A stretch of DNA of 64,000 bases, taken from the NCBI RefSeq assembly GCF_003470205.1, contig NZ_QWKP01000220.1, positions 1 through 64,000 of the forward strand, written 5' to 3'. This stretch comes from Cellulomonas rhizosphaerae. GTDB lineage: Bacteria > Actinomycetota > Actinomycetes > Actinomycetales > Cellulomonadaceae. Under the pieces are notes generated by a model. The model was not told the DNA's origin. It did no database searches and was given only the letters and a program-made list of their open reading frames with translations. Positions 1 through 64,000 of this stretch are shown piece after piece. A program made the translations under genes and the position numbers. Position 1 is the first letter of the stretch. Each line of letters begins with the position of its first letter.

Positions 1-295
1 CGAGATCTACACGCAGGACTACTACACGGGCGACCCGGACAACCCGGTGGTCACGTGGGACGTCCACGACAACCAGCGCCGCGACTGGTGGGGCAACCCC
101 GTGGTCCCCTCCTGGTACACCGAGGCGTCGCTGGTCCTCGACCTGGACGGCAGCCCGCAGCCTGTCGTCGCCCGCACGGACACCAGCGAGATGGCCGTGA
201 CCATCGGGGCGGACGGCTTCTCCTACACGCGCAAGGACGAGGACGAGCTGCCGAGCTGGAAGCAGGGCGAGTACAAGCTGGGTCACCAGCTGTGA
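1..295 (+). CDS. hpaD: 3,4-dihydroxyphenylacetate 2,3-dioxygenase, C-terminal fragment
   Basis: This is the last 97 residues of an extradiol ring-cleavage dioxygenase; the gene begins left of the window (frame 2). The tail EIYTQDYYTGDPDNP, the stretch RRDWWGNPVVPSWYTEAS and the closing GADGFSYTR match my memory of the Brevibacterium/Arthrobacter homoprotocatechuate 2,3-dioxygenase family, whose C-terminal segment lids the active site. The family opens the ring of homoprotocatechuate to 5-carboxymethyl-2-hydroxymuconic semialdehyde in the cytosol. The next two genes encode later steps of the same pathway and overlap or abut it, so it is the upstream part of one operon. The metal ligands lie outside the window and cannot be checked. 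Confidence 0.88.
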   Translation, partial: EIYTQDYYTGDPDNPVVTWDVHDNQRRDWWGNPVVPSWYTEASLVLDLDGSPQPVVARTDTSEMAVTIGADGFSYTRKDEDELPSWKQGEYKLGHQL

Positions 296-300
296 GCCCG

Positions 301-1083
301 ATGCACGCGGCGACGCTCGTCGCGATCGCCGACGAGCTCGCCGGGGCGGAGCGGGACCGGACCATGGTGCCGCTGCTCACCGCGCGCCACCCCGGCATGA
401 CGGTCGACGACGCGTACGCCGTGCAGGGCGAGTGGCGACGGCGAGCCGTGGCCGCCGGGCGGCGACCCGTGGGCCACAAGATCGGCCTGACGTCGAAGGT
501 CATGCAGGTCGCGACCGGCATCGACGAGCCCGACTACGGCGCCATCTTCGACGACATGGTCTACGCGAGCGGGTCGGTCATCGAGCACGGCCGGTTCTCG
601 AGCGTTCGCGTCGAGGTCGAGCTCGCCTTCCGCCTGGCCGAGCCGCTCGAGGGTCCGGACGTGACCCTGGCCGACGTCCTGCGCGCCACCGAGCACGTGG
701 TGCCCGCGCTCGAGATCCTCTCGTCCCGCATCGAGCTCGAGGGCCGCACGATCGTCGACACCATCAGCGACAACGCCGCGATGGGCGCGATGGTCGTCGG
801 GGACACGACCGCGCGGCCCGACGACGTCGACCTGCCCTGGGTCGCCGCGGTGCTCCACCGCAACGGGGTCGTCGAGGAGTCCGGCGTCGCGAGCGCCGTG
901 CTCGGCCACCCGGCGACCGGGGTCGCGTGGCTGGCGAACAAGCTGGCGCAGCACGGCGACCACCTCGCGGCCGGCGAGCTCGTCCTCGCGGGCTCGTTCA
1001 CCCGCCCGATCTGGGTCCAGCCGGGCGACACCCTGCTGGCCGACTACCGCGACCTGGGGACGATCACATGCCGCTTCACCTGA
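301..1083 (+). CDS. hpaH: 2-oxo-hept-3-ene-1,7-dioate hydratase (fumarylacetoacetase-like family)
   Basis: A 260-aa protein of the 2-keto-4-pentenoate hydratase family. It should hydrate 2-oxohept-3-enedioate to 4-hydroxy-2-oxoheptanedioate in homoprotocatechuate meta-cleavage. GHKIGLTSKVMQ near residue 60, FDDMVYASG, and the VEVELAF acidic metal-binding pair near residue 106 are family hallmarks, and the length is typical. The ATG at 301 is chosen; a GTG at 292 overlapping the hpaD stop as GTGA would add three residues and is equally plausible given translational coupling. The 3' end overlaps hpaI by 16 nt. The gene sits between the ring-cleavage dioxygenase and the aldolase, which fixes the substrate better than sequence alone. 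Confidence 0.9.
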   Translation: MHAATLVAIADELAGAERDRTMVPLLTARHPGMTVDDAYAVQGEWRRRAVAAGRRPVGHKIGLTSKVMQVATGIDEPDYGAIFDDMVYASGSVIEHGRFSSVRVEVELAFRLAEPLEGPDVTLADVLRATEHVVPALEILSSRIELEGRTIVDTISDNAAMGAMVVGDTTARPDDVDLPWVAAVLHRNGVVEESGVASAVLGHPATGVAWLANKLAQHGDHLAAGELVLAGSFTRPIWVQPGDTLLADYRDLGTITCRFT

Positions 1084-1853
1084 CCCCGACCTTCCGCGAC
1101 GCGCTCGCCGCGGCCGACCGCCCGCTCGTCGGCATGTGGGTCTGCTCGGGCAGCGCGCTCGTCGCGGAGATCTGCGCGGGCTCGGGCCTGGACTGCGTGC
1201 TGATCGACATGGAGCACTCGCCCAACACCCTGGAATCGGTGCTCGCGCAGCTGCAGGCCGTCGGCGGCTACCCGGTGACGGCCGTCGTGCGCGTGCCCAG
1301 CGGTGACCCCGTCGCGATCAAGCAGGTCCTCGACCTGGGAGCGCAGAGCCTCGTGGTGCCCATGGTGTCCTCCGCGGAGGAGGCCCGGGCCGCGGTCGCG
1401 GCGGTGCGGTACCCCCCGCACGGGGTCCGCGGCGTCGGCTCGGCGCTGGCCCGCTCAGGACGGTGGAACCGCGTCGAGGGGTACGTCCAGGGCGCCGACG
1501 ACCACGTGTCCCTCGTCGTGCAGGTCGAGACGATCTCCGGGGTCGAGACTGCGGGCGAGATCGCCGCGACCGACGGGGTCGACGCCGTCTTCGTCGGGCC
1601 GGCCGACCTCGCCGCCTCGATGGGGCTGCTCGGTCAGCAAAGTCATCCCGACGTGGTCGCCGCCGTCCACCGCGTCTTCGACGCCGTCCGCGCGGCGGGC
1701 AAGCCGGTGGGCGTCAACGCGTTCGACCCGGACCTGGCGCATGCGTACGCCGACGCCGGTGCGTCCTTCGTGCTCGTCGGCGCCGACGTGACGCTGCTCG
1801 CCCGGGGGTCCGAGGACCTCGCCGCCCGGTTCGTCGGGCACCGGGAGGCGTGA
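1068..1853 (+). CDS. hpaI: 4-hydroxy-2-oxoheptanedioate aldolase
   Basis: A 261-aa HpcH/HpaI-family class II aldolase that cleaves 4-hydroxy-2-oxoheptanedioate to pyruvate and succinate semialdehyde. Visible signatures are LIDMEHSPN (the active-site His loop, about residues 45-53), VVRVPSGD with the carboxylate-binding Arg, QVETISGVE supplying the metal-binding Glu, and FVGPADLAASMG with the metal-binding Asp. Length is normal and the protein is cytosolic. The ATG lies inside the end of hpaH (16-nt overlap), so the two are translationally coupled. The operon ends here: the next gene is convergent, only 2 nt away. The family also accepts other 4-hydroxy-2-oxo acids, but the context supports this substrate. 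Confidence 0.92.
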   Translation: MPLHLTPTFRDALAAADRPLVGMWVCSGSALVAEICAGSGLDCVLIDMEHSPNTLESVLAQLQAVGGYPVTAVVRVPSGDPVAIKQVLDLGAQSLVVPMVSSAEEARAAVAAVRYPPHGVRGVGSALARSGRWNRVEGYVQGADDHVSLVVQVETISGVETAGEIAATDGVDAVFVGPADLAASMGLLGQQSHPDVVAAVHRVFDAVRAAGKPVGVNAFDPDLAHAYADAGASFVLVGADVTLLARGSEDLAARFVGHREA

Positions 1854-1855
1854 GC

Positions 1856-2479
1856 TCAGCTCGCTTCGTCCTCCACCGTCATGTCACCGGTCTCCGGATC
1901 GGCGCCCGTCGGTGCGTACCGCAGCATGACCGCACCTGAGCTCCCCGCCTGCGGCAGTTCGATCAGCGTGAGGCCGGACGCCCGTGCCCCGTCGGGGAAC
2001 ACCTTCTTCCCCTGCCCGAGCACGATCGGGTAGACCCACAGCGTCAGCACGTCGAACAACCGCTCGGCGAGCAGGGTCTGGACGAGGTCGACGCTGCCGA
2101 TCACGTGCGTGTTCTCGTGCCGGTCGCGGACAGCCCCGACCTCGGCGACGAGGTCGCCGCCGAGCAGCGTCGAGTCCGCCCAGCCGAGCTCCGGCGTCCC
2201 GCGACTCGCCACGTACTTGGGCACCGCGTTGAGCTGGCGCCCGATCTCGTTGCCCTGGTGCGGCCAGTACGCCGCGAAGATGTCGTAGGTCTTGCGACCG
2301 AGCAGGAGCGCGTCCATCTGGGCGATGCCGTCGGTGACCTTCTGGCCGACGAGGTCGTCCATCAGCGGCGCCTGCCACCCGCCGAACGGGAACCCGTCCG
2401 ACTGGTCCTCCTCCGGGGCACCCGGCGCCTGCGCGACGCCGTCGAGCGTGACGAACAGGTCGATGTGCAGGCGTCCCAT
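1856..2479 (-). CDS. Dihydrofolate reductase-like (RibD C-terminal domain) protein
   Basis: A 207-aa protein of the RibD C-terminal / DHFR-like fold. It starts MGRLHIDLFVTLDGVAQAPG, the usual opening of the YyaP/YwjB-type group, and carries the dinucleotide-loop segments DALLLGRKTYDIF and TLLGGDLVAEV plus VYPIVLGQGKKVF. These stand-alone relatives bind NADPH but their substrates are mostly unknown, so neither a riboflavin nor a folate role should be assumed. It is a single gene, convergent with hpaI and facing away from the next gene. The start at 2479 gives the complete first strand of the fold. Confidence 0.82.
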   Translation of the reverse strand: MGRLHIDLFVTLDGVAQAPGAPEEDQSDGFPFGGWQAPLMDDLVGQKVTDGIAQMDALLLGRKTYDIFAAYWPHQGNEIGRQLNAVPKYVASRGTPELGWADSTLLGGDLVAEVGAVRDRHENTHVIGSVDLVQTLLAERLFDVLTLWVYPIVLGQGKKVFPDGARASGLTLIELPQAGSSGAVMLRYAPTGADPETGDMTVEDEAS

Positions 2480-2565
2480 GGCTTCTCCCCGACCGTCGCT
2501 GGGTGGACAGCTCGAGCCTAGCCACGACTGAGCCGAGGCGGCTCGTCGGGAGCGCGTCCCGTGCG

Positions 2566-3237
2566 TCAGGTGACGCGACGTCGCGCGGTCGCCACCAGCA
2601 GGACGATGCCCCCGAGGAGGAGAACCACGCCGCCGCCGGCAATCGCGAGCGGAGTCTTCAGGTCATCCGGGCCGCACGAGCTGAATGCACTGCCGTCGGC
2701 AGAGAACTCGTCGACGTCGAGCACACCGTCGTCGGTCGTGATTGCGCCGGGAGTCAACGCGCCCCGCGGCATCGTGACGTACGACCCGTAGCAGCCGTTG
2801 GTCACGACGATGGTGGAGCCGGCCGGGAACGACTCCGTACCCGCCGGGACGCGCTCCTCGAAGCCTCGCGGGACGCCGCCAACGGGGATGACGCCGTCCC
2901 ACACCTCGTCGGACACCCGCTCGACCGACCACAGAACGTCGAAGGATGTCTCGGCCTCGAGCGACACCTCCGTCACGCCCCGGGCGCCTTCCCGCTGGAC
3001 GACGAGGTTCGGCGCGCCGTCGGCGCCGGGCGTGAGCCCCACCCACGGCACCGCGGGGTCAGACATCCCCACCACCATGAGGACGAGCGCCATCAGCGCG
3101 ACGACGACGGCTCCGAGCGCGATACCGACGACTGCCACGGGTCGGAGCCAGCGCGCCCACTGGGGCGCGGACGGCAGTGCTGCCACAGGAGGGGCGATAG
3201 GCGCTGGCACGGCTCGAGTGTGCCGGTCCTGGGTCAC
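2566..3237 (-). CDS. Hypothetical membrane protein with two flanking helices
   Basis: A 223-aa protein I do not recognise. It has a basic, Pro/Ala-rich N-terminus, one hydrophobic helix at about residues 32-57, a middle domain of about 130 residues with short beta-like segments, and a second helix at about residues 194-216 ending in ARRRVT. The layout suggests an extracytoplasmic domain between two membrane anchors. Cysteines near residues 147 and 187 could form a disulfide. Codon use fits a real gene and no competing ORF is better. No function is inferred. Confidence 0.6.
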   Translation of the reverse strand: MTQDRHTRAVPAPIAPPVAALPSAPQWARWLRPVAVVGIALGAVVVALMALVLMVVGMSDPAVPWVGLTPGADGAPNLVVQREGARGVTEVSLEAETSFDVLWSVERVSDEVWDGVIPVGGVPRGFEERVPAGTESFPAGSTIVVTNGCYGSYVTMPRGALTPGAITTDDGVLDVDEFSADGSAFSSCGPDDLKTPLAIAGGGVVLLLGGIVLLVATARRRVT

Positions 3238-3289
3238 GGACCGACGTCGAACCGGCGACGATCGATGACCGGGAACGCATCCGCCAGCA

Positions 3290-3691
3290 TCAGAGGTCCT
3301 CGCCCGACGGCGGAGTGCCCGGAAGCCCGCTGAGCGCCCACGGGACGATCAGCCCGTGCGACACGACGCTGACCTCCTGGCCGGCCGCGTCGTAGCCGAC
3401 GATGGTCGGGTAGCCGCCGTCGCCCCACCCGGCCGAGAACTGGAGCCCGTCCACGCCGGCCTTCGTCGACCGGAGGACGCACACGTTGCCGCTGGCGGAG
3501 TCACCGTTCGGGTACATCGCCTCGATGGAGTCGAACGCGGCGACGTCGTCGACTGGCTCCTTGCCCCGGGTGGCCGGGGCCCACACGCCGCCGTCGCCGC
3601 CGTCGGTCACGAACCCGAGCGCGGGGTCCTCCTCCCAGCGGACCGGGACACCGTCCCCGACCCGCACCTCGACGAACGCCACGCTCCGCGC
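3290..3691 (-). pseudogene. 5'-truncated DUF4241 protein remnant
   Basis: The reading frame that stops at 3290 encodes about 130 residues resembling the C-terminal part of DUF4241 proteins: FVEVRVGDGVPVRW, a FDSIEAMYPNG segment and the typical FSAGWGDGGYPTIVGYD core. Upstream of about 3691 the same frame stays open to 3952 but reads as Arg/Pro-rich nonsense that overlaps the opposite-strand gene starting at 3880, and the N-terminal half of the family is missing. I therefore read it as a gene that lost its 5' end. A short expressed protein cannot be excluded. DUF4241 has no established function; members often lie near toxin/immunity genes. Confidence 0.5.
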
Positions 3692-3879
3692 CGAGGTCCA
3701 TGTGGACCAGGGTGCCGCACGAGGTCGGCGGCCAAGGCCGTTGAGGAAACGGGAGACCCCCCGCTGACGCCCGTGGGTGCCGAGCCTCCGCGACCCGATC
3801 AGCGCCTGGCGTCTGGGCCGGTCATGAGGCGTAGACAAACCACGCGTCCGATACGTCACAGGCCCTATAGCGTTCCCCC

Positions 3880-4368
3880 GTGGCACTCTCCATGCGGAAT
3901 TCAGAACCTGTGGGGGCGAGTGGGCCACCATCGGCCGCCGCTGATCAGGCACCTGTCGCGTTCACGGGAGTCGCCGCCGCGAGCCTGGTGCGCCGCGACT
4001 TCACGCTGTACGAGTTCCAAACCGAGGCGGGCATGTGGGTGCGCCTGCACGACATGCGGTTCATCGGGTTCGACTACCAGGTGCAGATTCCGACGCTGAC
4101 GCTGCGCTTCGTCTACGACGACCCCCAATGGACACCACCGGAAGCACGCGCCACGCCAGTTGCCGTCTTGAGCTTCCGCGAAGTCCTGGTGCACGCGTGG
4201 GAGGACGACGACGACCTCCTCGGGACGCCAATCGAGGTGCGTGGGCAGGTCGGCGCTCTGGACTACCTGTCATCGAGCAACGAGTTCTCGCTCAACACTG
4301 TGAACACCCGGCTGCGGTTCTCGGCGAGGTCTCTGGAGGTTCACCTCGAACCGGTCGAGGACGCGTAG
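3880..4368 (+). CDS. Hypothetical protein, first of a pair
   Basis: A 162-aa protein I do not recognise. It is soluble, rich in predicted beta strands (FTLYEFQTEAGMWVRLHDMR; VQIPTLTLRFVYDD) and acidic towards its end, with no signal peptide or membrane segment. The GTG at 3880 has an alternative ATG at 3892, and neither has a strong ribosome site. It ends 3 nt before the next gene, so the two are probably co-expressed. Base composition is somewhat lower in GC than the neighbouring metabolic genes, fitting the accessory region that starts here. Confidence 0.55.
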   Translation: MALSMRNSEPVGASGPPSAAADQAPVAFTGVAAASLVRRDFTLYEFQTEAGMWVRLHDMRFIGFDYQVQIPTLTLRFVYDDPQWTPPEARATPVAVLSFREVLVHAWEDDDDLLGTPIEVRGQVGALDYLSSSNEFSLNTVNTRLRFSARSLEVHLEPVEDA

Positions 4369-4371
4369 GGC

Positions 4372-5028
4372 ATGACGGGCGCGAACGGCTTCGATCGACT
4401 GGGCTTCTCTGCTGCATTCGAGGCGGAGGTTGACCCGGAGTTTCCGGCTGACGGCGACTGGCGCCGGCCGGTGTACGCATTTGATCGCGATGGCGATCTC
4501 CAGGACGAGTTCGTCTCGCGCTGGGGTCCGCCGCGCATAGTCCGAGTGCAGCCTGCACATTCGCCCGAGTGGATAGGCATGTTCGCGGCCGGCGGACTTG
4601 GAGTCGAGTCCGGTGTCTTCGCGACGCCCGCGCCAGAACGCCTGTGTGTCGTCGTCGATGGACTCGCGTACCTCGTCAATGTGGACTCCCCGGCGGACGG
4701 CGCCGTGATCGCGCACAACCAGGTTCACCAGGTTGTGGCTTCTGCAGAGACCTCCTTGCTGCTCCTCGTGCGGTTCATCGACATCGTCGCGCTGGGCGCG
4801 GACGGAGTCGCGTGGCAATCGCCGCGACTGGCTGTCGATGACTTGCGCGTCGTCGAGGTGAGCGCAGCAGGCATCCACTGTACGGGCGACCTTCTCGCGG
4901 GCGATCCGGACTCGTTCGTCGTCGACCCCGAATCGGGTCTGGTCATCTCCGGTCCTCGACTGGAGGGACCTCCCTGGAATCCACCTACGCGAACGGGGCG
5001 CGGCTCCTGGTGGCGCCGGAGCGCCTGA
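4372..5028 (+). CDS. Hypothetical protein, second of a pair
   Basis: A 218-aa soluble protein with no domain I can name. The middle is made of alternating hydrophobic stretches (RLCVVVDGLAYLVNV; TSLLLLVRFIDIVAL; LRVVEVSAAGIHC) consistent with a beta-rich fold, and the C-terminus carries a Trp/Pro/Gly-rich tail. The ATG is 3 nt after the stop of the preceding gene, so translation is probably coupled. Pairs of small beta-rich proteins next to a DUF4241 relic often turn out to be immunity-type proteins, but nothing in the residues proves this. Confidence 0.55.
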   Translation: MTGANGFDRLGFSAAFEAEVDPEFPADGDWRRPVYAFDRDGDLQDEFVSRWGPPRIVRVQPAHSPEWIGMFAAGGLGVESGVFATPAPERLCVVVDGLAYLVNVDSPADGAVIAHNQVHQVVASAETSLLLLVRFIDIVALGADGVAWQSPRLAVDDLRVVEVSAAGIHCTGDLLAGDPDSFVVDPESGLVISGPRLEGPPWNPPTRTGRGSWWRRSA

Positions 5029-5664
5029 ACGCACGCGAGGACGTCAACTGGGGCCGACGGCGTCGCCATTCTTCGTCGACCGTGTGGCTCATCGGCCCCG
5101 AAGCCGGCGTCTCGCCATCCGTGTCGCCTCTTGCGCGTGCAAGTGCCGCGGCGCCGGAGCGCCGAGCCAGCGTGCGACGAGTCCGCGACGGGCAGCGTGT
5201 CGCCACCTGGCAGGTATCCATGGCGCGCCCCACTCACGGAGCGGGCGGCGCGAGCTACACGAAAGTTGTCCCGAGCGTTCCACCCATTAAACTCCGCATC
5301 ACCCGGGCCTCTGGGTGATCAATGTTCTAATCCGTACCAGCAGCTTCGTTGCAGGTACGGATGGCGTGAGCCGGGGATGCGGGAATGACTTTTCTGCGTT
5401 CCCGGAATGCTTCTGAGTGCGGCAGGCCCGCCTCACTCACCATGAACGGTTTTCCGGGTCCCGACGAGCGCAATCACCGCGCGACGACGTTGTCGCGGCT
5501 GCTCGGGTTGGGCGACGCGCGAACAGGCGGTCGTCAAGCGGCTACGCGGTGACGGCGCACCGAGGCGATGCCCCTGCCCCCGGCGACTTGAGGTGCGCGT
5601 GCCGGTCAACGAGGCGCAGAACCCGTCCGCCTCCGAGCCACGGCACCGGTTGAAACTCCAGTGG
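5029..5664. other. Gene-free interval with three hairpin-forming repeats
   Basis: No convincing gene in about 640 nt; short open frames here lack start signals and sensible protein composition. Three inverted repeats lie close together: ATCACCC/GGGTGAT (5298-5304 and 5313-5319), TCCGTACC/GGTACGGA (5331-5338 and 5354-5361), and CGGGAA/TTCCCG flanking a T-rich loop (about 5380-5406). They lie between two gene sets that converge on this interval, so terminator roles are possible; the cluster may also mark a junction of the accessory region. Confidence 0.4.
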
Positions 5665-8600
5665 CTATGCGGTTCGTTCGTCCAGGTCGTTGCCGGTCAG
5701 TCGGAAGAACTCTGATCGGATCGTCGCCATGCTGACTTGATCAGCGCCCAATGCGCGCAGCGTGGTGTGTGCACCCGACGCCCAGTGCGCGACGCCCGGC
5801 GCCAGGGGGTGTGCCGTCGCGGAAAGGAGCCCTGCGAGCAGACGCGCCCACTCGCCGGGTGCAACCTCGAGCGCTTCTGGCGGCACATCGACCTGCCGCC
5901 ATGAGCCAGTCTCCGAACTGATGCCGACCGAGGTCCGTAGCAGGAGGTCCACTCCCTCACGGACGTTCACGGCCGCGTCGAGACCTCCGAGCCACCCGAG
6001 CATTGCGGTGATCTCCGGAGCCTCCAGCAGTCGAGGTGCACCGCCCACGCGAAGTGCGATGTACGGCTTCATCCACCTTCCCCACAGTGAGGCACGTGCG
6101 GCGGGCTCAAGATCCTCGACAAGCTCCCCCACCTCCGCTGACCACTGAACGACGGCATCAGTAGTCGCATTGGCCACCAGCGCGGTCAGCCACGACAGCC
6201 GCTCGGCGTCGTCCATGGTGCTGTGGACTGCCACGACAGCGGCAAGTCGCATCAGGTCGCCGGTGATCTCCGAACCTTGGCCGACCCGCCGGGCGCAGAC
6301 AGGTATCCACTCGCGGAGCCCGGACTGCAGGAGGTCCTCGCTGAATTGACCGTGGAGGAGAATCCCCCAGGCTTCTTCGACCTGGGGCCACGGAAGTTTG
6401 TTCGGATCGATGGTGGCCAGTAGGTGCATTGCTGTCCACGCCGGATCAGCGCGGTAGAGGAAGTTCAACTGACGCAGCAGTGACGCCCTGGCGAGCCGCG
6501 AATGCGTTGCCAGCAGATCTTCAAGTGCTGACACGACCTCCGAGGACAGGCCGCCCCCCGGGTAGGTGCCGGTTCGCGCGTCGTCCACGGCCACATCGAT
6601 CCAAAAATCGACCAGCACCCCTGGGGCACTGTTGATTGCCGCTGAATGGAGGTCCGTGGCGCCACTGAGGCTCTCAGTGTCATCAACCATCGTGGCCGCG
6701 CGACGCGCCAACCCCCGACCGTCACCTCGGTGAACCCAGCGCCGGCTCAGCGCAGTGTCACTCGTCCACGGGTGCAGGAGTCGCGCAACGGGACCGGCGA
6801 GCCCTCCAAGGTCCCCGGCGCTCAGTACTGCTGCCACGCGATCCATCTGCGACTCATCCAGCGGTGCAGTGGACCAGCCGAGGATCACACACTCCCGGAC
6901 TTCCACACGGGCCAAGGCATCCCAGATGACGAAGCCGTCATCCGGCCACTCTCCGACCACGCGCTCGAGCATGCTGCCAGCTCCCCACCATCCCCGTTCC
7001 ACGTCATCAGGCAGCTCGGACCCGAGTCGCGCGATGGCAGATCCCGCATCGTCCGCGAGCATCTGGTGGAACTCGAGCGGCGCCCATGGCCAGTCGTCCT
7101 CGATGCTGCGCGACCCGGTCTCCGTATAGCGAGACAGGTCGGGATGTGGGCTTGGCTCCCACTCCGGAAATCTCCGCTCGATCTCGGCCAGCGCTGGGGG
7201 CGCCGCGGCGCCGGGCCGGTACTTCACGAGCCAATGCAGCAGCTCGAACGCCGCGCGGTCGCGGTACCTCACAGCGACCGTGGGGTCGTCGTGACGAACG
7301 GCGCTCAATTCTGGGCCCACCGACGCCGCCTGTACGAGATCGTCGAACTCATCGCCGGGCAAGTCCGGCACGGCCGAGGCAAGCAACCCGTAGACCTCGT
7401 GGCGGACCTCATTGTCGAACAGCATCCGGCGCGCGAGCACGAACGAGACCTTGACCCCAGCGGGTGGTTCTGCTGCCTTCCACAGGTTGTCGATCGCGAG
7501 CCGTCGGAGTAGCGGCGCTGGACTGTCGAACCAGAGTCCCCGGACGGCGTCAGCCAGTTCAGGGGCTACAGCCCCGATCTGCGCGAGCCCATCGCGTCCG
7601 AGATCGACCAGGACCTGCTCGGGCTCGCTGGGGGCGCGCCGGTCTTGTTCATGTGGTGCGATCGACGACCGGGCGTAGGACCAGGGGTCGAACGAACGGC
7701 CGGCCGAGGTGACGCGACGATGGGCCTGCTCGAGGTAGGCGGTAAGCCAGCTCAACAGTTCGCGGCTCTTGTCGGGCTGCGACGGAACGGCGAGCAGCCT
7801 ACGCATCCCAGCTTCGAGTCCACCGCCCGAGGCGAGACGCGGCGATCGAAGCGCCCAGAAGCCCGAGCCGGTGCTCGGCCGCCACTGGTTGGCCAGGTGG
7901 TTCAACAGGAGCATCGTGTCCGGCCAGGTGAGGTTGACTTCCGACCCCCACAGCCATTGGAGTTCGGCCCCATGCTGGCCGACGGCGTAGTCCAAGACCC
8001 ACCGAAGCCAATGGGAGCGCTGCTCGTCGTCGACTTGCTCAAACGTGATCCGCCGGAGGACCGCAGACACGAACATCGGGTGCACCGGACCGGGTGTGTC
8101 TCGTAGCGCCTGGTCGAGGTGCCGGAAGGCCTCGGTCCCGACACCGGCCTGCGCAGCCCAGTTCGCCACATGGCTCAGGACACGGTCGTCCACCGCCGCG
8201 TCTTCAGTACCAGCAAGCTTCTTGAACGGCAGTTGCCGAGCCATCCAGTCGATCCACTCATCGCCCTTGGCGACGGCGCAAACCTCCTTGGCCAGGCGTT
8301 CGTCGTCGAGCGAGACCACAAGAAAGTCGTCTTCGTCCGGGTCGGCGGGCGGCGTCTCGCCGGCGAGGCGCCGGATTCGCTGCGCGCGATCAAACGGTGT
8401 ATCCCGGGCCCAGGCGCCCCAGCGCTCGAGGGTGGCGGTGACCATCGAGTGTTGGTCACGCGTGTAGAGGATCGGCCGGATCCCGAGGCCAGCCCACTTC
8501 TTGGCCTTGTCGCGGTCGATGAGGATGTACCGCTCTCGGGTCTTCGATGACAAGCCCTTCGCGAGGTACTCCATCATGCGGTCGTCGTGGCTGTAGCCCA

Positions 8601-9180
8601 CGAACAGAACGACGAACTCGGCGAACACTTCCCGCAGGAAGGCGGGGGCCCAGCCCTGCGTCACGTATGCGCGGCCGAAGTCGGCGTCTGTGACGATCAA
8701 TCGTCGCGGGGGTTGTCCGAGTCGACCATGTAGGTGCACGAGTCCCTCGAAGTCGCCTCCGGCGGGCATTGCCGGGGCTTCGAAGACCGAGTGCTTGGCA
8801 CCGATCGCCCTCAGCGAGCTATGCAGGTGGTTGTCGTAGTTCGTGGTCACGATTCGGGGCGTGCCGGGTGCGGCCGCCAGCGTCGCTATGGCGTCGTGCA
8901 GGGCATTGCGGTGCCGGCCCCGTATCTCCTGGGCAACGAGGCCATGCACGTCGACCCCGGGTCGAACAAGCCGTCCCAGACACACGTCGGGCGCCTTGAG
9001 CGCCCGCTTGGTCGGCTCTTCCGCTCCGGTGCGTTGAGCGACTCGCTTCACCAGCTCCGTGAAGTTGGGCAGGTTCGTCGGGCTGGCCATCGAAGCGCCG
9101 GCGCCCACGAAAAAAACCACGTCCCCGTCGGCGTGCGCGAACACGAGTTCTGGTGGGATGTCCACTCCTGCAAACCGCAT
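5665..9180 (-). CDS. SIR2-domain protein with DUF4020-type C-terminus, probable anti-phage NADase effector
   Basis: A 1171-aa cytosolic protein. Residues 1 to about 260 form a SIR2-like Rossmann domain: FFVGAGAS (26-30 for GAGAS), VTTNYD (TTNYD 112-116, carrying the catalytic-type Asn), HLHG (149-152, catalytic-type His) and LFVGYSHDDR (about 193-201). All motifs needed for NAD+ hydrolysis look intact. The remaining 900 residues are helical, and the segment with LLRQLNFLYRADPAW resembles DUF4020. SIR2 domains of this type are established NAD+-depleting effectors in several phage-defence systems; that role here is inferred. It is the last gene of a same-strand set of three, 279 nt after the DUF4917 gene. 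The start at 9180 lies 25 codons before the glycine loop, as expected. Confidence 0.8.
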   Translation of the reverse strand: MRFAGVDIPPELVFAHADGDVVFFVGAGASMASPTNLPNFTELVKRVAQRTGAEEPTKRALKAPDVCLGRLVRPGVDVHGLVAQEIRGRHRNALHDAIATLAAAPGTPRIVTTNYDNHLHSSLRAIGAKHSVFEAPAMPAGGDFEGLVHLHGRLGQPPRRLIVTDADFGRAYVTQGWAPAFLREVFAEFVVLFVGYSHDDRMMEYLAKGLSSKTRERYILIDRDKAKKWAGLGIRPILYTRDQHSMVTATLERWGAWARDTPFDRAQRIRRLAGETPPADPDEDDFLVVSLDDERLAKEVCAVAKGDEWIDWMARQLPFKKLAGTEDAAVDDRVLSHVANWAAQAGVGTEAFRHLDQALRDTPGPVHPMFVSAVLRRITFEQVDDEQRSHWLRWVLDYAVGQHGAELQWLWGSEVNLTWPDTMLLLNHLANQWRPSTGSGFWALRSPRLASGGGLEAGMRRLLAVPSQPDKSRELLSWLTAYLEQAHRRVTSAGRSFDPWSYARSSIAPHEQDRRAPSEPEQVLVDLGRDGLAQIGAVAPELADAVRGLWFDSPAPLLRRLAIDNLWKAAEPPAGVKVSFVLARRMLFDNEVRHEVYGLLASAVPDLPGDEFDDLVQAASVGPELSAVRHDDPTVAVRYRDRAAFELLHWLVKYRPGAAAPPALAEIERRFPEWEPSPHPDLSRYTETGSRSIEDDWPWAPLEFHQMLADDAGSAIARLGSELPDDVERGWWGAGSMLERVVGEWPDDGFVIWDALARVEVRECVILGWSTAPLDESQMDRVAAVLSAGDLGGLAGPVARLLHPWTSDTALSRRWVHRGDGRGLARRAATMVDDTESLSGATDLHSAAINSAPGVLVDFWIDVAVDDARTGTYPGGGLSSEVVSALEDLLATHSRLARASLLRQLNFLYRADPAWTAMHLLATIDPNKLPWPQVEEAWGILLHGQFSEDLLQSGLREWIPVCARRVGQGSEITGDLMRLAAVVAVHSTMDDAERLSWLTALVANATTDAVVQWSAEVGELVEDLEPAARASLWGRWMKPYIALRVGGAPRLLEAPEITAMLGWLGGLDAAVNVREGVDLLLRTSVGISSETGSWRQVDVPPEALEVAPGEWARLLAGLLSATAHPLAPGVAHWASGAHTTLRALGADQVSMATIRSEFFRLTGNDLDERTA

Positions 9181-9362
9181 CCCGCTACCAGCCCTTCCGC
9201 ACTGCGATGAGTTCCAACTGGCAACTACGGTCGAGCCAAGGCCAGCCGCGCTTCGGGCAGTGTATTCATCGGTGTGGCCGCGAATTGGAGCTTGAGCACC
9301 GAGAGCGCCCCGCGAACTCGCCCGTTAACAACTTCTGGTCCGTCGTGGTCTACGACCCGTAC

Positions 9363-9381
9363 CGCGGGCTGCCAGCCCGCG
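9363..9381 (-). terminator. Stem-loop between the two SIR2-like genes
   Basis: A perfect 8-bp GC-rich stem (CGCGGGCT / AGCCCGCG) with a 3-nt loop lies about 80 nt beyond the DUF4917 stop codon. No T-run follows, so it may be a Rho-type or processing hairpin that lowers expression of the downstream SIR2 gene rather than a full terminator. Confidence 0.4.
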
Positions 9382-9459
9382 CCTCCGCGCCCGCACGCGG
9401 CCGGGCCGCAACAGACATGGATGCCGGATTCAAACGCCTGGAGCGAGCTTCGGTTCAAG

Positions 9460-10458
9460 TCATGGTGCCGGGATGAGCAAGGACGGAGCTCCGATTGGGT
9501 ACGAGGTCGAGTCGAAGAACTCGACCTTGTGACGGCCGAGCGCCCCGAGGATCCGCGCCTTCTCGGCGATGACAGCAGCGTCGTCCGTTGTCGGGTACAT
9601 CGAGACCGCGATCCGCCGCGTCGGTCCGTGCATGAGTGCCGCTACGACGTGACGATCCTGATCCGCGAGTGACTGTCCGAAAACGACCGTTGGCTTGTCG
9701 TCCATCCGCAACTGCTCCAGACAGAAAGACAGGTAGGTCGACTGCCTGATGGTGCGCGCCTTCGCGGCGGCGGTGCCTTCGCTGACGAAGAGTGGGCGTC
9801 GATCGATGCCCGGTCCGTACTTGCCCTGGATGTCGAGTAGTCGGCCTCTGCCGCTGGTCCACTTCCCGTTCTCGCCCGTCTGGTTGTCCTGCCAGAGGTG
9901 GATGCCGCCGTGCAGGTAGTGCATCCGGGTTGACCGACTGCTCCGCACGGCGGTGTCGGCGGGGTCGAACTGGTGGCCCGCCGCCCAGAAGTAGTCGACG
10001 ATGTCGACCACCTTCGTGGTCTGCATCTGGCTCCAGTACAGGCTCAGGTCGTAGTTGGTGGTGAAGACGGCGTCGTATCCGTTGATGGCCACGGCCAGCG
10101 CGTCGTGTGCGTCCTGGGGGAATCGCTCCCAGGGCACGTGGACCAGGCCGACGGCCGTGAAAAGGGCGTCACGGACGTCTTCGTAGGTCTGGTCCACCTT
10201 GGCGGTGGACTCGTTTAGTGCGCTGAGCGCGATGTTCGCATGGTGCAGGCACTCGAGACACTGCTCGAAGTTTGTTGTGCCGAGTTCATTGAAGATGGAT
10301 TGCGCGGCCGTCGTCAGTGCCGCGCTCTGGTAGAGGCTGGAATAGCTGAAGCCGGCCCAGAGGTTGATGCTCAGGCCGTTGCCTACCAGCAATGTCGGCC
10401 AGTCGTCTTCCTGGAGGCTTAGCCAACTCTGGAGGTCAGAGTCGATGGCGGTGGTCAT
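9460..10458 (-). CDS. DUF4917-type protein with SIR2-like NAD-binding motifs
   Basis: A 332-aa protein that I assign to DUF4917. It repeats the SIR2 motif order of its larger neighbour: LLVGNGLSINLW (GNGLS at 26-30, in place of GAGAS), VFTTNYD (133-137), MHYLHGGIHLW (181-184 for YLHG) and VVFGQSLADQD near residue 260 in place of the GYSHDD motif. The candidate catalytic Asn and His are both kept, so this could be a second, compact NAD-processing or NAD-sensing enzyme; that is inference from motifs. The start is supported by a GAAGGGG ribosome site 8 nt upstream. It follows the nuclease-like gene by 208 nt on the same strand and precedes the SIR2-DUF4020 gene. Confidence 0.72.
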   Translation of the reverse strand: MTTAIDSDLQSWLSLQEDDWPTLLVGNGLSINLWAGFSYSSLYQSAALTTAAQSIFNELGTTNFEQCLECLHHANIALSALNESTAKVDQTYEDVRDALFTAVGLVHVPWERFPQDAHDALAVAINGYDAVFTTNYDLSLYWSQMQTTKVVDIVDYFWAAGHQFDPADTAVRSSRSTRMHYLHGGIHLWQDNQTGENGKWTSGRGRLLDIQGKYGPGIDRRPLFVSEGTAAAKARTIRQSTYLSFCLEQLRMDDKPTVVFGQSLADQDRHVVAALMHGPTRRIAVSMYPTTDDAAVIAEKARILGALGRHKVEFFDSTSYPIGAPSLLIPAP

Positions 10459-10666
10459 CGCAACCCCTTCACCATCAGGTTCCAGCCGCCGAAACTTTGA
10501 ACCGGCCGAGTTGGTGCAGTCATGTTGAGGTGAGGCTATCGCTGCGCACTACGACAGGCCGCCGCCCTGCCCCTCCCAACCGAGGGGGTGGAAGGTCCAG
10601 CCGTCTCGCCCGTGGTTCGGGCGCTGCGCTCGACCAAGGCACCAGATGGGGCCACGGACGTCGGCC

Positions 10667-13183
10667 TCATCGTTTGCGGCGCTTCTTCCGAGTGCTGCGC
10701 GCGGCGCCGGGCTTTGCGTGGGGTGGAATGACGCGAGGTGTGCGGTCCGGTGGAACGAGTCGCATCGCTCGCGCGAGGCGATCCAACTCCTGATCAGGGG
10801 CGGGCGGGTCCGCCATCCAGATGGTGAGGCGCGGCGCTCCGTCTGTGCCGAGGAAGAAGGCCATGGCACGGTCGGCGTGTTCGAGATGCTTCTTTGCACG
10901 CAGGTACTCGCGCAAATGATCGATGTTCCGCGCCGAGTCCGGTCCAGTCGCGAAGATGAAGAGCCATCGGCCGGAATCGTCGGTTCCGCCGCTCGCGTAC
11001 GTGTGAAACTTCCCGTCCCTCGCCGACAATCGCAATGTCCCCGCGACGTGGCGAGCGATGTCGGCTTGGGCGCGCGCCGAGTAGCCGTCCAGGTCTGCAC
11101 TCGAGCGCCACCATCCCGGCGCTTCGTGCGCGGTCATCTGGTCGATCAGGCCTTGCACGAACTCGTTGATGTCGCGGATCGGTCGGTCAGCGGGTGCGGA
11201 AGAACTGCCTTCACGGTGGTAGTACCAAGCGTCGAGTGGGTCGGTGAAGGTGCCAACGATGGTGCGCCCTTGCTCGGCGTACGTGCGCCGGTCCTTTGCA
11301 GTCGGCGGGCGACCGCCAGGGTGGTCGCCGTGCAGGCGATCAGGGTCCGCCTCGAAATAAAAGCCACCTCCGATGAACCACATCACGATGTCGAGTTCGT
11401 CGACAGCAGTCACCCACAACGCAGCATCGCGATTGGTACGCCGCCGAAGATAGGTCAGGAAGTGCTCGGGGCGATCGAGAAGTTCGGCGATCACGAGGAC
11501 GTCATGAACGCTGACGATCCAAGGCAAAGTCGTCTGGCTCAGCACTCCGCTTCTCACCAGAGCTTCGACGTCGAGGCCCGCTGGACCAAGGTCGTCCAGA
11601 GTGACGACGATGCTGTACACCTCGCGGATTTCAGGAAGGTCGAGCCAGCTCCCGTCTTCCAACCACAGACCCTGATGGCTCGTGATGAGGCGCCGGAGCC
11701 GGTTTGCTTGATCTGCAGCCGACTGCACGGTCTGCTTTAGGTCTCTGCGCAGATGTGTCGAGCGCCCTTGGCGCGAGGGGGTTCTGATTGATCCCGCCTT
11801 CACCTCGATGCACAGGGCGACTCCGTCGAGCACCAGGAGCGCGTCGGCTTCGGCACTGTCAGCCTCACCGGCGCTGTTCGCGGCCGCGGACAGGTCGACT
11901 GTCTGACCGGGCCGGGACGCGGCCCGATAGCGCAGCTGGCGGCGCATGTCACCACGGCCATGGACCATCTGCTGGAACGCGTCGGCAACGAGCGCTTCGG
12001 CTGCGCTGTCGCGACCCTTGCCGTACTTAACCCACGCGACGTCCTTCGCAATGCGCGACTCGGCGGCTCTGCGAATTTCATCGAGGGCAATGGCGCCAGG
12101 TAGGACCAGGTAACCGCGCCCTGGCGCCTTGAGGATCCCCTTACCAGTCATTGGATTGCGGCCAGCGACGAACTCTTCGATGAGCTCGAGTGACGTCCTG
12201 CCATCCGGAGCGATGCTGAACAGGTCGAGGACGCCGGTGACCGCCTCGGCACTCAGGCCTGTGTGGGCCACCACCCGATCGACGGTGATCAGGTGCAGGA
12301 CCGAAGGATTCTGAAAGACGGCCCGGACCGCATCGAGTGTGTCCGCATCGGGTATGGCGTCTGCCGTTGCAGCTTCGGCGATGCGGTCGAACGTAGCCTC
12401 CTGCGCCGCGCCAAGGACGTCGATCAAGGCCCCCCTCACCGCCAACACGTCTGAGTAGTCGAACCCAAGCACCTGACGCCAGGCGACATCCGCGTTGGGG
12501 CGGCGGAGGGTCGCCTCGTTGATTCGCTCGGCGATCGAGACGTACTGGCGACCGCGAACGGTCGTCTCGTAGCTGCGCAACTGCCACGCCACGTCGCTTG
12601 CCCCGGCGTCGAGGGCCGTCGTGGTTACGGCGTCGGCTCGAGTTGCCATCGACGCAAACACGGCCAAATGGACCACCCGGGCGGCAGCCTGTAGGAGAAC
12701 CGGGATGATCTGGGCAGTAGCTTTCGAGGGAGCTGACCGTTCCGGTAGTCCGTTGCCGAGCAGGGCGAGTGCAACGACCTCCCCGCACGCCCAAGAGTCG
12801 ATGACTTGCGAGCTGCTTTCGACCCAAAGCGCCAAGTCGGGCGGCACGAGGTACTGCCTGACCATCGACATGACGTCCAGCGCGTCATGACCCGACAGGA
12901 GTTCACACAGTTCGGACGTGGCCCGATGGACTTCCGCGGCAAGGTCCTTCGCTTCGAACGGATCCTCCTCCGCTGATTCGTCGGCCTGCGCGACGGCGAT
13001 CAGGGGTAGAACCGCTGACTGAAGCGCTGCCGCGCTGCCGGCCACCATGTGAAGTCGCCGACCCTCCGGGGAGATATAGGTCGCTTCGTGGCAGGTCGTA
13101 GATAGGTCAGGGGCGGCGGCCTCTTGTGCCCAGGAGGGCGAGAGCGGGCGAGGCCGGTCGGCAGAGTCGGATTCGGTTCTCAC
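10667..13183 (-). CDS. Large protein with PD-(D/E)XK nuclease-like core
   Basis: An 838-aa soluble protein without a family I can name. Residues 390-500 look like a PD-(D/E)XK/NERD-type nuclease: a helix with Glu397 (DSAAEALVADAF), Asp447 in SAEADALLVLDG, and Glu460-Val-Lys462 in ALCIEVKAGSI, followed by a helix KQTVQSAADQANRL. The first 380 residues are helical; the C-terminus ends in a basic tail (RSTRKKRRKR) that could bind nucleic acid. It uses a GTG start at 13183 with no clear ribosome site; an ATG at internal Met47 is an alternative. It is first of three same-strand genes with two SIR2-like proteins, which suggests a defence complex in which the nuclease or the SIR2 enzymes act on infection. 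The function is inferred. Confidence 0.65.
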   Translation of the reverse strand: MRTESDSADRPRPLSPSWAQEAAAPDLSTTCHEATYISPEGRRLHMVAGSAAALQSAVLPLIAVAQADESAEEDPFEAKDLAAEVHRATSELCELLSGHDALDVMSMVRQYLVPPDLALWVESSSQVIDSWACGEVVALALLGNGLPERSAPSKATAQIIPVLLQAAARVVHLAVFASMATRADAVTTTALDAGASDVAWQLRSYETTVRGRQYVSIAERINEATLRRPNADVAWRQVLGFDYSDVLAVRGALIDVLGAAQEATFDRIAEAATADAIPDADTLDAVRAVFQNPSVLHLITVDRVVAHTGLSAEAVTGVLDLFSIAPDGRTSLELIEEFVAGRNPMTGKGILKAPGRGYLVLPGAIALDEIRRAAESRIAKDVAWVKYGKGRDSAAEALVADAFQQMVHGRGDMRRQLRYRAASRPGQTVDLSAAANSAGEADSAEADALLVLDGVALCIEVKAGSIRTPSRQGRSTHLRRDLKQTVQSAADQANRLRRLITSHQGLWLEDGSWLDLPEIREVYSIVVTLDDLGPAGLDVEALVRSGVLSQTTLPWIVSVHDVLVIAELLDRPEHFLTYLRRRTNRDAALWVTAVDELDIVMWFIGGGFYFEADPDRLHGDHPGGRPPTAKDRRTYAEQGRTIVGTFTDPLDAWYYHREGSSSAPADRPIRDINEFVQGLIDQMTAHEAPGWWRSSADLDGYSARAQADIARHVAGTLRLSARDGKFHTYASGGTDDSGRWLFIFATGPDSARNIDHLREYLRAKKHLEHADRAMAFFLGTDGAPRLTIWMADPPAPDQELDRLARAMRLVPPDRTPRVIPPHAKPGAARSTRKKRRKR

Positions 13184-13193
13184 GCCAGAAGGG

Positions 13194-13211
13194 TGTCAGC
13201 CAGCGCTGACA
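13194..13211. promoter_or_regulatory. Inverted repeat just upstream of the nuclease-like gene
   Basis: TGTCAGC, a 4-nt spacer, then GCTGACA: a perfect 7-bp dyad that begins 11 nt upstream of the proposed GTG start. The position suits an operator or an autoregulatory site, and no dedicated regulator gene is adjacent. Confidence 0.35.
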
Positions 13212-13281
13212 TGTTTCGGATGCCACGGCGTGGCTGACTCGAGCCGAGAAGGGGGTCACATCTGTTCTTGCTACAGAACTG

Positions 13282-13645
13282 TCACGGCGCCGTTCGTTGA
13301 ATGCGCTCGGTCACTCTCTGCAGCCACCAGCGGAAGTCCGCCATGCCCCCCATTGGGTCCGTCACGTACAGGTGCCTGCGGCCAACCGTGATCCTCCGGG
13401 TTTCGCGGGTCGTGAACTCGTCGATGAGGATCTCGACGCGCACGAGCGGCACCCCATTCGTTGTCGAACGGACCTCTGGGTGAGATTGGGCCCGGCTCAC
13501 GCCGAAGTCGTCGGCGATCCAGGTCGAGCCGGTAGATCGTTTGGCTGGAGCTGAGCACGAGCCAGAGCCCTGTGGCCGTGTCGAGGTCCAGTTCGGCCAC
13601 ACCAACTGCGTCTCCCAGGTCATCGGCCGGCGTTGCCGGGTTCAT
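13282..13645 (-). pseudogene. Small hypothetical gene split by a frameshift
   Basis: Translation from the ATG at 13645 (overlapping the preceding stop as ATGA) gives MNPATPADDLGDAVGVAE and reads sensibly through SSSQTIYRLDLD. It then turns into Arg/Pro-rich nonsense. The neighbouring frame becomes sensible at the same point: ADDFGVSRAQSHPEVR through VRVEILIDEF and GRRHLYVTDPMGGM to the stop at 13282. Removing one base near 13518-13522 joins both halves into a protein of about 120 residues. It is the last gene of the overlapping four-gene set. The break could be a real mutation, programmed frameshifting or a sequencing error. Confidence 0.5.
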
Positions 13646-14034
13646 GGGCGCTCCACGGCGTCTCGTAGCTGCTCGATCTGCACGACGCGACCCGTGATGC
13701 ACACGCTGAACTCAGCATCTGCACTGAGCGGCTCAAGAACGAGGATCACCTGGTCCCCGAGAAGGACGCTTGGGTCACCCCCGCCCGCAGCGCGGGTGCC
13801 CTCCCAAGAAATGACGACCAACGGTGTTCCGTCCGCCTGGGGTGATCGGCCGGCCGTAGGGCCTGGGTACCTCGTCACACGCGGCGTGCCATCCTGTGGA
13901 AGGTCGAACAGAAAGCGCGAGCCGTCCTGGGTCTCGATTGACCACAAGCCTGAAGCCGTCGGCTCGAGAACCCCGATCGGAAGGTCCCGACTGCCGCCAG
14001 CCGCAGGCGCACTACGCACCTCTACTTCGCCCAC
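13642..14034 (-). CDS. Small hypothetical protein coupled to the transposase-like gene
   Basis: A 130-aa protein from a GTG at 14034 that overlaps the end of the transposase-like gene by 13 nt. It reads as a small beta-rich domain: IGVLEPTASGLWSIETQDG, SRFLFDLPQDGTPRVTRYPG, TPLVVISWEG and VILVLEPLSADAEFSV. The motif of a Leu/Trp-rich turn followed by strands (SGLWSIETQD) recurs in the next gene (TGLWLVLSSSQ), so the two may be distant paralogues. It has no recognisable domain and no membrane segment. The stop overlaps the next start as ATGA. Confidence 0.55.
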   Translation of the reverse strand: MGEVEVRSAPAAGGSRDLPIGVLEPTASGLWSIETQDGSRFLFDLPQDGTPRVTRYPGPTAGRSPQADGTPLVVISWEGTRAAGGGDPSVLLGDQVILVLEPLSADAEFSVCITGRVVQIEQLRDAVERP

Positions 14035-15500
14035 TTGATCGTCGGGAGGCGGCGTGCGGAGTCGGACGCGACTTGCAGCGCGCGGAACTCGGTCAGGGCA
14101 TTGTTGAGCAGCGAGAACGCGTAGACGTCGAGCAACCCTCGCCGCCAGCCCAGACTCATGGCCCGGTCCGTGAGCAGTGTTCGCTTGAGATTGGCGTGGA
14201 AGGACTCGGCGTCGCTTCGGAGCCCGCGGAGGCGCAGCGAATCGGGGTCGTCGTCGGGGATTGCCCGCAGGTTCTCGGGGCGCGAGTAGTCGCCGTGTGT
14301 GCCACCCGGCGAGAGCCACACCGTGAAGTCTCCGTAGGGGCAGTCGATGTCGTAGCCGAGGTTGAAGTGATAGTCGCCGTTCGCGCGCCGAGTTCGCTTG
14401 ATAGGTCCTCGCCTCGGGGTGGCGATCACGACCGGGTCGCCGCGTTCGTCCAAGTCGAGCTGTACGACCCGCCCGCCGATGGTGGCGATCGCGTGGCTGC
14501 ATGATCCGGTCGGCAGGGTATGGGTGGCGAGCCCCAGCGGGTAGCTCTTCGCGAGGCGGCCGCATTGAGTCCTGACGGCCTGCAGCGCGCCGGGGACGTC
14601 CTGGCCTGTGGGGATCTTGCTGATTACCAGGTAGCCGTGGCGACGCATGACTTCGTCGATGTGCACACCGTGAAAGGCACCGTCGTAGACGACGAGTTGG
14701 ATGCCGTCGCGTGCATCACGAGCGACATTGCCGAGGAGGCGGACCGCCGCCGGGGCCTCTGCGCCGGGCTCAGGGATGTGGTCGACGGCCAGGACGACGC
14801 GTTCGTAAGCGCGCCGGCCACGGGTGTGGAAGGCGACGTAGCCATGCCCCTGAACGGGGCCGCGAGTGCCGTGGTGCTCGGCCAGGTTGGGATCGAAGCG
14901 GCCACTCGGCCACTCCTCGAGTCGCCCAGTTCGAGGGTCCGGGTACCGAGCGCGCGTGGAACCGTCAGGCTGCACGACACGAACCGCCTCGGGTGGCTGG
15001 TAGATCGGTCGCACGATCGTGCCGTCGCCGTACACGGTGCGGGACGCGTCGGGGTGGGTCAACGACCCGGGGCCGCGCGGGTTGAGCTGACCGATCGAGC
15101 GGGCCAACTCGACCGCGACCTGCGGGTAGACACGCCCAAGTGTCCCCAGCCCATCTTCGGTCGCGAGGTGATGGTCTCGGAACCATCGCCACTGCTCCCA
15201 TGTAGGCGGTGTCCGACCAGGTTCGGGGAGGTCGACGTCGGCTTGGGCGAGAGCGCTCGCTATGGTCTGGCGCGCGTACGCCCAGGTCGTGGCGTTGGCG
15301 AGGACTACCTCGACGCGAATCCCGGAACGGGCAAGCCGCGCCAACGCAGCGAACTGCAGCATCACGTACGGCGGGTGCGTCGTGCACCGACCGATGCGGT
15401 GCTCGTGGGTCAGCTCGGCACCCAGGCGGTAGATGCTCGGCGACGACAGCACGGCCTGCAGCCGGTCGAGGGTGCCGATTCGCACGACCGGGCGGGCCAT
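14022..15500 (-). CDS. DDE-type transposase-like protein
   Basis: A 492-aa protein from the ATG at 15500, which shares one base with the stop of a 10-codon mini-ORF (TGATG). The N-terminal 90 residues hold a helical segment with THPPYVMLQFAALARL, similar to N-terminal domains of IS4/IS5-group transposases. Candidate catalytic residues are Asp159 (VYGDGT), Asp273 (LVVYDGAFHG) and Glu432 (SDAESFHANLKRTLL), in the right order and spacing for a DDE fold. A terminal helix carries YAFSLLNNAL. I cannot place it in a named IS family. Its tight coupling to a recombinase-like gene and two small genes is unusual for a simple insertion sequence. No terminal inverted repeats were found by eye. Confidence 0.6.
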   Translation of the reverse strand: MARPVVRIGTLDRLQAVLSSPSIYRLGAELTHEHRIGRCTTHPPYVMLQFAALARLARSGIRVEVVLANATTWAYARQTIASALAQADVDLPEPGRTPPTWEQWRWFRDHHLATEDGLGTLGRVYPQVAVELARSIGQLNPRGPGSLTHPDASRTVYGDGTIVRPIYQPPEAVRVVQPDGSTRARYPDPRTGRLEEWPSGRFDPNLAEHHGTRGPVQGHGYVAFHTRGRRAYERVVLAVDHIPEPGAEAPAAVRLLGNVARDARDGIQLVVYDGAFHGVHIDEVMRRHGYLVISKIPTGQDVPGALQAVRTQCGRLAKSYPLGLATHTLPTGSCSHAIATIGGRVVQLDLDERGDPVVIATPRRGPIKRTRRANGDYHFNLGYDIDCPYGDFTVWLSPGGTHGDYSRPENLRAIPDDDPDSLRLRGLRSDAESFHANLKRTLLTDRAMSLGWRRGLLDVYAFSLLNNALTEFRALQVASDSARRLPTIKWAK

Positions 15501-15532
15501 CAGACGTGGACCTCGAGCTCGGCGGCAGTCAT
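15500..15532 (-). CDS. 10-codon mini-ORF bridging two overlapping genes
   Basis: Its ATG overlaps the stop of the recombinase-like gene (ATGA) and its stop overlaps the ATG of the transposase-like gene (TGATG). The product would be MTAAELEVHV. It may serve only to pass ribosomes from one gene to the next, or be the relic of an older fused start. Confidence 0.35.
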   Translation of the reverse strand: MTAAELEVHV

Positions 15533-16443
15533 GCCGGGCTCCAGTTAAGCGCGATGTCCTCGGCAACCGTGTCCAGGCTCCGAGCCCCCATTCGCACTGC
15601 CACCTGCTCGATCGGCATGCCGGAATCGAAAAGGCGCCGGCCGGTCCAGTTCCGGACCGACGCGGGTCGGACATCAGGCTCCCCGGCCAGGTCGACAGCC
15701 TTGAGGATCTCGGCGATCGCGTTACAGACAGCCGCCTGCGCGACGTGTTGCCCTGGCACCCCTGACCCTCGGTAGGTCAGCAGGGTCGAGGTCGGGGCAC
15801 CTGCGCTGACCAGGACTTGGATCTGACGGCTCACTACGTGTGAGCCCCACTCTGTGAGCTCGCCGCGTCGCTCTCGAGAGCGCTTTGTGCCGGCCAGGCG
15901 AACCCAGCGCGGGTTCTCACAGTCATCGACGTCGTTGATGCGCACCTGCGCGATCTCGCTCGTGATGGCCGTGGCTTCCGCCAGGGCCCAGCAAACGGCC
16001 CGTTGCAGTGAGATCGCTCCTGCGGAGCCGAGGCGCGACGCGAACCGACACAGCGTGACTTCGTCGTCGGTGAGCGGACGCGCCGCGGTCGACGAGCGGG
16101 CCTGCAACTGCAGATCCAACGTCGGATCCCAGTCGATCAACTCGAGCTGCCGCAGGGTGCGGAAGTACATGCGCAACGCGGCCCGGCGGGCGTGTTGTGT
16201 CGTGAGCTCCGGCCGGCGCCCCTCGGACGTCGGAGCGACGAGGAATCCGCGGCACAACTCGGGCGTGAGGTCACCGAGGCTGCGTGCGCCCTGTGTCGCC
16301 GCCCGACGTGTGAACCGCTCGACAGTTTCACCGTTTCGTAGCCGCGTCTGCTCCGAGAACGCGTCGTCGATCAGCCACGCCGCCCGCACCTGCTCCAGTG
16401 CGTCATCGAGGCTGCGGTCGACATCACTCGTCTGGTCGCCCAT
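15529..16443 (-). CDS. Tyrosine-recombinase-like protein with degenerate active site
   Basis: A 304-aa protein laid out like a phage-type integrase: an N-terminal helical core-binding region (TRLRNGETVERFTRRAATQG; RRAALRMYFRTLRQLELIDWDP) and a C-terminal domain with ALAEATAITSEIAQVRINDVD, PASVRNWTGRRLFDSG and RMGARSLDTVAEDIALNW. These align with the R-box, HxxR box and LGH...Y box of XerC-type enzymes. The first catalytic Arg, the His of HxxR, the His of LGH and the nucleophile Tyr are not where expected; the second-box Arg is kept. It is therefore either a decayed recombinase or a DNA-binding partner of the DDE-like protein encoded next. The ATG at 16443 is chosen by composition. Confidence 0.55.
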   Translation of the reverse strand: MGDQTSDVDRSLDDALEQVRAAWLIDDAFSEQTRLRNGETVERFTRRAATQGARSLGDLTPELCRGFLVAPTSEGRRPELTTQHARRAALRMYFRTLRQLELIDWDPTLDLQLQARSSTAARPLTDDEVTLCRFASRLGSAGAISLQRAVCWALAEATAITSEIAQVRINDVDDCENPRWVRLAGTKRSRERRGELTEWGSHVVSRQIQVLVSAGAPTSTLLTYRGSGVPGQHVAQAAVCNAIAEILKAVDLAGEPDVRPASVRNWTGRRLFDSGMPIEQVAVRMGARSLDTVAEDIALNWSPA

Positions 16444-16597
16444 CCGATCACCGTCCGCTTCGACCGTAGGACAGGCGTCTCCCAAAGGGGAGCCACTGAA
16501 CGCGCGAGGGCCGTCGCGGGAATGCGCGAAGAGGCGATTGCGTCCGCCCGCCTGGCCCGAACCGTGCCGGTCACCAAGCACCGTCCAGGAGGACATC

Positions 16598-17051
16598 GTG
16601 ACCATCACAAACATTGGCCCCGCCCGCGCAGCCATCCCCGTCGACCTGCGAAGGGGAGCGTTCGAGACACCCGCGTACATCGAGGCGGCCATTGCCTGCT
16701 TTGCGTTCCCGGGTCTCCACGATCTCACCGCCGCCTTCCCGCCGCGGGTGGGCAAGGGCAAGCGCCCGGACTACCCGCCGATCTGCATGCTCGCGGTCCT
16801 GATGGCGTCCACGCTCTACGGCGGCGACGCCACGGTCATTCGTGAGCTCAGCTGCTACGGCGCCTTTCTGTGGAAGGTGTGCGCCCAACACCTCGAGGAG
16901 CAGATGGACGGTTTCCTGCTCCCCGACGCTCGAGCTCGTCGGCACGGTGGCCACCCACTTCGCCGGCAGTGACGTCCTCGTCGACCTGCAGGACCCGCGC
17001 CGTCGGATCCAGGGCGTGTGGCTAGCCGCCCAGGACGCCCGGCGACGGTAG
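16598..17051 (+). pseudogene. Frameshifted gene resembling a transposase N-terminal domain
   Basis: A strong ribosome site (AGGAGGA at 16587-16593) precedes a GTG at 16598. The frame encodes RRGAFETPAYIEAAIACF, then KRPDYPPICMLAVLMAST and RELSCYGAFLWKVCAQ, reading well to FLLPDA at about 16930. It then degenerates and stops at 16972. The alternative frame continues sensibly (LELVGTVATHFAGSDVLVD to WLAAQDARRR) to 17051, so one missing base restores a protein of about 150 residues. The YPPICML helix resembles PPYVMLQ in the transposase-like gene facing the other way. It could be an independent DNA-binding domain of the same element. The function is unproven. Confidence 0.45.
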
Positions 17052-17185
17052 CGAGTCTGCACGCCTCGGGTTGCTGGGAATTCCGCGCTCGGCTGCGCCC
17101 CGAGGACGGCGAATCGAGTCGTGCCGCAAGGCGGGCTGCTAGTTTGCTTCGGCCAAAGTCCTTCACACCTGATCCGGGGGCAACG

Positions 17186-18490
17186 ATGCAACGACGACGT
17201 CGCAACGCAGCAGTACTAATAGGGCTTATCGCCATGGCAACGCCACTGGCGCTGACCGCGCCAGCGTCCGCAGAGACTGGATGTGTCTCAACTCCGGATC
17301 GCGACGGCTCGCCGTCGGGTGAGATCAAGGTCGGGACGTACAACGTCGCCGGCGACGGTGGTCGTGCCCTAGCCAGGCCCTGGGAGGGCACGGGTTCACG
17401 ATCGTTTGACGTCGCAGTCCGAGTCGTCAAGTACAACCCCGACATCGTCGGCTTCCAGGAGGCGCCGGACCCGCAAGCTGACAGCAGCTCGAACCCCCTC
17501 CGCGCAAGCATGGAATGCCGTGGCTACAAGTTCGCAGTTGGCGGCGCCTACGTATCGCCGACGACCAAGGGGCTGGCCATCTACTACAACCCGAACTCCT
17601 GGAAGAAGATCGCGCCAGCCGGCGTTGGGACGATCCCTGCGAAGGAGGTCTGGTCCGGGCTCGGAAGCGATCGCTACCAAGATCGAGGCGCAGCCAGGAC
17701 GTTCGTCTACCAGACGTTTGAGAGCAAGCTTGACGGAAAGAAGTACACGGCCGTGAACGTCCATCTCAGTGCCGGCGTCAGCTCCGTGTACCGCCTGGGA
17801 TCGGGCGCCGCGGTCGTTCCGCCTTCGGACGTTGCAGTGGCGATCCGCATGCGGTCGCGGTCGATCCAGCTCAAGGACGTGATCCTCAACCAATTGCCGT
17901 CCGACGCCGCACCTCAGATCTTCCTCGGCGACTTCAATGACTACGGCTATGCCGCCAGCGCTTCGGACTGCACCGCCCAGGCGACGAGCACAGAGTCGAT
18001 CTCTGCGATGGACACCACGCGGTCGCAGACCTTCTGCTTCATGACTCAGGCCGGCTACAAATACCGGGACAACGCTGACCCCGGCGCATCTGCAACTTCC
18101 TACGGCCTCAAGACGCGTGTGACCTCGACCGTGTGGCGGTCCGGCTTCAGGGACTGGAACGCAAACGTCGTCCCCGCCCTCCCGGCGGCTAGCCAGGCTG
18201 TAGCCCAGGACACCCAGAAGTTCAACTCCTACTGGGACGACACCGCGAACGCACAGGCCTACCAGCTCCAGGGCCGGCACCTCGATCACGTGTACTTCCC
18301 GACGAGCGTGACGATCACCGACTGGCGTGAGGTTCTAGAACTCTCAAGCGGCGAGTACGCGAGTGGCGTCATCGACGGCACCCAGCGCGGCTACACGATG
18401 TCCGGAACAACCGTGACGGGCTTGCCAAATTACAGCCAGCGAGACAGCGACCACTCGTTCGTGTGGTCGACAGGCACGTACGCACCCTGA
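17186..18490 (+). CDS. Secreted endonuclease/exonuclease/phosphatase (EEP) family protein
   Basis: A 434-aa protein. Residues 1-29 form a Sec signal peptide (RRRR n-region, hydrophobic core, cleavage after ASA-E). The mature part has the EEP metal-dependent hydrolase motifs in order: GTYNVAGD, VGFQEA with the metal-binding Glu, VNVHLSAG, FLGDFND and the closing SDHSFV. The fold covers DNase I-like nucleases, sphingomyelinases and inositol phosphatases; residues seen here do not decide the substrate. The ATG at 17186 is preceded by GGGGG. It lies alone between the decayed element and the tRNA-Lys integration site. Codon use is less GC-biased than in the core genes, so it may be acquired. Confidence 0.8.
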   Translation: MQRRRRNAAVLIGLIAMATPLALTAPASAETGCVSTPDRDGSPSGEIKVGTYNVAGDGGRALARPWEGTGSRSFDVAVRVVKYNPDIVGFQEAPDPQADSSSNPLRASMECRGYKFAVGGAYVSPTTKGLAIYYNPNSWKKIAPAGVGTIPAKEVWSGLGSDRYQDRGAARTFVYQTFESKLDGKKYTAVNVHLSAGVSSVYRLGSGAAVVPPSDVAVAIRMRSRSIQLKDVILNQLPSDAAPQIFLGDFNDYGYAASASDCTAQATSTESISAMDTTRSQTFCFMTQAGYKYRDNADPGASATSYGLKTRVTSTVWRSGFRDWNANVVPALPAASQAVAQDTQKFNSYWDDTANAQAYQLQGRHLDHVYFPTSVTITDWREVLELSSGEYASGVIDGTQRGYTMSGTTVTGLPNYSQRDSDHSFVWSTGTYAP

Positions 18491-18711
18491 CGGGCTCAGC
18501 CGGACGGCGTCCTCGGGAATATCGGACCGGAGACGCCGTCCGTCGCGTCGCGCTGGCTCTCGTCGCACTCTCATCGCGCGCACCGTGCGACATCTGATCC
18601 GTGACAGCAGGGACGGTGAGGACCCGCACATCCTCTTCCCGAGGTGCAGGGAGGCCCGCGCCGCCGCGCGGCGTCTCTGACGGCCGCATGTCCCGGGTAG
18701 CCTCCTGCTCT

Positions 18712-18784
18712 GGGGCCGTAGCTCAGTTGGCAGAGCAGGGGACTTTTAATCCTCGGGTCGTGGGTTCGAGCCCCACCGGCCTCA
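18712..18784 (+). tRNA. tRNA-Lys (anticodon TTT)
   Basis: A 73-nt cloverleaf. The acceptor stem GGGGCCG/CGGCCTC has one G-T pair; the D arm is GCTC...GAGC; the anticodon loop CTTTTAA reads TTT at 18745-18747; the T arm is GTGGG-TTCGAGC-CCCAC. No CCA is encoded. Its 3' half is duplicated at 19888-19925, with a recombinase gene lying in between. Confidence 0.93.
18747..18776 (+). repeat. Putative attL inside tRNA-Lys
   Basis: These 30 nt of the tRNA 3' half match 19888-19917 at 27 positions in the same orientation. They flank the recombinase gene, as attachment sites of tRNA-targeted elements do. Confidence 0.55.
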
Positions 18785-18788
18785 CGGG

Positions 18789-19613
18789 TCATACTGCTGC
18801 CGACGCGGGCCGGACGGCGCCGATGGTCGCCGCGGCCGCGACCGCGTTCCGTAGGTGGTCGGTAGGCATCCGCACGTAGATGAGCGTCGTCTCCGTCGAG
18901 GCGTGCCCTAGGAGGTTGGACACCGCGAGCAGGTCGCGCGTCGCCGCGTAGGCGACAGTCCCGAACCGGTGTCGCAGGGTGTGGGCGGTCCACGGGGCCG
19001 GCAGCAGCGCCGAGAGCAGCTTCGAGACGTGGTTCGGCGTCAGGTGCCCACCGCGCTGAACGTTCGGGAAGAGCCACCCGTCGCACGCGACCAGCGCGTC
19101 ACGCAGATTCCCGTCGATGATGGGGACAAGACGCTCGTGGCCACCCTTGCCGTGGACCAAGAGCATGTCGCCGTCGTAGTCATTGCGGTGCACCCGCGAA
19201 ATCTCGCCGGCCCTGAGGCCTGCCAGCGCGCCGAGCTCGACCATGAGGCGCTCGCGGCCGTCGGCCCGTTGCAGCGCGTCGGCGACGATGCCCTCCGGCG
19301 TTGGCCTGGGACGCCCGCGGGGCACTCGAACTGTTGGGAGGCCGGCAGCCGGGTCGTGGGTGATGTGGCCGCTGCGCAGCGCCCAGCGGTAGAACCCGCA
19401 GACGACAGTCCGCAGTGACTTCTTCGCGGACGGACCAACGGCGAGCTCGCCGAGTAGCCGCTCAAGGTCGGCCGTGGTGACGGCCCAAGGCGAACCCCGG
19501 AGCGCTGCGGCCGTGTGGTTCAGGTAGTGGCGGTAGAGCACGATGGTCTGTGGTCTACGACCCGCTCCGCGCAGCGCCTGCACCCATGCCGCGATGGCCC
19601 CCTGCCAGTTCAT
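18789..19613 (-). CDS. Tyrosine recombinase / integrase, apparently intact
   Basis: A 274-aa XerC/D-like site-specific recombinase. The N-terminal SAM-like DNA-binding domain (IVLYRHYLNHTAAALRG) is followed by a catalytic domain with all residues expected: Arg in LAGLRAGEIS, Lys in HGKGGHERLVP, HTLRHRFG for HxxR, LLGHAS for the second His, and the nucleophile Tyr in LIYVRM. The ATG at 19613 has GAGGGG upstream at correct spacing; a longer in-frame start exists but reads poorly. The gene ends 4 nt past the tRNA-Lys, the classical placement of integrases that use a tRNA 3' end as target. The element it belongs to appears reduced to this gene. Confidence 0.88.
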   Translation of the reverse strand: MNWQGAIAAWVQALRGAGRRPQTIVLYRHYLNHTAAALRGSPWAVTTADLERLLGELAVGPSAKKSLRTVVCGFYRWALRSGHITHDPAAGLPTVRVPRGRPRPTPEGIVADALQRADGRERLMVELGALAGLRAGEISRVHRNDYDGDMLLVHGKGGHERLVPIIDGNLRDALVACDGWLFPNVQRGGHLTPNHVSKLLSALLPAPWTAHTLRHRFGTVAYAATRDLLAVSNLLGHASTETTLIYVRMPTDHLRNAVAAAATIGAVRPASAAV

Positions 19614-19887
19614 GCCGTTCCCCTCACTTTGATGTGAAGTGGTGGCATCGGTAGCCGCGACGACGAGTCGCAGGGATGTTCGGCCCGGTTCGCTCGCGCG
19701 CCTCACGGTGGGGAGGTTGACGACGCTCGTTCGTGTGGCATTAGCCCTGACCTGCTCGTTTGCCCTACCGAACCGCGCGCGGCGTGGTAACGGCGCGCTG
19801 CATCAGGATGCCCGCTCGTCGTCAGCGAACGGTGCAGCAGCCCACGGCCCGACGATCACCCGCGCGTCGCTGACCTGGGGTGACGTG
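19614..19887. other. Non-coding interval upstream of the integrase
   Basis: No supported gene. A short dyad CACTT/AAGTG (about 19627-19643) lies just upstream of the integrase start and could be a recombinase or excisionase site. The remainder shows nothing recognisable. Confidence 0.3.
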
Positions 19888-19925
19888 TAATCCGCGGGTT
19901 GTGGGTTCGATCCCCACGGGGCCCA
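19888..19925 (+). repeat. tRNA 3'-half remnant / putative attR
   Basis: It corresponds to canonical tRNA positions 36-73: the end of the anticodon loop (TAA), stem TCCGC, variable GGGTT, T arm GTGGG-TTCGATC-CCCAC, acceptor 3' strand GGGGCCC and discriminator A. No 5' half precedes it. It matches tRNA-Lys at 27 of 30 positions but has a different acceptor strand, as expected when an incoming element replaces the tRNA 3' end. Confidence 0.6.
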
Positions 19926-19933
19926 CCGATCGA

Positions 19934-20905
19934 TCAGCGCGACTCGATGCGGGCGCGGAGCAGGACGACCTCGTCGTCCGAGAGCACCGACGCCGGCAGC
20001 ATCCAGAACCCGCTCGACGCCTGCACGCGCAGCAGCAGCACGTCGCCCCGCCGCTCCACCCGGTCGAACGTCGAGTAGGGGGCCTCGACGCGGGCTGTCG
20101 CCCAGTCGGCCCGTACGCCGTCGGCGCCGATGACGAACGACACGGTCGAGCCCGGCGGCTGCTGCCGGCGGACCGCTCGTCGACAGGACAGATACATGAC
20201 GGCGACGAGAAGAACGAGGAACGCGGCACAGACGATGACCCCGCCGGCACCGCCCGTGACGTAGAAACCGAGGACTCCCACGACGACGATCGCCGCGACG
20301 ACCGTGAGGCGCGGCCGACCCAAGAAGACGGCTCGCACTCCGGCCCACCCCGCCTGGCCCGCGTAGCTCCCGTCGGGCACGAACGTCTTGACGATGTCGC
20401 CCGGTTCGGCAGCCGTCGAGACGGGTGGCGCGGGCTGCGGGCGGCCGGCGATCCGCGCGCGCAGCTCGGCGAGCGCGTCGTCGGGCAGCATCGCGGCCGC
20501 GAACCCCACAGGCGGCAGCCCGCGGCGCGTCAGCACGACGAAGCCGCGCCGCACCCGGATGGCACGGACGGTCGCGTACGGGATGGCCGCCGAGCCCGTC
20601 GGGTCCTCCAGCAGCAGCTCGTGTGGCCCGAGCGCGGCGCGGACGACCGAGCCCGGGGTCACTGCGCGCCCGCACTGGCGGCGGTAGATCCAGTACTGCA
20701 GGGCGGCGAGGGATCCGAACGCGAGCGCGAAGACCACCGGGGAGATCCAGTCGCCGTCGACCAGCGCAAACAGCAGCATCAGCAGGAGGAGCACGGGGAC
20801 CACGAGCGCCCAGGGCTTGCGCCAGAAGTGGACCATCATCGCCAGCGCGGCACGGTGCGGGTAGTCCGCTCCAGCCGTCGTCTCGTGCCACTGCAGGTCA
20901 GTCAC
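19934..20905 (-). CDS. Membrane protein with two tandem YcxB-like units
   Basis: A 323-aa protein with four membrane helices in two pairs (about residues 30-70 and 195-235), each pair followed by a small beta domain. The first unit ends LPDDALAELRARI and the second LSDDEVVLLRARI, showing an internal duplication of about 160 residues. The hairpin-plus-beta-domain plan resembles YcxB-family proteins, whose function is unknown. The GTG start at 20905 gives MTDLQWHETTAG. The gene stands alone beside the tRNA remnant. Confidence 0.68.
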   Translation of the reverse strand: MTDLQWHETTAGADYPHRAALAMMVHFWRKPWALVVPVLLLLMLLFALVDGDWISPVVFALAFGSLAALQYWIYRRQCGRAVTPGSVVRAALGPHELLLEDPTGSAAIPYATVRAIRVRRGFVVLTRRGLPPVGFAAAMLPDDALAELRARIAGRPQPAPPVSTAAEPGDIVKTFVPDGSYAGQAGWAGVRAVFLGRPRLTVVAAIVVVGVLGFYVTGGAGGVIVCAAFLVLLVAVMYLSCRRAVRRQQPPGSTVSFVIGADGVRADWATARVEAPYSTFDRVERRGDVLLLRVQASSGFWMLPASVLSDDEVVLLRARIESR

Positions 20906-20965
20906 GCGCCGTAGCGTACGGCGGCCGACGAGCCGGGCCCGCCTGGGCGGGCCCGGCCGCGCGGG

Positions 20966-21862
20966 TCACGCTCCGGTGTAGTACCCCGCCTCGATGTCCG
21001 CCAGGATCCCCTGCTCGCGCGGCTCCCACCCGAGCAGCTCACGCGTGAGGGCGCTCGAGGACGGGATGTCGAGCGCGAAGAACCGCCCGATCCAGCCGAA
21101 GTGCGCGTCTACGTCGTCGGGCGCGATCGACGCGGCGGGCACGCCGAGCCCGCGGCCGAGCGCCTCGGCGATCGCGCGGGTCGGCACCCCCTCCTCGCCG
21201 ATCGCGTGCACCACGGTCCCGGCGGGCGCGCTGTCGAGGGCGAGGGCGACGAGCCGTGCGGCGTCGCGGCGGTGCACAGCCGGCCACAGGTTCGAGCCGT
21301 CGCCGACGTAGCCCGCTACGCCCTGGGTGCGGGCGATGCCCGCCAGGGTCGCGACGAAGCCGTGGTCGCCCTCGCCGTGCACGGTCGGGGCGAAGCGCAG
21401 CGCGACCGATCGGACGCCGCGCGTCGCGTAGTCCAGCGCGAGGTTCTCCCCGCCGCCGCGCGGCGAGCCGGGACCGCTCGCCAGCGAGGGGACACGCTCG
21501 GTCACGACGCTGCCAGGCGCGAGGCCAGCCGTGCCGGAGGCGAGCAGGAACGGCCGGTCCGACCCCTCGAGCGTGTCGAGGAAGGTCTGGACGACGGCCC
21601 GTTCGGTGGCCCAGGCGCCGGGCATGTCGGAGAAGTCGTGCTTGAAGCCGAGGTGGATCACCGCGTCGGCGGCGGCAGCCGCGGAACGCAGGCTCTCGAG
21701 GTCATCGAGGCTGCCGGCGTGGGGCTCGGCGCCGGCGGCGACGATGCGGGCGGCCGACTCGTCGGACCGGGCGAGGCCGACGACGTGGTGGCCGGCTGCG
21801 AGGAGCTCGGGGACGACGGCCGAGCCGATCCAGCCGGAGGCTCCGGTGACGAAGACGCGCAT
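20966..21862 (-). CDS. NAD(P)-dependent epimerase/dehydratase (extended SDR)
   Basis: A 298-aa Rossmann protein. MRVFVTGASGWIGSAV contains the GxxGxxG cofactor loop at residues 7-13, and VIHLGFKHDF, SGTAGLAPGS and LRFAPTVHG follow the extended short-chain dehydrogenase pattern. The usual active-site YxxxK is not obvious: the expected position reads GGGENLALDYATRGV, so chemistry is uncertain. The ATG at 21862 is preceded by AAGGAG at ideal spacing; the longer frame to 21898 runs through the operator and is rejected. It is divergent from a TetR regulator and shares a control region with two operator copies. Confidence 0.82.
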   Translation of the reverse strand: MRVFVTGASGWIGSAVVPELLAAGHHVVGLARSDESAARIVAAGAEPHAGSLDDLESLRSAAAAADAVIHLGFKHDFSDMPGAWATERAVVQTFLDTLEGSDRPFLLASGTAGLAPGSVVTERVPSLASGPGSPRGGGENLALDYATRGVRSVALRFAPTVHGEGDHGFVATLAGIARTQGVAGYVGDGSNLWPAVHRRDAARLVALALDSAPAGTVVHAIGEEGVPTRAIAEALGRGLGVPAASIAPDDVDAHFGWIGRFFALDIPSSSALTRELLGWEPREQGILADIEAGYYTGA

Positions 21863-21876
21863 GGGGTACTCCTTGG

Positions 21877-21897
21877 TGATGTCAGTTGCTGTCATCA
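21877..21897. promoter_or_regulatory. Operator copy 1 in the epimerase/TetR control region
   Basis: Near-palindrome TGATGTCAG-TTG-CTGTCATCA. A second copy with the same arms lies 34 nt further right. Matching dyads between divergent genes, one encoding TetR, are the expected autoregulatory operators. Confidence 0.65.
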
Positions 21898-21910
21898 CTC
21901 ACGATAGACC

Positions 21911-21931
21911 CGATGTCAGATCCTGTCATCA
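21911..21931. promoter_or_regulatory. Operator copy 2 at the TetR start
   Basis: CGATGTCAG-ATC-CTGTCATCA, the same dyad as 21877-21897 with a changed spacer. It overlaps the ATG at 21913, so binding would block either transcription start or the first codons of the regulator gene. Confidence 0.65.
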
Positions 21932-22512
21932 CTACACTCCCCCTCATGGGTCGATGGGAACCGGGCGCGCGCGGCCGACTGGCGCAGGTGGCGCTCGAGC
22001 TCTACGCGGAGCGCGGGTACGAGCAGACGACCGTCGGCGACATCGCCGAGCGCGCCGGCGTCACCGAGCGGACCTTCTTCCGGCACTTCCCGGACAAGCG
22101 CGAGGTGCTGTTCGACGGCTCCGGAACCTTGCAGTCGATGCTCGTCGCCGCCATCGCGCAGGCACCGGCCGACAGGGCTCCTCTCGAGGTCGTCGGCGAG
22201 GCGTTCGCCCCCATCGGCCGACTGCTCGGCGAGACGCGCGACCACGCCGTTCGTCGGGCCGCCGTGGTCGCCGCCAACCCGAGCCTCATGGAGCGCGAGC
22301 TGCTCAAGATGGCCACGCTCGCCACCGCCGCGGCCACCGCCCTGCGCGAGCGCGGCACCCCCGCGGTGACGGCGACGGTCGCCGCGGAGGCCGGGGTGAC
22401 CGCGTTCCGCATCGGCTTCGAGGCGTGGATCGCCGGCCCCGAGGAGGGCGACCTGGCCGCCGACATCGCCGCAGCGCTCGACGAGCTCCGCGCACTGGCC
22501 TCGGGCACCTGA
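21913..22512 (+). CDS. TetR-family transcriptional regulator
   Basis: A 199-aa repressor with the N-terminal helix-turn-helix: ALELYAERGYEQTTVGDI, AERAGVTERTFFRHF and PDKREVLF. The C-terminal ligand domain is helical and not assignable to a ligand. An ATG at 21946 (MGRWEPGARG) is a serious alternative start, because the operator at 21911-21931 would then lie wholly in the leader; neither start has a clear ribosome site. It most likely represses itself and the divergent epimerase gene through the two dyads. Confidence 0.85.
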   Translation: MSDPVITTLPLMGRWEPGARGRLAQVALELYAERGYEQTTVGDIAERAGVTERTFFRHFPDKREVLFDGSGTLQSMLVAAIAQAPADRAPLEVVGEAFAPIGRLLGETRDHAVRRAAVVAANPSLMERELLKMATLATAAATALRERGTPAVTATVAAEAGVTAFRIGFEAWIAGPEEGDLAADIAAALDELRALASGT

Positions 22513-22714
22513 TCCGCGCCGATCGCTGCAGGGAACGTTGCAGCCCGCGCACCGCTGAGCAGCACGAACGCTGCGACGAGAGCTGCGTTCACGGGGATGG
22601 GCGGGGATGGGGCCGGCCGGCGCGCCAGGGTGCACGCGGGCGAGGGATCGCAGGCTGAGACACCCGGAGGTACGCTCCCAGACACCGAAGACGCTGAACC
22701 AGGTGGGGAGTCAC

Positions 22715-23134
22715 GTGGCTGAGAAGCGCAAGACGATGAGCGACCGGATCCGCGCGTTCGACATCGGGTCGAGCACGGCGGACGCCCTGGGCAAGGGCAT
22801 CGACAAGCTGCCGGTGAGCGCCCAGACCCAGGCGACGCTGAAGTCCAAGGCGGCCCCCGTGGTGGCCGGGGCGGCCGCCGGAGCGGTGACGTTCGCGACC
22901 GCCGCGGTGGACGCGGGCACCCGCGCGTACGACGCAACGAAGGTGGGCGCGCGCGCCGCCAAGCCTGACGAGCCGCGCCTGATCGACGTGCCGGACGTCC
23001 CGGAGGACGACGCCGTCGTCGACCTCGACGGATCGGTGCCGGACAAGCTCGACCGCCTCGTGCGCCTGCACGAGTCCGGAGTCCTCGACGACGAGGAGTT
23101 CGCCGCGGCCAAGCGGCAGACGCTCGGCCTCTAG
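22715..23134 (+). CDS. SHOCT-domain protein
   Basis: A 139-aa protein. The last 30 residues, VPDKLDRLVRLHESGVLDDEEFAAAKRQTLGL in pieces, form a SHOCT domain, a short helical oligomerisation motif common at bacterial C-termini. A hydrophobic Ala/Val/Gly segment at about residues 48-66 (VVAGAAAGAVTFATAAVDA) may be a weak membrane helix. GTG at 22715 has GGGGAG 5 nt upstream. It is a single gene of unknown role. Confidence 0.72.
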   Translation: MAEKRKTMSDRIRAFDIGSSTADALGKGIDKLPVSAQTQATLKSKAAPVVAGAAAGAVTFATAAVDAGTRAYDATKVGARAAKPDEPRLIDVPDVPEDDAVVDLDGSVPDKLDRLVRLHESGVLDDEEFAAAKRQTLGL

Positions 23135-23190
23135 CACCACCACGACCTGCAGCGACGGCCCGCCCGGGCCGCCGTCGCACGGTTGCGCGT

Positions 23191-23202
23191 GTGAACGTTC
23201 AC
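23191..23202. promoter_or_regulatory. Perfect 12-bp palindrome upstream of the peptide transporter
   Basis: GTGAACGTTCAC, about 140 nt before the binding-protein gene, with partly symmetric GCGT/ACGC-rich flanks. It fits an operator for a dimeric repressor; the cognate regulator is not evident here. Confidence 0.45.
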
Positions 23203-23342
23203 GCGCGCGTGTGACCACACCGAGACCGCGGCGTTACTCATTGGTAGCAACTGGGTGACCTGTGACACAACTGTGTGCTAGACAACCGTCCACCTGGAAT
23301 CAAGCCGGCCACCACGGGCGGCTCTGACGGAAGAGGAACCGG

Positions 23343-24980
23343 ATGTCTTCGCTTGCTGGAAACCGGCGTCGCCTCGTCGCGACGACCGCAGGACTGGCCG
23401 TGGGTGCGCTCGTGCTCACGGCATGCTCGAGCAACAAGGACGACGACGGCGCCTCGGGCGACGGCGGCGGAACCCTGACGATCGGCACCACCGACAAGGT
23501 GACCTCGCTCGACCCCGCCGGGTCGTACGACAACGGCTCGTTCGCCGTGATGAACCAGGTCTACCCGTTCCTGCTGAACACGCCGTACGGCAGCCCAGAC
23601 GTCGAGCCGGACATCGCCGAGTCGGCCGAGTTCACGGGCCCCACGGAGTACACCGTCAAGCTCAAGGCCGGCCTGAAGTGGGCCAACGGCCACGACCTGA
23701 CCTCGTCGGACGTGAAGTTCACGTTCGACCGCCAGGTCAAGATCGCCGACGAGAACGGCCCGTCGTCGCTGCTCTACAACCTCGAGAGCACCGAGGCCGT
23801 GGACCCGACGACGGTGGTCTTCCACCTGAAGTCGAAGGACGACCAGATCTTCCCGCAGATCCTGTCGAGCCCGGCCGGCCCGATCGTCGACGAGGAGTCC
23901 TTCTCCCCCGACGCGCTCACGCCGGACGCCGACATCGTCAAGGCCAACGCTTTCGCTGGCCAGTACGAGATCACGGACTACGACCTGAACAACCTCGTCG
24001 CGTACAAGGCGTTCGACGGCTACAAGGGCATCCTGGGCGCGGCCAAGACCGCCGAGGTCAACGTCAAATACTACGCCGAGGCGTCCAACCTCAAGCTCGA
24101 CATCCAGCAGGGCAACATCGACGTCGCGTTCCGCAGCCTGGCCGCGACCGACATCGACGACCTGCGCAAGGACGACAAGGTCACGGTCGTCGACGGCCCC
24201 GGCGGCGAGATCCGCTACATCACGTTCAACTTCGACACCCAGCCCTACGGCGCGAAGACCCCCGAGGCCGACCCGGCCAAGGCGCTCGCCGTCCGGCAGG
24301 CCGTCGCGGACCTGATCGACCGCAAGGCCCTCTCCGAGCAGGTCTACAAGGGCACCTACACGCCCCTGTACTCCTACGTGCCCGACGGCCTGACCGGCGC
24401 GACCGAGTCGCTCAAGGGCCTGTACGGCGACGGCCAGGGCGGACCCGACGCGGCCAAGGCGAAGAAGACGCTCGAGGACGCCGGCGTCACGCTGCCGGTG
24501 CAGCTCAAGCTGCAGTACTCGAGCGAGCACTACGGTCCGTCGTCGGCCGACGAGTACGGCCAGATCAAGGACCAGCTGCAGGCCGACGGCATCTTCGCCG
24601 TCGACTCGAAGTCCACCGAGTGGGGCCAGTACTCCGACGACCGCGTCGCCGACGTCTACCCGGCCTACCAGCTCGGCTGGTTCCCGGACTACTCGGACGC
24701 CGACAACTACCTGACGCCGTTCTTCCTCACGGAGAACTTCCTGTCCAACCACTACGACAACAAGCAGGTCAACGACCTGATCCTGCAGCAGGCCACCACG
24801 GCCGACGCCGACGCCCGGACCAAGCTCATCGAGCAGATCCAGGACCTCGTGGCGAAGGACCTGTCCACGGTCCCGTACCTGCAGGGCGCCCAGGTCGCCG
24901 TCGTCGGCAAGGACGTGAAGGGCACCGAGGACACCCTCGACGCCTCCTTCAAGTTCCGCTACGCGGCCCTGTCGAAGTAA
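23343..24980 (+). CDS. ABC transporter peptide/solute-binding lipoprotein (SBP family 5)
   Basis: A 545-aa extracytoplasmic receptor. The signal peptide ends in the lipobox LVLTAC with Cys28 as the lipidation site. The mature protein follows the DppA/OppA pattern: LTIGTTDKVTSLDPAGSYD at the start, the YTVKLKAGLKWANGHDLTSSD segment in pieces, RQAVADLIDRKAL in the second lobe and QLGWFPDYSDADNYLTPFF near the end. It captures oligopeptides or similar solutes for the permeases that follow. A hairpin downstream probably trims its message so that it is made in excess over the membrane parts. Confidence 0.92.
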   Translation: MSSLAGNRRRLVATTAGLAVGALVLTACSSNKDDDGASGDGGGTLTIGTTDKVTSLDPAGSYDNGSFAVMNQVYPFLLNTPYGSPDVEPDIAESAEFTGPTEYTVKLKAGLKWANGHDLTSSDVKFTFDRQVKIADENGPSSLLYNLESTEAVDPTTVVFHLKSKDDQIFPQILSSPAGPIVDEESFSPDALTPDADIVKANAFAGQYEITDYDLNNLVAYKAFDGYKGILGAAKTAEVNVKYYAEASNLKLDIQQGNIDVAFRSLAATDIDDLRKDDKVTVVDGPGGEIRYITFNFDTQPYGAKTPEADPAKALAVRQAVADLIDRKALSEQVYKGTYTPLYSYVPDGLTGATESLKGLYGDGQGGPDAAKAKKTLEDAGVTLPVQLKLQYSSEHYGPSSADEYGQIKDQLQADGIFAVDSKSTEWGQYSDDRVADVYPAYQLGWFPDYSDADNYLTPFFLTENFLSNHYDNKQVNDLILQQATTADADARTKLIEQIQDLVAKDLSTVPYLQGAQVAVVGKDVKGTEDTLDASFKFRYAALSK

Positions 24981-24987
24981 GGCCGAC

Positions 24988-25020
24988 GAGCCCCCGCTCC
25001 CATCCCGGGAGCGGGGGCTC
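24988..25020 (+). terminator. Strong hairpin between binding protein and permease genes
   Basis: A perfect 14-bp stem, GAGCCCCCGCTCCC (24988-25001) with GGGAGCGGGGGCTC (25007-25020), around a 5-nt loop. There is no T-run. It sits where many transport operons place an mRNA-stabilising or partial termination hairpin. Confidence 0.7.
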
Positions 25021-25054
25021 GCCCGGTCCCCACCCGCACCACGTCAGGACCTTC

Positions 25055-26161
25055 ATGACCTCGACCACCACGAGCGAGCCGACCGACGTCGATCCGGCTC
25101 CGCTCCCCGGCACCACGAAGACCGGACCCCGCAAGTCCGGCGGAGGCCTCGGCCGCTACCTGCTGGTCCGCTTCCTGCTGATCTTCCCGACGATCCTCAT
25201 CCTCGTGACGACCGTGTTCGTCATGATGCGGGCCACGGGCGACCCGATCACCGCGGCCCTCGGCGGCCGCCTCCCTCCGGACCAGCTGGCCGAGCGCATC
25301 CACAGCGCGGGCTACGACCGCCCGGTGCTCGTGCAGTACCTCGACTACCTCGGCAGCATCCTGCGCGGCGACTTCGGCACGACGATCTCCGACCACCGCC
25401 CGGTCACCGAGGTGCTGCTCACGTACGGCACGGCGACCCTCGAGCTCGCCGCGTACGCGCTGGTCGTGGCGTTCCTCGTCGGCATCCCGCTCGGCCGGAT
25501 CGCCGCAGCGCGCCGCGACCGCGGCGTCGACGCGACGCTGCGCATCTCCGCCGTCGTCGTCTACGCGACGCCTGTCTTCTTCGCCGGCATCCTGCTCAAG
25601 CTCGTGTTCTCGGTGTGGCTCGACTGGCTCCCCGTGGCGGGCCGCGCGACGACCGGCACCGAGATCCAGCTGCAGCGCCACGGCGCGGGCACCGGCATCT
25701 ACCTGATCGACGCGATCAGCACGGGCGACCCCGCCGCGGTGCAGGACGTGCTCGAGCACGCCATCCTGCCCGCGCTCGCCCTCGGCCTGCTCACCGCCGG
25801 CGTGTTCCTGCGCCTGGTGCGCACCAACGTCATCGGCACGCTCTCGACCGGCTACGTCGAGGCCGCGCGCTCCCGGGGCGTGCACGAGCGCCGGCTGCTG
25901 CGCAAGCACGCGTGGCGGCCCGCGCTCGTCCCGATCATCACCGTCATCGGCCTCCAGATCGCCATGCTGCTCGCAGGCGCCGTCCTCACCGAGACCACGT
26001 TCGAGTGGAAGGGCCTCGGCTTCCAGCTCGTCCAGTACCTGCTGGCGCGCGACTTCGTCGCCGTGCAGGGCCTGGTCGCGCTGCTCGCCGTCATCGTCGC
26101 CGTGACGAACTTCCTGGTCGACGTCGTCGCGGCCCTCGTCGACCCCCGGATCAGGTACTGA
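25055..26161 (+). CDS. ABC transporter permease, DppB type
   Basis: A 368-aa inner-membrane permease with about six helices and a cytosolic N-terminal tail of 30 residues. The DppB hallmarks TGDPITAALGG near the start, GDFGTTISDHRPV in the periplasmic loop, and the ATPase-coupling EAARSRGVHERRLLRKHAWR loop (the EAA motif) are all present. It pairs with the next permease to form the channel. The start lies 35 nt after the hairpin; the stop is one base from the next ATG, so the two are coupled. Confidence 0.92.
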   Translation: MTSTTTSEPTDVDPAPLPGTTKTGPRKSGGGLGRYLLVRFLLIFPTILILVTTVFVMMRATGDPITAALGGRLPPDQLAERIHSAGYDRPVLVQYLDYLGSILRGDFGTTISDHRPVTEVLLTYGTATLELAAYALVVAFLVGIPLGRIAAARRDRGVDATLRISAVVVYATPVFFAGILLKLVFSVWLDWLPVAGRATTGTEIQLQRHGAGTGIYLIDAISTGDPAAVQDVLEHAILPALALGLLTAGVFLRLVRTNVIGTLSTGYVEAARSRGVHERRLLRKHAWRPALVPIITVIGLQIAMLLAGAVLTETTFEWKGLGFQLVQYLLARDFVAVQGLVALLAVIVAVTNFLVDVVAALVDPRIRY

Positions 26162-26162
26162 C

Positions 26163-27248
26163 ATGACCACCGTCATCCCCGAGAGGGCCCCGCTCTACAA
26201 GCGCCTGCCCGTCGTCCACCAGCTGCGCACGAGCGTCGGCCTGCAACGCACGATGCTCGTCGCCGGCCTCGTGCTCACCGCGATCTTCGTCCTCACCGCG
26301 ATCTTCGCGCCGCTCCTGGCGCCCTACAGCTGGGACCAACTGCGCGCCGGCGGCGAGCTCTTCGGCGCCCAGCAGGGACCGTCCGCCGACCACTGGCTCG
26401 GCACCACGGTCGGCGGGTTCGACGTGCTCAGCCGCGTCATCTGGGGCGCGCGCACCGCGCTGCTCACGATCGTCATCGGCGTCGCGCTGTCGATCTTCCT
26501 CGGCGTCGCCATCGGCCTGGTCTCCGGCTACTTCGGCGGCTGGCTCGACCGCGTGCTCGTCGTGATCGCCGACGCGATCTACGCGTTCCCGTCCCTGCTG
26601 CTCGCGATCCTCGCGGCCATCGTCATCAGCGGCGGCCAGTCCTCGATGTGGGGCGGCATCCTGGCCACCGCCATCTCGATCACGGTCGTGTTCATCCCGC
26701 AGTACTTCCGCGTCATCCGGGCCGAGGCCGTACGGATCAAGGCCGAGGCGTTCGTCGAGTCGGCGCGCGTGGTCGGGTCCAGCCACACCCGGATCATGAC
26801 CCGCCACGTGCTGCGCAACTCGACCCGCACGCTGCCGCTGATCGTCACCCTCAACGCGGGCGAGGCGGTGCTCACGCTCGCCGGGCTCGGGTTCCTCGGC
26901 TTCGGCATCGAGCCCACCGAGGCGGGCGACTGGGGCTACGACCTCAACAAGGCCCTGGCCGACGTGACGAGCGGCATCTGGTGGACCGCCATCCCGCCGG
27001 GCGTCGCGATCATCCTCGCCGTGCTCGGCGTCAGCCTCGTGGGCGAGTCCCTCAACGACCTCGCCGACCCGCGCCTGCGCACGCGTCGTCGCGCCGCGGC
27101 GACCGCGGGCGTGGTGGGCACGACGACGGCCGTGCCGGGCGGCGTGCTCAGCGCCGGACCGGAGGGAGTCGCCGGTATGGACGACCTCGAGGGCCCGCCC
27201 GACTTCCCCCTGTCCGGCCCCACGGCCGAGGACGGAGAGCGCGCGTGA
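26163..27248 (+). CDS. ABC transporter permease, DppC type
   Basis: A 361-aa permease with about six helices and the N-terminal OppC-type region. It carries HWLGTTVGGFDVLSRVIWG, the typical DppC entry motif, and the EAA loop EAFVESARVVGSSHTRIMTRH. The C-terminal tail of 60 residues is extended and disordered (Ala/Gly/Pro-rich), longer than usual. It follows DppB by one base and overlaps the ATPase gene as GTGA. Confidence 0.92.
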   Translation: MTTVIPERAPLYKRLPVVHQLRTSVGLQRTMLVAGLVLTAIFVLTAIFAPLLAPYSWDQLRAGGELFGAQQGPSADHWLGTTVGGFDVLSRVIWGARTALLTIVIGVALSIFLGVAIGLVSGYFGGWLDRVLVVIADAIYAFPSLLLAILAAIVISGGQSSMWGGILATAISITVVFIPQYFRVIRAEAVRIKAEAFVESARVVGSSHTRIMTRHVLRNSTRTLPLIVTLNAGEAVLTLAGLGFLGFGIEPTEAGDWGYDLNKALADVTSGIWWTAIPPGVAIILAVLGVSLVGESLNDLADPRLRTRRRAAATAGVVGTTTAVPGGVLSAGPEGVAGMDDLEGPPDFPLSGPTAEDGERA

Positions 27249-28939
27249 GCCGCGTCGTCGACATCCAGGACCTGACCATCACGTTCGACACCGATGCGGG
27301 GCCCGTGCGGGCCGTGCGCGGCGTGAGCCTGCACGTCGAGCCGGGCGAGGTGCTCGCCGTCGTCGGCGAGTCCGGGTCGGGCAAGACCGTGACCGCCCGC
27401 TCGATCCTCGGCCTGCTCCCCTCCACAGCGCAGACCTCGGGCGCGGTGCTGCTGAGCCGGCCGGACGGCTCGGCGCCGCACGACGTCACGACGCTGTCCG
27501 GCGCCGACCTGCGCGCGGTGCGCGGTCGCGACGCCGCGATGGTGTTCCAGGAGCCGTCGAGCGTGCTCAACCCGGTGTTCCCGGTGGGCTGGCAGATCGC
27601 CGAAGGGCTGCGCGCCCACGGTGGGCTGTCGCGCGCCGAGGCCCGCGAGCGCGCGATCGACGTGCTGCGACGCGTCGGCATCCCCGACCCCGAGCACCGG
27701 GTCGACCACTACCCGCACCAGTTCTCGGGCGGGCAGAAGCAGCGCATCGTGATCGCCCAGGCGCTCGTGCTCAACCCGAGCCTGATCATCGCGGACGAGC
27801 CGACGACCGCCCTGGACGTCACCGTGCAGGCCGAGATCCTCGACCTGCTGCGTCGTCTGCCGGCCGAGTTCGGCACGGCCGTCGTCCTGATCACGCACAA
27901 CATGGGCGTGGTCGCGGACCTGGCCGACCGCGTCGCCGTGATGTACGACGGCGAGATCGTGGAGCAGGCCTCGGTGGCCGACCTGTTCGCCGCTCCGCAG
28001 CACGCCTACACGCGCGCGCTGCTCGACGCGGTCCCCCGCGTCGGTGGCCTGCGCCTGCGGGACCGGTCCGAGTCCGCCGAGGCGAGCCTGGCCCGCAAGG
28101 TCGTCGACCGCGACGGCCCGGCGGTCGTGGAGGCCCGCGGCCTGCGGATCACCTACCCCGGCCGCCTGCGGACGCCCGGGTTCACGGCGGTCGACGGCGT
28201 CGACCTGCGGATCGGGCCGGGCGAGGTCGTCGGGCTCGTCGGCGAGTCGGGCTCCGGCAAGACGACGATCGGCCGCGCGATCGGGGGGCTGACCCCCGTG
28301 AGCGAGGGCTCGCTCGAGGTGCTCGGCATCGAGATGAACGGTGTGCGCGAGCGCCGGTTCCGGCCCGTGCGCAAGCGGATCGGGTTCGTCTTCCAGGACC
28401 CGGCGACGAGCTTCAACCCGCTGCTCACGATCGCGCAGTGCATCGCCGAGCCGCTCGTCGTGCACGGCGTCGCGGCCTCCCCGCACGCGGCCCGCGGCCG
28501 GGTCGACGAGCTGCTCGAGGCGGTCCAGCTGCCGCGCGCGTTCGGCGACCGGTTCCCGCACGAGCTCTCGGGCGGGCAGCGGCAGCGCGCGTCGCTCGCG
28601 CGGGCCCTCGCGCTCGACCCGGAGCTGCTCATCGCCGACGAGCCGACCTCGGCGCTCGACGTCTCCGTGCAGGCCCGCGTGCTCGACCTGTTCGCCCGGC
28701 TGCAGTCCGAGCTCGGGTTCGCGTGCCTGTTCATCAGCCACGACCTGGCCGTCGTCGACCTGCTCGCGGACCGGATCATGGTGCTGCACCGCGGGCTGGT
28801 GGTGGAGGAGGGCACGGGCGACGACGTCCTCGGCGCTCCCCAGCACCCGTACACGCAGCGGTTGCTCGCCTCGCTTCCCGTGCCGGACCCAGTCGAGCAG
28901 GCCGCGCGCCGCACGGCGTGGGAGGCGACCCGCGCGTAG
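27245..28939 (+). CDS. ABC transporter ATP-binding protein, fused DppD-DppF type
   Basis: A 564-aa protein made of two complete ATPase domains. The first has GESGSGKT, FSGGQKQR and LIIADEPTTALD; the second has GESGSGKT, LSGGQRQR and LLIADEPTSALD. Each is followed by the oligopeptide-type C-terminal extension (QHAYTRALLDAVPR; QHPYTQRLLASLPVPDP). The fusion supplies both ATPases needed for the DppB/DppC pair, completing the transporter. The GTG start overlaps the stop of the preceding gene. Confidence 0.93.
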   Translation: MSRVVDIQDLTITFDTDAGPVRAVRGVSLHVEPGEVLAVVGESGSGKTVTARSILGLLPSTAQTSGAVLLSRPDGSAPHDVTTLSGADLRAVRGRDAAMVFQEPSSVLNPVFPVGWQIAEGLRAHGGLSRAEARERAIDVLRRVGIPDPEHRVDHYPHQFSGGQKQRIVIAQALVLNPSLIIADEPTTALDVTVQAEILDLLRRLPAEFGTAVVLITHNMGVVADLADRVAVMYDGEIVEQASVADLFAAPQHAYTRALLDAVPRVGGLRLRDRSESAEASLARKVVDRDGPAVVEARGLRITYPGRLRTPGFTAVDGVDLRIGPGEVVGLVGESGSGKTTIGRAIGGLTPVSEGSLEVLGIEMNGVRERRFRPVRKRIGFVFQDPATSFNPLLTIAQCIAEPLVVHGVAASPHAARGRVDELLEAVQLPRAFGDRFPHELSGGQRQRASLARALALDPELLIADEPTSALDVSVQARVLDLFARLQSELGFACLFISHDLAVVDLLADRIMVLHRGLVVEEGTGDDVLGAPQHPYTQRLLASLPVPDPVEQAARRTAWEATRA

Positions 28940-28942
28940 CGC

Positions 28943-28981
28943 CCGGTGGCCGGCTCGCCGCTCGGGCGGGCCGGCCACCGG
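28943..28981 (+). terminator. Terminator-like hairpin after the transporter operon
   Basis: A 12-bp perfect stem, CCGGTGGCCGGC (28943-28954) with GCCGGCCACCGG (28970-28981), directly after the ATPase stop and 18 nt before the acetyltransferase start. Confidence 0.65.
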
Positions 28982-28999
28982 ATGCGTACCGTCGGGGCC

Positions 29000-29578
29000 A
29001 TGACGACCGACTACTTCGCTGACGACCCGCGCACCCACGCCGAACGGATGCTCGCGGGCGACTTCTACGTCGCCGACGCGGAGGTCGAGGCGCTCGCCCG
29101 CCGGGCCGCCCTGCTGGCCGACGAGTACGGGCGCACCGCCCTGCACGACGAGGCGGCCGGCCACGCGGTCCTCGTCGACCTGCTCGGCACGCTGGGCGAG
29201 GGCTCCACGATCCGCCCGCCGCTGTTCGTCGACCTCGGGTCCAACATCCACATCGGCGCGCGCACCGCGATCAACTACCACCTCACCGCGCTCGACGTGG
29301 CGGCGATCAGGATCGGCGACGACTGCATGATCGGCCCGAACGTCCAGCTGCTCACCCCCACGCACCCCGTGGACCCGCAGCCGCGCCGGGACAAGCTCGA
29401 GGCCGCGAAGCCCATCACGATCGGCGACAACGTCTGGCTCGGCGGCGGCGTGATCGTCTGCCCGGGGGTCACGATCGGCGACAACGCGGTGATCGGCGCG
29501 GGCGCGGTCGTCACGCGGGACGTCCCGGCGAACGTCGTGGCCGTCGGCAACCCCGCCCGGGTGGTCCGGCACGTCTGA
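29000..29578 (+). CDS. Maltose/galactoside O-acetyltransferase-like protein (left-handed beta-helix)
   Basis: A 192-aa hexapeptide-repeat acetyltransferase of the Maa/LacA/NodL group. The N-terminal Maa domain (ERMLAGDFYVAD...LARRAALL) precedes repeats such as IRIGDDCMIGPNVQLLTPTH, ITIGDNVWLGGGVIV and VTIGDNAVIGAGAVV; the His in PTHPVDPQ is the usual catalytic residue. It transfers acetyl from acetyl-CoA to sugars. The ATG at 29000 is chosen by family start. It is probably expressed apart from the transporter because of the intervening hairpin. Confidence 0.88.
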   Translation: MTTDYFADDPRTHAERMLAGDFYVADAEVEALARRAALLADEYGRTALHDEAAGHAVLVDLLGTLGEGSTIRPPLFVDLGSNIHIGARTAINYHLTALDVAAIRIGDDCMIGPNVQLLTPTHPVDPQPRRDKLEAAKPITIGDNVWLGGGVIVCPGVTIGDNAVIGAGAVVTRDVPANVVAVGNPARVVRHV

Positions 29579-29586
29579 CCCGACGG

Positions 29587-30528
29587 CTAGACCCCGTAGG
29601 CGTCGACGAGCTCGCGGCCGATCCGCGCGAGCTCGTCGACCACCGCGGGCGGCGAGACGACCTCGATCGAGGTCCCGTGCCCGGCGAGCTGCTCGGCCAC
29701 GGCGCGGGCCATGTGCGCCGAGACCTCCATCCGGGTGCGCCCGTCGCTCTCGGTCCCGACCACCCGGCAGGCGCGACCGAGCTGGCCCTCGAGCACCGGC
29801 ACGAGACGCCCGGGCACGAGCACCTGCGCCGTGACGGCGGTCCGGCGCGCTTCGACCGCGTCCACGACCTCGTCCCACATCGCCGCGACGTCGAGGGCGG
29901 GCGGACGCGGGAACGTCGACGCGAGCACCTCGACGCCGCTGATCCGATCGACCCGGAAGGTGCGTCGACCGGCCGGTGTCCCGGCCAGGAGGTACCAGGT
30001 GCCGTCCTTGTCGACGAGCGCCCACGGGTCGACCGTGCGCGGCGCGGCCGCCTCCCGGTAGCGGAAGCCGACCTGGCGGCGGCGGACTACCGCGGCCTGC
30101 AGGTCGGCGAGGGCCGCAGGAGCGAGCTCGTCGTGCGGGGTCCGTCCCCAGCGCGACCTGTCGACCAGCACCGCGCCCGCAGCCGCCTCGGCGTCGGCCC
30201 GGAACGTCTCGGGGAGTGCGCGGACGAGCTTGCGCAGCGCGGACGTCGCCTCGGGCGCCCTGCCGGACGTCGGCCCGACGAGCAGGAACAGCGCCTGCGC
30301 CTCGGCCGCGGTCAGCCCGGTCAGATCGGTGCGCGAACCGCCGACGAGCGACCACCCGCCGCCCCGCCCGGGCTGCGGGTAGACGGGGATGCCCGCCGTG
30401 GACAGGGCCTCGAGGTCGCGCCGGGCCGTGGCGACCGAGATCTCGAGCTGCTCGGCCAGCTCGGCCGCTGTCACCCGGCCGTGCGCCTGCATGAGCAGGA
30501 GGACGGAGACCAACCGATCGGCGCGCAT
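29587..30528 (-). CDS. WYL-domain transcriptional regulator (YafY/PafC type)
   Basis: A 313-aa regulator. The N-terminal winged helix has RADRLVSVLLLMQAHGRVTA and the recognition segment ELAEQLEISVATARRDLEAL. The middle WYL domain contains RTVDPWALVDKDGTWYLLAG and FRVDRISGVEVL, and a WCX-type C-terminal part follows. WYL domains sense small ligands or nucleic acids; the ligand is unknown. It is divergent from the VOC-family gene across 61 nt, a common pairing, so it probably controls that gene and itself. Confidence 0.88.
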   Translation of the reverse strand: MRADRLVSVLLLMQAHGRVTAAELAEQLEISVATARRDLEALSTAGIPVYPQPGRGGGWSLVGGSRTDLTGLTAAEAQALFLLVGPTSGRAPEATSALRKLVRALPETFRADAEAAAGAVLVDRSRWGRTPHDELAPAALADLQAAVVRRRQVGFRYREAAAPRTVDPWALVDKDGTWYLLAGTPAGRRTFRVDRISGVEVLASTFPRPPALDVAAMWDEVVDAVEARRTAVTAQVLVPGRLVPVLEGQLGRACRVVGTESDGRTRMEVSAHMARAVAEQLAGHGTSIEVVSPPAVVDELARIGRELVDAYGV

Positions 30529-30589
30529 GCGGCAAATCTAGCCAGCAAAGTAGTCAGAAGGTGAGCACTTTGAACGCGAGAGTGGAGCC

Positions 30590-30973
30590 ATGAACACATT
30601 CCGCGGTCTCGCCAACACGTCCCTCTTCGCCGACGACGTCCCCGCTGCCCAGCGCTGGTACGCCGACTTCCTCGACCTCGAGCCCTACTTCGTCCGCGAC
30701 GGCTACGTCGAGTTCCGCCTGGGCGATCACGACGACGAGCTCGGCATCGTCGACCGGCGCTACGCCCCGAACCAGGGCGGCCCGTCCGGCGCCATCGTCT
30801 ACTGGCACGTCGACGAGCTCGAGGCGACGTTCGAGCGCGCTCTGGCGCTCGGAGCCACGCAGCACGACGAGGTCCGCGAGCGCGGCGCGGGGTTCGTGAC
30901 CGCGTCGGTCGTCGACCCGTTCGGCAACGTCCTGGGCCTGATGACGAACCCGAACTGGCTCGCCCACGCGTGA
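30590..30973 (+). CDS. VOC-family (glyoxalase-like) protein
   Basis: A 127-aa single-domain vicinal-oxygen-chelate protein. It starts NTFRGLANTSLFADDVPAAQ in pieces and shows AQRWYADFLDLEPYFV, YVEFRLGDHDDELGIVD and the closing VVDPFGNVLGLM. The fold binds a metal in isomerases, dioxygenases and drug-binding proteins, so substrate is open. It ends 4 nt from the convergent TetR gene. Confidence 0.82.
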   Translation: MNTFRGLANTSLFADDVPAAQRWYADFLDLEPYFVRDGYVEFRLGDHDDELGIVDRRYAPNQGGPSGAIVYWHVDELEATFERALALGATQHDEVRERGAGFVTASVVDPFGNVLGLMTNPNWLAHA

Positions 30974-30977
30974 GCCG

Positions 30978-31625
30978 TCAGGCGGGGTCGCCAGGCGCCG
31001 TCGGCAGGGGGGTCGTGCCCGTCGCGAGCGGCAGGATGATCGTGTCGATCATCCGCTCGATGAACTCGGGCCCGACCTTCTTGCCCGCGACCACCTTCTG
31101 GTAGGCGATCATCGCCGGCGCGACGGTCGCGATCATGTCGAGGTCGCGCCCCGGGGCGATCTCGCCGCGTTCCTTGGCCCGCTCGAGCAGGCCGCGCATG
31201 AGCGCGGTCCGGGCGGCGACGAACTGCTCGTGGAACACGGCGGCGACCTGCGGGTCCGCCTGCGCCGCCTGGTGCAGCCCGTGCATGAGCTCGTCGTTGC
31301 GCGTGCCCTGCGGCACGCCGCGCGTGGCCAGCAGGTCCGAGCGCAGCGAGCCCGTGTCCGGGACGTCGTCGATCGTCAGCAGCGGGCGGCCGCAGATGAC
31401 GGCGTCGACCGTGAGCTCGACCTTGGACGGCCAGCGACGGTAGACGGTCGCCTTGCCGGTCCCGGCGCGCTCGGCCACCGCGTCCATCGTCATACCCTCG
31501 TACCCGCGCTCGGCGATGAGCTGGCGCGCGGCCTCGAGGATCACGTCGTCCTTGGAGTCGTCCCGGCGCCTGCCGGGACGCCGCGCAGGGGCCGCCGCGA
31601 GGACGTCCTCGTCGTACGCCGTCAT
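30978..31625 (-). CDS. TetR-family regulator of the divergent efflux pump
   Basis: A 215-aa repressor. After a basic N-terminal tail (RRPGRRRDDSKDDVIL) comes the helix-turn-helix: ARQLIAERGYEGMTMDAV, AERAGTGKATVYRRW and PSKVELTVDAV. The C-terminal half is the helical TetR_C type found with multidrug pumps. The ATG at 31625 has GGAGG upstream. It is divergent from an MFS drug transporter across a region holding two identical perfect palindromes, which strongly suggests that it represses the pump until a drug binds. Confidence 0.88.
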   Translation of the reverse strand: MTAYDEDVLAAAPARRPGRRRDDSKDDVILEAARQLIAERGYEGMTMDAVAERAGTGKATVYRRWPSKVELTVDAVICGRPLLTIDDVPDTGSLRSDLLATRGVPQGTRNDELMHGLHQAAQADPQVAAVFHEQFVAARTALMRGLLERAKERGEIAPGRDLDMIATVAPAMIAYQKVVAGKKVGPEFIERMIDTIILPLATGTTPLPTAPGDPA

Positions 31626-31676
31626 GGGGCCTCCGCTCTCTCCGAAGCTCACCCTACCTCGAAACGACACGCGCTA

Positions 31677-31702
31677 GTTCCGGAACTCGGGGGTTCCGGA
31701 AC
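31677..31702. promoter_or_regulatory. Two GTTCCGGAAC palindromes between TetR and MFS genes
   Basis: Two perfect 10-bp palindromes at 31677-31686 and 31693-31702, centres 16 bp apart, so they lie about 1.5 helical turns apart. A TGTATTAC sequence about 14 nt to the right could be the -10 region of the pump promoter. They are the likely TetR operators. Confidence 0.65.
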
Positions 31703-31757
31703 TGTGTAGTCCTGTATTACAGTCGCTCCACCGACCACGACGTCCATGGAGTCCCCC

Positions 31758-33251
31758 ATGTCCTCGACATCCCCCACGCCCGACCACTCGGGCCGCCGCC
31801 GCTGGTTCGTCCTCGCGACGGTCGCGCTGGCGCAGCTCATGGTCGTCCTCGACGCGACCATCGTGAACATCGCCCTGCCGTCCGCCCAGGCGGACCTCGG
31901 CTTCTCCGACAACGACCGCCAGTGGGTCGTCACCGCGTACGCGCTCGCGTTCGGCAGCCTCCTGCTGCTCGGCGGCCGCCTGTCCGACATGTTCGGGCGG
32001 CGTCGCATGTTCCTCATCGGCCTCGTCGGCTTCGCGACGGCCTCGGCCCTCGGCGGCGCGGCGCAGACCTTCGAGCTCCTCGTCGGTGCCCGCGCCCTGC
32101 AGGGCGTCTTCGGTGCGGTCCTCGCCCCGGCCGCGCTCTCCGTGCTGACCACCACGTTCACGATCCCCAAGGAGCGTGCCCGCGCGTTCGGCGTCTTCGG
32201 TGCGATCGCCGGCATGGGCGGGGCCATCGGCCTGCTGCTCGGCGGGTTCCTCACCGAGAACTTCGACTGGCGCTGGAACCTCTACGTCAACGTCGTGATC
32301 GCGGTCATCGCGTTCGTCGCCGGCTCGATCCTGCTCACCAGCAGCCGCCACGCCAGCCACGGCCACCTCGCCATCCCGGACGTGCTGCTCGGCTCGGCGG
32401 GCCTGTTCGCGCTCGTGTTCGGCTTCTCGCAGGCCGAGCCCAAGGGCTGGGACTCGCCGCTGACGTGGGGCTCGCTCGTCGCGAGCGTCGTCCTGCTCGT
32501 CGCGTTCGTCGCCCGCCAGCGCCGCGCCGAGTTCCCCGTGCTGCCGCTCACCGTGATCCTCGACCGCGACCGCGGCGCCTCGTTCCTGTCGATCCTCGTC
32601 GCGGGCTCGGGCATGTTCGGTGCGTTCCTGTTCGTCACCTACTACCTGCAGGCGACGCTCGACTACTCGCCCATGCAGACCGGCGTCGCGTTCCTGCCGA
32701 TGATCGTCTCGATCATCATCACCGCGCAGATCATGAGCAACATCCTGCTGCCGCGCTTCGGGCCCAAGGTGCTCGTGCCGATCGGCATGACTCTCGGCGC
32801 GCTCGGGATGCTCTGGTTCACCACGCTCGAGGTGGACTCCACCTACTGGCACGTGCTGCCGGGGCTCGTGATCCTCGGCGTCGGGATGGCCTCGATCATG
32901 CCCGCGTCGTTCCAGCTCGCGACGCTCGGCGTCGCGCCGCAGCAGGCGGGTGCCGCCTCGGCGATGGTCTCGACGAGCCAGCAGGTGGGCGGCGCCATCG
33001 GCACCGCGCTGCTCAACACCCTGGCCGCGACCGCGACCACCGCGTTCCTCGCGGACCAGGCAGCCAAGACGCCCGACGTGCTCGCCCAGGCCGCGCTCGA
33101 GGGCTACTCGACGGCCTACACGTGGTCGGCCGGGATCTTCGCGATCGGCGCCGTCATGGCGGCCACGATGTTCCGCACCCGGGCGGACCGCGCCGCGCGC
33201 CTCGAGGCCTCGCCGGCCGGCCCTGCCCCGGAGTCCGTGCTCGCGCACTGA
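31758..33251 (+). CDS. MFS multidrug efflux transporter, DHA2 (EmrB/QacA) family
   Basis: A 497-aa inner-membrane transporter with 14 predicted helices. Helix 1 has the DHA2 motif LAQLMVVLDATIVNIALP, followed by QWVVTAYALAFGSLLLLGGRL and motif A SDMFGRRRMFLIG; the fifth-helix motif C region reads FGAIAGMGGAIGLLLGG. It exports drugs or toxic metabolites using the proton gradient. The ATG at 31758 has GGAG 6 nt upstream and is preferred over the ATG at 31746. Regulation by the divergent TetR is likely. Confidence 0.92.
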   Translation: MSSTSPTPDHSGRRRWFVLATVALAQLMVVLDATIVNIALPSAQADLGFSDNDRQWVVTAYALAFGSLLLLGGRLSDMFGRRRMFLIGLVGFATASALGGAAQTFELLVGARALQGVFGAVLAPAALSVLTTTFTIPKERARAFGVFGAIAGMGGAIGLLLGGFLTENFDWRWNLYVNVVIAVIAFVAGSILLTSSRHASHGHLAIPDVLLGSAGLFALVFGFSQAEPKGWDSPLTWGSLVASVVLLVAFVARQRRAEFPVLPLTVILDRDRGASFLSILVAGSGMFGAFLFVTYYLQATLDYSPMQTGVAFLPMIVSIIITAQIMSNILLPRFGPKVLVPIGMTLGALGMLWFTTLEVDSTYWHVLPGLVILGVGMASIMPASFQLATLGVAPQQAGAASAMVSTSQQVGGAIGTALLNTLAATATTAFLADQAAKTPDVLAQAALEGYSTAYTWSAGIFAIGAVMAATMFRTRADRAARLEASPAGPAPESVLAH

Positions 33252-33258
33252 CGTGCCC

Positions 33259-33295
33259 CGCAGCCCCGCGTCGCTCCCCGCGGCGCGGGGCTGCG
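33259..33295 (+). terminator. Terminator hairpin after the MFS gene
   Basis: A 12-bp stem, CGCAGCCCCGCG (33259-33270) with CGCGGGGCTGCG (33284-33295), just past the MFS stop and before the convergent gene, so it may serve both directions. Confidence 0.7.
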
Positions 33296-33304
33296 TCGTC
33301 CTCG

Positions 33305-34204
33305 CTAGAGCGCCTGGAGCCCAGGGAGGGCGGCGGCCAGCTCCTCGAGCGCGCGCTGCGGGCCGGCGTAGATGCCCTCGTCGCGCGGCCAGTGCACGAT
33401 CACGTCCGTGAAGCCGAGCGCCGCTGCCCGCTCGATCCCCTCGATGGCCACCTGCGCGGACTCGAGCGAGAAGATCGGGGCGCCGTCGAGGTTGAGGTAG
33501 CGGCGCAGCGGGGTGGACCGCCCGGCGGCGGTCTCGGCCTCGTCCATCTGCGCCGACGCCGTCGCCAGCTCCGCCCACCAGAGCTCGTGCGCGGCGTGGC
33601 GGTCGTCGCTGACCTCGTCGGGCACGAACGACGAGCCGTACGTCACCCACCCGTCCCCGCGACGAGCGGCCAGCGCCATCGTCCGCGGGCCGGCCGCGGC
33701 CAGCAGGAACGGCGGCCGGGTGGCCGGGACGGGGATCATCCGGGCGTCGTGCGCCTCGTAGAACTCGCCCGCGTGGTCCGTCCGGGGCTGGGTGAGCAGG
33801 TGGTCGAGCACGTCGACGAACTCCTCGAACCGCCGCGTGCGCTCGCCGCGCGTGGGCGCCGGGCCGAGCACGCCCGCGTCGAAGCCCTCGCCGCCGGCAC
33901 CCAGACCGAGCAGGAACCGGCCGCCGGAGATGTCGTCGAGGCCGAGCACGTCCTTGCCGAACGGCACTGGGTGGCGGAAGTTCGGGGAGGCGACGAACGT
34001 GCCGAGCTGGATCCGCTCGGTGACGGCGGCCGCGGCGGCCAGCAGCGGGACCGTGGCGAACCACGGCTCGTCGACGAGCGTCCGCCACGAGAGGTGGTCG
34101 TAGGTCCAGGCGTGGTCGAAGCCCCACTCCTCGGCCTGCCGCCACTTGTCCCGGGCCACGGCCCACCGATCCTGCGGCAACAGCACGACCCCGACGGCAA
34201 CCAT
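33305..34204 (-). CDS. LLM-class (luciferase-like, probably F420- or flavin-dependent) oxidoreductase
   Basis: A 299-aa TIM-barrel oxidoreductase. AEEWGFDHAWTYDHLSW near residue 30, IQLGTFVASPNFRHPVPFGK and GGRFLLGLGAGGEGFDA are standard for bacterial luciferase-like enzymes, and LAAAGPRTMALAARRGDGWV closes the cofactor site. Actinobacterial members usually use F420, but residues seen here do not separate F420 from FMN. It is convergent with the MFS gene and stands alone. Confidence 0.87.
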   Translation of the reverse strand: MVAVGVVLLPQDRWAVARDKWRQAEEWGFDHAWTYDHLSWRTLVDEPWFATVPLLAAAAAVTERIQLGTFVASPNFRHPVPFGKDVLGLDDISGGRFLLGLGAGGEGFDAGVLGPAPTRGERTRRFEEFVDVLDHLLTQPRTDHAGEFYEAHDARMIPVPATRPPFLLAAAGPRTMALAARRGDGWVTYGSSFVPDEVSDDRHAAHELWWAELATASAQMDEAETAAGRSTPLRRYLNLDGAPIFSLESAQVAIEGIERAAALGFTDVIVHWPRDEGIYAGPQRALEELAAALPGLQAL

Positions 34205-34243
34205 CCCCCGACCCTAACGGCCCCCTCCCGCGACCCCGGGGGG

Positions 34244-35158
34244 TTACGCGTGGGTGTGCGGCTCCGCGCCGGTGGAGGGGGGTTCGAGCTGGAAGGTGCA
34301 GTGGTCGACGTCGAAGTGGCCGGCGAGGCAGCCCCGCAGGTCGTCGAGCACGCGGCCGGCCTCGCCACGCTCGAGCACCTCGTCGGGCACCTCGACGTGC
34401 GCGGACAGCACCGGCACCCCGGACGTGATGGTCCAGGCGTGCAGGTCGTGCACGCCGACCACGCCTCGCACGCCGCAGATGTGCGCCCGCACGGCGGCCA
34501 GGTCCACGCCCGCCGGGGTCGCCTCGAGCAGCACGGTCGCGACCTGCTTGAGCAGCCCCACGGCTCGCGGCAGGATCATCACGCCGATGAGCACGGACGC
34601 GACGCCGTCGGCCCGCTCGAACCCGGTCGTCAGCACGACGAGGGCCGCGGCGATGACCGCCGCCGAGCCGAGCAGGTCGCCGAGCACCTCCAGGTAGGCG
34701 CCGCGCACGTTGAGCGAGTCGCGCTGACCCGGCACCAGGAGCAGCAGCCCGATCCCGTTGGCGACCAGTCCCACGCATGCGATGACGAGCATGAGCCCGC
34801 CCTCGACCTCCTGCGGGTCGACGATCCGGCGGATGCCCCCCGCGAGGACCAGCACGCCGACGACGAGGATCAGCAGCCCGTTGACCAGCGCGGCGAGCAT
34901 CTCGGCGCGCTGCCACCCGAACGTCCGCTCGGCGGTCGCGGGCCGGGCCGCGAGCGCGGTCGCCCCCAGCGCGAGGGCGACGCCGGCCGCGTCGGTGAGC
35001 ATGTGGCCGGCGTCGGCGACGAGCGCGAACGAACCCGACGCGATGCCGCCGACGACCTCGACGACCATCACGGTGAGCGTCAGCGCGAGGACAGCAGCGA
35101 GCCGCCCGCGGTGCGCGTGTGCGGCGGTCGCGTGGCCGTGGTCGTGGCTGTGCCCCAT
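34244..35158 (-). CDS. Cation diffusion facilitator (CzcD/ZitB type) metal exporter
   Basis: A 304-aa membrane protein with six helices, a His-rich N-terminus (MGHSHDHGHATAAHAH) and a His-rich C-terminal tip (EPHTHA). Helix II has the metal-site motif ALVADAGHMLTDAAGV (DxxHMxxD), and helix V has YLEVLGDLLGSAAVI (ExxxD in place of HxxxD, as in several CzcD relatives). The C-terminal cytosolic domain carries VVGVHDLHAWTITSG. It exports Zn2+ or Co2+ in exchange for protons. The start shares one base with the stop of the metalloprotease gene, so the two are coupled. Confidence 0.92.
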   Translation of the reverse strand: MGHSHDHGHATAAHAHRGRLAAVLALTLTVMVVEVVGGIASGSFALVADAGHMLTDAAGVALALGATALAARPATAERTFGWQRAEMLAALVNGLLILVVGVLVLAGGIRRIVDPQEVEGGLMLVIACVGLVANGIGLLLLVPGQRDSLNVRGAYLEVLGDLLGSAAVIAAALVVLTTGFERADGVASVLIGVMILPRAVGLLKQVATVLLEATPAGVDLAAVRAHICGVRGVVGVHDLHAWTITSGVPVLSAHVEVPDEVLERGEAGRVLDDLRGCLAGHFDVDHCTFQLEPPSTGAEPHTHA

Positions 35159-35511
35159 CAGCCCCAGCCCAGCTCGTGCAGCTTGTCGTCGTCGATGCCG
35201 AAGTGGTGGGCGATCTCGTGCACCACCGTGATCGCCACCTCCTCGATCACGTCGTCGCGGGTGTCGCAGATCGCGAGGGTCGGCAGGCGGTAGACGAAGA
35301 TCCGGTCCGGCAGCGAGCCCGCGGCCCAGAACGAGGTGCGCTCGGTGAGCGGCGTGCCCTCGTACAGACCGAGCAGGTCGGGCTCGTCGGGCGGCGCGTG
35401 GTCCTCGACGAGCACGACGACGTTCTCCATGACGCGCGCGAGCTCCTCGGGGATCTCGTCGAGCGCATCACGGACGGCATCCTCGAACTCCTCGCGCGCC
35501 ATCTCGAACAC
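35158..35511 (-). CDS. Minimal zinc metallopeptidase-like protein
   Basis: A 117-aa protein of the small actinobacterial metallopeptidase family. The zincin motif VVHEIAHHFGIDDDKLHELG supplies HExxH plus a downstream His/Asp, and the N-terminus EEFEDAVRDALDEIPEEL is typical. Activity of these minimal zincins is not established. GTG at 35511 is preferred; an ATG at 35502 would remove three residues. It overlaps the metal exporter start by one base. Confidence 0.82.
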   Translation of the reverse strand: MFEMAREEFEDAVRDALDEIPEELARVMENVVVLVEDHAPPDEPDLLGLYEGTPLTERTSFWAAGSLPDRIFVYRLPTLAICDTRDDVIEEVAITVVHEIAHHFGIDDDKLHELGWG

Positions 35512-35635
35512 GGCACCATCCTGCCTGCTCAGCGGGCTCCCACCGACCCCGAGGTCACTCACTTTGGAGATCCGGCCGATGACCACGTATGCTCATCACC
35601 GGTTCCCGGCGCCTCGCCGCCGGGGGCGGGACTTA

Positions 35636-35708
35636 GCCCTCATCGTCTAGCGGCCTAGGACCCCGCCCTTTCACGGCGGTAGCACGGGTTCGAATCCCGT
35701 TGGGGGTA
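35636..35708 (+). tRNA. tRNA-Glu (anticodon TTC)
   Basis: A 73-nt cloverleaf: acceptor GCCCTCA/TGGGGGT, anticodon stem CCGCC/GGCGG around loop CTTTCAC (anticodon TTC), and T arm ACGGG-TTCGAAT-CCCGT. No CCA is encoded. Confidence 0.93.
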
Positions 35709-35762
35709 CGAGCAGTTCAGCAGGTCGCAGTACACGAAGTAAGGTCTCGCAGCAGTACACGA

Positions 35763-35836
35763 GGCCCCGTAGCGCAGTTGGTTAGCGCGCCGCCCTGTCA
35801 CGGCGGAGGTCGCGGGTTCAAGTCCCGTCGGGGTCG
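35763..35836 (+). tRNA. tRNA-Asp (anticodon GTC)
   Basis: A 74-nt cloverleaf: acceptor GGCCCCG/CGGGGTC, anticodon stem CCGCC/GGCGG around CTGTCAC (anticodon GTC), T loop TTCAAGT and discriminator G as expected for Asp. A terminator hairpin follows. Confidence 0.94.
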
Positions 35837-35843
35837 CTCGAAG

Positions 35844-35863
35844 CGCCGGTCCTCGGACCGGCG
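35844..35863 (+). terminator. Terminator after tRNA-Asp
   Basis: A 9-bp stem CGCCGGTCC/GGACCGGCG with a 2-nt nominal loop, followed by TTCTCGTTC. It lies 8 nt past the tRNA-Asp end. Confidence 0.65.
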
Positions 35864-35890
35864 TTCTCGTTCGAGGGCTGGTTCCCTCAC

Positions 35891-35966
35891 GGCTCTGTAG
35901 CTCAGTTGGTAGAGCGTTCGACTGAAAATCGAAAGGTCACCGGATCGACGCCGGTCGGAGCCACCA
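35891..35966 (+). tRNA. tRNA-Phe (anticodon GAA)
   Basis: A 76-nt gene with an encoded CCA end: acceptor GGCTCTG/CGGAGCC, anticodon loop CTGAAAA reading GAA, and T arm CCGGA-TCGACGC-CCGGT type pairing. A terminator hairpin starts 4 nt later. Confidence 0.93.
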
Positions 35967-35969
35967 CGC

Positions 35970-36001
35970 AAGCCCCGCACGCCACCGGCGCAGCGGGGCT
36001 T
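35970..36001 (+). terminator. Terminator after tRNA-Phe
   Basis: A 9-bp stem AAGCCCCGC (35970-35978) with GCGGGGCTT (35993-36001), followed by CGTCATTCC. Confidence 0.65.
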
Positions 36002-36113
36002 CGTCATTCCCGGGACCTCCCGATGCGCTGCGGGGCTGCACACCGCCGCCGTGGGGGGTTAGGTTTCCGGTGCGGTCGAGAACGGGGCCGTCCCTACCGC
36101 ACGAAGGGCGGCG

Positions 36114-38384
36114 ATGACGCAGACCGACGAGGGTCTCCTGGCCCCTGGTGAGCCCGTTGACCTGGACAACTGCGCCCGCGAGCCGATCCATATCCCCGGC
36201 AGCATCCAGCGCTGGGGCGTCCTGCTGGCCGTGACCGAGCCGGACCTCGTCGTCCGGCACGCGTCGGCCAACGTCGACGAGCTCCTGGGCCGCCGCGTCG
36301 ACGACACCGTGGGGGCGACCCTCGACGAGGTGCTCGGCACCGTGGCCGCCGGCCAGCTCCGTCACCACCTGCGCGCGTGGGGCGACCTGCGCGCCCGCAA
36401 CCCCGTGGTCGTGACCGCGCAGACGCCGGACGGCCCGGTCGAGATGGACGCCGTCCTCCACCGCATCGTCAGCGGGCCCTCCACCCTGCTCGTCGTGGAG
36501 CTCGAAGCAGCACTCGGCCCGCGGCCGTTCTCCTTCCCCAACACCTACCAGGCCGTGCGAGGCGCGATCGAGCAGCTCAACCACGCGCTGAGCCTCGACG
36601 AGCTGTACGACGTCACCGCGCGCGAGGTCCGCACGCTCACCGGGTTCGACCGCGTGATGATCTACCGCTTCGACGCCGAGTACAACGGCGAGGTCGTCGC
36701 GGAGGCGAAGCGCGCCGACCTCAACTCGTTCTTCGGCCTGCACTACCCGTCGACCGACATCCCGCCCCAGGCGCGCGCGCTGTACGAGAAGAACTGGGTC
36801 CGCCTCATCGCGGACGTCACCTACGTGCCCGCGCCGCTCGTCCCGGGTCTCGACGAGCACACCGGTCTGCCGCTCGACCTCACCCACTCGGTGCTGCGCA
36901 GCGTCTCGCCGATCCACTGCGAGTACCTCGGCAACATGGGCGTCGCCGCGTCGATGTCCATCTCGCTGCTGCGCGACGGCCGGCTGTGGGGGCTCATCGC
37001 GTGCCACCACTACTCCGGCCCGCACAACCCGCCGTACGGCGTGCGCGCGGCCGCCGAGTTCCTCGGGTCGAGCCTGTCGCTGCGCCTGGTCGCCCGCTCC
37101 GAGGAGCGCGCGCTCGAGGAGCAGGTCGCTGCCGCGGCGACGCTCGGTCACCTGCTCGCGGCCTCCCGCGACGGCGACCACGCCCTGGCCGACGCGCTCG
37201 TCGGACGCGCGGGCGCGGCGTCCGCGCTCGATCTCGTCCCCGCGCAGTCCGTCGTCGTGCGCGCCGAGGGCCGCGTCGCCACGGCGGGCGACCCGGTGGA
37301 GGACGTCGCCGGACTCCTCGCGTGGGTCGACGCGTCGCCCGACGACGTCGCGGTCCGCACCTCGCTGCGCGATCAGGAACCCGCGCTCGCCGCGGCCCTG
37401 CCGAGCGTGGCCGGGGTCCTCGCGGTGCGGCTGCCTGACGACCAGTGCGTCGTCTGGCTGCGGCACGAGGCGGTCCGCAACGTCGACTGGGGCGGCGACC
37501 CGCACAACAAGGCCATCGCGCACCGCGAGGGCGACACCGTGCGGCTCAGCCCGCGGAAGTCGTTCGAGCGGTGGAGCGAGGTGGTCAGCGGGACGAGCGA
37601 GCCGTGGACCGAGCAGCAGGTGCGCTCGGCGGGCGAGCTGCGCAGCCGCCTCCTGGAGACGCTGCTCGTGCGCAACCGCTGGCAGCTGCGCACCGCGCAG
37701 AACGTGCAGCGCAGCCTGCTCCCCCAGGAGCTGCCCGAGATCGACGGCTGGTCGATCCGGGCGCGCTACGAGCCGGCCGCGGGCGGCCAGGTCGGCGGCG
37801 ACTGGTACGACGCGCTCGAGCTGCCCGACGGGCGGTTCGCCGTCGTGGTCGGCGACGTCGCGGGGCACGGACTCGGGGCGGCGGCGGCGATGGGCCAGCT
37901 GCGCAACACCCTGCGCGGGTTCCTGCTGCGCGGTGACGACCCCGCGCAGGCGCTGCGCTGGCTCGACCACGTGGCGCGGCTGACGATGCCGACCGACATG
38001 GCGACGGTCGTCGTCGCCGTCGTGGACACCGCCTCGGGCGAGGTCACGATCTCCGCCGCGGGCCACCCCCGGCCCCTGCTGCTCGACGCGGGCGGCGGCG
38101 CGCTGCTCACCGACCTGCCCGTCGACCGGCCGCTCGGCGTCGGGTCCGGCGCCCCGCCCACCACGCGGCTCACGCTCGAGCCGGGCGGTGGACTCGTGCT
38201 CTACAGCGACGGCCTCGTCGACTCGCGCCAGACGGACCTGCGGGCCGGCCTGCGCCGGATCGTCACGCTGTTCGAGCGCGACGACGAGACCCGGCCCGTC
38301 GACATCGACGAGGTCATGGCCGCGTGCCGCGACGCCGCGTCGGTCGACGACCTGACGCTGCTGGTCCTCTGCCGCGACACCTGA
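36114..38384 (+). CDS. Bacteriophytochrome fused to a SpoIIE/PP2C-type phosphatase
   Basis: A 756-aa cytosolic photosensor. PAS domain: LDNCAREPIHIPGSIQ with Cys20 in the biliverdin-attachment position. GAF domain (about 140-330): YPSTDIPPQAR (the PASDIP-type motif), SPIHCEYLGNMGV with the conserved His, and LWGLIACHHY. PHY domain (about 340-520): VDWGGDPHNKAI and the tongue motif PRKSFERW. In place of a histidine kinase, residues about 530-755 form a SpoIIE phosphatase: RSLLPQELPEIDGW, GGQVGGDWYDAL, VVGDVAGHGLGAA and LVLYSDGLVDSR keep the metal-binding Asp residues. Such phosphatases usually act on anti-sigma antagonists, so a red/far-red-controlled stress or sigma switch is inferred. No heme oxygenase gene is visible nearby. 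Confidence 0.92.
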   Translation: MTQTDEGLLAPGEPVDLDNCAREPIHIPGSIQRWGVLLAVTEPDLVVRHASANVDELLGRRVDDTVGATLDEVLGTVAAGQLRHHLRAWGDLRARNPVVVTAQTPDGPVEMDAVLHRIVSGPSTLLVVELEAALGPRPFSFPNTYQAVRGAIEQLNHALSLDELYDVTAREVRTLTGFDRVMIYRFDAEYNGEVVAEAKRADLNSFFGLHYPSTDIPPQARALYEKNWVRLIADVTYVPAPLVPGLDEHTGLPLDLTHSVLRSVSPIHCEYLGNMGVAASMSISLLRDGRLWGLIACHHYSGPHNPPYGVRAAAEFLGSSLSLRLVARSEERALEEQVAAAATLGHLLAASRDGDHALADALVGRAGAASALDLVPAQSVVVRAEGRVATAGDPVEDVAGLLAWVDASPDDVAVRTSLRDQEPALAAALPSVAGVLAVRLPDDQCVVWLRHEAVRNVDWGGDPHNKAIAHREGDTVRLSPRKSFERWSEVVSGTSEPWTEQQVRSAGELRSRLLETLLVRNRWQLRTAQNVQRSLLPQELPEIDGWSIRARYEPAAGGQVGGDWYDALELPDGRFAVVVGDVAGHGLGAAAAMGQLRNTLRGFLLRGDDPAQALRWLDHVARLTMPTDMATVVVAVVDTASGEVTISAAGHPRPLLLDAGGGALLTDLPVDRPLGVGSGAPPTTRLTLEPGGGLVLYSDGLVDSRQTDLRAGLRRIVTLFERDDETRPVDIDEVMAACRDAASVDDLTLLVLCRDT

Positions 38385-38462
38385 CGCGGCGTGCCGGGAC
38401 CTGCGCACCCCACGCGGCCGGGAGGATGAGCCCCACGCCGTCCGCACCAGGGCAGGAGTCCC

Positions 38463-39641
38463 GTGGAGTTCGAGAAGCTGTTGCCGGTGGTCATCGTCTC
38501 GGCGCTGGCCCTGCTCGTGGTGGCCGCGATGCCGTCGCGGTACCGGCTCCCCCAGGTGGTCGTCCTGCTGGCCGGCGGAGTCGTCATCGGTCCCGAGGCG
38601 CTCGGGCTGTCCTCGCCGGGTGACGTCGGCCTGCTGTCCGACCTCGGCATGGGGTTCCTGTTCCTGCTCGCGGGGTACGAGATCGACCCGGGCATCGCCC
38701 GACGACCGGCCGGACGGCTCGGCATGCGCGCGTGGGTCTCGTCGTTCGTGCTCGGCGCGGTCCTGCTCTACGTGCTCTCGCTCGAGCGGGAGATCCCGTC
38801 GGCCACCGCCATCGCCATCGCCCTCTCGACGACCGCGCTGGGCATCCTCGTCCCGATCCTCAAGGACGAGAACCTCGAGCACCGGCCGCTGGGCGCGTTC
38901 GTGATCGCGGGCGGCGCGATCGGCGAGCTCGGCCCGATCGTCGCGATGGCCGTGCTGCTCGGCACCGGCGGCACGGCCGAGGCGCTGTTCTCGCTCACGC
39001 TGTTCGCCGCGGCCGTCGTTGTCCTCGCCCTCACGCCCCGGCGGTTCACGTTGGTCCGCACGCGCGGGCTGCTGTCCACGATGGGCGAGGGGACGAGCCA
39101 GGCGCCGCTGCGGATCACGCTCGTGCTGCTCGTCGCGCTGCTCGCCAACGCCACGTTCATGGGCTTCGACGCGGTGCTCGGCGCGTTCCTGGCCGGCATG
39201 GTGCTGCGCTCGTGGTCACCCGTGGAGAACAAGGAGTTCGAGCGCAAGCTCGACGCGGTCGGCTGGGGCGTCTTCATCCCGATCTTCTTCGTCTCCTCGG
39301 GCATGGGGCTGCAGATCCACGCCATGGCGGAGACGCCGTGGCTCCCGCTCGCGTTCGTCGCGATCATCCTCGTCGTGCGCGGCGGCCCCGCGCTGTTCTG
39401 GTACCGCAAGGTGCTGCCGGCGCGCGACCGCGTACGCCTCGCGCTGTACACGGCCACGACGCTCCCCCTCCTCGTCGCGCTGACCGAGCTCGCGGTCGAC
39501 GACGGCACGCTCGACCCGGGCAAGGCCGCGTGCCTCGTCGGCGCCGGGGCCCTGACCGTGCTGGTCTTCCCCCTGCTGTCCCGCGCCGTCGGGAGCCGCT
39601 CTGGGACCGAGGACACCCAGGTCACCGCCGAGGCTCACTAG
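38463..39641 (+). CDS. Cation/proton antiporter, CPA2 (Kef-type) family
   Basis: A 392-aa membrane protein with about 12 helices. LPQVVVLLAGGVVIGPEALGL and DLGMGFLFLLAGYEIDP are signature segments of monovalent cation:proton antiporter-2 proteins, and ALLANATFMGFDAVLGAFLAGM resembles the later core. The C-terminal RCK/TrkA-N domains of full-length Kef proteins are absent, which is usual in this actinobacterial group. GTG at 38463 starts MEFEKLLPVV. It follows the phytochrome gene by 78 nt on the same strand; a functional link is not shown. Confidence 0.87.
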   Translation: MEFEKLLPVVIVSALALLVVAAMPSRYRLPQVVVLLAGGVVIGPEALGLSSPGDVGLLSDLGMGFLFLLAGYEIDPGIARRPAGRLGMRAWVSSFVLGAVLLYVLSLEREIPSATAIAIALSTTALGILVPILKDENLEHRPLGAFVIAGGAIGELGPIVAMAVLLGTGGTAEALFSLTLFAAAVVVLALTPRRFTLVRTRGLLSTMGEGTSQAPLRITLVLLVALLANATFMGFDAVLGAFLAGMVLRSWSPVENKEFERKLDAVGWGVFIPIFFVSSGMGLQIHAMAETPWLPLAFVAIILVVRGGPALFWYRKVLPARDRVRLALYTATTLPLLVALTELAVDDGTLDPGKAACLVGAGALTVLVFPLLSRAVGSRSGTEDTQVTAEAH

Positions 39642-39673
39642 GCTGGGACCACCCGACGACGAGGAGACGTACC

Positions 39674-40105
39674 GTGACCGGCACCCCGGGTCCCGACCAG
39701 CCCCGCAGCTTCTTCGACCGCCTGACCGAGCCCCTGGCCGACCGCGCCCGCGAGAAGCTCAACCAGGCCGAGGACAAGGTCCGCGCGTCGATCCAGGCCG
39801 AGATCGACGCCGTGCAGGCGAGCGTCCGGGCGCGCGCGGTGGAGGTCCGGCCGTCCGCGATCGCGTTCGGCGCGGCCGTCCTGCTGACGTTCTTCGGTCT
39901 CGCGCTCCTGGTCACCGCGTCGGTGCTCGGACTGGTCGAGGGCGGTCTCGACCCCTGGCTAGCGGCACTGCTCGTCGGCGTCGCGCTCATCCTCATCGCG
40001 GGCGGGTTCGCGGCGTGGGGCAAGGCCCGGCTGCCCAAGCCGGCACCCAAGGTCGCGCCCGAGCCGCACCCCGCCGGCGACCAGGTTCACCCCTGGGACA
40101 ACTGA
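39674..40105 (+). CDS. Small membrane protein with amphipathic N-terminus
   Basis: A 143-aa protein: a charged helical N-terminal half (RAREKLNQAEDKVRASIQAE), then two hydrophobic helices (about 61-82 and 92-111) and a Pro-rich tail. No named family. The GTG at 39674 has GAGGAG 7 nt upstream. It belongs to a run of three small envelope proteins of the kind that often travel together in actinobacteria. Confidence 0.68.
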   Translation: MTGTPGPDQPRSFFDRLTEPLADRAREKLNQAEDKVRASIQAEIDAVQASVRARAVEVRPSAIAFGAAVLLTFFGLALLVTASVLGLVEGGLDPWLAALLVGVALILIAGGFAAWGKARLPKPAPKVAPEPHPAGDQVHPWDN

Positions 40106-40210
40106 GCGAGCGGCACGCGGGGGTGCGCTGCGGCGCACACCCGGCCAGACTGAGCCCCAGACGCCCGCACTGACTGACGTGCTGGCGTGTGCTGACGAGA
40201 GGGCTGCGAG

Positions 40211-40603
40211 ATGGCGAAGCATGACCGGAGCATCGGCGAGATGATCGGCGAGCTCAGCGACCAGCTGAGCAAGCTGGTGCGCGCCGAGATCGAGCTCGCG
40301 AAGGCCGAGATCCAAGGCCGCCTGCAGAAGATCAGCGTCGGGACCGTGCTGGTCCTGGCCGCGGCGATCCTCGCGTTCTACCTGCTGGCCGTCGTCATCG
40401 CGACGGCCATCATGGCGCTCGCCGTGCCCTTCGAGCCCTGGCTCGCCGGCCTCATCGTCGCGGTGTTCCTGCTGCTCGTGATCGCGCTGCTCGCCTGGCT
40501 TGGGATCCGGCACATCAAGCGCGGCGTTCCGCCCACGCCGGCGACGGCCATCGAGAGCGTCCAGACAGACCTGACCGCCGTCAAGGAGGCGATCCGCCCG
40601 TGA
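40211..40603 (+). CDS. Phage-holin-family (actinobacterial Holin-X) protein
   Basis: A 130-aa protein. The N-terminal amphipathic helix DQLSKLVRAEIELAKAEIQG is characteristic of the Holin-X superfamily, followed by two hydrophobic helices around LVLAAAILAFYLLAVVIATA and LAGLIVAVFLLLVIALLAWL. Despite the name these are chromosomal envelope proteins with no proven lysis role. Its stop overlaps the next start. Confidence 0.82.
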   Translation: MAKHDRSIGEMIGELSDQLSKLVRAEIELAKAEIQGRLQKISVGTVLVLAAAILAFYLLAVVIATAIMALAVPFEPWLAGLIVAVFLLLVIALLAWLGIRHIKRGVPPTPATAIESVQTDLTAVKEAIRP

Positions 40604-40914
40604 GCGAACCGTTCAGCACCCCCCGCATGGTCGAGCTCGAGGCGGAGATCGCGGTCACGCGCGTCCAGCTCGTCTCGACGGTCGACGCCCTCGCGAGGCG
40701 CCTCTCGCCCGGTGCGCTCGCGTCCGACGCGAGCAAGCAGGCCCGGCAGGGCGCCGAGCAGGCCCGCGCGGCCGTGGAGCAGCTGGTCCACGACGCGACG
40801 AGCGCGGAGGCCGACCCTGAGGCCAGCACCCGCGCTCGAGTGATCCTTGCGGGCGCGGCGGGAGCCGTCGCGCTCGTCGTGGCCGTGGCGCTGCTGCGGC
40901 GCCGCGGCGAGTGA
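40600..40914 (+). CDS. DUF3618-type protein
   Basis: A 104-aa protein beginning with a helix typical of DUF3618 (ELEAEIAVTRVQLVSTVDAL), a central charged helix (QARQGAEQARAAVEQLVHD) and one C-terminal membrane helix (ILAGAAGAVALVVAVALL). The GTG at 40600 overlaps the Holin-X stop (GTGA), so both are made from one message. The function is unknown. Confidence 0.82.
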   Translation: MSEPFSTPRMVELEAEIAVTRVQLVSTVDALARRLSPGALASDASKQARQGAEQARAAVEQLVHDATSAEADPEASTRARVILAGAAGAVALVVAVALLRRRGE

Positions 40915-40915
40915 G

Positions 40916-41122
40916 TCAGGCCTGACGGTCCCTCTGGTTGGGGACTCCCAGGAGCTCGAGGACCTCCGACTCGCGGTACCGGCGGTGTCCGCCGAGCGTG
41001 CGGATCGAGGACAGCTTTCCTGCCTTGGCCCAGCGCGTGACCGTCTTGGGGTCCACGCGGAAGAGCGTGGCGACCTCGGACGGCGTGAGCAGGACCTCGG
41101 ACTGAGCGGGCTGCGTGGTCAT
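40916..41122 (-). CDS. bldC: BldC-family developmental regulator (MerR-like HTH)
   Basis: A 68-aa single-domain DNA-binding protein. LLTPSEVATLFRVDPKTVTRW and AKAGKLSSIRTLGGHRRYRE are nearly the canonical BldC sequence, a MerR-type winged helix that binds DNA as head-to-tail oligomers on direct repeats. In Streptomyces BldC delays entry into development; in non-sporulating relatives its role is less clear. The ATG at 41122 has GGAGG-type sequence upstream (reading CCAGGAGGCAGC). It is convergent with the DUF3618 gene. Confidence 0.93.
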   Translation of the reverse strand: MTTQPAQSEVLLTPSEVATLFRVDPKTVTRWAKAGKLSSIRTLGGHRRYRESEVLELLGVPNQRDRQA

Positions 41123-41559
41123 GTGCTGCCTCCTGGCAAGCGTGCGGCCGGTGGACTGGATGACCTCCGGCCAGGACTGAAGCATTGAACCGACCCGCAG
41201 TGGCGTCGGTCCCACTAGCACGAACAAGCGGGACAAACGATGCATTTCGCAACACGGAACGGTCACGAAATGGTACACATCACCCACCCGGAGTAACGAA
41301 CCTGCTGGTCACCCCCGGACGATCCCACCCTAACTCGGACATATCACCCCCGCACGAGCACGGCGCGCCGAGACTTCCGTGGCGCTCGGCCCGCGGCGGC
41401 CGGGACGGCTTGCAGACGTGAGATGTGTCGCGGCCCGGCAAGTGGCCGGAATAGCCATCGGCCATGTACCGTTGCGGCACGAAGAGACGATTCAGCACCC
41501 CGGGGCCGCACGTGTCAGCACGGAGCCGCCCCGCTTCCACGTAAGAGGGGGTCGATGCC
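41123..41559. other. Intergenic control region between bldC and the DUF3073 gene
   Basis: 437 nt between two divergent genes with no supported ORF. It should hold both promoters, but I see no unambiguous -35/-10 pair or long repeat. The lower GC content around 41230-41290 is consistent with a promoter zone. Confidence 0.35.
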
Positions 41560-41766
41560 ATGGGGCGCGGCCGTCAGAAGGCTAAGCAGACGAAGGTTGC
41601 CCGGGAGCTGAAGTACTTCAGCCCCGACACCAACTACCGAGCTCTCGAGCAGGAGCTCACGTCGCATGGCCACAATGACCTAGGCGAACGTCGTGGTGGT
41701 GCCGCAGTGGACACCGCTGACGACGATGACGACGACTACAAGCGTTGGAACGACGACGACCGTTGA
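41560..41766 (+). CDS. DUF3073 protein
   Basis: A 68-aa conserved actinobacterial protein. MGRGRQKAKQTKVARELKYF, SPDTNYRALEQEL and an acidic tail with five consecutive Asp (TADDDDDDYKRWNDDDR) match DUF3073 closely. The function is unknown; the basic head and acidic tail suggest a nucleic-acid- or ribosome-associated peptide, which is inference. A terminator hairpin follows. Confidence 0.93.
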   Translation: MGRGRQKAKQTKVARELKYFSPDTNYRALEQELTSHGHNDLGERRGGAAVDTADDDDDDYKRWNDDDR

Positions 41767-41791
41767 CGTCGCGCTCCACGTCATCGACCAC

Positions 41792-41841
41792 ACGATCCTG
41801 AAGGACCTGCGCGTCTGACGCGCGGGATCCTTCAGGATCGT
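41792..41841 (+). terminator. Terminator after the DUF3073 gene
   Basis: A perfect 14-bp stem, ACGATCCTGAAGGA (41792-41805) with TCCTTCAGGATCGT (41828-41841). An inner GCGCGT/ACGCGC stem fills the loop. Confidence 0.8.
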
Positions 41842-41930
41842 CGGTCGTTGGGTCGCACTCGCGCGCGCGTGAGGTCGTCGGCGCAGGCCTTCTGGCGCGA
41901 GCCCTTCGAGGCCCGGGCCTCACTCAGGCG

Positions 41931-43049
41931 TCAGGCCCGGTAGGCACCCGACATGAGCACGGCCCCGCCGTGCACGCCCTTGGTGCCCGCGACGAACCCG
42001 GGCGCGCCCACGACGTCCGTCGTCGGGTCGCTGTCCCGAACCGTGCCGAGCTCCCACGCGGGCAGCCCGAGCTCGGCGGCGTGCGCGAGCACCCCGTCCA
42101 GCGCGTCGGGCGCGACCATCGCGACCATGCCCACGCCCAGGTTCAGGGTGCCCTCGAGGTCGGTCCACGGGACCTGCCCCAGCCCTTGCACGAGCGAGAA
42201 GATCGGCGGCAGCTCCCAGCCGCCCCGGTCGATGTCCGCGACGAGGCCCACGGGCAGCACGCGCGCCACGTTCGACGCCAGTCCCCCGCCGGTCACGTGG
42301 CTGAACGCGTGGAGCCCGGCGACGCCGGCCCGGCGCGCGAGCGCGAGGCAGTCGGAGGCGTAGACGCGCGTCGGCTCGAGCAGCTCCTCGCCCAGCGTGC
42401 GGCCGAGCTCGTCGACGTGCCGGTCCAGCGCCCAGCCCGCCTGGCGGACCACGGCCCGCACGAGCGAGTAGCCGTTGGAGTGCAGGCCCGACGATCCGAG
42501 CGCCACGAGCACGTCGCCCGCGCGCACGCGCTCGGGACCGAGCAGCTCGTCGGCCTCGACCACGCCGGTCGCGGCGCCGGCCACGTCGTACTCGTCGGGC
42601 GCCAGCAGGCCGGGGTGCTCGGCCGTCTCGCCGCCGACGAGGGCCGTGCCAGCGACCGAGCACGCCGCCGCGATGCCGCGCACCACGTCGGCGATGCGCT
42701 CGGGCACCACGCGGCCGGTCGCGATGTAGTCGGTCATGAACAGCGGCTCGGCGCCGACCACGACGATGTCGTCGACCACCATGCCCACCAGGTCGAACCC
42801 GATGGTGTGGTGGATGTCGAGCGCCTGCGCGATCGCGACCTTGGTGCCGACGCCGTCCGTGGACGTCGCGAGCAGCGGGCGGCGGAACCGCGTGAGCGCC
42901 GAAGCGTCGTACAGGCCGGCGAACCCGCCGACGCCGCCGAGCACCTGCGGACCGTGCGTCGCGCGCACGGCGTCCTTCATCAGCTCGACGGCCTTGTCGC
43001 CGGCCTCGGTGTCGACGCCGGCACCGGCGTAGGTGACCGGCCCGTTCAC
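41931..43049 (-). CDS. purM: Phosphoribosylformylglycinamidine cyclo-ligase (AIR synthetase)
   Basis: A 372-aa purine biosynthesis enzyme that closes the imidazole ring using ATP. VTYAGAGVDTEAGDKAVELM opens it; LLATSTDGVGTKVAIA, MVVDDIVVVGAEPLFMTDY and ALVGGETAEHPG are the PurM core motifs, and HVTGGGLASNVARVLP lies in the C-terminal domain. The GTG at 43049 overlaps the purF stop as GTGA, so it is coupled to purF as in many actinobacteria. Confidence 0.95.
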   Translation of the reverse strand: MNGPVTYAGAGVDTEAGDKAVELMKDAVRATHGPQVLGGVGGFAGLYDASALTRFRRPLLATSTDGVGTKVAIAQALDIHHTIGFDLVGMVVDDIVVVGAEPLFMTDYIATGRVVPERIADVVRGIAAACSVAGTALVGGETAEHPGLLAPDEYDVAGAATGVVEADELLGPERVRAGDVLVALGSSGLHSNGYSLVRAVVRQAGWALDRHVDELGRTLGEELLEPTRVYASDCLALARRAGVAGLHAFSHVTGGGLASNVARVLPVGLVADIDRGGWELPPIFSLVQGLGQVPWTDLEGTLNLGVGMVAMVAPDALDGVLAHAAELGLPAWELGTVRDSDPTTDVVGAPGFVAGTKGVHGGAVLMSGAYRA

Positions 43050-44599
43050 GGGTGCTCCAGCGCGGTGGCGCCACCGGTTCCGGGCAGGATCGACATGAGA
43101 CCGTCCTCGGGTGCCCCCAGGGGGAGCTCGTTCTGCTCGAGCAGGTGCTTGCCCAGCCTGTCGGCGGGCGGCAGCTCGATCGGGTACACGCCGGAGAAGC
43201 AGGCGGTGCACAGCTGGGAGCGCGGCTGCTCGGTCGCGGCGACCATGCCCTCCTCGGAGATGTAGCCGAGCGAGTCGGCGCCCAGCGAGGCCCCGATCTC
43301 GTCGACGGCCAGGCCGTTGGCGATGAGCTCGGCGCGGCTGGCGAAGTCGATGCCGTAGAAGCAGGGCCACTTCACGGGCGGCGAGGAGATGCGGATGTGC
43401 ACCTCGGCCGCGCCCGCCTCGCGCAGCATCCGGACCAGCGCGCGCTGCGTGTTGCCGCGCACGATCGAGTCGTCGACGACCACGAGCCGCTTGCCGCGGA
43501 TGACCTCGCGCAGCGGGTTGAGCTTGAGCCGGATGCCGAGCTGGCGCAGCGTCTGCGACGGCTGGATGAACGTGCGGCCCACGTAGGCGTTCTTGGTCAG
43601 GCCCTGCCCGAACGGGATGCCGGACTCCTGCGCGTACCCGACGGCCGCGGGCGTGCCGGACTCCGGCACGGGGATGACCAGGTCCGCCTCGACGGGGTGC
43701 TCGATCGCCAGGCGACGGCCCATCGCGACGCGCGCGGTGTGCACCGAGCGGCCGGCGATCGTCGTGTCCGGGCGGGCGAGGTAGACGTACTCGAACACGC
43801 AGCCGGCGCGCGGCTCGCTCTTGGGCGCGAACCGCGTGGAGCGCAGCCCGTCGGCGTCGATCGCGATGAACTCGCCGGGCTCGATCTCGCGCACGAAGGA
43901 CGCGCCGACGATGTCGAGCGCCGGGGTCTCGCTCGCGACGACCCAGCCGCGCTCGAGTCGGCCCAGCACGAGCGGCCGCACGCCCTGGGGGTCGCGCGCG
44001 GCGTAGAGCGTGTGCTCGTCCATGAAGACCAGGCAGAACGCGCCGCGCAGGCGGGGAAGCACCTCGAGCGCCGTGGCCTCGAGCGTGCGGTCCGGGTCCC
44101 CGGCGAGCAGCGCCGTGATGAGCGCCGTGTCCGTGGTGTTGCCGCGCGCGAGCTCGCCGCGCCGCTGGCTGCCGTAGCGCTCCGCGACGAGGTCGACGAG
44201 CTCCGCAGTGTTGGTGAGGTTGCCGTTGTGCCCGAGGGCGACCGTGCCGGCGGCCGTGGGGCCGAGCGTGGGCTGCGCGTTCTCCCACGTGGAGCCGCCG
44301 GTGGTCGAGTACCGGGCGTGGCCGATGGCGATGTGGCCCTGCAGCGCGTTGAGCGCGGTCTCGTCGAAGACCTGGGAGACGAGGCCCATGTCCTTGTAGA
44401 CGAGCAGCTGCGTGCCGTTGCTTGTCGCGATGCCGGCGGACTCCTGTCCGCGGTGCTGCAGGGCGTACAGGCCGAAGTAGGTCAGCTTGGCGACTTCTTC
44501 GCCAGGTGCCCACACTCCGAAGACGCCACAGGCGTCCTGGGGGCCTTTTTCGTTGGGGAGGAGGTCGTGGTTCAGACGTCCGTCTGCGCGGGGGGCCAC
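43046..44599 (-). CDS. purF: Amidophosphoribosyltransferase
   Basis: A 517-aa enzyme for the first committed step of purine synthesis. A 23-residue propeptide precedes nucleophile Cys24 in DACGVFGVWAPG; the glutaminase half has LQHRGQESAGI and LGHNGNL. The phosphoribosyltransferase half carries VVVDDSIVRGNTQ for PRPP binding. Cys residues in KWPCFYGIDF and QLCTACFSG are consistent with the [4Fe-4S] site of the Bacillus-type enzyme. It is first of the purF-purM pair. Confidence 0.96.
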   Translation of the reverse strand: MAPRADGRLNHDLLPNEKGPQDACGVFGVWAPGEEVAKLTYFGLYALQHRGQESAGIATSNGTQLLVYKDMGLVSQVFDETALNALQGHIAIGHARYSTTGGSTWENAQPTLGPTAAGTVALGHNGNLTNTAELVDLVAERYGSQRRGELARGNTTDTALITALLAGDPDRTLEATALEVLPRLRGAFCLVFMDEHTLYAARDPQGVRPLVLGRLERGWVVASETPALDIVGASFVREIEPGEFIAIDADGLRSTRFAPKSEPRAGCVFEYVYLARPDTTIAGRSVHTARVAMGRRLAIEHPVEADLVIPVPESGTPAAVGYAQESGIPFGQGLTKNAYVGRTFIQPSQTLRQLGIRLKLNPLREVIRGKRLVVVDDSIVRGNTQRALVRMLREAGAAEVHIRISSPPVKWPCFYGIDFASRAELIANGLAVDEIGASLGADSLGYISEEGMVAATEQPRSQLCTACFSGVYPIELPPADRLGKHLLEQNELPLGAPEDGLMSILPGTGGATALEHP

Positions 44600-44680
44600 G
44601 CGGCTATCGTCGCACAGGTCCCGGGGCCGACGAGAGCGCCGTCCAGTCCCCGGGAGTGTCCGGCGGACGTGAGGCAGGGG

Positions 44681-45112
44681 TCAGCGGAGCCGGGGCGCCT
44701 TGGAGCGCTTGTCCGCCCAGACCGCGAGCGCGCCGCCGACGAAGCCACCGACGATCCCGACCGCCACGACCATGACCGTGCGCACCGCACCCTCGCCGTC
44801 GAGGAACGAGATGAAGCCCGACCCGTCGGCGACCAGGCGCGTCTCGGGGTGGATGATCACGGCGAGCAGCAGGCCGACAACCATGCCGCCGAGCGCGCCG
44901 AACGTGATGAAGGCGCTGTACTTGGGGGCCCGACGCACGGTCGCGGGGGTCGCGGTGCGCTCGAGCTCCTCCTCGGAGGGGATCGGCGGCTCGACGTCCT
45001 CGTCGGGCGCGTCCTCCTGCGGCGTCAGCGCCTCGGGGCCGGCGGGAGCGTCCGCGGCGGGCACGACGACCGTCGGGTCGTCGGGCGTCTCGTCGCGCGG
45101 CTCGCTGGGCAC
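44681..45112 (-). CDS. Hypothetical membrane protein
   Basis: A 143-aa protein: an acidic, Pro-rich disordered N-terminal half (DETPDDPTVVVPAADAPAG...PIPSEEELERTATP), then two hydrophobic helices (FITFGALGGMVVGLLLAVII and MVVAVGIVGGFVGGALAVW) and a basic end. It starts with GTG. Similar proteins appear beside purF in related genomes, to my knowledge without function. Confidence 0.68.
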   Translation of the reverse strand: MPSEPRDETPDDPTVVVPAADAPAGPEALTPQEDAPDEDVEPPIPSEEELERTATPATVRRAPKYSAFITFGALGGMVVGLLLAVIIHPETRLVADGSGFISFLDGEGAVRTVMVVAVGIVGGFVGGALAVWADKRSKAPRLR

Positions 45113-45126
45113 CCGCAGATCTTAGG

Positions 45127-45519
45127 TCAGGACTCCTGCCAACCCCGCACCCGGGTGGCCTGCAGCGGCAGCAGGTCGGCGAGGTCGGCGCGCTCCCCCG
45201 AGGCGTGCACGAGCCCGGCCTCGACCGCATCGTCCCAGGTCAGCATGCCTGTCGCGAGCCCGAGCCAGGTCTGCGGATCGGTCTCGACGACGTTGGGCGG
45301 GGTGCCGCGGGTGTGACGAGGTCCCTGCACCGCCTGGACGGCTCCGTCGGGCGGCACGCGCACCTCGACCGAGTTCCCGGGTGCGACGTCGGCCAGCTCC
45401 TCGAGCGTGAACCGGACCGCGGTCCGGCGCGCCGGCGTCGCGACGCCGGACGGGTCGGCCCGCCAGAGTGCGAGCGCGGCGCGGCCGTCGGCGGGATCGG
45501 TGCGGCGGCGCGGAGGCAT
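45127..45519 (-). CDS. Sterol-carrier-family-like protein
   Basis: A 130-aa protein. An N-terminal Arg-rich start ([19 protein letters not shown]) leads to [20 protein letters not shown] and a core [12 protein letters not shown]...[17 protein letters not shown] with the alternating pattern of SCP2-type lipid-binding domains. [20 protein letters not shown] is the typical closing helix. The ligand is unknown. It is divergent from trpS, separated by the trpS leader. Confidence 0.7.
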
Positions 45520-45598
45520 GGCTCGATCATGCCCCGCGCCGCCCACAGCTCTGCCCCGACGGGCCCATCGGCACCGTGCGCGCGCTAGTGTCCTGGGC

Positions 45599-45631
45599 AT
45601 GTCCTCGACGACCTGGCGCTGGCTGCACTAG
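45599..45631 (+). CDS. trpS leader peptide [10 protein letters not shown]
   Basis: A 10-codon ORF with two Trp codons separated by one Arg, 100 nt upstream of trpS. Trp occurs rarely, so WRW in such a short ORF is a strong attenuation signature. Ribosome-mediated attenuation by a Trp leader is established for a Streptomyces trpS gene. Its ribosome site is weak; the start codon is chosen by the WxW context. Confidence 0.75.
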
Positions 45632-45677
45632 ACGCAGCCCGCGGTCGTCCTGCCCTCGAGCTGCTCACGCGGCTGCG
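45621..45677 (+). promoter_or_regulatory. Trp attenuator with two competing stems
   Basis: GGCTGC at the leader end (45621-45626) can pair with GCAGCC (45634-45639). The same downstream strand (45633-45643) can instead pair with CGCGGCTGCG (45668-45677), with one bulged C. The two pairings exclude each other, so ribosome stalling at the Trp codons would switch structure. Confidence 0.55.
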
Positions 45678-45731
45678 GGGGCATCGCTGTCTCGTCGGCC
45701 GGTGTGCTGCTCACGTCCCTGAGGAGCCCTC

Positions 45732-46721
45732 ATGTCCGACACCCCTCGTCCCCGCATGCTCACCGGTGAACGCCCGACCGGCCCGCTGCACATCGGCCAC
45801 CTGTTCGGCACCGTGGCCAACCGCGTCCGCCTGCAGGCCTCCGGCGTGGAGACCTTCCTGGTCGTCGCCGACTACCAGGTCATCACCGACCGCGAGGTGG
45901 CCGGCGATCTCGCGGGGAACGTCCGCGAGATCGTGCTCGACTACCTCGCGGCGGGCATCGACCCGGACGCCGCGACGATCTTCACGCACAGCTCGGTGAC
46001 GGCCCTGCACCAGCTCATGCTGCCGTTCCTGTCGCTCGTGTCCGTCGCGGAGCTCGACCGGAACCCGACGGTCAAGACCGAGCTCGCCGACTCCGGGCGC
46101 GCCCTGAGCGGCCTCATGCTCACCTACCCCGTGCACCAGGCCGCGGACATCCTGTTCTGCCACGCCACGGTCGTGCCCGTGGGGCGCGACCAGCTTCCCC
46201 ACCTGGAGCTCACCCGCACGATCGCGCGCCGGTTCAACCAGCGGTACAGCGAGTACTTCACGTCGCCCGAGGGGCTGCTCTCTCAGGCACCGACCGTGCT
46301 GGGCACCGACGGGCGCAAGATGGCCAAGAGCCGCGGCAACGCGATCGAGCTCCGGGCGTCGGCCGACGAGACCGTCCGGGCGATCCGCTCCGCGCGCACG
46401 GACTCGCAACGGTTCATCACCTACGACCCGGTCGAGCGCCCCGAGGTCGCCAACCTGCTGCTGCTCACGTCGCTGTGCACGGGCGTCGCACCGGAGGTCG
46501 TCGCGGACGGAATCGGCGACGGCGGCTCGGGCCGGCTCAAGGCCGTGCTCGCCGACGCGCTCGTCGCCCACCTGGCACCGCTGCGCGCGCGCCGGGCGCT
46601 CTACGCGGCCGAGCCCGGGCTCGTGGCCGACGTCCTCGCGCAGGGCAACGCCCACGCGAACGAGCTCGCGGACGCCACGATCCGGGACGTCCGCGAGCTC
46701 ATGGGGATGGTCTACCGGTGA
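45732..46721 (+). CDS. trpS: Tryptophanyl-tRNA synthetase
   Basis: A 329-aa class I aminoacyl-tRNA synthetase that charges tRNA-Trp. The HIGH motif is in PTGPLHIGHLFG (about residues 15-26) and KMSKS appears as KMAKSRGNAI. VPVGRDQLPHLELTRTIARRF lies at the tryptophanyl-adenylate site. Length is normal. The ribosome site GAGGAG is 6 nt before the ATG. The Trp-rich leader upstream suggests that expression rises when charged tRNA-Trp is scarce. Actinobacteria often carry two trpS genes; this attenuated one resembles the inducible type. Confidence 0.95.
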   Translation: MSDTPRPRMLTGERPTGPLHIGHLFGTVANRVRLQASGVETFLVVADYQVITDREVAGDLAGNVREIVLDYLAAGIDPDAATIFTHSSVTALHQLMLPFLSLVSVAELDRNPTVKTELADSGRALSGLMLTYPVHQAADILFCHATVVPVGRDQLPHLELTRTIARRFNQRYSEYFTSPEGLLSQAPTVLGTDGRKMAKSRGNAIELRASADETVRAIRSARTDSQRFITYDPVERPEVANLLLLTSLCTGVAPEVVADGIGDGGSGRLKAVLADALVAHLAPLRARRALYAAEPGLVADVLAQGNAHANELADATIRDVRELMGMVYR

Positions 46722-46725
46722 GCGG

Positions 46726-48108
46726 TCACCACTTCGCGTTGCGGGCCAGCTCCAGCGCGATGTCCTGGAACCAGGCACCGGCGGACGGGCCGCCGTTGCA
46801 GGTGCCGTCGGACTCGCCGGGCAGCTTGACCCACAGGAGGGCGTCGAGGCCGGTGCCGTCGTTCACGAGCGTCGGCCGGTCGCCGAGCGCGCGGCCGCGG
46901 GGGTTGCACCACTCGCCGTTGGAGCCGTTGCCGTTGCGCGAGGTGTCGATGACGAACTTCTTGCCGCCGAGCTGCTGGGAGATCTGCTGGCCGTAGGTCT
47001 TGGAGGCGGCGGTCGTCTGGTAGTTCGAGGTGTTGAGCGCGAAGCCGACCGCGTACTCGAAGCCGACCTGGTTGAGCCGCGCGACCGCGGTGCTCACGGG
47101 CAGCCAGGCCGAGTGACCGGCGTCGATGTAGACGCGGGCGCCCTTGAGCGTCAGCGACTTGGCCGCGTACTTGAGGAAGCCGACGCGGTCGCCCTGGCCG
47201 GAGCAGTCGCCCAGCTGCGCGAGGGCATCGGGCTCGAGCACGACGTACGGCTTGCCCTGGATGCCGGACGCGACGGTGTCGATCCACGCCGCGTAGGCGC
47301 TCTCGGCCACGCCGCCGCCCGAGTAGGAGCCGCAGTCACGGCCGGGGATCGCGTAGATGACGAGCGTCGGGACCTTGCCGGCGGCGACCGCGCGGCCCGT
47401 GTAGTCGGCCACCTCGGCCTTGGCGTGGGCCGGGTCCGCCCAGTTGCCGACCCAGTAGGCCTGCGGGGTGAGCGCGATCTTCTCGAGCAGGGTCTTGTCG
47501 GTGCCCGAGGCGGGCTGCCACGCCTTGTAGCCCTGCGTCGTGGGGTCGACGTAGAGGCTGCCGGTGGTGACCGGCGGGGTGGTGGGCGTGACGGTCGGCG
47601 TCGGGGTCGGCGTGGGGGTGGGGGTCACGGTCGGGGTCACCGTCGGGGTGGGTGTCGGGGTGGGCGTCGTCGGCGGCTGCGTGGGCGTCGAGCCCGTGCA
47701 GGTCGTGCCGTTCACGGTGAACGAGCTCGGCACGGGGTTGGCGGTGGTCCAGGCCCCGTTGAAGCCGAAGTTCGCCTTCGCGTTGGTGGCCAGCGAACCG
47801 TTCCAGGCGAGACTCGCAACCTTGACCGACGAGCCCGACGTGGTCAGGGCGCCGTTCCAGAGCTGCGAGATCGACTGCCCGGACGCCAGCGTCCAGCCCA
47901 CGTTCCACGAGCTGATCGGGTCACCCAGGTTGGTCACGGTGACGTCCGCACCGAACCCGCCCTGCCACTGGCTCGTGATCTTGTAGTCGACCTTGCAGCC
48001 GGGGGCAGCCATGGCGGGGGTGGCGGTGCTGGCGGTCACGGCGGTCAGGCCGGCCACCACGACGGCCGCGGCGACGAGCAGCGCGGCGGCACTTCTGCGG
48101 GGGGACAT
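46726..48108 (-). CDS. cenA: Secreted GH6 endoglucanase with N-terminal CBM2 (CenA-like)
   Basis: A 460-aa extracellular cellulase. A signal peptide of about 35 residues ends near ATPAMAAPGC. CBM2 (about 36-136) has CKVDYKITSQWQGGFGADV with paired Cys at both ends. A Pro/Thr linker (about 140-180) follows. The GH6 domain shows LVIYAIPGRDCGSYSGGG (GH6 signature with the Asp), VVLEPDALAQLGDC with the catalytic acid Asp, and FVIDTSRNGNGSNGEWCNPRG. GH6 enzymes cleave beta-1,4-glucan with inversion. Order and length match Cellulomonas CenA endoglucanase; a cellobiohydrolase activity cannot be excluded from sequence alone. A perfect LacI-type palindrome lies about 135 nt upstream. Confidence 0.93.
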   Translation of the reverse strand: MSPRRSAAALLVAAAVVVAGLTAVTASTATPAMAAPGCKVDYKITSQWQGGFGADVTVTNLGDPISSWNVGWTLASGQSISQLWNGALTTSGSSVKVASLAWNGSLATNAKANFGFNGAWTTANPVPSSFTVNGTTCTGSTPTQPPTTPTPTPTPTVTPTVTPTPTPTPTPTVTPTTPPVTTGSLYVDPTTQGYKAWQPASGTDKTLLEKIALTPQAYWVGNWADPAHAKAEVADYTGRAVAAGKVPTLVIYAIPGRDCGSYSGGGVAESAYAAWIDTVASGIQGKPYVVLEPDALAQLGDCSGQGDRVGFLKYAAKSLTLKGARVYIDAGHSAWLPVSTAVARLNQVGFEYAVGFALNTSNYQTTAASKTYGQQISQQLGGKKFVIDTSRNGNGSNGEWCNPRGRALGDRPTLVNDGTGLDALLWVKLPGESDGTCNGGPSAGAWFQDIALELARNAKW

Positions 48109-48240
48109 GGTCGTGGATCTCCTCGGGAACGTCCGGCAGGGTGGCGGTCAGCCCCGGGCGTCGACGATGACGCCGCGGGCTCCGCTCTCCACCCGAGGTA
48201 ACCCGACGACGCGCCTCGTGGCGAGACGAACCGGCACGAC

Positions 48241-48250
48241 GAAACGTTTC
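48241..48250. promoter_or_regulatory. GAAACGTTTC palindrome upstream of the cellulase gene
   Basis: A perfect 10-bp palindrome 133 nt upstream of the cenA-like start. It matches the core pattern of LacI/GalR-family operators (central CG, A/T arms). No LacI gene is in the window. Confidence 0.5.
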
Positions 48251-48283
48251 AGTCGCCCAACTCGCACCGTCGAAGCGCTTGCG

Positions 48284-50347
48284 TCAGCTCCCCAACGTGA
48301 CGTGCAGGATCTTCTCGTTGCTGTTGTTGGCGATCGAGTCCTTGTCGCCCGTGGTGCTCGTCGTGAGCCACAGCCCGCCGTCGGGCGCCGGCTCGACCGT
48401 CCGCAGCCGCCCGTAGGTCCCGGTGAAGAACGCCTGGACGTCGGTCAGGCTCGTCCCGCTGATGACCTCGCGGTACAGGCGCGTGCCGCGCTCGCAGGCC
48501 ACGTAGAGGACGTCGCGCACGATCGCGATGCCCGAGCAGGACCCGTCCACGGTCGGGTAGGTGCGCTTCGGCGCGATGTACCCGGCCGTGCCGCACGTGC
48601 CGCTCGTGCCCTCGCACGCGGGCCAGCCGTAGTTGCCGCCCTTGGTGATCAGGTTCGTCTCGTCCATCACCGCGTTGCCGAACTCCTGCTCCCACAGCCG
48701 GCCCTGGGAGTCGAACGCCAGGCCCTGCGGGTTGCGGTGCCCGTAGCTCCACACGTAGTTGCCGAACGGGTTGTCCGACGGCACCGTGCCGTCCGGGTTC
48801 AGGCGCAGGACCTTGCCGTTGAGGCTGCTGATGTTCTGGGCGTTGTCGCCGTTCTGCGCGTCGCCGGTGCTGGCGTAGAGCTTGCCGTCGGGCCCGAACC
48901 GCAGCCGGCCGCCGTCGTGGAACTTGTTGCGCAGGATGCCGCTGAGCAGCACCTGCTCCGAGCTCGTCACGAGCAGGTTGTTCTCGACCTTGAAGCGCAC
49001 GATCCGGTTGTCGGTCGGCGAGGTGTGCATGACGTAGAGCCAGTGGTCGCTCGCGTAGGTCGGGGCGATCGCGAGCCCGAGCAGCCCGCCCTCGCCGTCG
49101 GTGCCGGAGACGTTCGGGACCGTGCCGACGGTCGTCTTGGCACCCGTCGTCGGGTTGAGCCGGACGATGTCCTGCGCGTCGCGGCGGCTGTACAGGATCG
49201 TCCCGTCGGGCAGCGTCACCAGGCCCCACGGGATGTCGGTGTCCGTGCCGATCTGCTGCACCGAGCAGATGGCGCTGCCGCACGCGGCGCCGGTCGTCAC
49301 GCTCGTCGACGCGCTGCGCGCCGAGACGTTGCCCTGGCCGTCGCGCGCCTCGACCGCGTACGCGTAGGCGGTCGACGGGCTCAGGCCGCTGTCGACGAAG
49401 GTCGTCGCCGGCGGGACGGTCGCCGTGCCCGTCACCGTGCCGACCTTGGTGCCGCCGCGGTAGACGTCGTAGGCACGCACGCCGGTGTTGTCGGTCGAGG
49501 CGGTCCAGCGCAGCGTGACCGTGGTCCCTGAGGCGGCCCCGGTGACGCCGGTCGGGGTGCTCGGCGCCTGGGTGTCGACCTGGCACTGGGGCGGGGTGAT
49601 CGACACCGTGCTGCTGGCCTGCGAGACGTTGCCGGCGGCGTCTCGGGCGTTGACGAACAGCCCCCAGGTCACGCCGGCGACGACGGTCAGGCTCGTCGAC
49701 AGCGTCGTCCCGCTGACGGACTTCATGAGCTGGCCGTCGTGGAAGACGTCGTAGGCGACGACGCCCACGTCGTCGGTCGACGCGTTCCACGCGAACGTCA
49801 CCGAGTCGCACGTCAGGTTGCTCACGCGCGCGTTGCCGGGCACGGACGGCGGGTTCTTCTCGGCGCTCAGCGCGGTCGTCCACTGCTGGTTCGTCTGGCC
49901 GTTGCAGGTCCACATGATCACCGAGCTGCCGTTCGCGGTCGCGCGGCCGGACACGTCGAGGCACAGCCCGGACTGCACGCTGCGGACGGAGCCGTCCGCG
50001 TTCAGCGTCCAGCGCTGGTTGGCGCCGCCGTTGCACGGGTAGATCTGGACCTTCGCGCCGGTCGCGGTCGAGGCGCCCGAGACGTCGAGGCACGTGGTCG
50101 CGTCGAAGACCGTGAGCTGGCCACCCGTGGTCAGGGTCCAGCGCTGCCGCGCCGCCGTGCCGCAGTCGTTGATCACGACAGGCGTCTTCGCCGCAGTCGC
50201 ACCGCCCGCGACGTCGAGGCAGCGTCCGGAGCCGACCCCGACGATCGTCGCGGTCGTCGCCGCCGACGCGGGTGGCGCAACGAGGATCGAGACGACGAGT
50301 CCGGCGATGACCGCGGCGAGCAGCCAGGGTGAGCGACGCGAGGGCAT
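48284..50347 (-). CDS. Secreted PQQ-dependent sugar dehydrogenase-like enzyme with ricin and fibronectin-III modules
   Basis: A 687-aa extracellular multimodular protein. Signal peptide 1-29 (ends PPASAAT). Ricin-type lectin (CBM13) at about 33-155 with three QxW-type repeats (RQRWTL, NQRWTLN, NQQWTT) and CLDV motifs. Two fibronectin-III domains follow (about 165-255 and 262-350: VTFAWNASTDDVGVVAYDVF; VTLRWTASTDNTGVRAYDVY). The C-terminal 330 residues are a six-bladed propeller of the soluble glucose/sorbosone dehydrogenase family: WGLVTLPDGTILYSRR, LLGLAIAPTY, HDGGRLRFGPDGKLYASTGD and YGHRNPQGLAFD, with NYGWPACEG. The enzyme probably oxidises plant-derived sugars at a polysaccharide surface. 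AAGGAGA precedes the ATG at 50347. Confidence 0.9.
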   Translation of the reverse strand: MPSRRSPWLLAAVIAGLVVSILVAPPASAATTATIVGVGSGRCLDVAGGATAAKTPVVINDCGTAARQRWTLTTGGQLTVFDATTCLDVSGASTATGAKVQIYPCNGGANQRWTLNADGSVRSVQSGLCLDVSGRATANGSSVIMWTCNGQTNQQWTTALSAEKNPPSVPGNARVSNLTCDSVTFAWNASTDDVGVVAYDVFHDGQLMKSVSGTTLSTSLTVVAGVTWGLFVNARDAAGNVSQASSTVSITPPQCQVDTQAPSTPTGVTGAASGTTVTLRWTASTDNTGVRAYDVYRGGTKVGTVTGTATVPPATTFVDSGLSPSTAYAYAVEARDGQGNVSARSASTSVTTGAACGSAICSVQQIGTDTDIPWGLVTLPDGTILYSRRDAQDIVRLNPTTGAKTTVGTVPNVSGTDGEGGLLGLAIAPTYASDHWLYVMHTSPTDNRIVRFKVENNLLVTSSEQVLLSGILRNKFHDGGRLRFGPDGKLYASTGDAQNGDNAQNISSLNGKVLRLNPDGTVPSDNPFGNYVWSYGHRNPQGLAFDSQGRLWEQEFGNAVMDETNLITKGGNYGWPACEGTSGTCGTAGYIAPKRTYPTVDGSCSGIAIVRDVLYVACERGTRLYREVISGTSLTDVQAFFTGTYGRLRTVEPAPDGGLWLTTSTTGDKDSIANNSNEKILHVTLGS

Positions 50348-50441
50348 CCGGGTCTCCTTCGACCATGACCGCCCGGGACCGGGCGATCGCCGCGCCCCAC
50401 TCTGCCCCCGCGGCGCCGACCTGTCGCGCCGACGTGACGGA

Positions 50442-51464
50442 TCAGCCCCGCGGCCGCCCCGGGCCGCGCATGCCGCGCTGGTACTCCTGCGTGATCTTCT
50501 TCCACCGGTTGCGCTCCTGCGCCGCCAGCCGCGAGTCCGCGCGGCGCGCCTGGTACGCGGCCTCGCGCGCGAGCTTGCGCCACGAGTCGTAGCGCCGCCG
50601 CGACAGCTCACCAGTCGCGAGCGCGTCGGCCACCGCGCAGCCCGGCTCCCCCTCGTGGTGGCAGTCGGCGAACCGGCAGAGCGCCACGAGCTCGGCCACG
50701 TCCGCGAAGGTCGTCGCGAGCGCGTCCTCGTCGGCCACGACCCCGATCCCGCGGATCCCCGGGGTGTCGATGAGCACCGCGCCGCCCGGCAGAGGCACGA
50801 GCTCGCGGTGCGTGGTCGTGTGCCGGCCGCGGCCGTCCTGCTCGCGCCGCTCGCCGGTCGACATCACGTCGCGGCCCGCGAGCGCGTTGACCAGCGTCGA
50901 CTTCCCCGCGCCCGACGGCCCCACGACGACGAGCGTCGCGCCCGGAGTCAGCAGTGCGCGCAGCGGCTCGAGCCCAGCGCCCGTCGCGGCGCTGACCGCG
51001 TGCACCTCGACCGCGATCGCCGCCGCGCCGACGTCCTGCGCCATGCTCGCGGGGTCGGGGACCAGGTCGGCCTTGGTCAGCACGACGACCGGCCGCGCGC
51101 CGGACCGCCACGCGAGCGTGAGCAGCCGCTCCACGCGGCCGAGGTCCGAGTCCGGGTCGAGGTGCTCGACGACGAGCACCACGTCGACGTTCGCGGCCAG
51201 CACCTGCTCGCGGGACGTGGCGCCGGCCGAGTCGCGGACGAGGGCCGACGATCGCGGCAGGACCTGGCGCACGTGAGGCTCGCCGTCCGCGTCGTCGACC
51301 AGCACCCAGTCGCCGACGGTCGGCACCGCGCGGCCGTCGTCGAGCGCCGCCAGGCCGTCGCGGTCGAGCACGGCGCGCAGCGGCTCGAGGCCGTCGTCGG
51401 GCGCGACGAGCACCGAGCCCTTGTCGGCCCGGACCACGCGCACAGCACCCTCGTCGAACGACAT
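50442..51464 (-). CDS. rsgA: Ribosome small-subunit-dependent GTPase A
   Basis: A 340-aa circularly permuted GTPase for 30S maturation. An N-terminal OB-fold (VLVAPDDGLEPLRAVLDRDG) is followed by the permuted order: VVLTKADL (G4) before GPSGAGKSTLVNAL (G1) and DTPGIRGIG (G3). The C-terminal zinc site is CRFADCHHEGEPGCAV. The ATG at 51464 is preferred; an in-frame ATG at 51506 would add 14 residues and cross the hairpin-flanking leader. It lies downstream of purL on the same strand, separated by a palindrome. Confidence 0.92.
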   Translation of the reverse strand: MSFDEGAVRVVRADKGSVLVAPDDGLEPLRAVLDRDGLAALDDGRAVPTVGDWVLVDDADGEPHVRQVLPRSSALVRDSAGATSREQVLAANVDVVLVVEHLDPDSDLGRVERLLTLAWRSGARPVVVLTKADLVPDPASMAQDVGAAAIAVEVHAVSAATGAGLEPLRALLTPGATLVVVGPSGAGKSTLVNALAGRDVMSTGERREQDGRGRHTTTHRELVPLPGGAVLIDTPGIRGIGVVADEDALATTFADVAELVALCRFADCHHEGEPGCAVADALATGELSRRRYDSWRKLAREAAYQARRADSRLAAQERNRWKKITQEYQRGMRGPGRPRG

Positions 51465-51525
51465 CGCCCCGACGCTAGCCACGCCCTCCGCGGGTACCCA
51501 GCTCATTTCCGACCGTCAAGGCGTT

Positions 51526-51550
51526 CGAACCGTGAGCTGCTCACGGTTCG
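51526..51550 (-). terminator. 25-nt near-perfect palindrome between purL and rsgA
   Basis: CGAACCGTGAGC, one base, then GCTCACGGTTCG. It lies 26 nt beyond the purL stop and 62 nt before the rsgA start. As RNA it would fold to a 9-10-bp stem and could terminate purL; as DNA it could be an operator for rsgA. Confidence 0.5.
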
Positions 51551-51576
51551 CGCGCTGCTCTGGGTGGTGCCGCCGC

Positions 51577-53955
51577 TCAGCCGAAGTAGTGCGGCAGGGT
51601 CGCCTCGTGGGCCTCGCGCGCCTCGGCGAGCGGGAGCGTGAAGACGCCGGCGACCTCGACCGCGGGGCCGTGGTCGTGGTCGGCGTCGTCGGTCGGCGCT
51701 CCCGCACCGGGCGTGCACGACTCGGCGGTCTCGCCGATCCGCAGCGCGGGGACGCCGCGCGCGGTGCACAGGTCCACGAGGCGCACCTCCTCCGAGCGCG
51801 GCACCGCGACGAGCACGCGCGCGGTCGACTCGGAGAACAGCGCCTCGAACGGGGTCAGCCCGTCGCGCGCGCACAGCTCGTCGAGCGAGACCTGCACGCC
51901 CACGCCGTAGCGCAGCGAGGACTCGACGAGCGCCTGGACGAGGCCCCCCTCCGACAGGTCGTGCGCGGCGTCGACGAGGTCGTCGCGGCTCGCGTTCTGC
52001 AGCACGCCGGCGAGGCGGCGCTCGGCGGCCAGGTCGACGACGGGCGGGACGCCGCCGAGGTGGTCGTGCACCACGTCGGCCCAGGCCGAGCCGTCGAGCT
52101 CGGGGCGCGTGGTGCCCAGCAGGTAGACGGCCTGGCCGGGGGTGGTCCAGCCGGACGGGGTCGCGTCCGCGACGTCGTCGAGCACGCCCAGCACGCCGAC
52201 GACGGGCGTCGGGTGGATCGCGGAGTCGATCAGGCCGGGCTCGCCCGTGCCGTTGTACAGCGAGACGTTGCCGCCCGTGACGGGGACCTCGAGCGTCTGG
52301 CACGCGTCGGCCAGGCCGCGGATGGCCTCGACGAGCTGCCACATCGAGTCGGGGTGCTCGGGGCTGCCGAAGTTGAGGCAGTCGGTCACCGCGAGCGGGC
52401 GCGCGCCCGTCGTGGCGACGTTGCGGTACGCCTCGGCCAGCGCGAGCTGCGCGCCCGTGTAGGGGTCGAGCTTGGCGTACCGGCCGCTCGCGTCGGTGGC
52501 CAGGGCGACGCCGAGGCCGGTCGTCTCGTCGACGCGGATGACGCCCGAGTCGTCAGGCTGCGCGAGCGCGGTGTTGCCCTGCACGAACCGGTCGTACTGG
52601 TTGGTGACCCACGCCTTCGAGGCGAGGTTCGGCGAGGCGAGCAGCTCGAGCACCGTGCCGCGGATCTCGGCGGGGCTCGCGGGGCGGGCCAGCGAGGCCG
52701 CGGTGTCGGCGTTGAGGCCGTCCTGCCAGGCCGGGCGCGCGTAGGGGCGGTCGTAGACCGGGCCGTCGTGCGCGACCGTCTTGGGGTCGACGTCGACGAT
52801 GCGCTCGCCGTGGTGGTCGATCGTCAGGCGGCCCGTGCCGGTGACCTCGCCGATCACGGCCGTCTCGACGTCCCACTTGCCGGTGATGGCGAGGAACGCG
52901 TCGAGCTGGTCCGGCCGGACGACGGCCATCATGCGCTCCTGCGACTCCGACATGAGGATCTCGCCGGCGGTCAGCGTGGGGTCGCGCAGCAGCACGTGCT
53001 CGAGGTCGACGTGCATGCCGCCGTCGCCGTTGGACGCCAGCTCGCTCGTCGCGCAGCTGATGCCGGCCGCGCCCAGGTCCTGGATGCCCTCGACCACGCG
53101 CGCGGCGTAGAGCTCGAGGCAGCACTCGATGAGCACCTTCTCCATGAACGGGTCGCCGACCTGGACCGACGGGCGCTTGGAGGGCTTGGTGTCGTCGAAC
53201 GTCTCGCTCGCGAGGATCGAGGCACCGCCGATGCCGTCGCCGCCCGTCCGGGCGCCGAACAGGACGATCTTGTTGCCGGTGCCCGACGCGTTGGCCAGGT
53301 GGATGTCCTCGTGCCGCAGCACGCCGAGGCACAGGGCGTTGACGAGCGGGTTGCCCTGGTAGCTCGCGTCGAAGACGAGCTCGCCGCCGATGTTCGGCAG
53401 GCCGAGCGAGTTGCCGTAGCCGCCGACGCCGGCGACCACGCCGTGCACCACGCGGGCCGTGTCGGGGTGGTCGACCGCGCCGAAGCGCAGCTGGTCCATG
53501 ACAGCGACCGGGCGCGCGCCCATCGAGATGATGTCGCGCACGATGCCGCCGACGCCCGTCGCGGCGCCCTGGTAGGGCTCGACGTACGACGGGTGGTTGT
53601 GCGACTCGACCTTGAACGTCACGGCCCAGCCGTCGCCGATGTCGACGACGCCCGCGTTCTCGCCGATGCCGACGAGCAGGTGCTCCTTCATCGCGTCGGT
53701 CGTCTTGTCGCCGAACTGACGCAGGTGGTTCTTGCTCGACTTGTAGGAGCAGTGCTCCGACCACATGACCGAGTACATGGCGAGCTCGGCGGCCGTGGGG
53801 CGGCGCTCGAGGATGTCGCGGATCCGCTGGTACTCGTCGGGCTTCAGCCCCAGCTCGGCGAACGGCTGGGCGAGCTCGGGCGTCGCCGCCGCGTTCTCGA
53901 CGGTGTCGGACCGGTTGTCGCTGGTGCTTGCGGGGCGCGCAGGTGCGGTGGTCAT
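51577..53955 (-). CDS. purL: Phosphoribosylformylglycinamidine synthase, large (PurL) subunit
   Basis: A 792-aa small-type PurL that needs separate PurQ and PurS; neither is in the window. [38 protein letters not shown] and [20 protein letters not shown] are N-terminal family signatures, and [20 protein letters not shown] plus [15 protein letters not shown] mark the two halves of the duplicated synthetase core. It converts FGAR to FGAM in purine synthesis. The ATG at 53955 starts MTTAPARP; a longer frame runs on but reads poorly. Confidence 0.95.
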
Positions 53956-54078
53956 CGATTCCCTCGGTGGAGAGCCCGGGGGCCGCGGCTGATGCTCGCG
54001 CGGCCGACGTCGGCAGACGACGCACAGGATACCGGCCCCATCGGACACCGCGGACGCGCGTCCGCTAGCGTCGCGTGC

Positions 54079-55158
54079 ATGCCCAGGAACAGGACGAACG
54101 CCGCGATCCTGGCTGCCGGGGGTACGGCGGTCCTGCTCTGGTTCACGCTCGGGTCGCTCGGCACGGGCATCGCGCGGTCCGGCGCGTGGTCATCGTACCT
54201 GCCCTCGATCCCCGCCGGTACGTGGTGGCTCACGTCCGTGGACGCGGGCGGGGTCTTCCTCGTCATGGTCCTCGTGCTCGCGCTCGTGCTGGCGCTGTCG
54301 ATCCCCGTGCTGCGCTCGACCCGCACCGGTGGCGCCACCATCGTCCTGGCCCTGTGGTGGGTCACGATCGCGGCGGGCGCGATGGGCACGCTCGCCTGGT
54401 CGGTCATCCGCACCGACCGGAGCCCGTACGAGACGGCCTGGTCGTCGGCGACCGCCCTCGGACCCGGGGCGTGGTGGGGGCTGGTGTCCGGGTGTCTCGT
54501 CGGCCTCGTCGCCTGGCGCGTGCGGGGCACGGTGGGGATCGTGCCCGCGCCGGCCGCGCACCGGCTCGCGCTGCCGGCCGCGGTCGGCGCCGCGGCGACG
54601 ACCGCGGTCCTCGCGGGCGCGGCCTGGGCGCTGTCCGGGGCACTGCGCAGCTGGGCGCTCGGGGAGATCCTGCCCGCGACGTCGCCGGCGCGGCAGGACG
54701 CGCAACGGGTCGTCGAGACGTTCCTGCCCCTGTCCCGGGGGATGTCCGTGCCGGTGAGCGACACGGACGGGTCCGCGTACCTGCTGGGGGCGGTCGCGCT
54801 CCTCCTCGTCGTCGGCCTGGTCGGGACGGCTGCCGGGCTCACGGCGAGCCTGCGCGGCGGCCGCACCGCGCTCGTCCTCGCCCTCTGGTTGACCGTGGTC
54901 CTGGGCAGCACCGTGGCCGCGTTCGTGTCGGTGCTCCCGCTGACCGGCCAGGTCGGCGGGTTCGCCGACCTGCTCAGGTACGGCGCGACGCTCGTCACGA
55001 CGGGCGGCGTGTGGGGGCTCATGTACGGCTGGCTCGCCGCGCTGGGTGGTCTCCTGGTCGGGTGGCTCGTGGACCGGTCGACCGTGCGGAACACCCCCAC
55101 GCTCCTGACCGAGGTCCCGACGCCGGCGCGGGCTCCGCGCCCGGGCGCCGCCGGATGA
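54079..55158 (+). CDS. Hypothetical polytopic membrane protein
   Basis: A 359-aa protein with about eight hydrophobic helices and no family I can name. Helices include [37 protein letters not shown] and [17 protein letters not shown], with the Trp-rich loop [13 protein letters not shown]. It has no transporter motif. The ATG at 54079 is 123 nt from the divergent purL gene, so promoters are shared. The stop overlaps the lipoprotein start as ATGA. Confidence 0.72.
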
Positions 55159-55916
55159 GACGCGCTGCGACGCTCGCCCTCGTGGCCGTCCTGCTCACCG
55201 CCGGGTGCTCGGCCACGGCCGCGCCCCCTGCCCCGACCACGCGCACGAGCACGACGACCAGCGCAGCGCCGACGAGCCATGCGCCTACCCCGACACCGAC
55301 CCCCACCGCTCCGACGGCGACCGAGGTCGGCGCGGACGGCACGCGCATCCGCAGCGACGGCGCGCAGGTGCGCGTCCTGACGGCACCGGGCGTGCGCATG
55401 GAGAAGAAGGCGGCCGACGACGGGTCCGTCCACCTCACCTTCGTCGTCCCCGCCGGAGCGACGACTGCCACGCCGCTGGCCTTCGTCGCCGGAGCCCACG
55501 CCCAGCCGTTCGCCGACGGCACGGCCACCGCGGGCGGCGGCGGCCTGTCCCCGACGCACGGGACGCTGGCCGCCTCGTCGGACGACGTCCTGGTCGTGCT
55601 CCCCCGCGGGACCGACGACGTCACCGTGTGGTTCGCGGGCGCGACGATCACGAAGACCCGGTGGGCGAACCAGGAGGGCGGCCGCTCGCTCGCCGTGACC
55701 CCGACCGCGTGGACCCGCGCGGGCGGCCTCGCGGCGCACGACCTGGTCTGGTCGCAGCTCGTCGAGCGCGAGCCCGACGCCAACTCCGCGACGATGCGCG
55801 CGCAGCTGCAGTGCCACGAGCTCGGCGCGCCCGACAAGCCCACGTGGAACCTCGAGCCGTGGCGGCCCGAGGTCAGCGACCTCGAGATGATCGCCGCGCG
55901 CTGCAACCCCACGTGA
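55155..55916 (+). CDS. Lipoprotein with C-terminal DUF2599-like domain
   Basis: A 253-aa predicted lipoprotein. The signal peptide ends in the lipobox LLTAGC with Cys near residue 18. A Thr/Pro/Ala-rich spacer (about 25-55) leads to a beta-rich middle and a C-terminal segment DANSATMRAQLQCHELG...KPTWNLEPWRPEV...RCNPT, which has the paired Cys and NLEPWRP of DUF2599. The function is unknown. It is coupled to the membrane protein gene, so the two may form one envelope complex. Confidence 0.78.
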   Translation: MRRAATLALVAVLLTAGCSATAAPPAPTTRTSTTTSAAPTSHAPTPTPTPTAPTATEVGADGTRIRSDGAQVRVLTAPGVRMEKKAADDGSVHLTFVVPAGATTATPLAFVAGAHAQPFADGTATAGGGGLSPTHGTLAASSDDVLVVLPRGTDDVTVWFAGATITKTRWANQEGGRSLAVTPTAWTRAGGLAAHDLVWSQLVEREPDANSATMRAQLQCHELGAPDKPTWNLEPWRPEVSDLEMIAARCNPT

Positions 55917-56029
55917 GAACACGCGGCGCGGGCGTTCCGCGCGAGCCGCGACGAGGCCAGGATGAGGACGACGGGGACGGCCGCGCGACGAGAGACGCCG
56001 GCGACCACGCAACAGACACGGAGGCCAGC

Positions 56030-56302
56030 ATGTCGACCCAGAGCCCCAGCCCCAGCCCACGTCCCGGCGGGACGCCCGCCGAGAAGAAGCCGATCCCGTG
56101 GCGGCTCTACGCGGGCCTCGTCGTCGTCGTGGTGGCGCTCGTGATCATCCTGCAGAACACCCAGGCGGCGACCTTCGAGGTCCTCGCGTGGTCGTTCGAG
56201 ACGCCGACGTGGGTGATGCTCCTGATCACCCTCGCGCTGGGTGTGGTCATCGGCTGGCTGCTGCACTACCGCCGCACGAGCCGCAAGCGGAAGGGCAAGT
56301 AG
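56030..56302 (+). CDS. LapA-domain small membrane protein
   Basis: A 90-aa protein: a Ser/Pro-rich head (STQSPSPSPRPGGTPAEKK), helix 1 (LYAGLVVVVVALVIILQNTQ), the motif NTQAATFEVLAWSFETP, helix 2 (WVMLLITLALGVVIGWLLHY) and a basic tail. The QNT..V.....F...P pattern is the LapA (lipopolysaccharide assembly protein A) domain, which is widespread in bacteria without LPS. The function in actinobacteria is unknown. Confidence 0.85.
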   Translation: MSTQSPSPSPRPGGTPAEKKPIPWRLYAGLVVVVVALVIILQNTQAATFEVLAWSFETPTWVMLLITLALGVVIGWLLHYRRTSRKRKGK

Positions 56303-56308
56303 CACGGC

Positions 56309-56347
56309 GACCCCGGACCGCCGCCTCGTGAGCGGTGGTCCGGGGTC
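56309..56347. terminator. Bidirectional terminator hairpin
   Basis: A long stem, GACCCCGGACC then CCGC, pairing with GCGG then GGTCCGGGGTC, with one mismatch. It sits between the convergent LapA and acyl-CoA dehydrogenase genes. Confidence 0.75.
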
Positions 56348-56362
56348 GTGGCTCCGCCGGGA

Positions 56363-58432
56363 TCAGCGGTGGTGCTTCTCCGGCACGGGCGCGTCGCCCG
56401 AGGCCCGCTGCGCGCGGTAGTAGGCGCGCGCCTCGTCCTGCCGGTCCTGCTCGGCACCCGAGGCGATCGGCGCGCGCAGGTGCTCAGGCCCGTACCCGAA
56501 CGCGTCGACGAGGTCCTGGGCGTGCGGACGCAGTCGCACCAGGAGCCGGTCGATGTACGAGGTGACCGTGCGGGCGCGGCCGGCCGAGAGGCGGCCGTTG
56601 ATGAGGTACCAGGCCAGGTGCCGCTCGATGACCTGCAGGCCGAACAGGTCGCGCACCCACGTGAGCACCTGCTTCGTCGCGGGGTCGCTCACCTGGGCCA
56701 GCCCCCGCGTGAACGCCTCCCACTGGACGCGCTCGGCGTGCGCGCGGGCGGCCTCGATGAGCTCGTGCTGGTGGGCGTTGAACAGCGCCGCGGCCTCGGC
56801 CGGTGCCATCTTCCGCGCGGGCCGCAGCGAGTTGGCCAGGTCGGCCACCATCGACTCGACGCGGTCGGTGAGCAGCTCGCGCTGCGAGGCCTCGTCGCGC
56901 AGCTGACCCACCGAGCGGCGCGCGTCACCCGCGTCAGCCAAGGTCTGCACCGCGCGGATCAGCGGGGTGCGGTGCATCGCGGCGTCCGCGGCCCGGCCCG
57001 CGACGTGGCGCGCCACGTCCCCCGCGCCGGTGACCTTGAGCGAGCGCGCGTAGTCCGTGAGCAGGCGCTTGGCGACGAGCTGGTAGAGCACCGTGTTGTC
57101 GCCCTCGAACGTCACGTAGACGTCCATGTCCTGGTGCAGGCCGACGAGCCGGTTCTCCGCGAGGTAGCCCGCGCCGCCGCACGCCTCGCGCGCGGTCTGG
57201 ATCGTGTTCATCGCGTGCCACGTCGAGGTGGGCTTGAGCGTCGCCGCGAGCGTCTCGAGGTCCTCGCGCCCCTCGGGGGTGTCGCCGCGGCCGGAGAAGA
57301 CGCTGTCGAAAGCGGCGAGCAGCTCCTCGTGGGCGAAGGTCGTCGCGTAGGTCTCGGCCAGGAGCGGCAGGAGGCGGCGCTGGTGCTGGCCGTAGTCCAT
57401 GAGCACGACCTCGTCCGAGCCGGCGCCCGCGAACTGGCGGCGCTGGTTGGCGTAGGTGACCGCGATGGCCAGGGCCATCTTGCTCGCGTTGGCGGCGGCG
57501 CCGTCCAGCGAGACGCGGCCCTGCACGAGCGTGCCGAGCATCGTGAAGAAGCGCCGGCCCGGGCTCGAGATCGACGAGCTGTAGGTGCCGTCGACGGCCA
57601 CGTCGCCGTAGCGGTTGAGCAGGCTGGTGCGCGGCACGCGGACGTGGTCGAAGTGCAGGCGGCCGTTGTCGATGCCGTTGAGGCCACCCTTGAGGCCGTC
57701 GTCCTCGCCGCCCACGCCGGGCGCCCACGCGCCGGACTCGTCGCGGATCGTCACGTAGAACGCGTGCACACCGTGGTTCACGGCGGGCTGGTCGGGCGCA
57801 GCGGTGACCAGCTGCGCGAACACGACCGCGGCCGTGCCGTGCTGGCCCGCGTTGCCGAGGTAGTCCTTCCACGCCGCGCGGAACGGCGTGTGGATGACGA
57901 ACTCCTGCGTCGCCGCGTCGTACGTCGCGGTCGTGCCGATCGAGGCGACGTCCGAGCCGTGGCCCGTCTCCGTCATCGCGAACGCGCCGGGCACCTCGAC
58001 GGACATCGCCGTCGGCAGGAACCGCTCGTGGTGGTCGGCCGTGCCCAGGTGCAGGATCGCCGAGGCGAACAGCCCCCACTGCACGCCTGCCTTGATCTGC
58101 AGCGACGGGTCGCCCGCGACGAGCTCCTCGAACCGCGACAGCGAGCCGCCGTGGTCGTCGGCCCCGCCGAGGTGCGACGGGAACGCCCGCAGCACGTCGT
58201 GGTGGGCGGCCAGCTCGCGCAGCTGGTGCAGCACGCGCTCGCGGTGCTCGGCCAGCGGCTGGCCCTCGATCTTCTGGAAGTCGGGGTTGCCGGCGACCGC
58301 TCGCGCCTCGCGGCGCAGCTGCGCGTAGGGGCCCAGCAGCTGGTCGGCGAGCGCCTGCACGTCGATGCGGACGTCCCGTGGGTCGTTCACGAGCGCCTCG
58401 AGCGAGGCGGGCCGGTCGGTGATGGCGGTCAT
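56363..58432 (-). CDS. Acyl-CoA dehydrogenase / acyl-CoA oxidase-like flavoprotein
   Basis: A 689-aa enzyme of the acyl-CoA dehydrogenase superfamily with an extended, acyl-CoA-oxidase-like C-terminus. AFAMTETGHGSDVASIGTTA is the FAD/substrate signature, KDYLGNAGQHGTAAVVFAQL and LLNRYGDVAVDGTYSS follow, and REACGGAGYLAENRLVGLHQ plus DVYVTFEGDNTVLYQ contain the catalytic-Glu region. It introduces the trans-2,3 double bond in fatty acyl-CoA. The ATG overlaps the TetR stop as ATGA. With the divergent thiolase-FabG-MaoC genes it supplies most of a beta-oxidation-type cycle, as in the mycobacterial fadE5 region. Confidence 0.9.
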   Translation of the reverse strand: MTAITDRPASLEALVNDPRDVRIDVQALADQLLGPYAQLRREARAVAGNPDFQKIEGQPLAEHRERVLHQLRELAAHHDVLRAFPSHLGGADDHGGSLSRFEELVAGDPSLQIKAGVQWGLFASAILHLGTADHHERFLPTAMSVEVPGAFAMTETGHGSDVASIGTTATYDAATQEFVIHTPFRAAWKDYLGNAGQHGTAAVVFAQLVTAAPDQPAVNHGVHAFYVTIRDESGAWAPGVGGEDDGLKGGLNGIDNGRLHFDHVRVPRTSLLNRYGDVAVDGTYSSSISSPGRRFFTMLGTLVQGRVSLDGAAANASKMALAIAVTYANQRRQFAGAGSDEVVLMDYGQHQRRLLPLLAETYATTFAHEELLAAFDSVFSGRGDTPEGREDLETLAATLKPTSTWHAMNTIQTAREACGGAGYLAENRLVGLHQDMDVYVTFEGDNTVLYQLVAKRLLTDYARSLKVTGAGDVARHVAGRAADAAMHRTPLIRAVQTLADAGDARRSVGQLRDEASQRELLTDRVESMVADLANSLRPARKMAPAEAAALFNAHQHELIEAARAHAERVQWEAFTRGLAQVSDPATKQVLTWVRDLFGLQVIERHLAWYLINGRLSAGRARTVTSYIDRLLVRLRPHAQDLVDAFGYGPEHLRAPIASGAEQDRQDEARAYYRAQRASGDAPVPEKHHR

Positions 58433-59346
58433 CGGTTCTCCCTGGTGGTGCTGGTGTGCTCGTGGTGCGCTGCGGTGGGGTCGTGGGGGTCGGAGAGCTC
58501 GGGGCGCGTGCGCTCGCGGGCGAGCAGGCCCACCGGGCCGGCCCACAGCCACGCGGCGACCTGCGCGGTGATGTCCTCGCGGTCGGGGCTGCCCGGCTCG
58601 TCGCGGTGGGCCAGCCACCACTCGCCGGCGCCGCGGACGAAGCCGACGGCCCCGGCCGCCCACGACTCGGCCAGCGCGATGCGGGCCGTCGTGGCGTCGT
58701 CGGGCGAGCCCTCGGGGCGGCGCGCGTAGCGACGACCGTCCGCGGCCTCCTCGGTCAGGCCGCGCGCGAACGGGGCCGCGACCAGGGCGGTCACCGAGTC
58801 GAGGAAGTGGCCGAGAGGGCCGCCCGACTCGACCGACCCGTTGCGCGTCACGAACGCGTAGACGTGCGGCGACGACTCGATCATCTCGAGGTAGACCGCG
58901 ACCATCGCCCGCAGGCCATCACGCGGCGTGGGTGCGACGCGGAGCACCCCCTCGAGCGCGCCCTGGATCTGCAGCACGACCGCCTCGGCGACCGCGATCT
59001 GCAGGCCGGTCTTGTCCGCGAAGTAGCGGTACACGATCGACTTGGAGGTGCCCGCGGCCGTCGCGATCTCCTCCATGGAGACGTCGGGGCCCTTGTGGTG
59101 GACGGTGCGGCGCGCGATCCGGACGAGCTCGGCGCGGCGGGCCTCACGGTGGTCGGCCCAGCGCGTGGACCGGCCGTCCGACGCGAACACGTCCTCGGCC
59201 GGGCGCCGCGAGGCGGGCCGGGTGGAGGGCGACGCAGGCGTGCGACCGGCGCCGCGTCCCGAGGGGGCCTCGGCGTCGTTGCTCAGCAGGGTCAACCCGC
59301 TCGTCGTGGAGGCGCTCGTCTTCGAGCTCGGTGTGATGGGGCTCAC
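58429..59346 (-). CDS. TetR-family regulator of the fatty-acid gene cluster
   Basis: A 305-aa repressor with a long disordered head (about 1-95, Ser/Pro/Arg-rich). The DNA-binding part has VRIARRTVHHKGPDVSMEEI, ATAAGTSKSIVYRYFADKTG and LQIAVAEAVV, the standard TetR helix-turn-helix. The C-terminal half is helical. GTG at 59346 is chosen; later starts inside the disordered head are possible. It overlaps the acyl-CoA dehydrogenase start and faces the thiolase operon, so it likely controls both with an acyl-CoA ligand. Confidence 0.84.
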   Translation of the reverse strand: MSPITPSSKTSASTTSGLTLLSNDAEAPSGRGAGRTPASPSTRPASRRPAEDVFASDGRSTRWADHREARRAELVRIARRTVHHKGPDVSMEEIATAAGTSKSIVYRYFADKTGLQIAVAEAVVLQIQGALEGVLRVAPTPRDGLRAMVAVYLEMIESSPHVYAFVTRNGSVESGGPLGHFLDSVTALVAAPFARGLTEEAADGRRYARRPEGSPDDATTARIALAESWAAGAVGFVRGAGEWWLAHRDEPGSPDREDITAQVAAWLWAGPVGLLARERTRPELSDPHDPTAAHHEHTSTTRENR

Positions 59347-59370
59347 GGGACCGAAGGTATCAGGTACTGT

Positions 59371-59389
59371 GGGTTCCGGAAACACCCAG
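59371..59389. promoter_or_regulatory. Candidate operator centred on TTCCGGAA
   Basis: An imperfect dyad with an 8-bp perfect core TTCCGGAA (59374-59381) and outer GGG/CCC arms lies between the TetR and thiolase genes. The same core is used twice at the TetR/MFS control region (31677-31702). Confidence 0.45.
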
Positions 59390-59463
59390 GGACGAAAGTC
59401 CGTGGACACGCACTTCACCAGCCATCACCGCCGATGCACCCGACGATGCGAGAGGGGCGCCCC

Positions 59464-60789
59464 ATGGCAGCCTCGAAGACCACCACCCCCGCTGCCGCGC
59501 CGCGCGCGCTGGTGCTGGGCGGCAACCGGATCCCGTTCGCCCGCGCCGGGGGCAAGTACGCCCACGCGAGCAACCAGGACATGCTCACGGCCGCGCTCGA
59601 CGGGCTCGTCGCGCGCTACGGACTGCAGGGCGAGCGGATCGGTGAGGTCGCCGCGGGCGCGGTGCTCAAGCACAGCCGCGACTTCAACCTCACGCGGGAG
59701 ACCGTGCTGGGATCGGCGCTGTCGGCCGAGACCCCGGCGTACGACCTGCAGCAGGCCTGCGCGACCGGCCTGGAGACCGTGGTCTCGCTGTCCAACAAGA
59801 TCCGCCTCGGCCAGATCGAGTCTGCGGTCGCCGGCGGCGTCGACACCACGTCCGACGCCCCGATCGCCGTGAGCGACCGGCTGCGCCGCGCGCTGCTCGA
59901 CCTCTCGCGCGCCCGATCGGTGGGCCAGAAGATCGCCGCCGCGTCGAAGATCCGCCCCAAGGACCTCGCGCCGGCCACGCCGCGCACGTCCGAGCCGCGC
60001 ACGGGCCTGTCGATGGGCGAGCACCAGGCGCTGACCACCGCGCAGTGGGGCATCACCCGGGAGGCGCAGGACGAGATCGCGTTCGCGTCGCACCAGAACC
60101 TCGCGGCCGCGTGGGCGGCCGGCTTCTTCGACGACCTGGTCACCCCGTACCGGGGTCAGTCGCAGGACGGGAACCTGCGCGCGGACACCTCGCTCGAGAA
60201 GCTCGCGGGGCTGCGGCCGACGTTCGGGCTCGGCCTGGACACACCCGCGACGATGACCGCCGGCAACTCCACGCCGCTGACCGACGGCGCCTCGACGGTG
60301 CTGCTCGGCAACGACGCGTGGGCCACCGCGCACGGCCTCACCCCGCTCGCCGTGGTGGTCGACGCCGAGGCCGCGGCCGTCGACTTCGTGCACGGCGTGG
60401 ACGGGCTGCTCATGGCGGGCGCGTTCGCCGTGCCGCGGCTGCTCGCGCGCAACGGCCTGACGCTGGCCGACTTCGACTACGTCGAGATCCACGAGGCGTT
60501 CGCGTCCACCGTGCTGACGACGCTCGCGGCGTGGGAGTCGGAGACGTTCGGGCGCGAGCGCCTGGGGCTGGACGGCGCGTTCGGCACCGTGGACCGCGCG
60601 CGGCTCAATGTGCACGGCTCGTCGCTCGCGGCGGGGCACCCGTTCGCGGCGACCGGCGGCCGGATCGTGGCGACCATCAGCAAGGAGCTGCACCGGCGTC
60701 GTACGGCCGAGGGCCGTCCCGTCCGGGCACTCGTGTCCATCTGTGCGGCCGGCGGGCTCGGCCTGACGGCGATCCTCGAGGCGGCCTGA
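59464..60789 (+). CDS. Acetyl-CoA acetyltransferase / 3-ketoacyl-CoA thiolase
   Basis: A 441-aa thiolase. VLGGNRIPFARAGGKYAHAS opens it. The nucleophile Cys is in YDLQQACATGLETVVSL (about residue 99), EIHEAFASTVL holds the conserved His/Glu, NVHGSSLAAGHPFAATGGR the acyl-binding His, and SICAAGGLGLTAIL the acid/base Cys. It cleaves or condenses acyl-CoA in beta-oxidation. GAGAGGGG precedes the ATG at 59464. It corresponds in position to fadA2 of mycobacteria. Confidence 0.93.
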   Translation: MAASKTTTPAAAPRALVLGGNRIPFARAGGKYAHASNQDMLTAALDGLVARYGLQGERIGEVAAGAVLKHSRDFNLTRETVLGSALSAETPAYDLQQACATGLETVVSLSNKIRLGQIESAVAGGVDTTSDAPIAVSDRLRRALLDLSRARSVGQKIAAASKIRPKDLAPATPRTSEPRTGLSMGEHQALTTAQWGITREAQDEIAFASHQNLAAAWAAGFFDDLVTPYRGQSQDGNLRADTSLEKLAGLRPTFGLGLDTPATMTAGNSTPLTDGASTVLLGNDAWATAHGLTPLAVVVDAEAAAVDFVHGVDGLLMAGAFAVPRLLARNGLTLADFDYVEIHEAFASTVLTTLAAWESETFGRERLGLDGAFGTVDRARLNVHGSSLAAGHPFAATGGRIVATISKELHRRRTAEGRPVRALVSICAAGGLGLTAILEAA

Positions 60790-60791
60790 CC

Positions 60792-62135
60792 ATGAGCGAC
60801 ACTTACCTGAACCTCGTCAACAGCGGCTTCACCAAGAAGCTCGCCAAGCAGCTCGGCCTTCCCCAGCCCGCTCCCCTGCGCCGCTACCGGCCGGGCCAGC
60901 CGCTGCTCGAGGGCCCGACCCTCGTGCTCGGTCGCGGCGCCGACGCCGAGGCGGTCGCCGGCTTGCTCTCGACCACCTGGGACCTCGAGGTGCACCGGCA
61001 CGCGACGCCCGAGCTGCGCTACGCGGCCGTCGTCGTCGTCCTCACCGAGGTCACGCAGCCGACCGACCTGAGCGAGCCCGTGCTCGCGGCGGCGGGCGCG
61101 CTCAAGTCGCTCGCGCGCGGCGGGCGCGTGGTCACGCTGTCACGCACGGCGACGGCCGACGACGCCCCCGCGGTCGCCGCCGCACGGCAGGGCGTGGACG
61201 GCCTGCTGCGGTCGCTGGCCAAGGAGCTGCGCGGCGGGTCGACCGGCAACGGGATCGTGCTCGACGCCGCGGTGGGCGTCGACGCGCCGTCGGTCGTCGG
61301 CGCGCTGCGGTTCTTCCTCTCGACGCGCTCGGCCTTCGTCGACGGCCAGCTGCTCACGGTCTCGTCCGCCGCCGGCACGCTGCCGACGTCCTGGGAGCGC
61401 CCGCTCGAGGGCCGCGTCGCGGTCGTCACGGGCGCCGCGCGCGGCATCGGCGAGTCGATCGCCGACACCCTGGCGCGCGACGGCGCGACCGTCGTCGCGG
61501 TGGACATGCCCTCGGCCGGCGAGCACCTGACGACCGTGGCCAACCGTGTGCGCGGCACCGCGCTGCAGCTCGACGTCACGGCCGAGGACGCCGGTGAGCG
61601 CATCCTCGAGCACGCGCTCGCGCGGCACGGGCGGATCGACATCGTCGTGCACAACGCGGGCATCACGCGGGACAAGCTGCTCGCCAACATGACGCCCGAG
61701 AAGTGGGACCCGGTGCTCGCGGTCAACATCGCCGCGCAGCTGCGGATCAACGAGGCGCTGCTGACGTCGGGCGACTTCGCCGACGAGCCGCGCATCGTCT
61801 CGCTCGCGTCGACGTCCGGCATCGCGGGCAACCGCGGCCAGACCAACTACGCGGCGTCCAAGGGCGGCGTCATCGGCATGGTCCGCGCGACCGCGCCGCT
61901 GCTCGAGGCGTTCGGCGGTACCGCCAACGCGGTCGCGCCGGGCTTCATCGAGACCGACATGACGGCCCGGATCCCCGCGGTGACGCGGCAGGTGGCGCGC
62001 CGCCTCAACTCGCTGCAGCAGGGCGGCCAGCCGGTCGACGTGGCGGAGACGGTCGCGTTCCTGGCCTCGCCTGCCGCGGGTGGCGTCGTCGGGCGCGTGC
62101 TGCGCGTGTGCGGGCAGAACATGGTGGGTCAGTGA
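60792..62135 (+). CDS. fabG: High-molecular-weight 3-oxoacyl reductase (FabG4-like SDR)
   Basis: A 447-aa reductase with two Rossmann units. Residues 1 to about 200 are a degenerate flavodoxin-like domain (GPTLVLGRGADAEAVAGLLS). The second half is a classical SDR: VAVVTGAARGIGESIADTLA (TGxxxGIG), VHNAGITRDKLLANM (NAG), SLASTSGIAGNRGQTNYAAS with YxxxK completed by KGG, and VAPGFIETDM. This matches mycobacterial FabG4, which uses NADH on long ketoacyl-CoA. The start lies 2 nt after the thiolase stop and the end overlaps the MaoC gene. Confidence 0.92.
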   Translation: MSDTYLNLVNSGFTKKLAKQLGLPQPAPLRRYRPGQPLLEGPTLVLGRGADAEAVAGLLSTTWDLEVHRHATPELRYAAVVVVLTEVTQPTDLSEPVLAAAGALKSLARGGRVVTLSRTATADDAPAVAAARQGVDGLLRSLAKELRGGSTGNGIVLDAAVGVDAPSVVGALRFFLSTRSAFVDGQLLTVSSAAGTLPTSWERPLEGRVAVVTGAARGIGESIADTLARDGATVVAVDMPSAGEHLTTVANRVRGTALQLDVTAEDAGERILEHALARHGRIDIVVHNAGITRDKLLANMTPEKWDPVLAVNIAAQLRINEALLTSGDFADEPRIVSLASTSGIAGNRGQTNYAASKGGVIGMVRATAPLLEAFGGTANAVAPGFIETDMTARIPAVTRQVARRLNSLQQGGQPVDVAETVAFLASPAAGGVVGRVLRVCGQNMVGQ

Positions 62136-63022
62136 CCCTCCCGACGACGCTCCGCACGGTCACCCTGCCCGACGTGCCCGGGCTCGGCGGCGTGTACGCC
62201 CGCGGGGCCGCGTCGGCGGGCCGGCTGGCGGTGACCCGACGGGTCGGGCGAGCGCCCGCCGGGCTGCCCGAGGTCGCCTACGAGGTCCGGGGCGTCGACG
62301 TCGACCCCACCCACCTCACCGACTACCAGCACCTGCTCGGCGAGCCCGGGAGTGACGTCCTGCCCGCCGGGTTCGTGCACGTGCTCGCGTTCCCGCTGGC
62401 CACCGCGCTCATGGCGCGGACCGACTTCCCGCTGTCCCTGCTCGGCATGGTCCACCTGTCGAACGTCGTCACCCAGCGGCGCGCGGTCCGGCTCGGCGAG
62501 GTGCTCGACGTGCGTGCGTGGGCGCAGGACCTGCGTCCGCACCGGTCCGGCACCCAGGTCGACCTGGTCACCGAGGTCTCGGTCGCCGGCGAGCTCGTCT
62601 GGACGGGCACCTCGACGTACCTGTCCAAGGGCGACTCGAACGGCGAGTCAGACGCCGGCCCCCGCGAGGAGTTCGTCGCGCCGGTACCGACCGGGCAGTG
62701 GCGGCTGGCCGGCGACGTCGGTCGGCGGTACGCCGCGGTGTCGGGCGACCGGAACCCCATCCACCTGTCCGCGCTGTCCGCCAAGGCGCTCGGCTTCCCG
62801 CGTGCCATCGCGCACGGGATGTACACCGCGGCCCGTGCGCTGGCTGACGTGGGCGCGGCCCGCGGCGAGGCGTTCGACTGGAGCGTCGAGTTCGCCAAGC
62901 CCGTGCTGCTGCCGGGCACGGTGACGGTCCGGGTCGCGGCCGACGACGAGGGCTTCGCCTTCACCGGCTGGGACGCGAAGCGGACCCGGCCCTACCTGAC
63001 GGGCCGCGTCGACCCGCTCTGA
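62132..63022 (+). CDS. MaoC-type acyl-CoA / 3-hydroxyacyl dehydratase (HtdX-like)
   Basis: A 296-aa double hot-dog protein. The N-terminal hot-dog is degenerate (VLAFPLATALMARTDFP); the C-terminal one has the hydratase motif YAAVSGDRNPIHLSALSAKA and LGFPRAIAHGMYTAARAL with the catalytic Asp and His. It hydrates or dehydrates 2-enoyl/3-hydroxyacyl-CoA. The GTG overlaps the FabG stop as GTGA. Thiolase, reductase and dehydratase in one operon form an elongation or oxidation cycle whose fourth step is the divergent acyl-CoA dehydrogenase. The last 31 nt overlap the opposite-strand GH20 gene. Confidence 0.9.
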   Translation: MTLPTTLRTVTLPDVPGLGGVYARGAASAGRLAVTRRVGRAPAGLPEVAYEVRGVDVDPTHLTDYQHLLGEPGSDVLPAGFVHVLAFPLATALMARTDFPLSLLGMVHLSNVVTQRRAVRLGEVLDVRAWAQDLRPHRSGTQVDLVTEVSVAGELVWTGTSTYLSKGDSNGESDAGPREEFVAPVPTGQWRLAGDVGRRYAAVSGDRNPIHLSALSAKALGFPRAIAHGMYTAARALADVGAARGEAFDWSVEFAKPVLLPGTVTVRVAADDEGFAFTGWDAKRTRPYLTGRVDPL

Positions 63023-64000
63023 CCCAGCCCCAGGCGCGCGAGGTGCGCCGGGAGCCGGTCGAGGAAGTCGTCGTAGTCGTCGGCGGTCCCCCAGGCCACC
63101 TCCGCGAACGCGCACAACCGGGGGAACGCCTGGCGCAGCACGTCGTCCGGGGTCGGCAGGTACTCGGTCCACAGCTGCGCCTGGACGCCGAGCACGCTGC
63201 CCGCGGCGCCCGCCGGCGCGTCGGGGACGAACGCGTAGGCGTTCTCCAGCGGCAGGATGCGGTCGGGGCTGAAGGGGCCGTCCTCGTCGTGCGTCGGGTA
63301 GTCGAAGTACGTCCGCAGGTGCGGCGCGAGCACGACGTCGTGCCCCGCGATCGCCGCCGCCGCGCCGCTCTCCTCGTCGAGCCAGGTCATGGCCAGTGCA
63401 CCGACCGGCCCGTCCGCCTTCTCGTACCAGTAGGCGGCGCGCCGACCGCGTGACTCGACGTGCGCGGCGAGCTGGGCGGTGAACCACGCGCGGGCGGCGC
63501 CCGGCCCGTCGATCCCGAGCTCGGCGATCCGGTCCAGGGCGCGCGGGCTGGCGGCCCATTCGTCGGCGAGGCACTCGTCGCCCCCCAGGTGCACGTACGG
63601 GCTCGGGAACAGGTCCACCACCTCGTCGATCACGTGCCGGAAGAAGTCGACCGTGCCCTCCTCGAGGTTGAGCGTGTGGGTGCTGATCCCCCACCCGCTC
63701 CACACCTCGACCGGCGAGCCCGGCGCGTTGCCGAGCTCCGGGTAGGCCGCGAGCGCGGCCTGCACGTGGCCGGGCAGGTTGATCTCGGGGACCACGGTCA
63801 CGCCCCGGTCCGCGGCGTGACGCACGATCTCGCGGATGTCGGCCCGCGTGTAGTGCGCGCCCGAGACCTCGGTCAGCCGCGGGTAGCGCTCGATCTCGAG
63901 CCGCCAGCCCTGGTCGTCGGTGAGGTGCAGCTGCAGCACGTTGAGCTTGTGCTCGGCGAGCAGGTCGAGGAGCCGCAGGACGAACTCCTTCGGCATGAAG
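62992..64000 (-). CDS. GH20 beta-N-acetylhexosaminidase, N-terminally cut by the window edge
   Basis: 335 residues of the catalytic TIM barrel and C-terminus; the N-terminal domain lies beyond 64000. MPKEFVLRLLDLLAEHKLN and VLQLHLTDDQGWRLEIERYP are the barrel entry of GH20, VPEINLPGHVQAALAAYPEL carries the substrate His, and HLGGDECLADEW contains the catalytic Asp-Glu pair (GGDE). VQAQLWTEYLPTPDDV and FAEVAWG close the active site. It removes terminal GlcNAc from chitin or glycans. It lacks the later linker or binding modules seen in some secreted forms. Confidence 0.92.
   Translation of the reverse strand, partial: FMPKEFVLRLLDLLAEHKLNVLQLHLTDDQGWRLEIERYPRLTEVSGAHYTRADIREIVRHAADRGVTVVPEINLPGHVQAALAAYPELGNAPGSPVEVWSGWGISTHTLNLEEGTVDFFRHVIDEVVDLFPSPYVHLGGDECLADEWAASPRALDRIAELGIDGPGAARAWFTAQLAAHVESRGRRAAYWYEKADGPVGALAMTWLDEESGAAAAIAGHDVVLAPHLRTYFDYPTHDEDGPFSPDRILPLENAYAFVPDAPAGAAGSVLGVQAQLWTEYLPTPDDVLRQAFPRLCAFAEVAWGTADDYDDFLDRLPAHLARLGLGQSGSTRPVR

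Follow-up and report, generated by a model that had tools for sequence, protein, structure and literature searches.

What kind of protein is encoded by the DUF4917 gene of Cellulomonas rhizosphaerae, and does it belong to one of the known SIR2-based defence systems or stand on its own? The window analysed here, i.e. the whole stretch of DNA considered, comprises the first 64,000 nucleotides of contig NZ_QWKP01000220.1, in which the gene forms one open reading frame of 332 codons filling the whole of its interval and lies in the middle of a three-gene block (Table 1). The GC content of the block is 0.63-0.66 versus 0.712 for the whole window, and two tyrosine recombinase genes are located 2.3 and 5.6 kb beyond it; due to the lower GC content and the nearby recombinases, the block looks acquired. 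A promoter and terminator scan of the DUF4917 gene revealed nothing above chance.

Table 1 Features of the window discussed in the text. Residue numbers refer to the translated proteins.
Feature	Coordinates	Strand	Evidence
Dsr1-like protein, 1171 aa, N-terminal SIR2 domain	5665..9180	-	SIR2_2 2.4e-20; NF041818 9e-62, below cut-off; PADLOC Dsr1 1e-43
DUF4917/PDC-S21 protein, 332 aa, predicted compact SIR2-fold enzyme	9460..10458	-	translation; PF16263 6.8e-41; PDC-S21 3e-93; model and fold matches
FGQSLADQD, residues 260-268; opposite the VGYS..D stretch of SIR2_2 in the hhalign alignment	9655..9681	-	
YLHG, residues 181-184, with H183 at the place of the catalytic His of DSR2/ThsA	9907..9918	-	
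TTNYD, residues 133-137; N135, Y136 and D137 match the catalytic N-Y-D of DSR2/ThsA	10048..10062	-	alignment; PMC11263360
GNGLS, residues 26-30, first Rossmann turn; Asn where SIR2_2 mostly has Ala/Ser	10369..10383	-	
838-aa protein, faint NERD nuclease-like stretch	10667..13183	-	NERD E 0.066, below cut-off
Tyrosine recombinase (Phage_integrase)	15529..16761	-	PF00589 1.1e-7
Second tyrosine recombinase	18789..19706	-	PF00589 1.5e-14

The first flanking gene had been named SIR2-DUF4020 in the first-pass annotation, of which the SIR2 part stands, whereas the DUF4020 label is weak (17.1 bits vs 22.7) and a Dsr1-like assignment fits better. Since its NF041818 score, despite the low E-value, is 209 bits with a model cut-off of 1400, i.e. 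far below it, the protein is regarded as a divergent DSR relative. The 838-aa protein on the other side matches no family above cut-off. A search of 198 genomes gave relatives of it in three other than its own, and no kin of it were found in the viral contigs searched.

The DUF4917 label itself holds (PF16263, Table 1), and both PADLOC PDC-S21 profiles match the window protein as well, with E-values of 3e-93 and 2.2e-56. PDC-S21 is in fact the DUF4917 family itself, although in the PADLOC set used it is a bare label with no description, and no mention of this name was found in the literature searched. The sole mention of DUF4917 in that literature is in the gene list of an Arcobacter plasmid, which agrees with the earlier statement that the family has no assigned activity; nonetheless it was already a defence candidate in PADLOC.

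The first-pass annotation had read the protein as a compact, divergent SIR2-fold enzyme based on the order of four motifs shared with the Dsr1-like neighbour, in which they are GAGAS (26-30), TTNYD (112-116), HLHG (149-152) and GYSHDD (195-200). The eight motifs are located exactly as it described in both proteins, with FGQSLADQD, to which no position had been assigned, found at residues 260-268. A loose ordered pattern (GxGxS, NYD/NFD, HG and GxS with broad spacing), written after the motifs had been seen, occurred in none of 100,000 shuffles of the window protein. BLASTP finds no match between the two proteins (best E 1.2), so their likeness is remote and homology cannot rest on pairwise identity. 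Against Pfam, the window protein reaches PF13289 (SIR2_2) with an E-value of 6.9e-5 and 23.4 bits, narrowly missing the curated cut-off of 24.5 bits, which is a filing rule and not a structural feature; one DUF4917 protein (G045, locus L160), with its neighbours in frame, passes it. In a set of 72 DUF4917 members, consisting of the window protein and 71 rows (73 candidates minus L048 and L138), SIR2_2 matches 40 at E ≤ 0.1 and PDC-S21 matches all 72. A phmmer search of PDB sequences with the single window protein produced chance matches, the best having an E-value of 1.7.

The main support for the SIR2 reading that is independent of the motifs is the predicted fold. The AlphaFold2 model of the window protein, built with the 72-sequence alignment, has a pLDDT of 93.9 and a pTM of 0.92, and a Pseudomonas copy folded separately with 57 sequences gave a pLDDT of 91.5 and a pTM of 0.91. 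Both models show a sirtuin-type Rossmann domain with a small helical module, and the strands and helices of the predicted Rossmann core alternate. Foldseek matched the window model to 77 PDB chains at E ≤ 0.001 (best E 8.4e-10), and the 50 matches listed, namely SIR2-HerA entries, 8yhx (with "trimeric HerA" in its title), ThsA, DSR2, KomC and SIRT6, are all SIR2-type, with modest TM-scores (0.30-0.57 for these rows, normalised by query length) and high rmsd values. VIA-align ranks the SIR2 subunit of SIR2-HerA first with a Z of 16.8 (270 aligned residues, 17% identity, rmsd 4.5), followed by 8yhx (16.1), KomC (12.9), ThsA (12.6), Sir2Tm (11.9) and DSR2 (11.8), where rows less than one Z unit apart count as tied, so the last four are tied or nearly so. 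The top match of the Pseudomonas model is SIR2 of SIR2-HerA as well (Z 16.5). A search of BFVD with the model gave none at E ≤ 0.001, the best being a viral deacylase at 4.5e-3. Judging by these models, it is almost certain that DUF4917 has the SIR2 fold.

Profile comparisons point in the same direction, with certain weak points. The profile of the 72 members matched the SIR2 sequences of two SIR2-HerA systems in the PDB at 2.5e-5 and 0.0042, and also two designed helical proteins at 1.3e-4 and 8.5e-4, which are evidently spurious, so E-values in the 1e-4 range are not safe alone. For hhalign, SIR2_2 sequences were drawn from 29 loci (L160, being itself DUF4917, was excluded beforehand), 27 of which were used with no motif requirement, while the motif-required set of 25 rows consisted of 24 of those loci plus the Dsr1-like window protein, which is also among the 24 and is therefore counted twice. 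The 72-row DUF4917 profile scored a probability of 97.0% against the motif-chosen rows and 95.8% against the 27 rows, the latter value being 96.2% with 90 DUF4917 rows; 30 unrelated control families did not exceed 1.03% when compared to the 72-row profile or 1.46% when compared to the 90-row one. Masking the TTNYD columns alone reduces the value to 19.9%, and masking both TTNYD and LHG reduces it from 96% to 5.6% (three masked controls, at most 1.4%), which means that the sequence evidence leans largely on the motifs. The motif-free signal for kinship with SIR2_2 is weak and is counted against the SIR2 reading.

The residues of the putative pocket are nearly unchanged in the sequences compared. 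In PMC11263360, N133, Y134, D135 and H171 of DSR2 and N112, Y113, D114 and H152 of ThsA are described as forming one catalytic pocket, conserved in SIR2-HerA too, and the Y134A, D135A or H171A substitution as reducing DSR2 activity. In 89 DUF4917 sequences the corresponding N135 is kept in 88, and Y136, D137 and H183 in all 89, so the Asn and His proposed earlier as likely catalytic residues are indeed conserved; both align with the TTNYD and LHG motifs of the SIR2 subunit of SIR2-HerA. All four residues are also kept in 20 of 20 further lower-scoring Pseudomonas copies. The 89 sequences were found by HMM and BLAST searches and not by the NYD pattern, although four of them (L171-L174) are re-fetches of copies found by pattern and some rows are identical. 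Another 80 and 43 loci, the former being the best 80 of at least 576 relatives, were gathered by means of an NYDL pattern and for this reason say nothing about the conservation of N, Y and D. One copy, located on a plasmid of Moraxella osloensis (L004:6019-7005), has TTCYD, with Cys at the position of the catalytic Asn and with Y, D and H kept.

Taken with the predicted fold, the pocket places DUF4917 in the SIR2_2 class of ThsA, DSR1/2 and FAM118. This class (SIRim) is described in PMC12700824 as having no zinc module of the kind found in deacylating sirtuins. The window protein contains a single CxxC (residues 67-70), which is absent from all 12 other members of a small alignment. The zinc module of deacylase sirtuins includes two CxxC pairs, so assignment to the canonical deacylase sirtuins was rejected for want of them.

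We consider DUF4917, with a probability of roughly 0.6, to be a compact one-domain, one-gene branch of SIR2_2, structurally nearest to the SIR2 protein of SIR2-HerA and acting in the window as an abortive-infection NAD+ hydrolase. The first-pass reading is thus supported by the predicted fold, the profile comparison (95.8-97.0%, largely via the motif columns) and the conserved pocket residues. The GNGxS turn, the NYD loop and the LHG histidine would together enclose NAD+, which the pair N135/H183 would cleave as in DSR2 and ThsA; such cleavage of NAD+ by DUF4917 is, in our estimation, a good deal more probable than its absence. In the cell, the protein would stay quiet until an infection cue switched it on, upon which NAD+ would be drained, resulting in abortive infection by a single gene; the cue and the cell-level effect, like the cleavage, are what we infer. 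Because of the acquired-looking block and the Dsr1-like neighbour, abortive phage defence is favoured for the window's copy, and a defence role of this copy seems slightly the better bet.

None of the known SIR2 systems compared accommodates the protein completely. SIR2-HerA (Nezha, Gao19) gives the best structural match, which extends over almost the entire chain, as well as the best PDB profile match (2.5e-5), and its TTNYD, D-x-F and LHG motifs align with those of DUF4917. Unlike in SIR2-HerA, however, no HerA-like or other ATPase family was found in the two flanking genes of the window, and neighbour families elsewhere do not exceed 5 of 54 lineages; its SIR2 proteins have 381 and 415 aa compared to 332 aa in DUF4917. 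Membership was rejected as no partner was found. DSR1 and DSR2 share the N-Y-D and His pocket with DUF4917, the SIR2 domain of DSR2 matches with a Z of 11.8, and a Dsr1-like gene adjoins DUF4917 in the window, whereas the DSR2 chains are 920-1000 aa long and the Dsr1 model has 1263 positions, with a further region behind SIR2. In DUF4917 one domain fills the 332 aa, and DSR membership was rejected since there is no such C-terminal region. ThsA of Thoeris possesses the same four pocket residues, and its SIR2 domain aligns over 231 residues (Z 12.6, rmsd 4.4), although the match covers residues up to about 270 of 473 and DUF4917 has nothing past the SIR2 domain. The C-terminal domain of ThsA is a ligand-sensing one. 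KomC (HAM-SIR2/KomBC) is, likewise, a compact SIR2 protein, with a Z of 12.9 over 239 residues, but according to the entry titles it was solved within KomBC assemblies, while DUF4917 has no widely recurring partner.

DUF4917 is a single-gene unit with no recurrent partner. The 137 DUF4917 loci make up 54 lineages when grouped at 60% identity, and no neighbour family was found in more than five of these, the neighbours outside the window having been compared by clustering. No relatives of the Dsr1-like or the 838-aa protein were detected in the flanks of the 137 loci (E ≤ 1e-6, ORFs of at least 90 aa; flanks of up to 8 kb, shorter in many and 1.5 kb in two), and a conserved two- or three-gene system comprising either of these genes was rejected, as neither recurs there. 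Defence genes are located nearby in 7 of 13 annotated stretches, taken as a raw count. One and the same DUF4917 protein is encoded between retron Eco8 and ABC-three-component genes both in a Klebsiella plasmid (L015) and in an E. coli chromosome (L175); the other defence neighbours are type I restriction genes (two stretches), Hhe with DUF4297, a HaeIII-family enzyme and AbiEii (one stretch each). The remaining six stretches have no such defence gene close by; two of them contain toxin-antitoxin genes, and in one there is a DUF4297 gene 5 kb away.

The family is found in several bacterial phyla, as well as on plasmids and viral-type contigs, although it is uncommon in most of the samples searched. 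In the phylum of the window, 3 of 396 genomes carry DUF4917, one of them being the window's own genome, and the tree rows nearest to the window's copy are actinobacterial. The plasmid search gave 34 records with a DUF4917 match, 12 of which were retrieved, while phage records gave a single partial match (E 7e-3). A nucleotide-level search for one DUF4917 subtype in E. coli detected it in 36 of 5426 genomes, and in 10 of the 36 chromosomes having the gene it is interrupted by IS1. The order of Pseudomonas includes 14 carriers among 244 genomes, at least three of which are Pseudomonas.

Within the genus Pseudomonas the situation is quite distinct, with 206 of 249 species carrying DUF4917 versus 73 of 249 carrying an ordinary SIR2_2 protein (E ≤ 1e-9). 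A quickly computed LG+G4 tree of a thinned-out set, accompanied by long-branch warnings, groups 43 of the 55 Pseudomonas rows in a single branch (SH-aLRT 100), and the other 12 are scattered among mobile-type copies. The surroundings were compared for 60 copies taken from the score list of the 206 genomes, 40 from its upper-middle part (L206-L245) and 20 from its lower part (L276-L295); the 30 best-scoring places (L176-L205), 11 of which belong to the scattered type by the tree, are outside this sample. Eight recurring neighbour genes, picked from the first 40 copies, served as markers, and 55 of the 60 copies have one or more of them within about 6 kb, so most share one chromosomal neighbourhood. 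The markers include a methyltransferase (41/60) and a divergent iron-type alcohol dehydrogenase (34/60), both named from a reading of their sequences. Six of the 40 regions have no called DUF4917 ORF, which reflects crude ORF choice and not absence of the gene. Distances among the DUF4917 copies correlate with the distances in each of eight neighbour families (Mantel r 0.71-0.96, with 0 of 300 permutations in every case), in tests of 10 to 23 genomes each limited to regions with called ORFs. The median dN/dS is 0.23 with quartiles of 0.15 and 0.50 (868 pairs, 58 genomes), a rough Nei-Gojobori estimate for GC-rich genomes. It follows from the branch, the neighbours, the distances and the dN/dS values that Pseudomonas has a resident, vertically inherited and constrained gene with the full pocket beside scattered mobile copies.

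Residence in 206 of 249 species would be odd for a toxic effector, which is a point against that part of the main reading. On these grounds the protein, at least in Pseudomonas, could be an NAD enzyme with housekeeping or regulatory duties that was drawn from the defence pool, resides in one chromosomal neighbourhood, is inherited vertically and has no phage-defence role there. The wide occurrence compared to SIR2_2, the single branch, the shared marker genes, the Mantel correlations and the low dN/dS all agree with such an enzyme. Nevertheless, the Pseudomonas copies examined retain all four residues of the pocket (71 of 71, of which 11 are of the scattered type, in addition to the 20 of 20 mentioned above), immune genes can also become fixed in a genus, and the explanation does not fit the window's copy, located as it is in a mobile-looking block, so we consider it possible yet rather unlikely. 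The resident copies may represent either fixed immunity or a resident NAD-processing role. A tentative scenario, to which we would give somewhat less than even odds, is that a defence-type sirtuin was domesticated or fixed genus-wide, the ancestor of most Pseudomonas having taken up DUF4917 and its descendants having kept both the neighbourhood and the NADase pocket.

The central residue of the GxG turn is Asn in DUF4917, unlike in most SIR2_2 proteins. N27, G28 and S30 are each kept in 89 of 89 DUF4917 sequences and G26 in 83, whereas of the 25 SIR2_2 rows (the Dsr1-like window protein being counted twice) 22 have GAG or GSG, none has GNG, and three have no motif in the stretch taken. Six residues, namely E65, H107, W142, E227, K233 and H270, are likewise invariant (89/89 each), except that in 1 of the 20 further Pseudomonas copies E65 is replaced by Ala, and we could not place them in the SIR2_2 signature. 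Due to this Asn and the family's own invariant residues, the chemistry or the substrate of DUF4917 may differ, and the invariants may mark a different substrate or a different mode of control. Taken further, this would give a protein with a SIR2 fold that is no NADase, in which the GNG turn and the invariants reshape the pocket, and which binds NAD+, ADP-ribose or another nucleotide for ADP-ribose transfer, nucleotide sensing or some other N-glycosidic hydrolysis. All four residues of the DSR2/ThsA hydrolysis pocket (PMC11263360) are kept, however, and the closest folds come from NADase systems, which makes an activity other than NAD+ hydrolysis improbable.

AbiH proteins have to be considered too, as they possess a GNGF turn, a GxSLG.xD stretch and a SIR2-like motif order. 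In six AbiH sequences, GNGFD (6/6), FNYT (6/6), IHG (5/6) and GxSLxxxD (4/6, with L169 alone having no near form) occur in the same order as the motifs of DUF4917, and 13 of the 72 DUF4917 members are matched by the Pfam AbiH profile at E ≤ 0.1, with a best E-value of 6.5e-5. As early as 2012, AbiH had been assigned by prediction to the enzymes of the Sir2 superfamily (PMC3506569). Despite that, AbiH has NYT where DUF4917 has NYD, the direct profile comparison with the six sequences yields 22% over 31 columns, and the window protein has no match to AbiH (PF14253) at E ≤ 1. It is very unlikely that DUF4917 belongs to AbiH rather than to SIR2_2, and this assignment was rejected for want of direct profile support; DUF4917 and AbiH rather resemble two distinct branches within a single superfamily. 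The profile of the six AbiH sequences (L169, L170, L246-L249) scored 91% against SIR2_2, in line with the 2012 prediction, and no kin of one AbiH protein were found in the viral contigs searched.

That DUF4917 is a catalytically dead relic or a scaffold pseudo-enzyme, as the TTCYD copy and the IS1-interrupted E. coli genes could suggest, is hardly credible given the pocket otherwise kept across distant bacteria and the purifying selection in Pseudomonas.

A predicted fold, a pocket and residues amenable to testing are now given to a domain of unknown function and to an undescribed defence candidate. If the protein is the NAD+ hydrolase that we favour, DUF4917 would be a small SIR2 effector complete in itself, with neither sensor domain nor recognised partner, and one would then ask what keeps it inactive. 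As for the resident copies of Pseudomonas, they raise the question of whether "defence" sirtuins can turn into resident genes; if the genus-wide fixation is true, most Pseudomonas would possess either an innate immune enzyme common to the genus or a resident sirtuin that processes NAD, has no zinc module and carries an Asn in its phosphate turn as well as invariant residues of its own.
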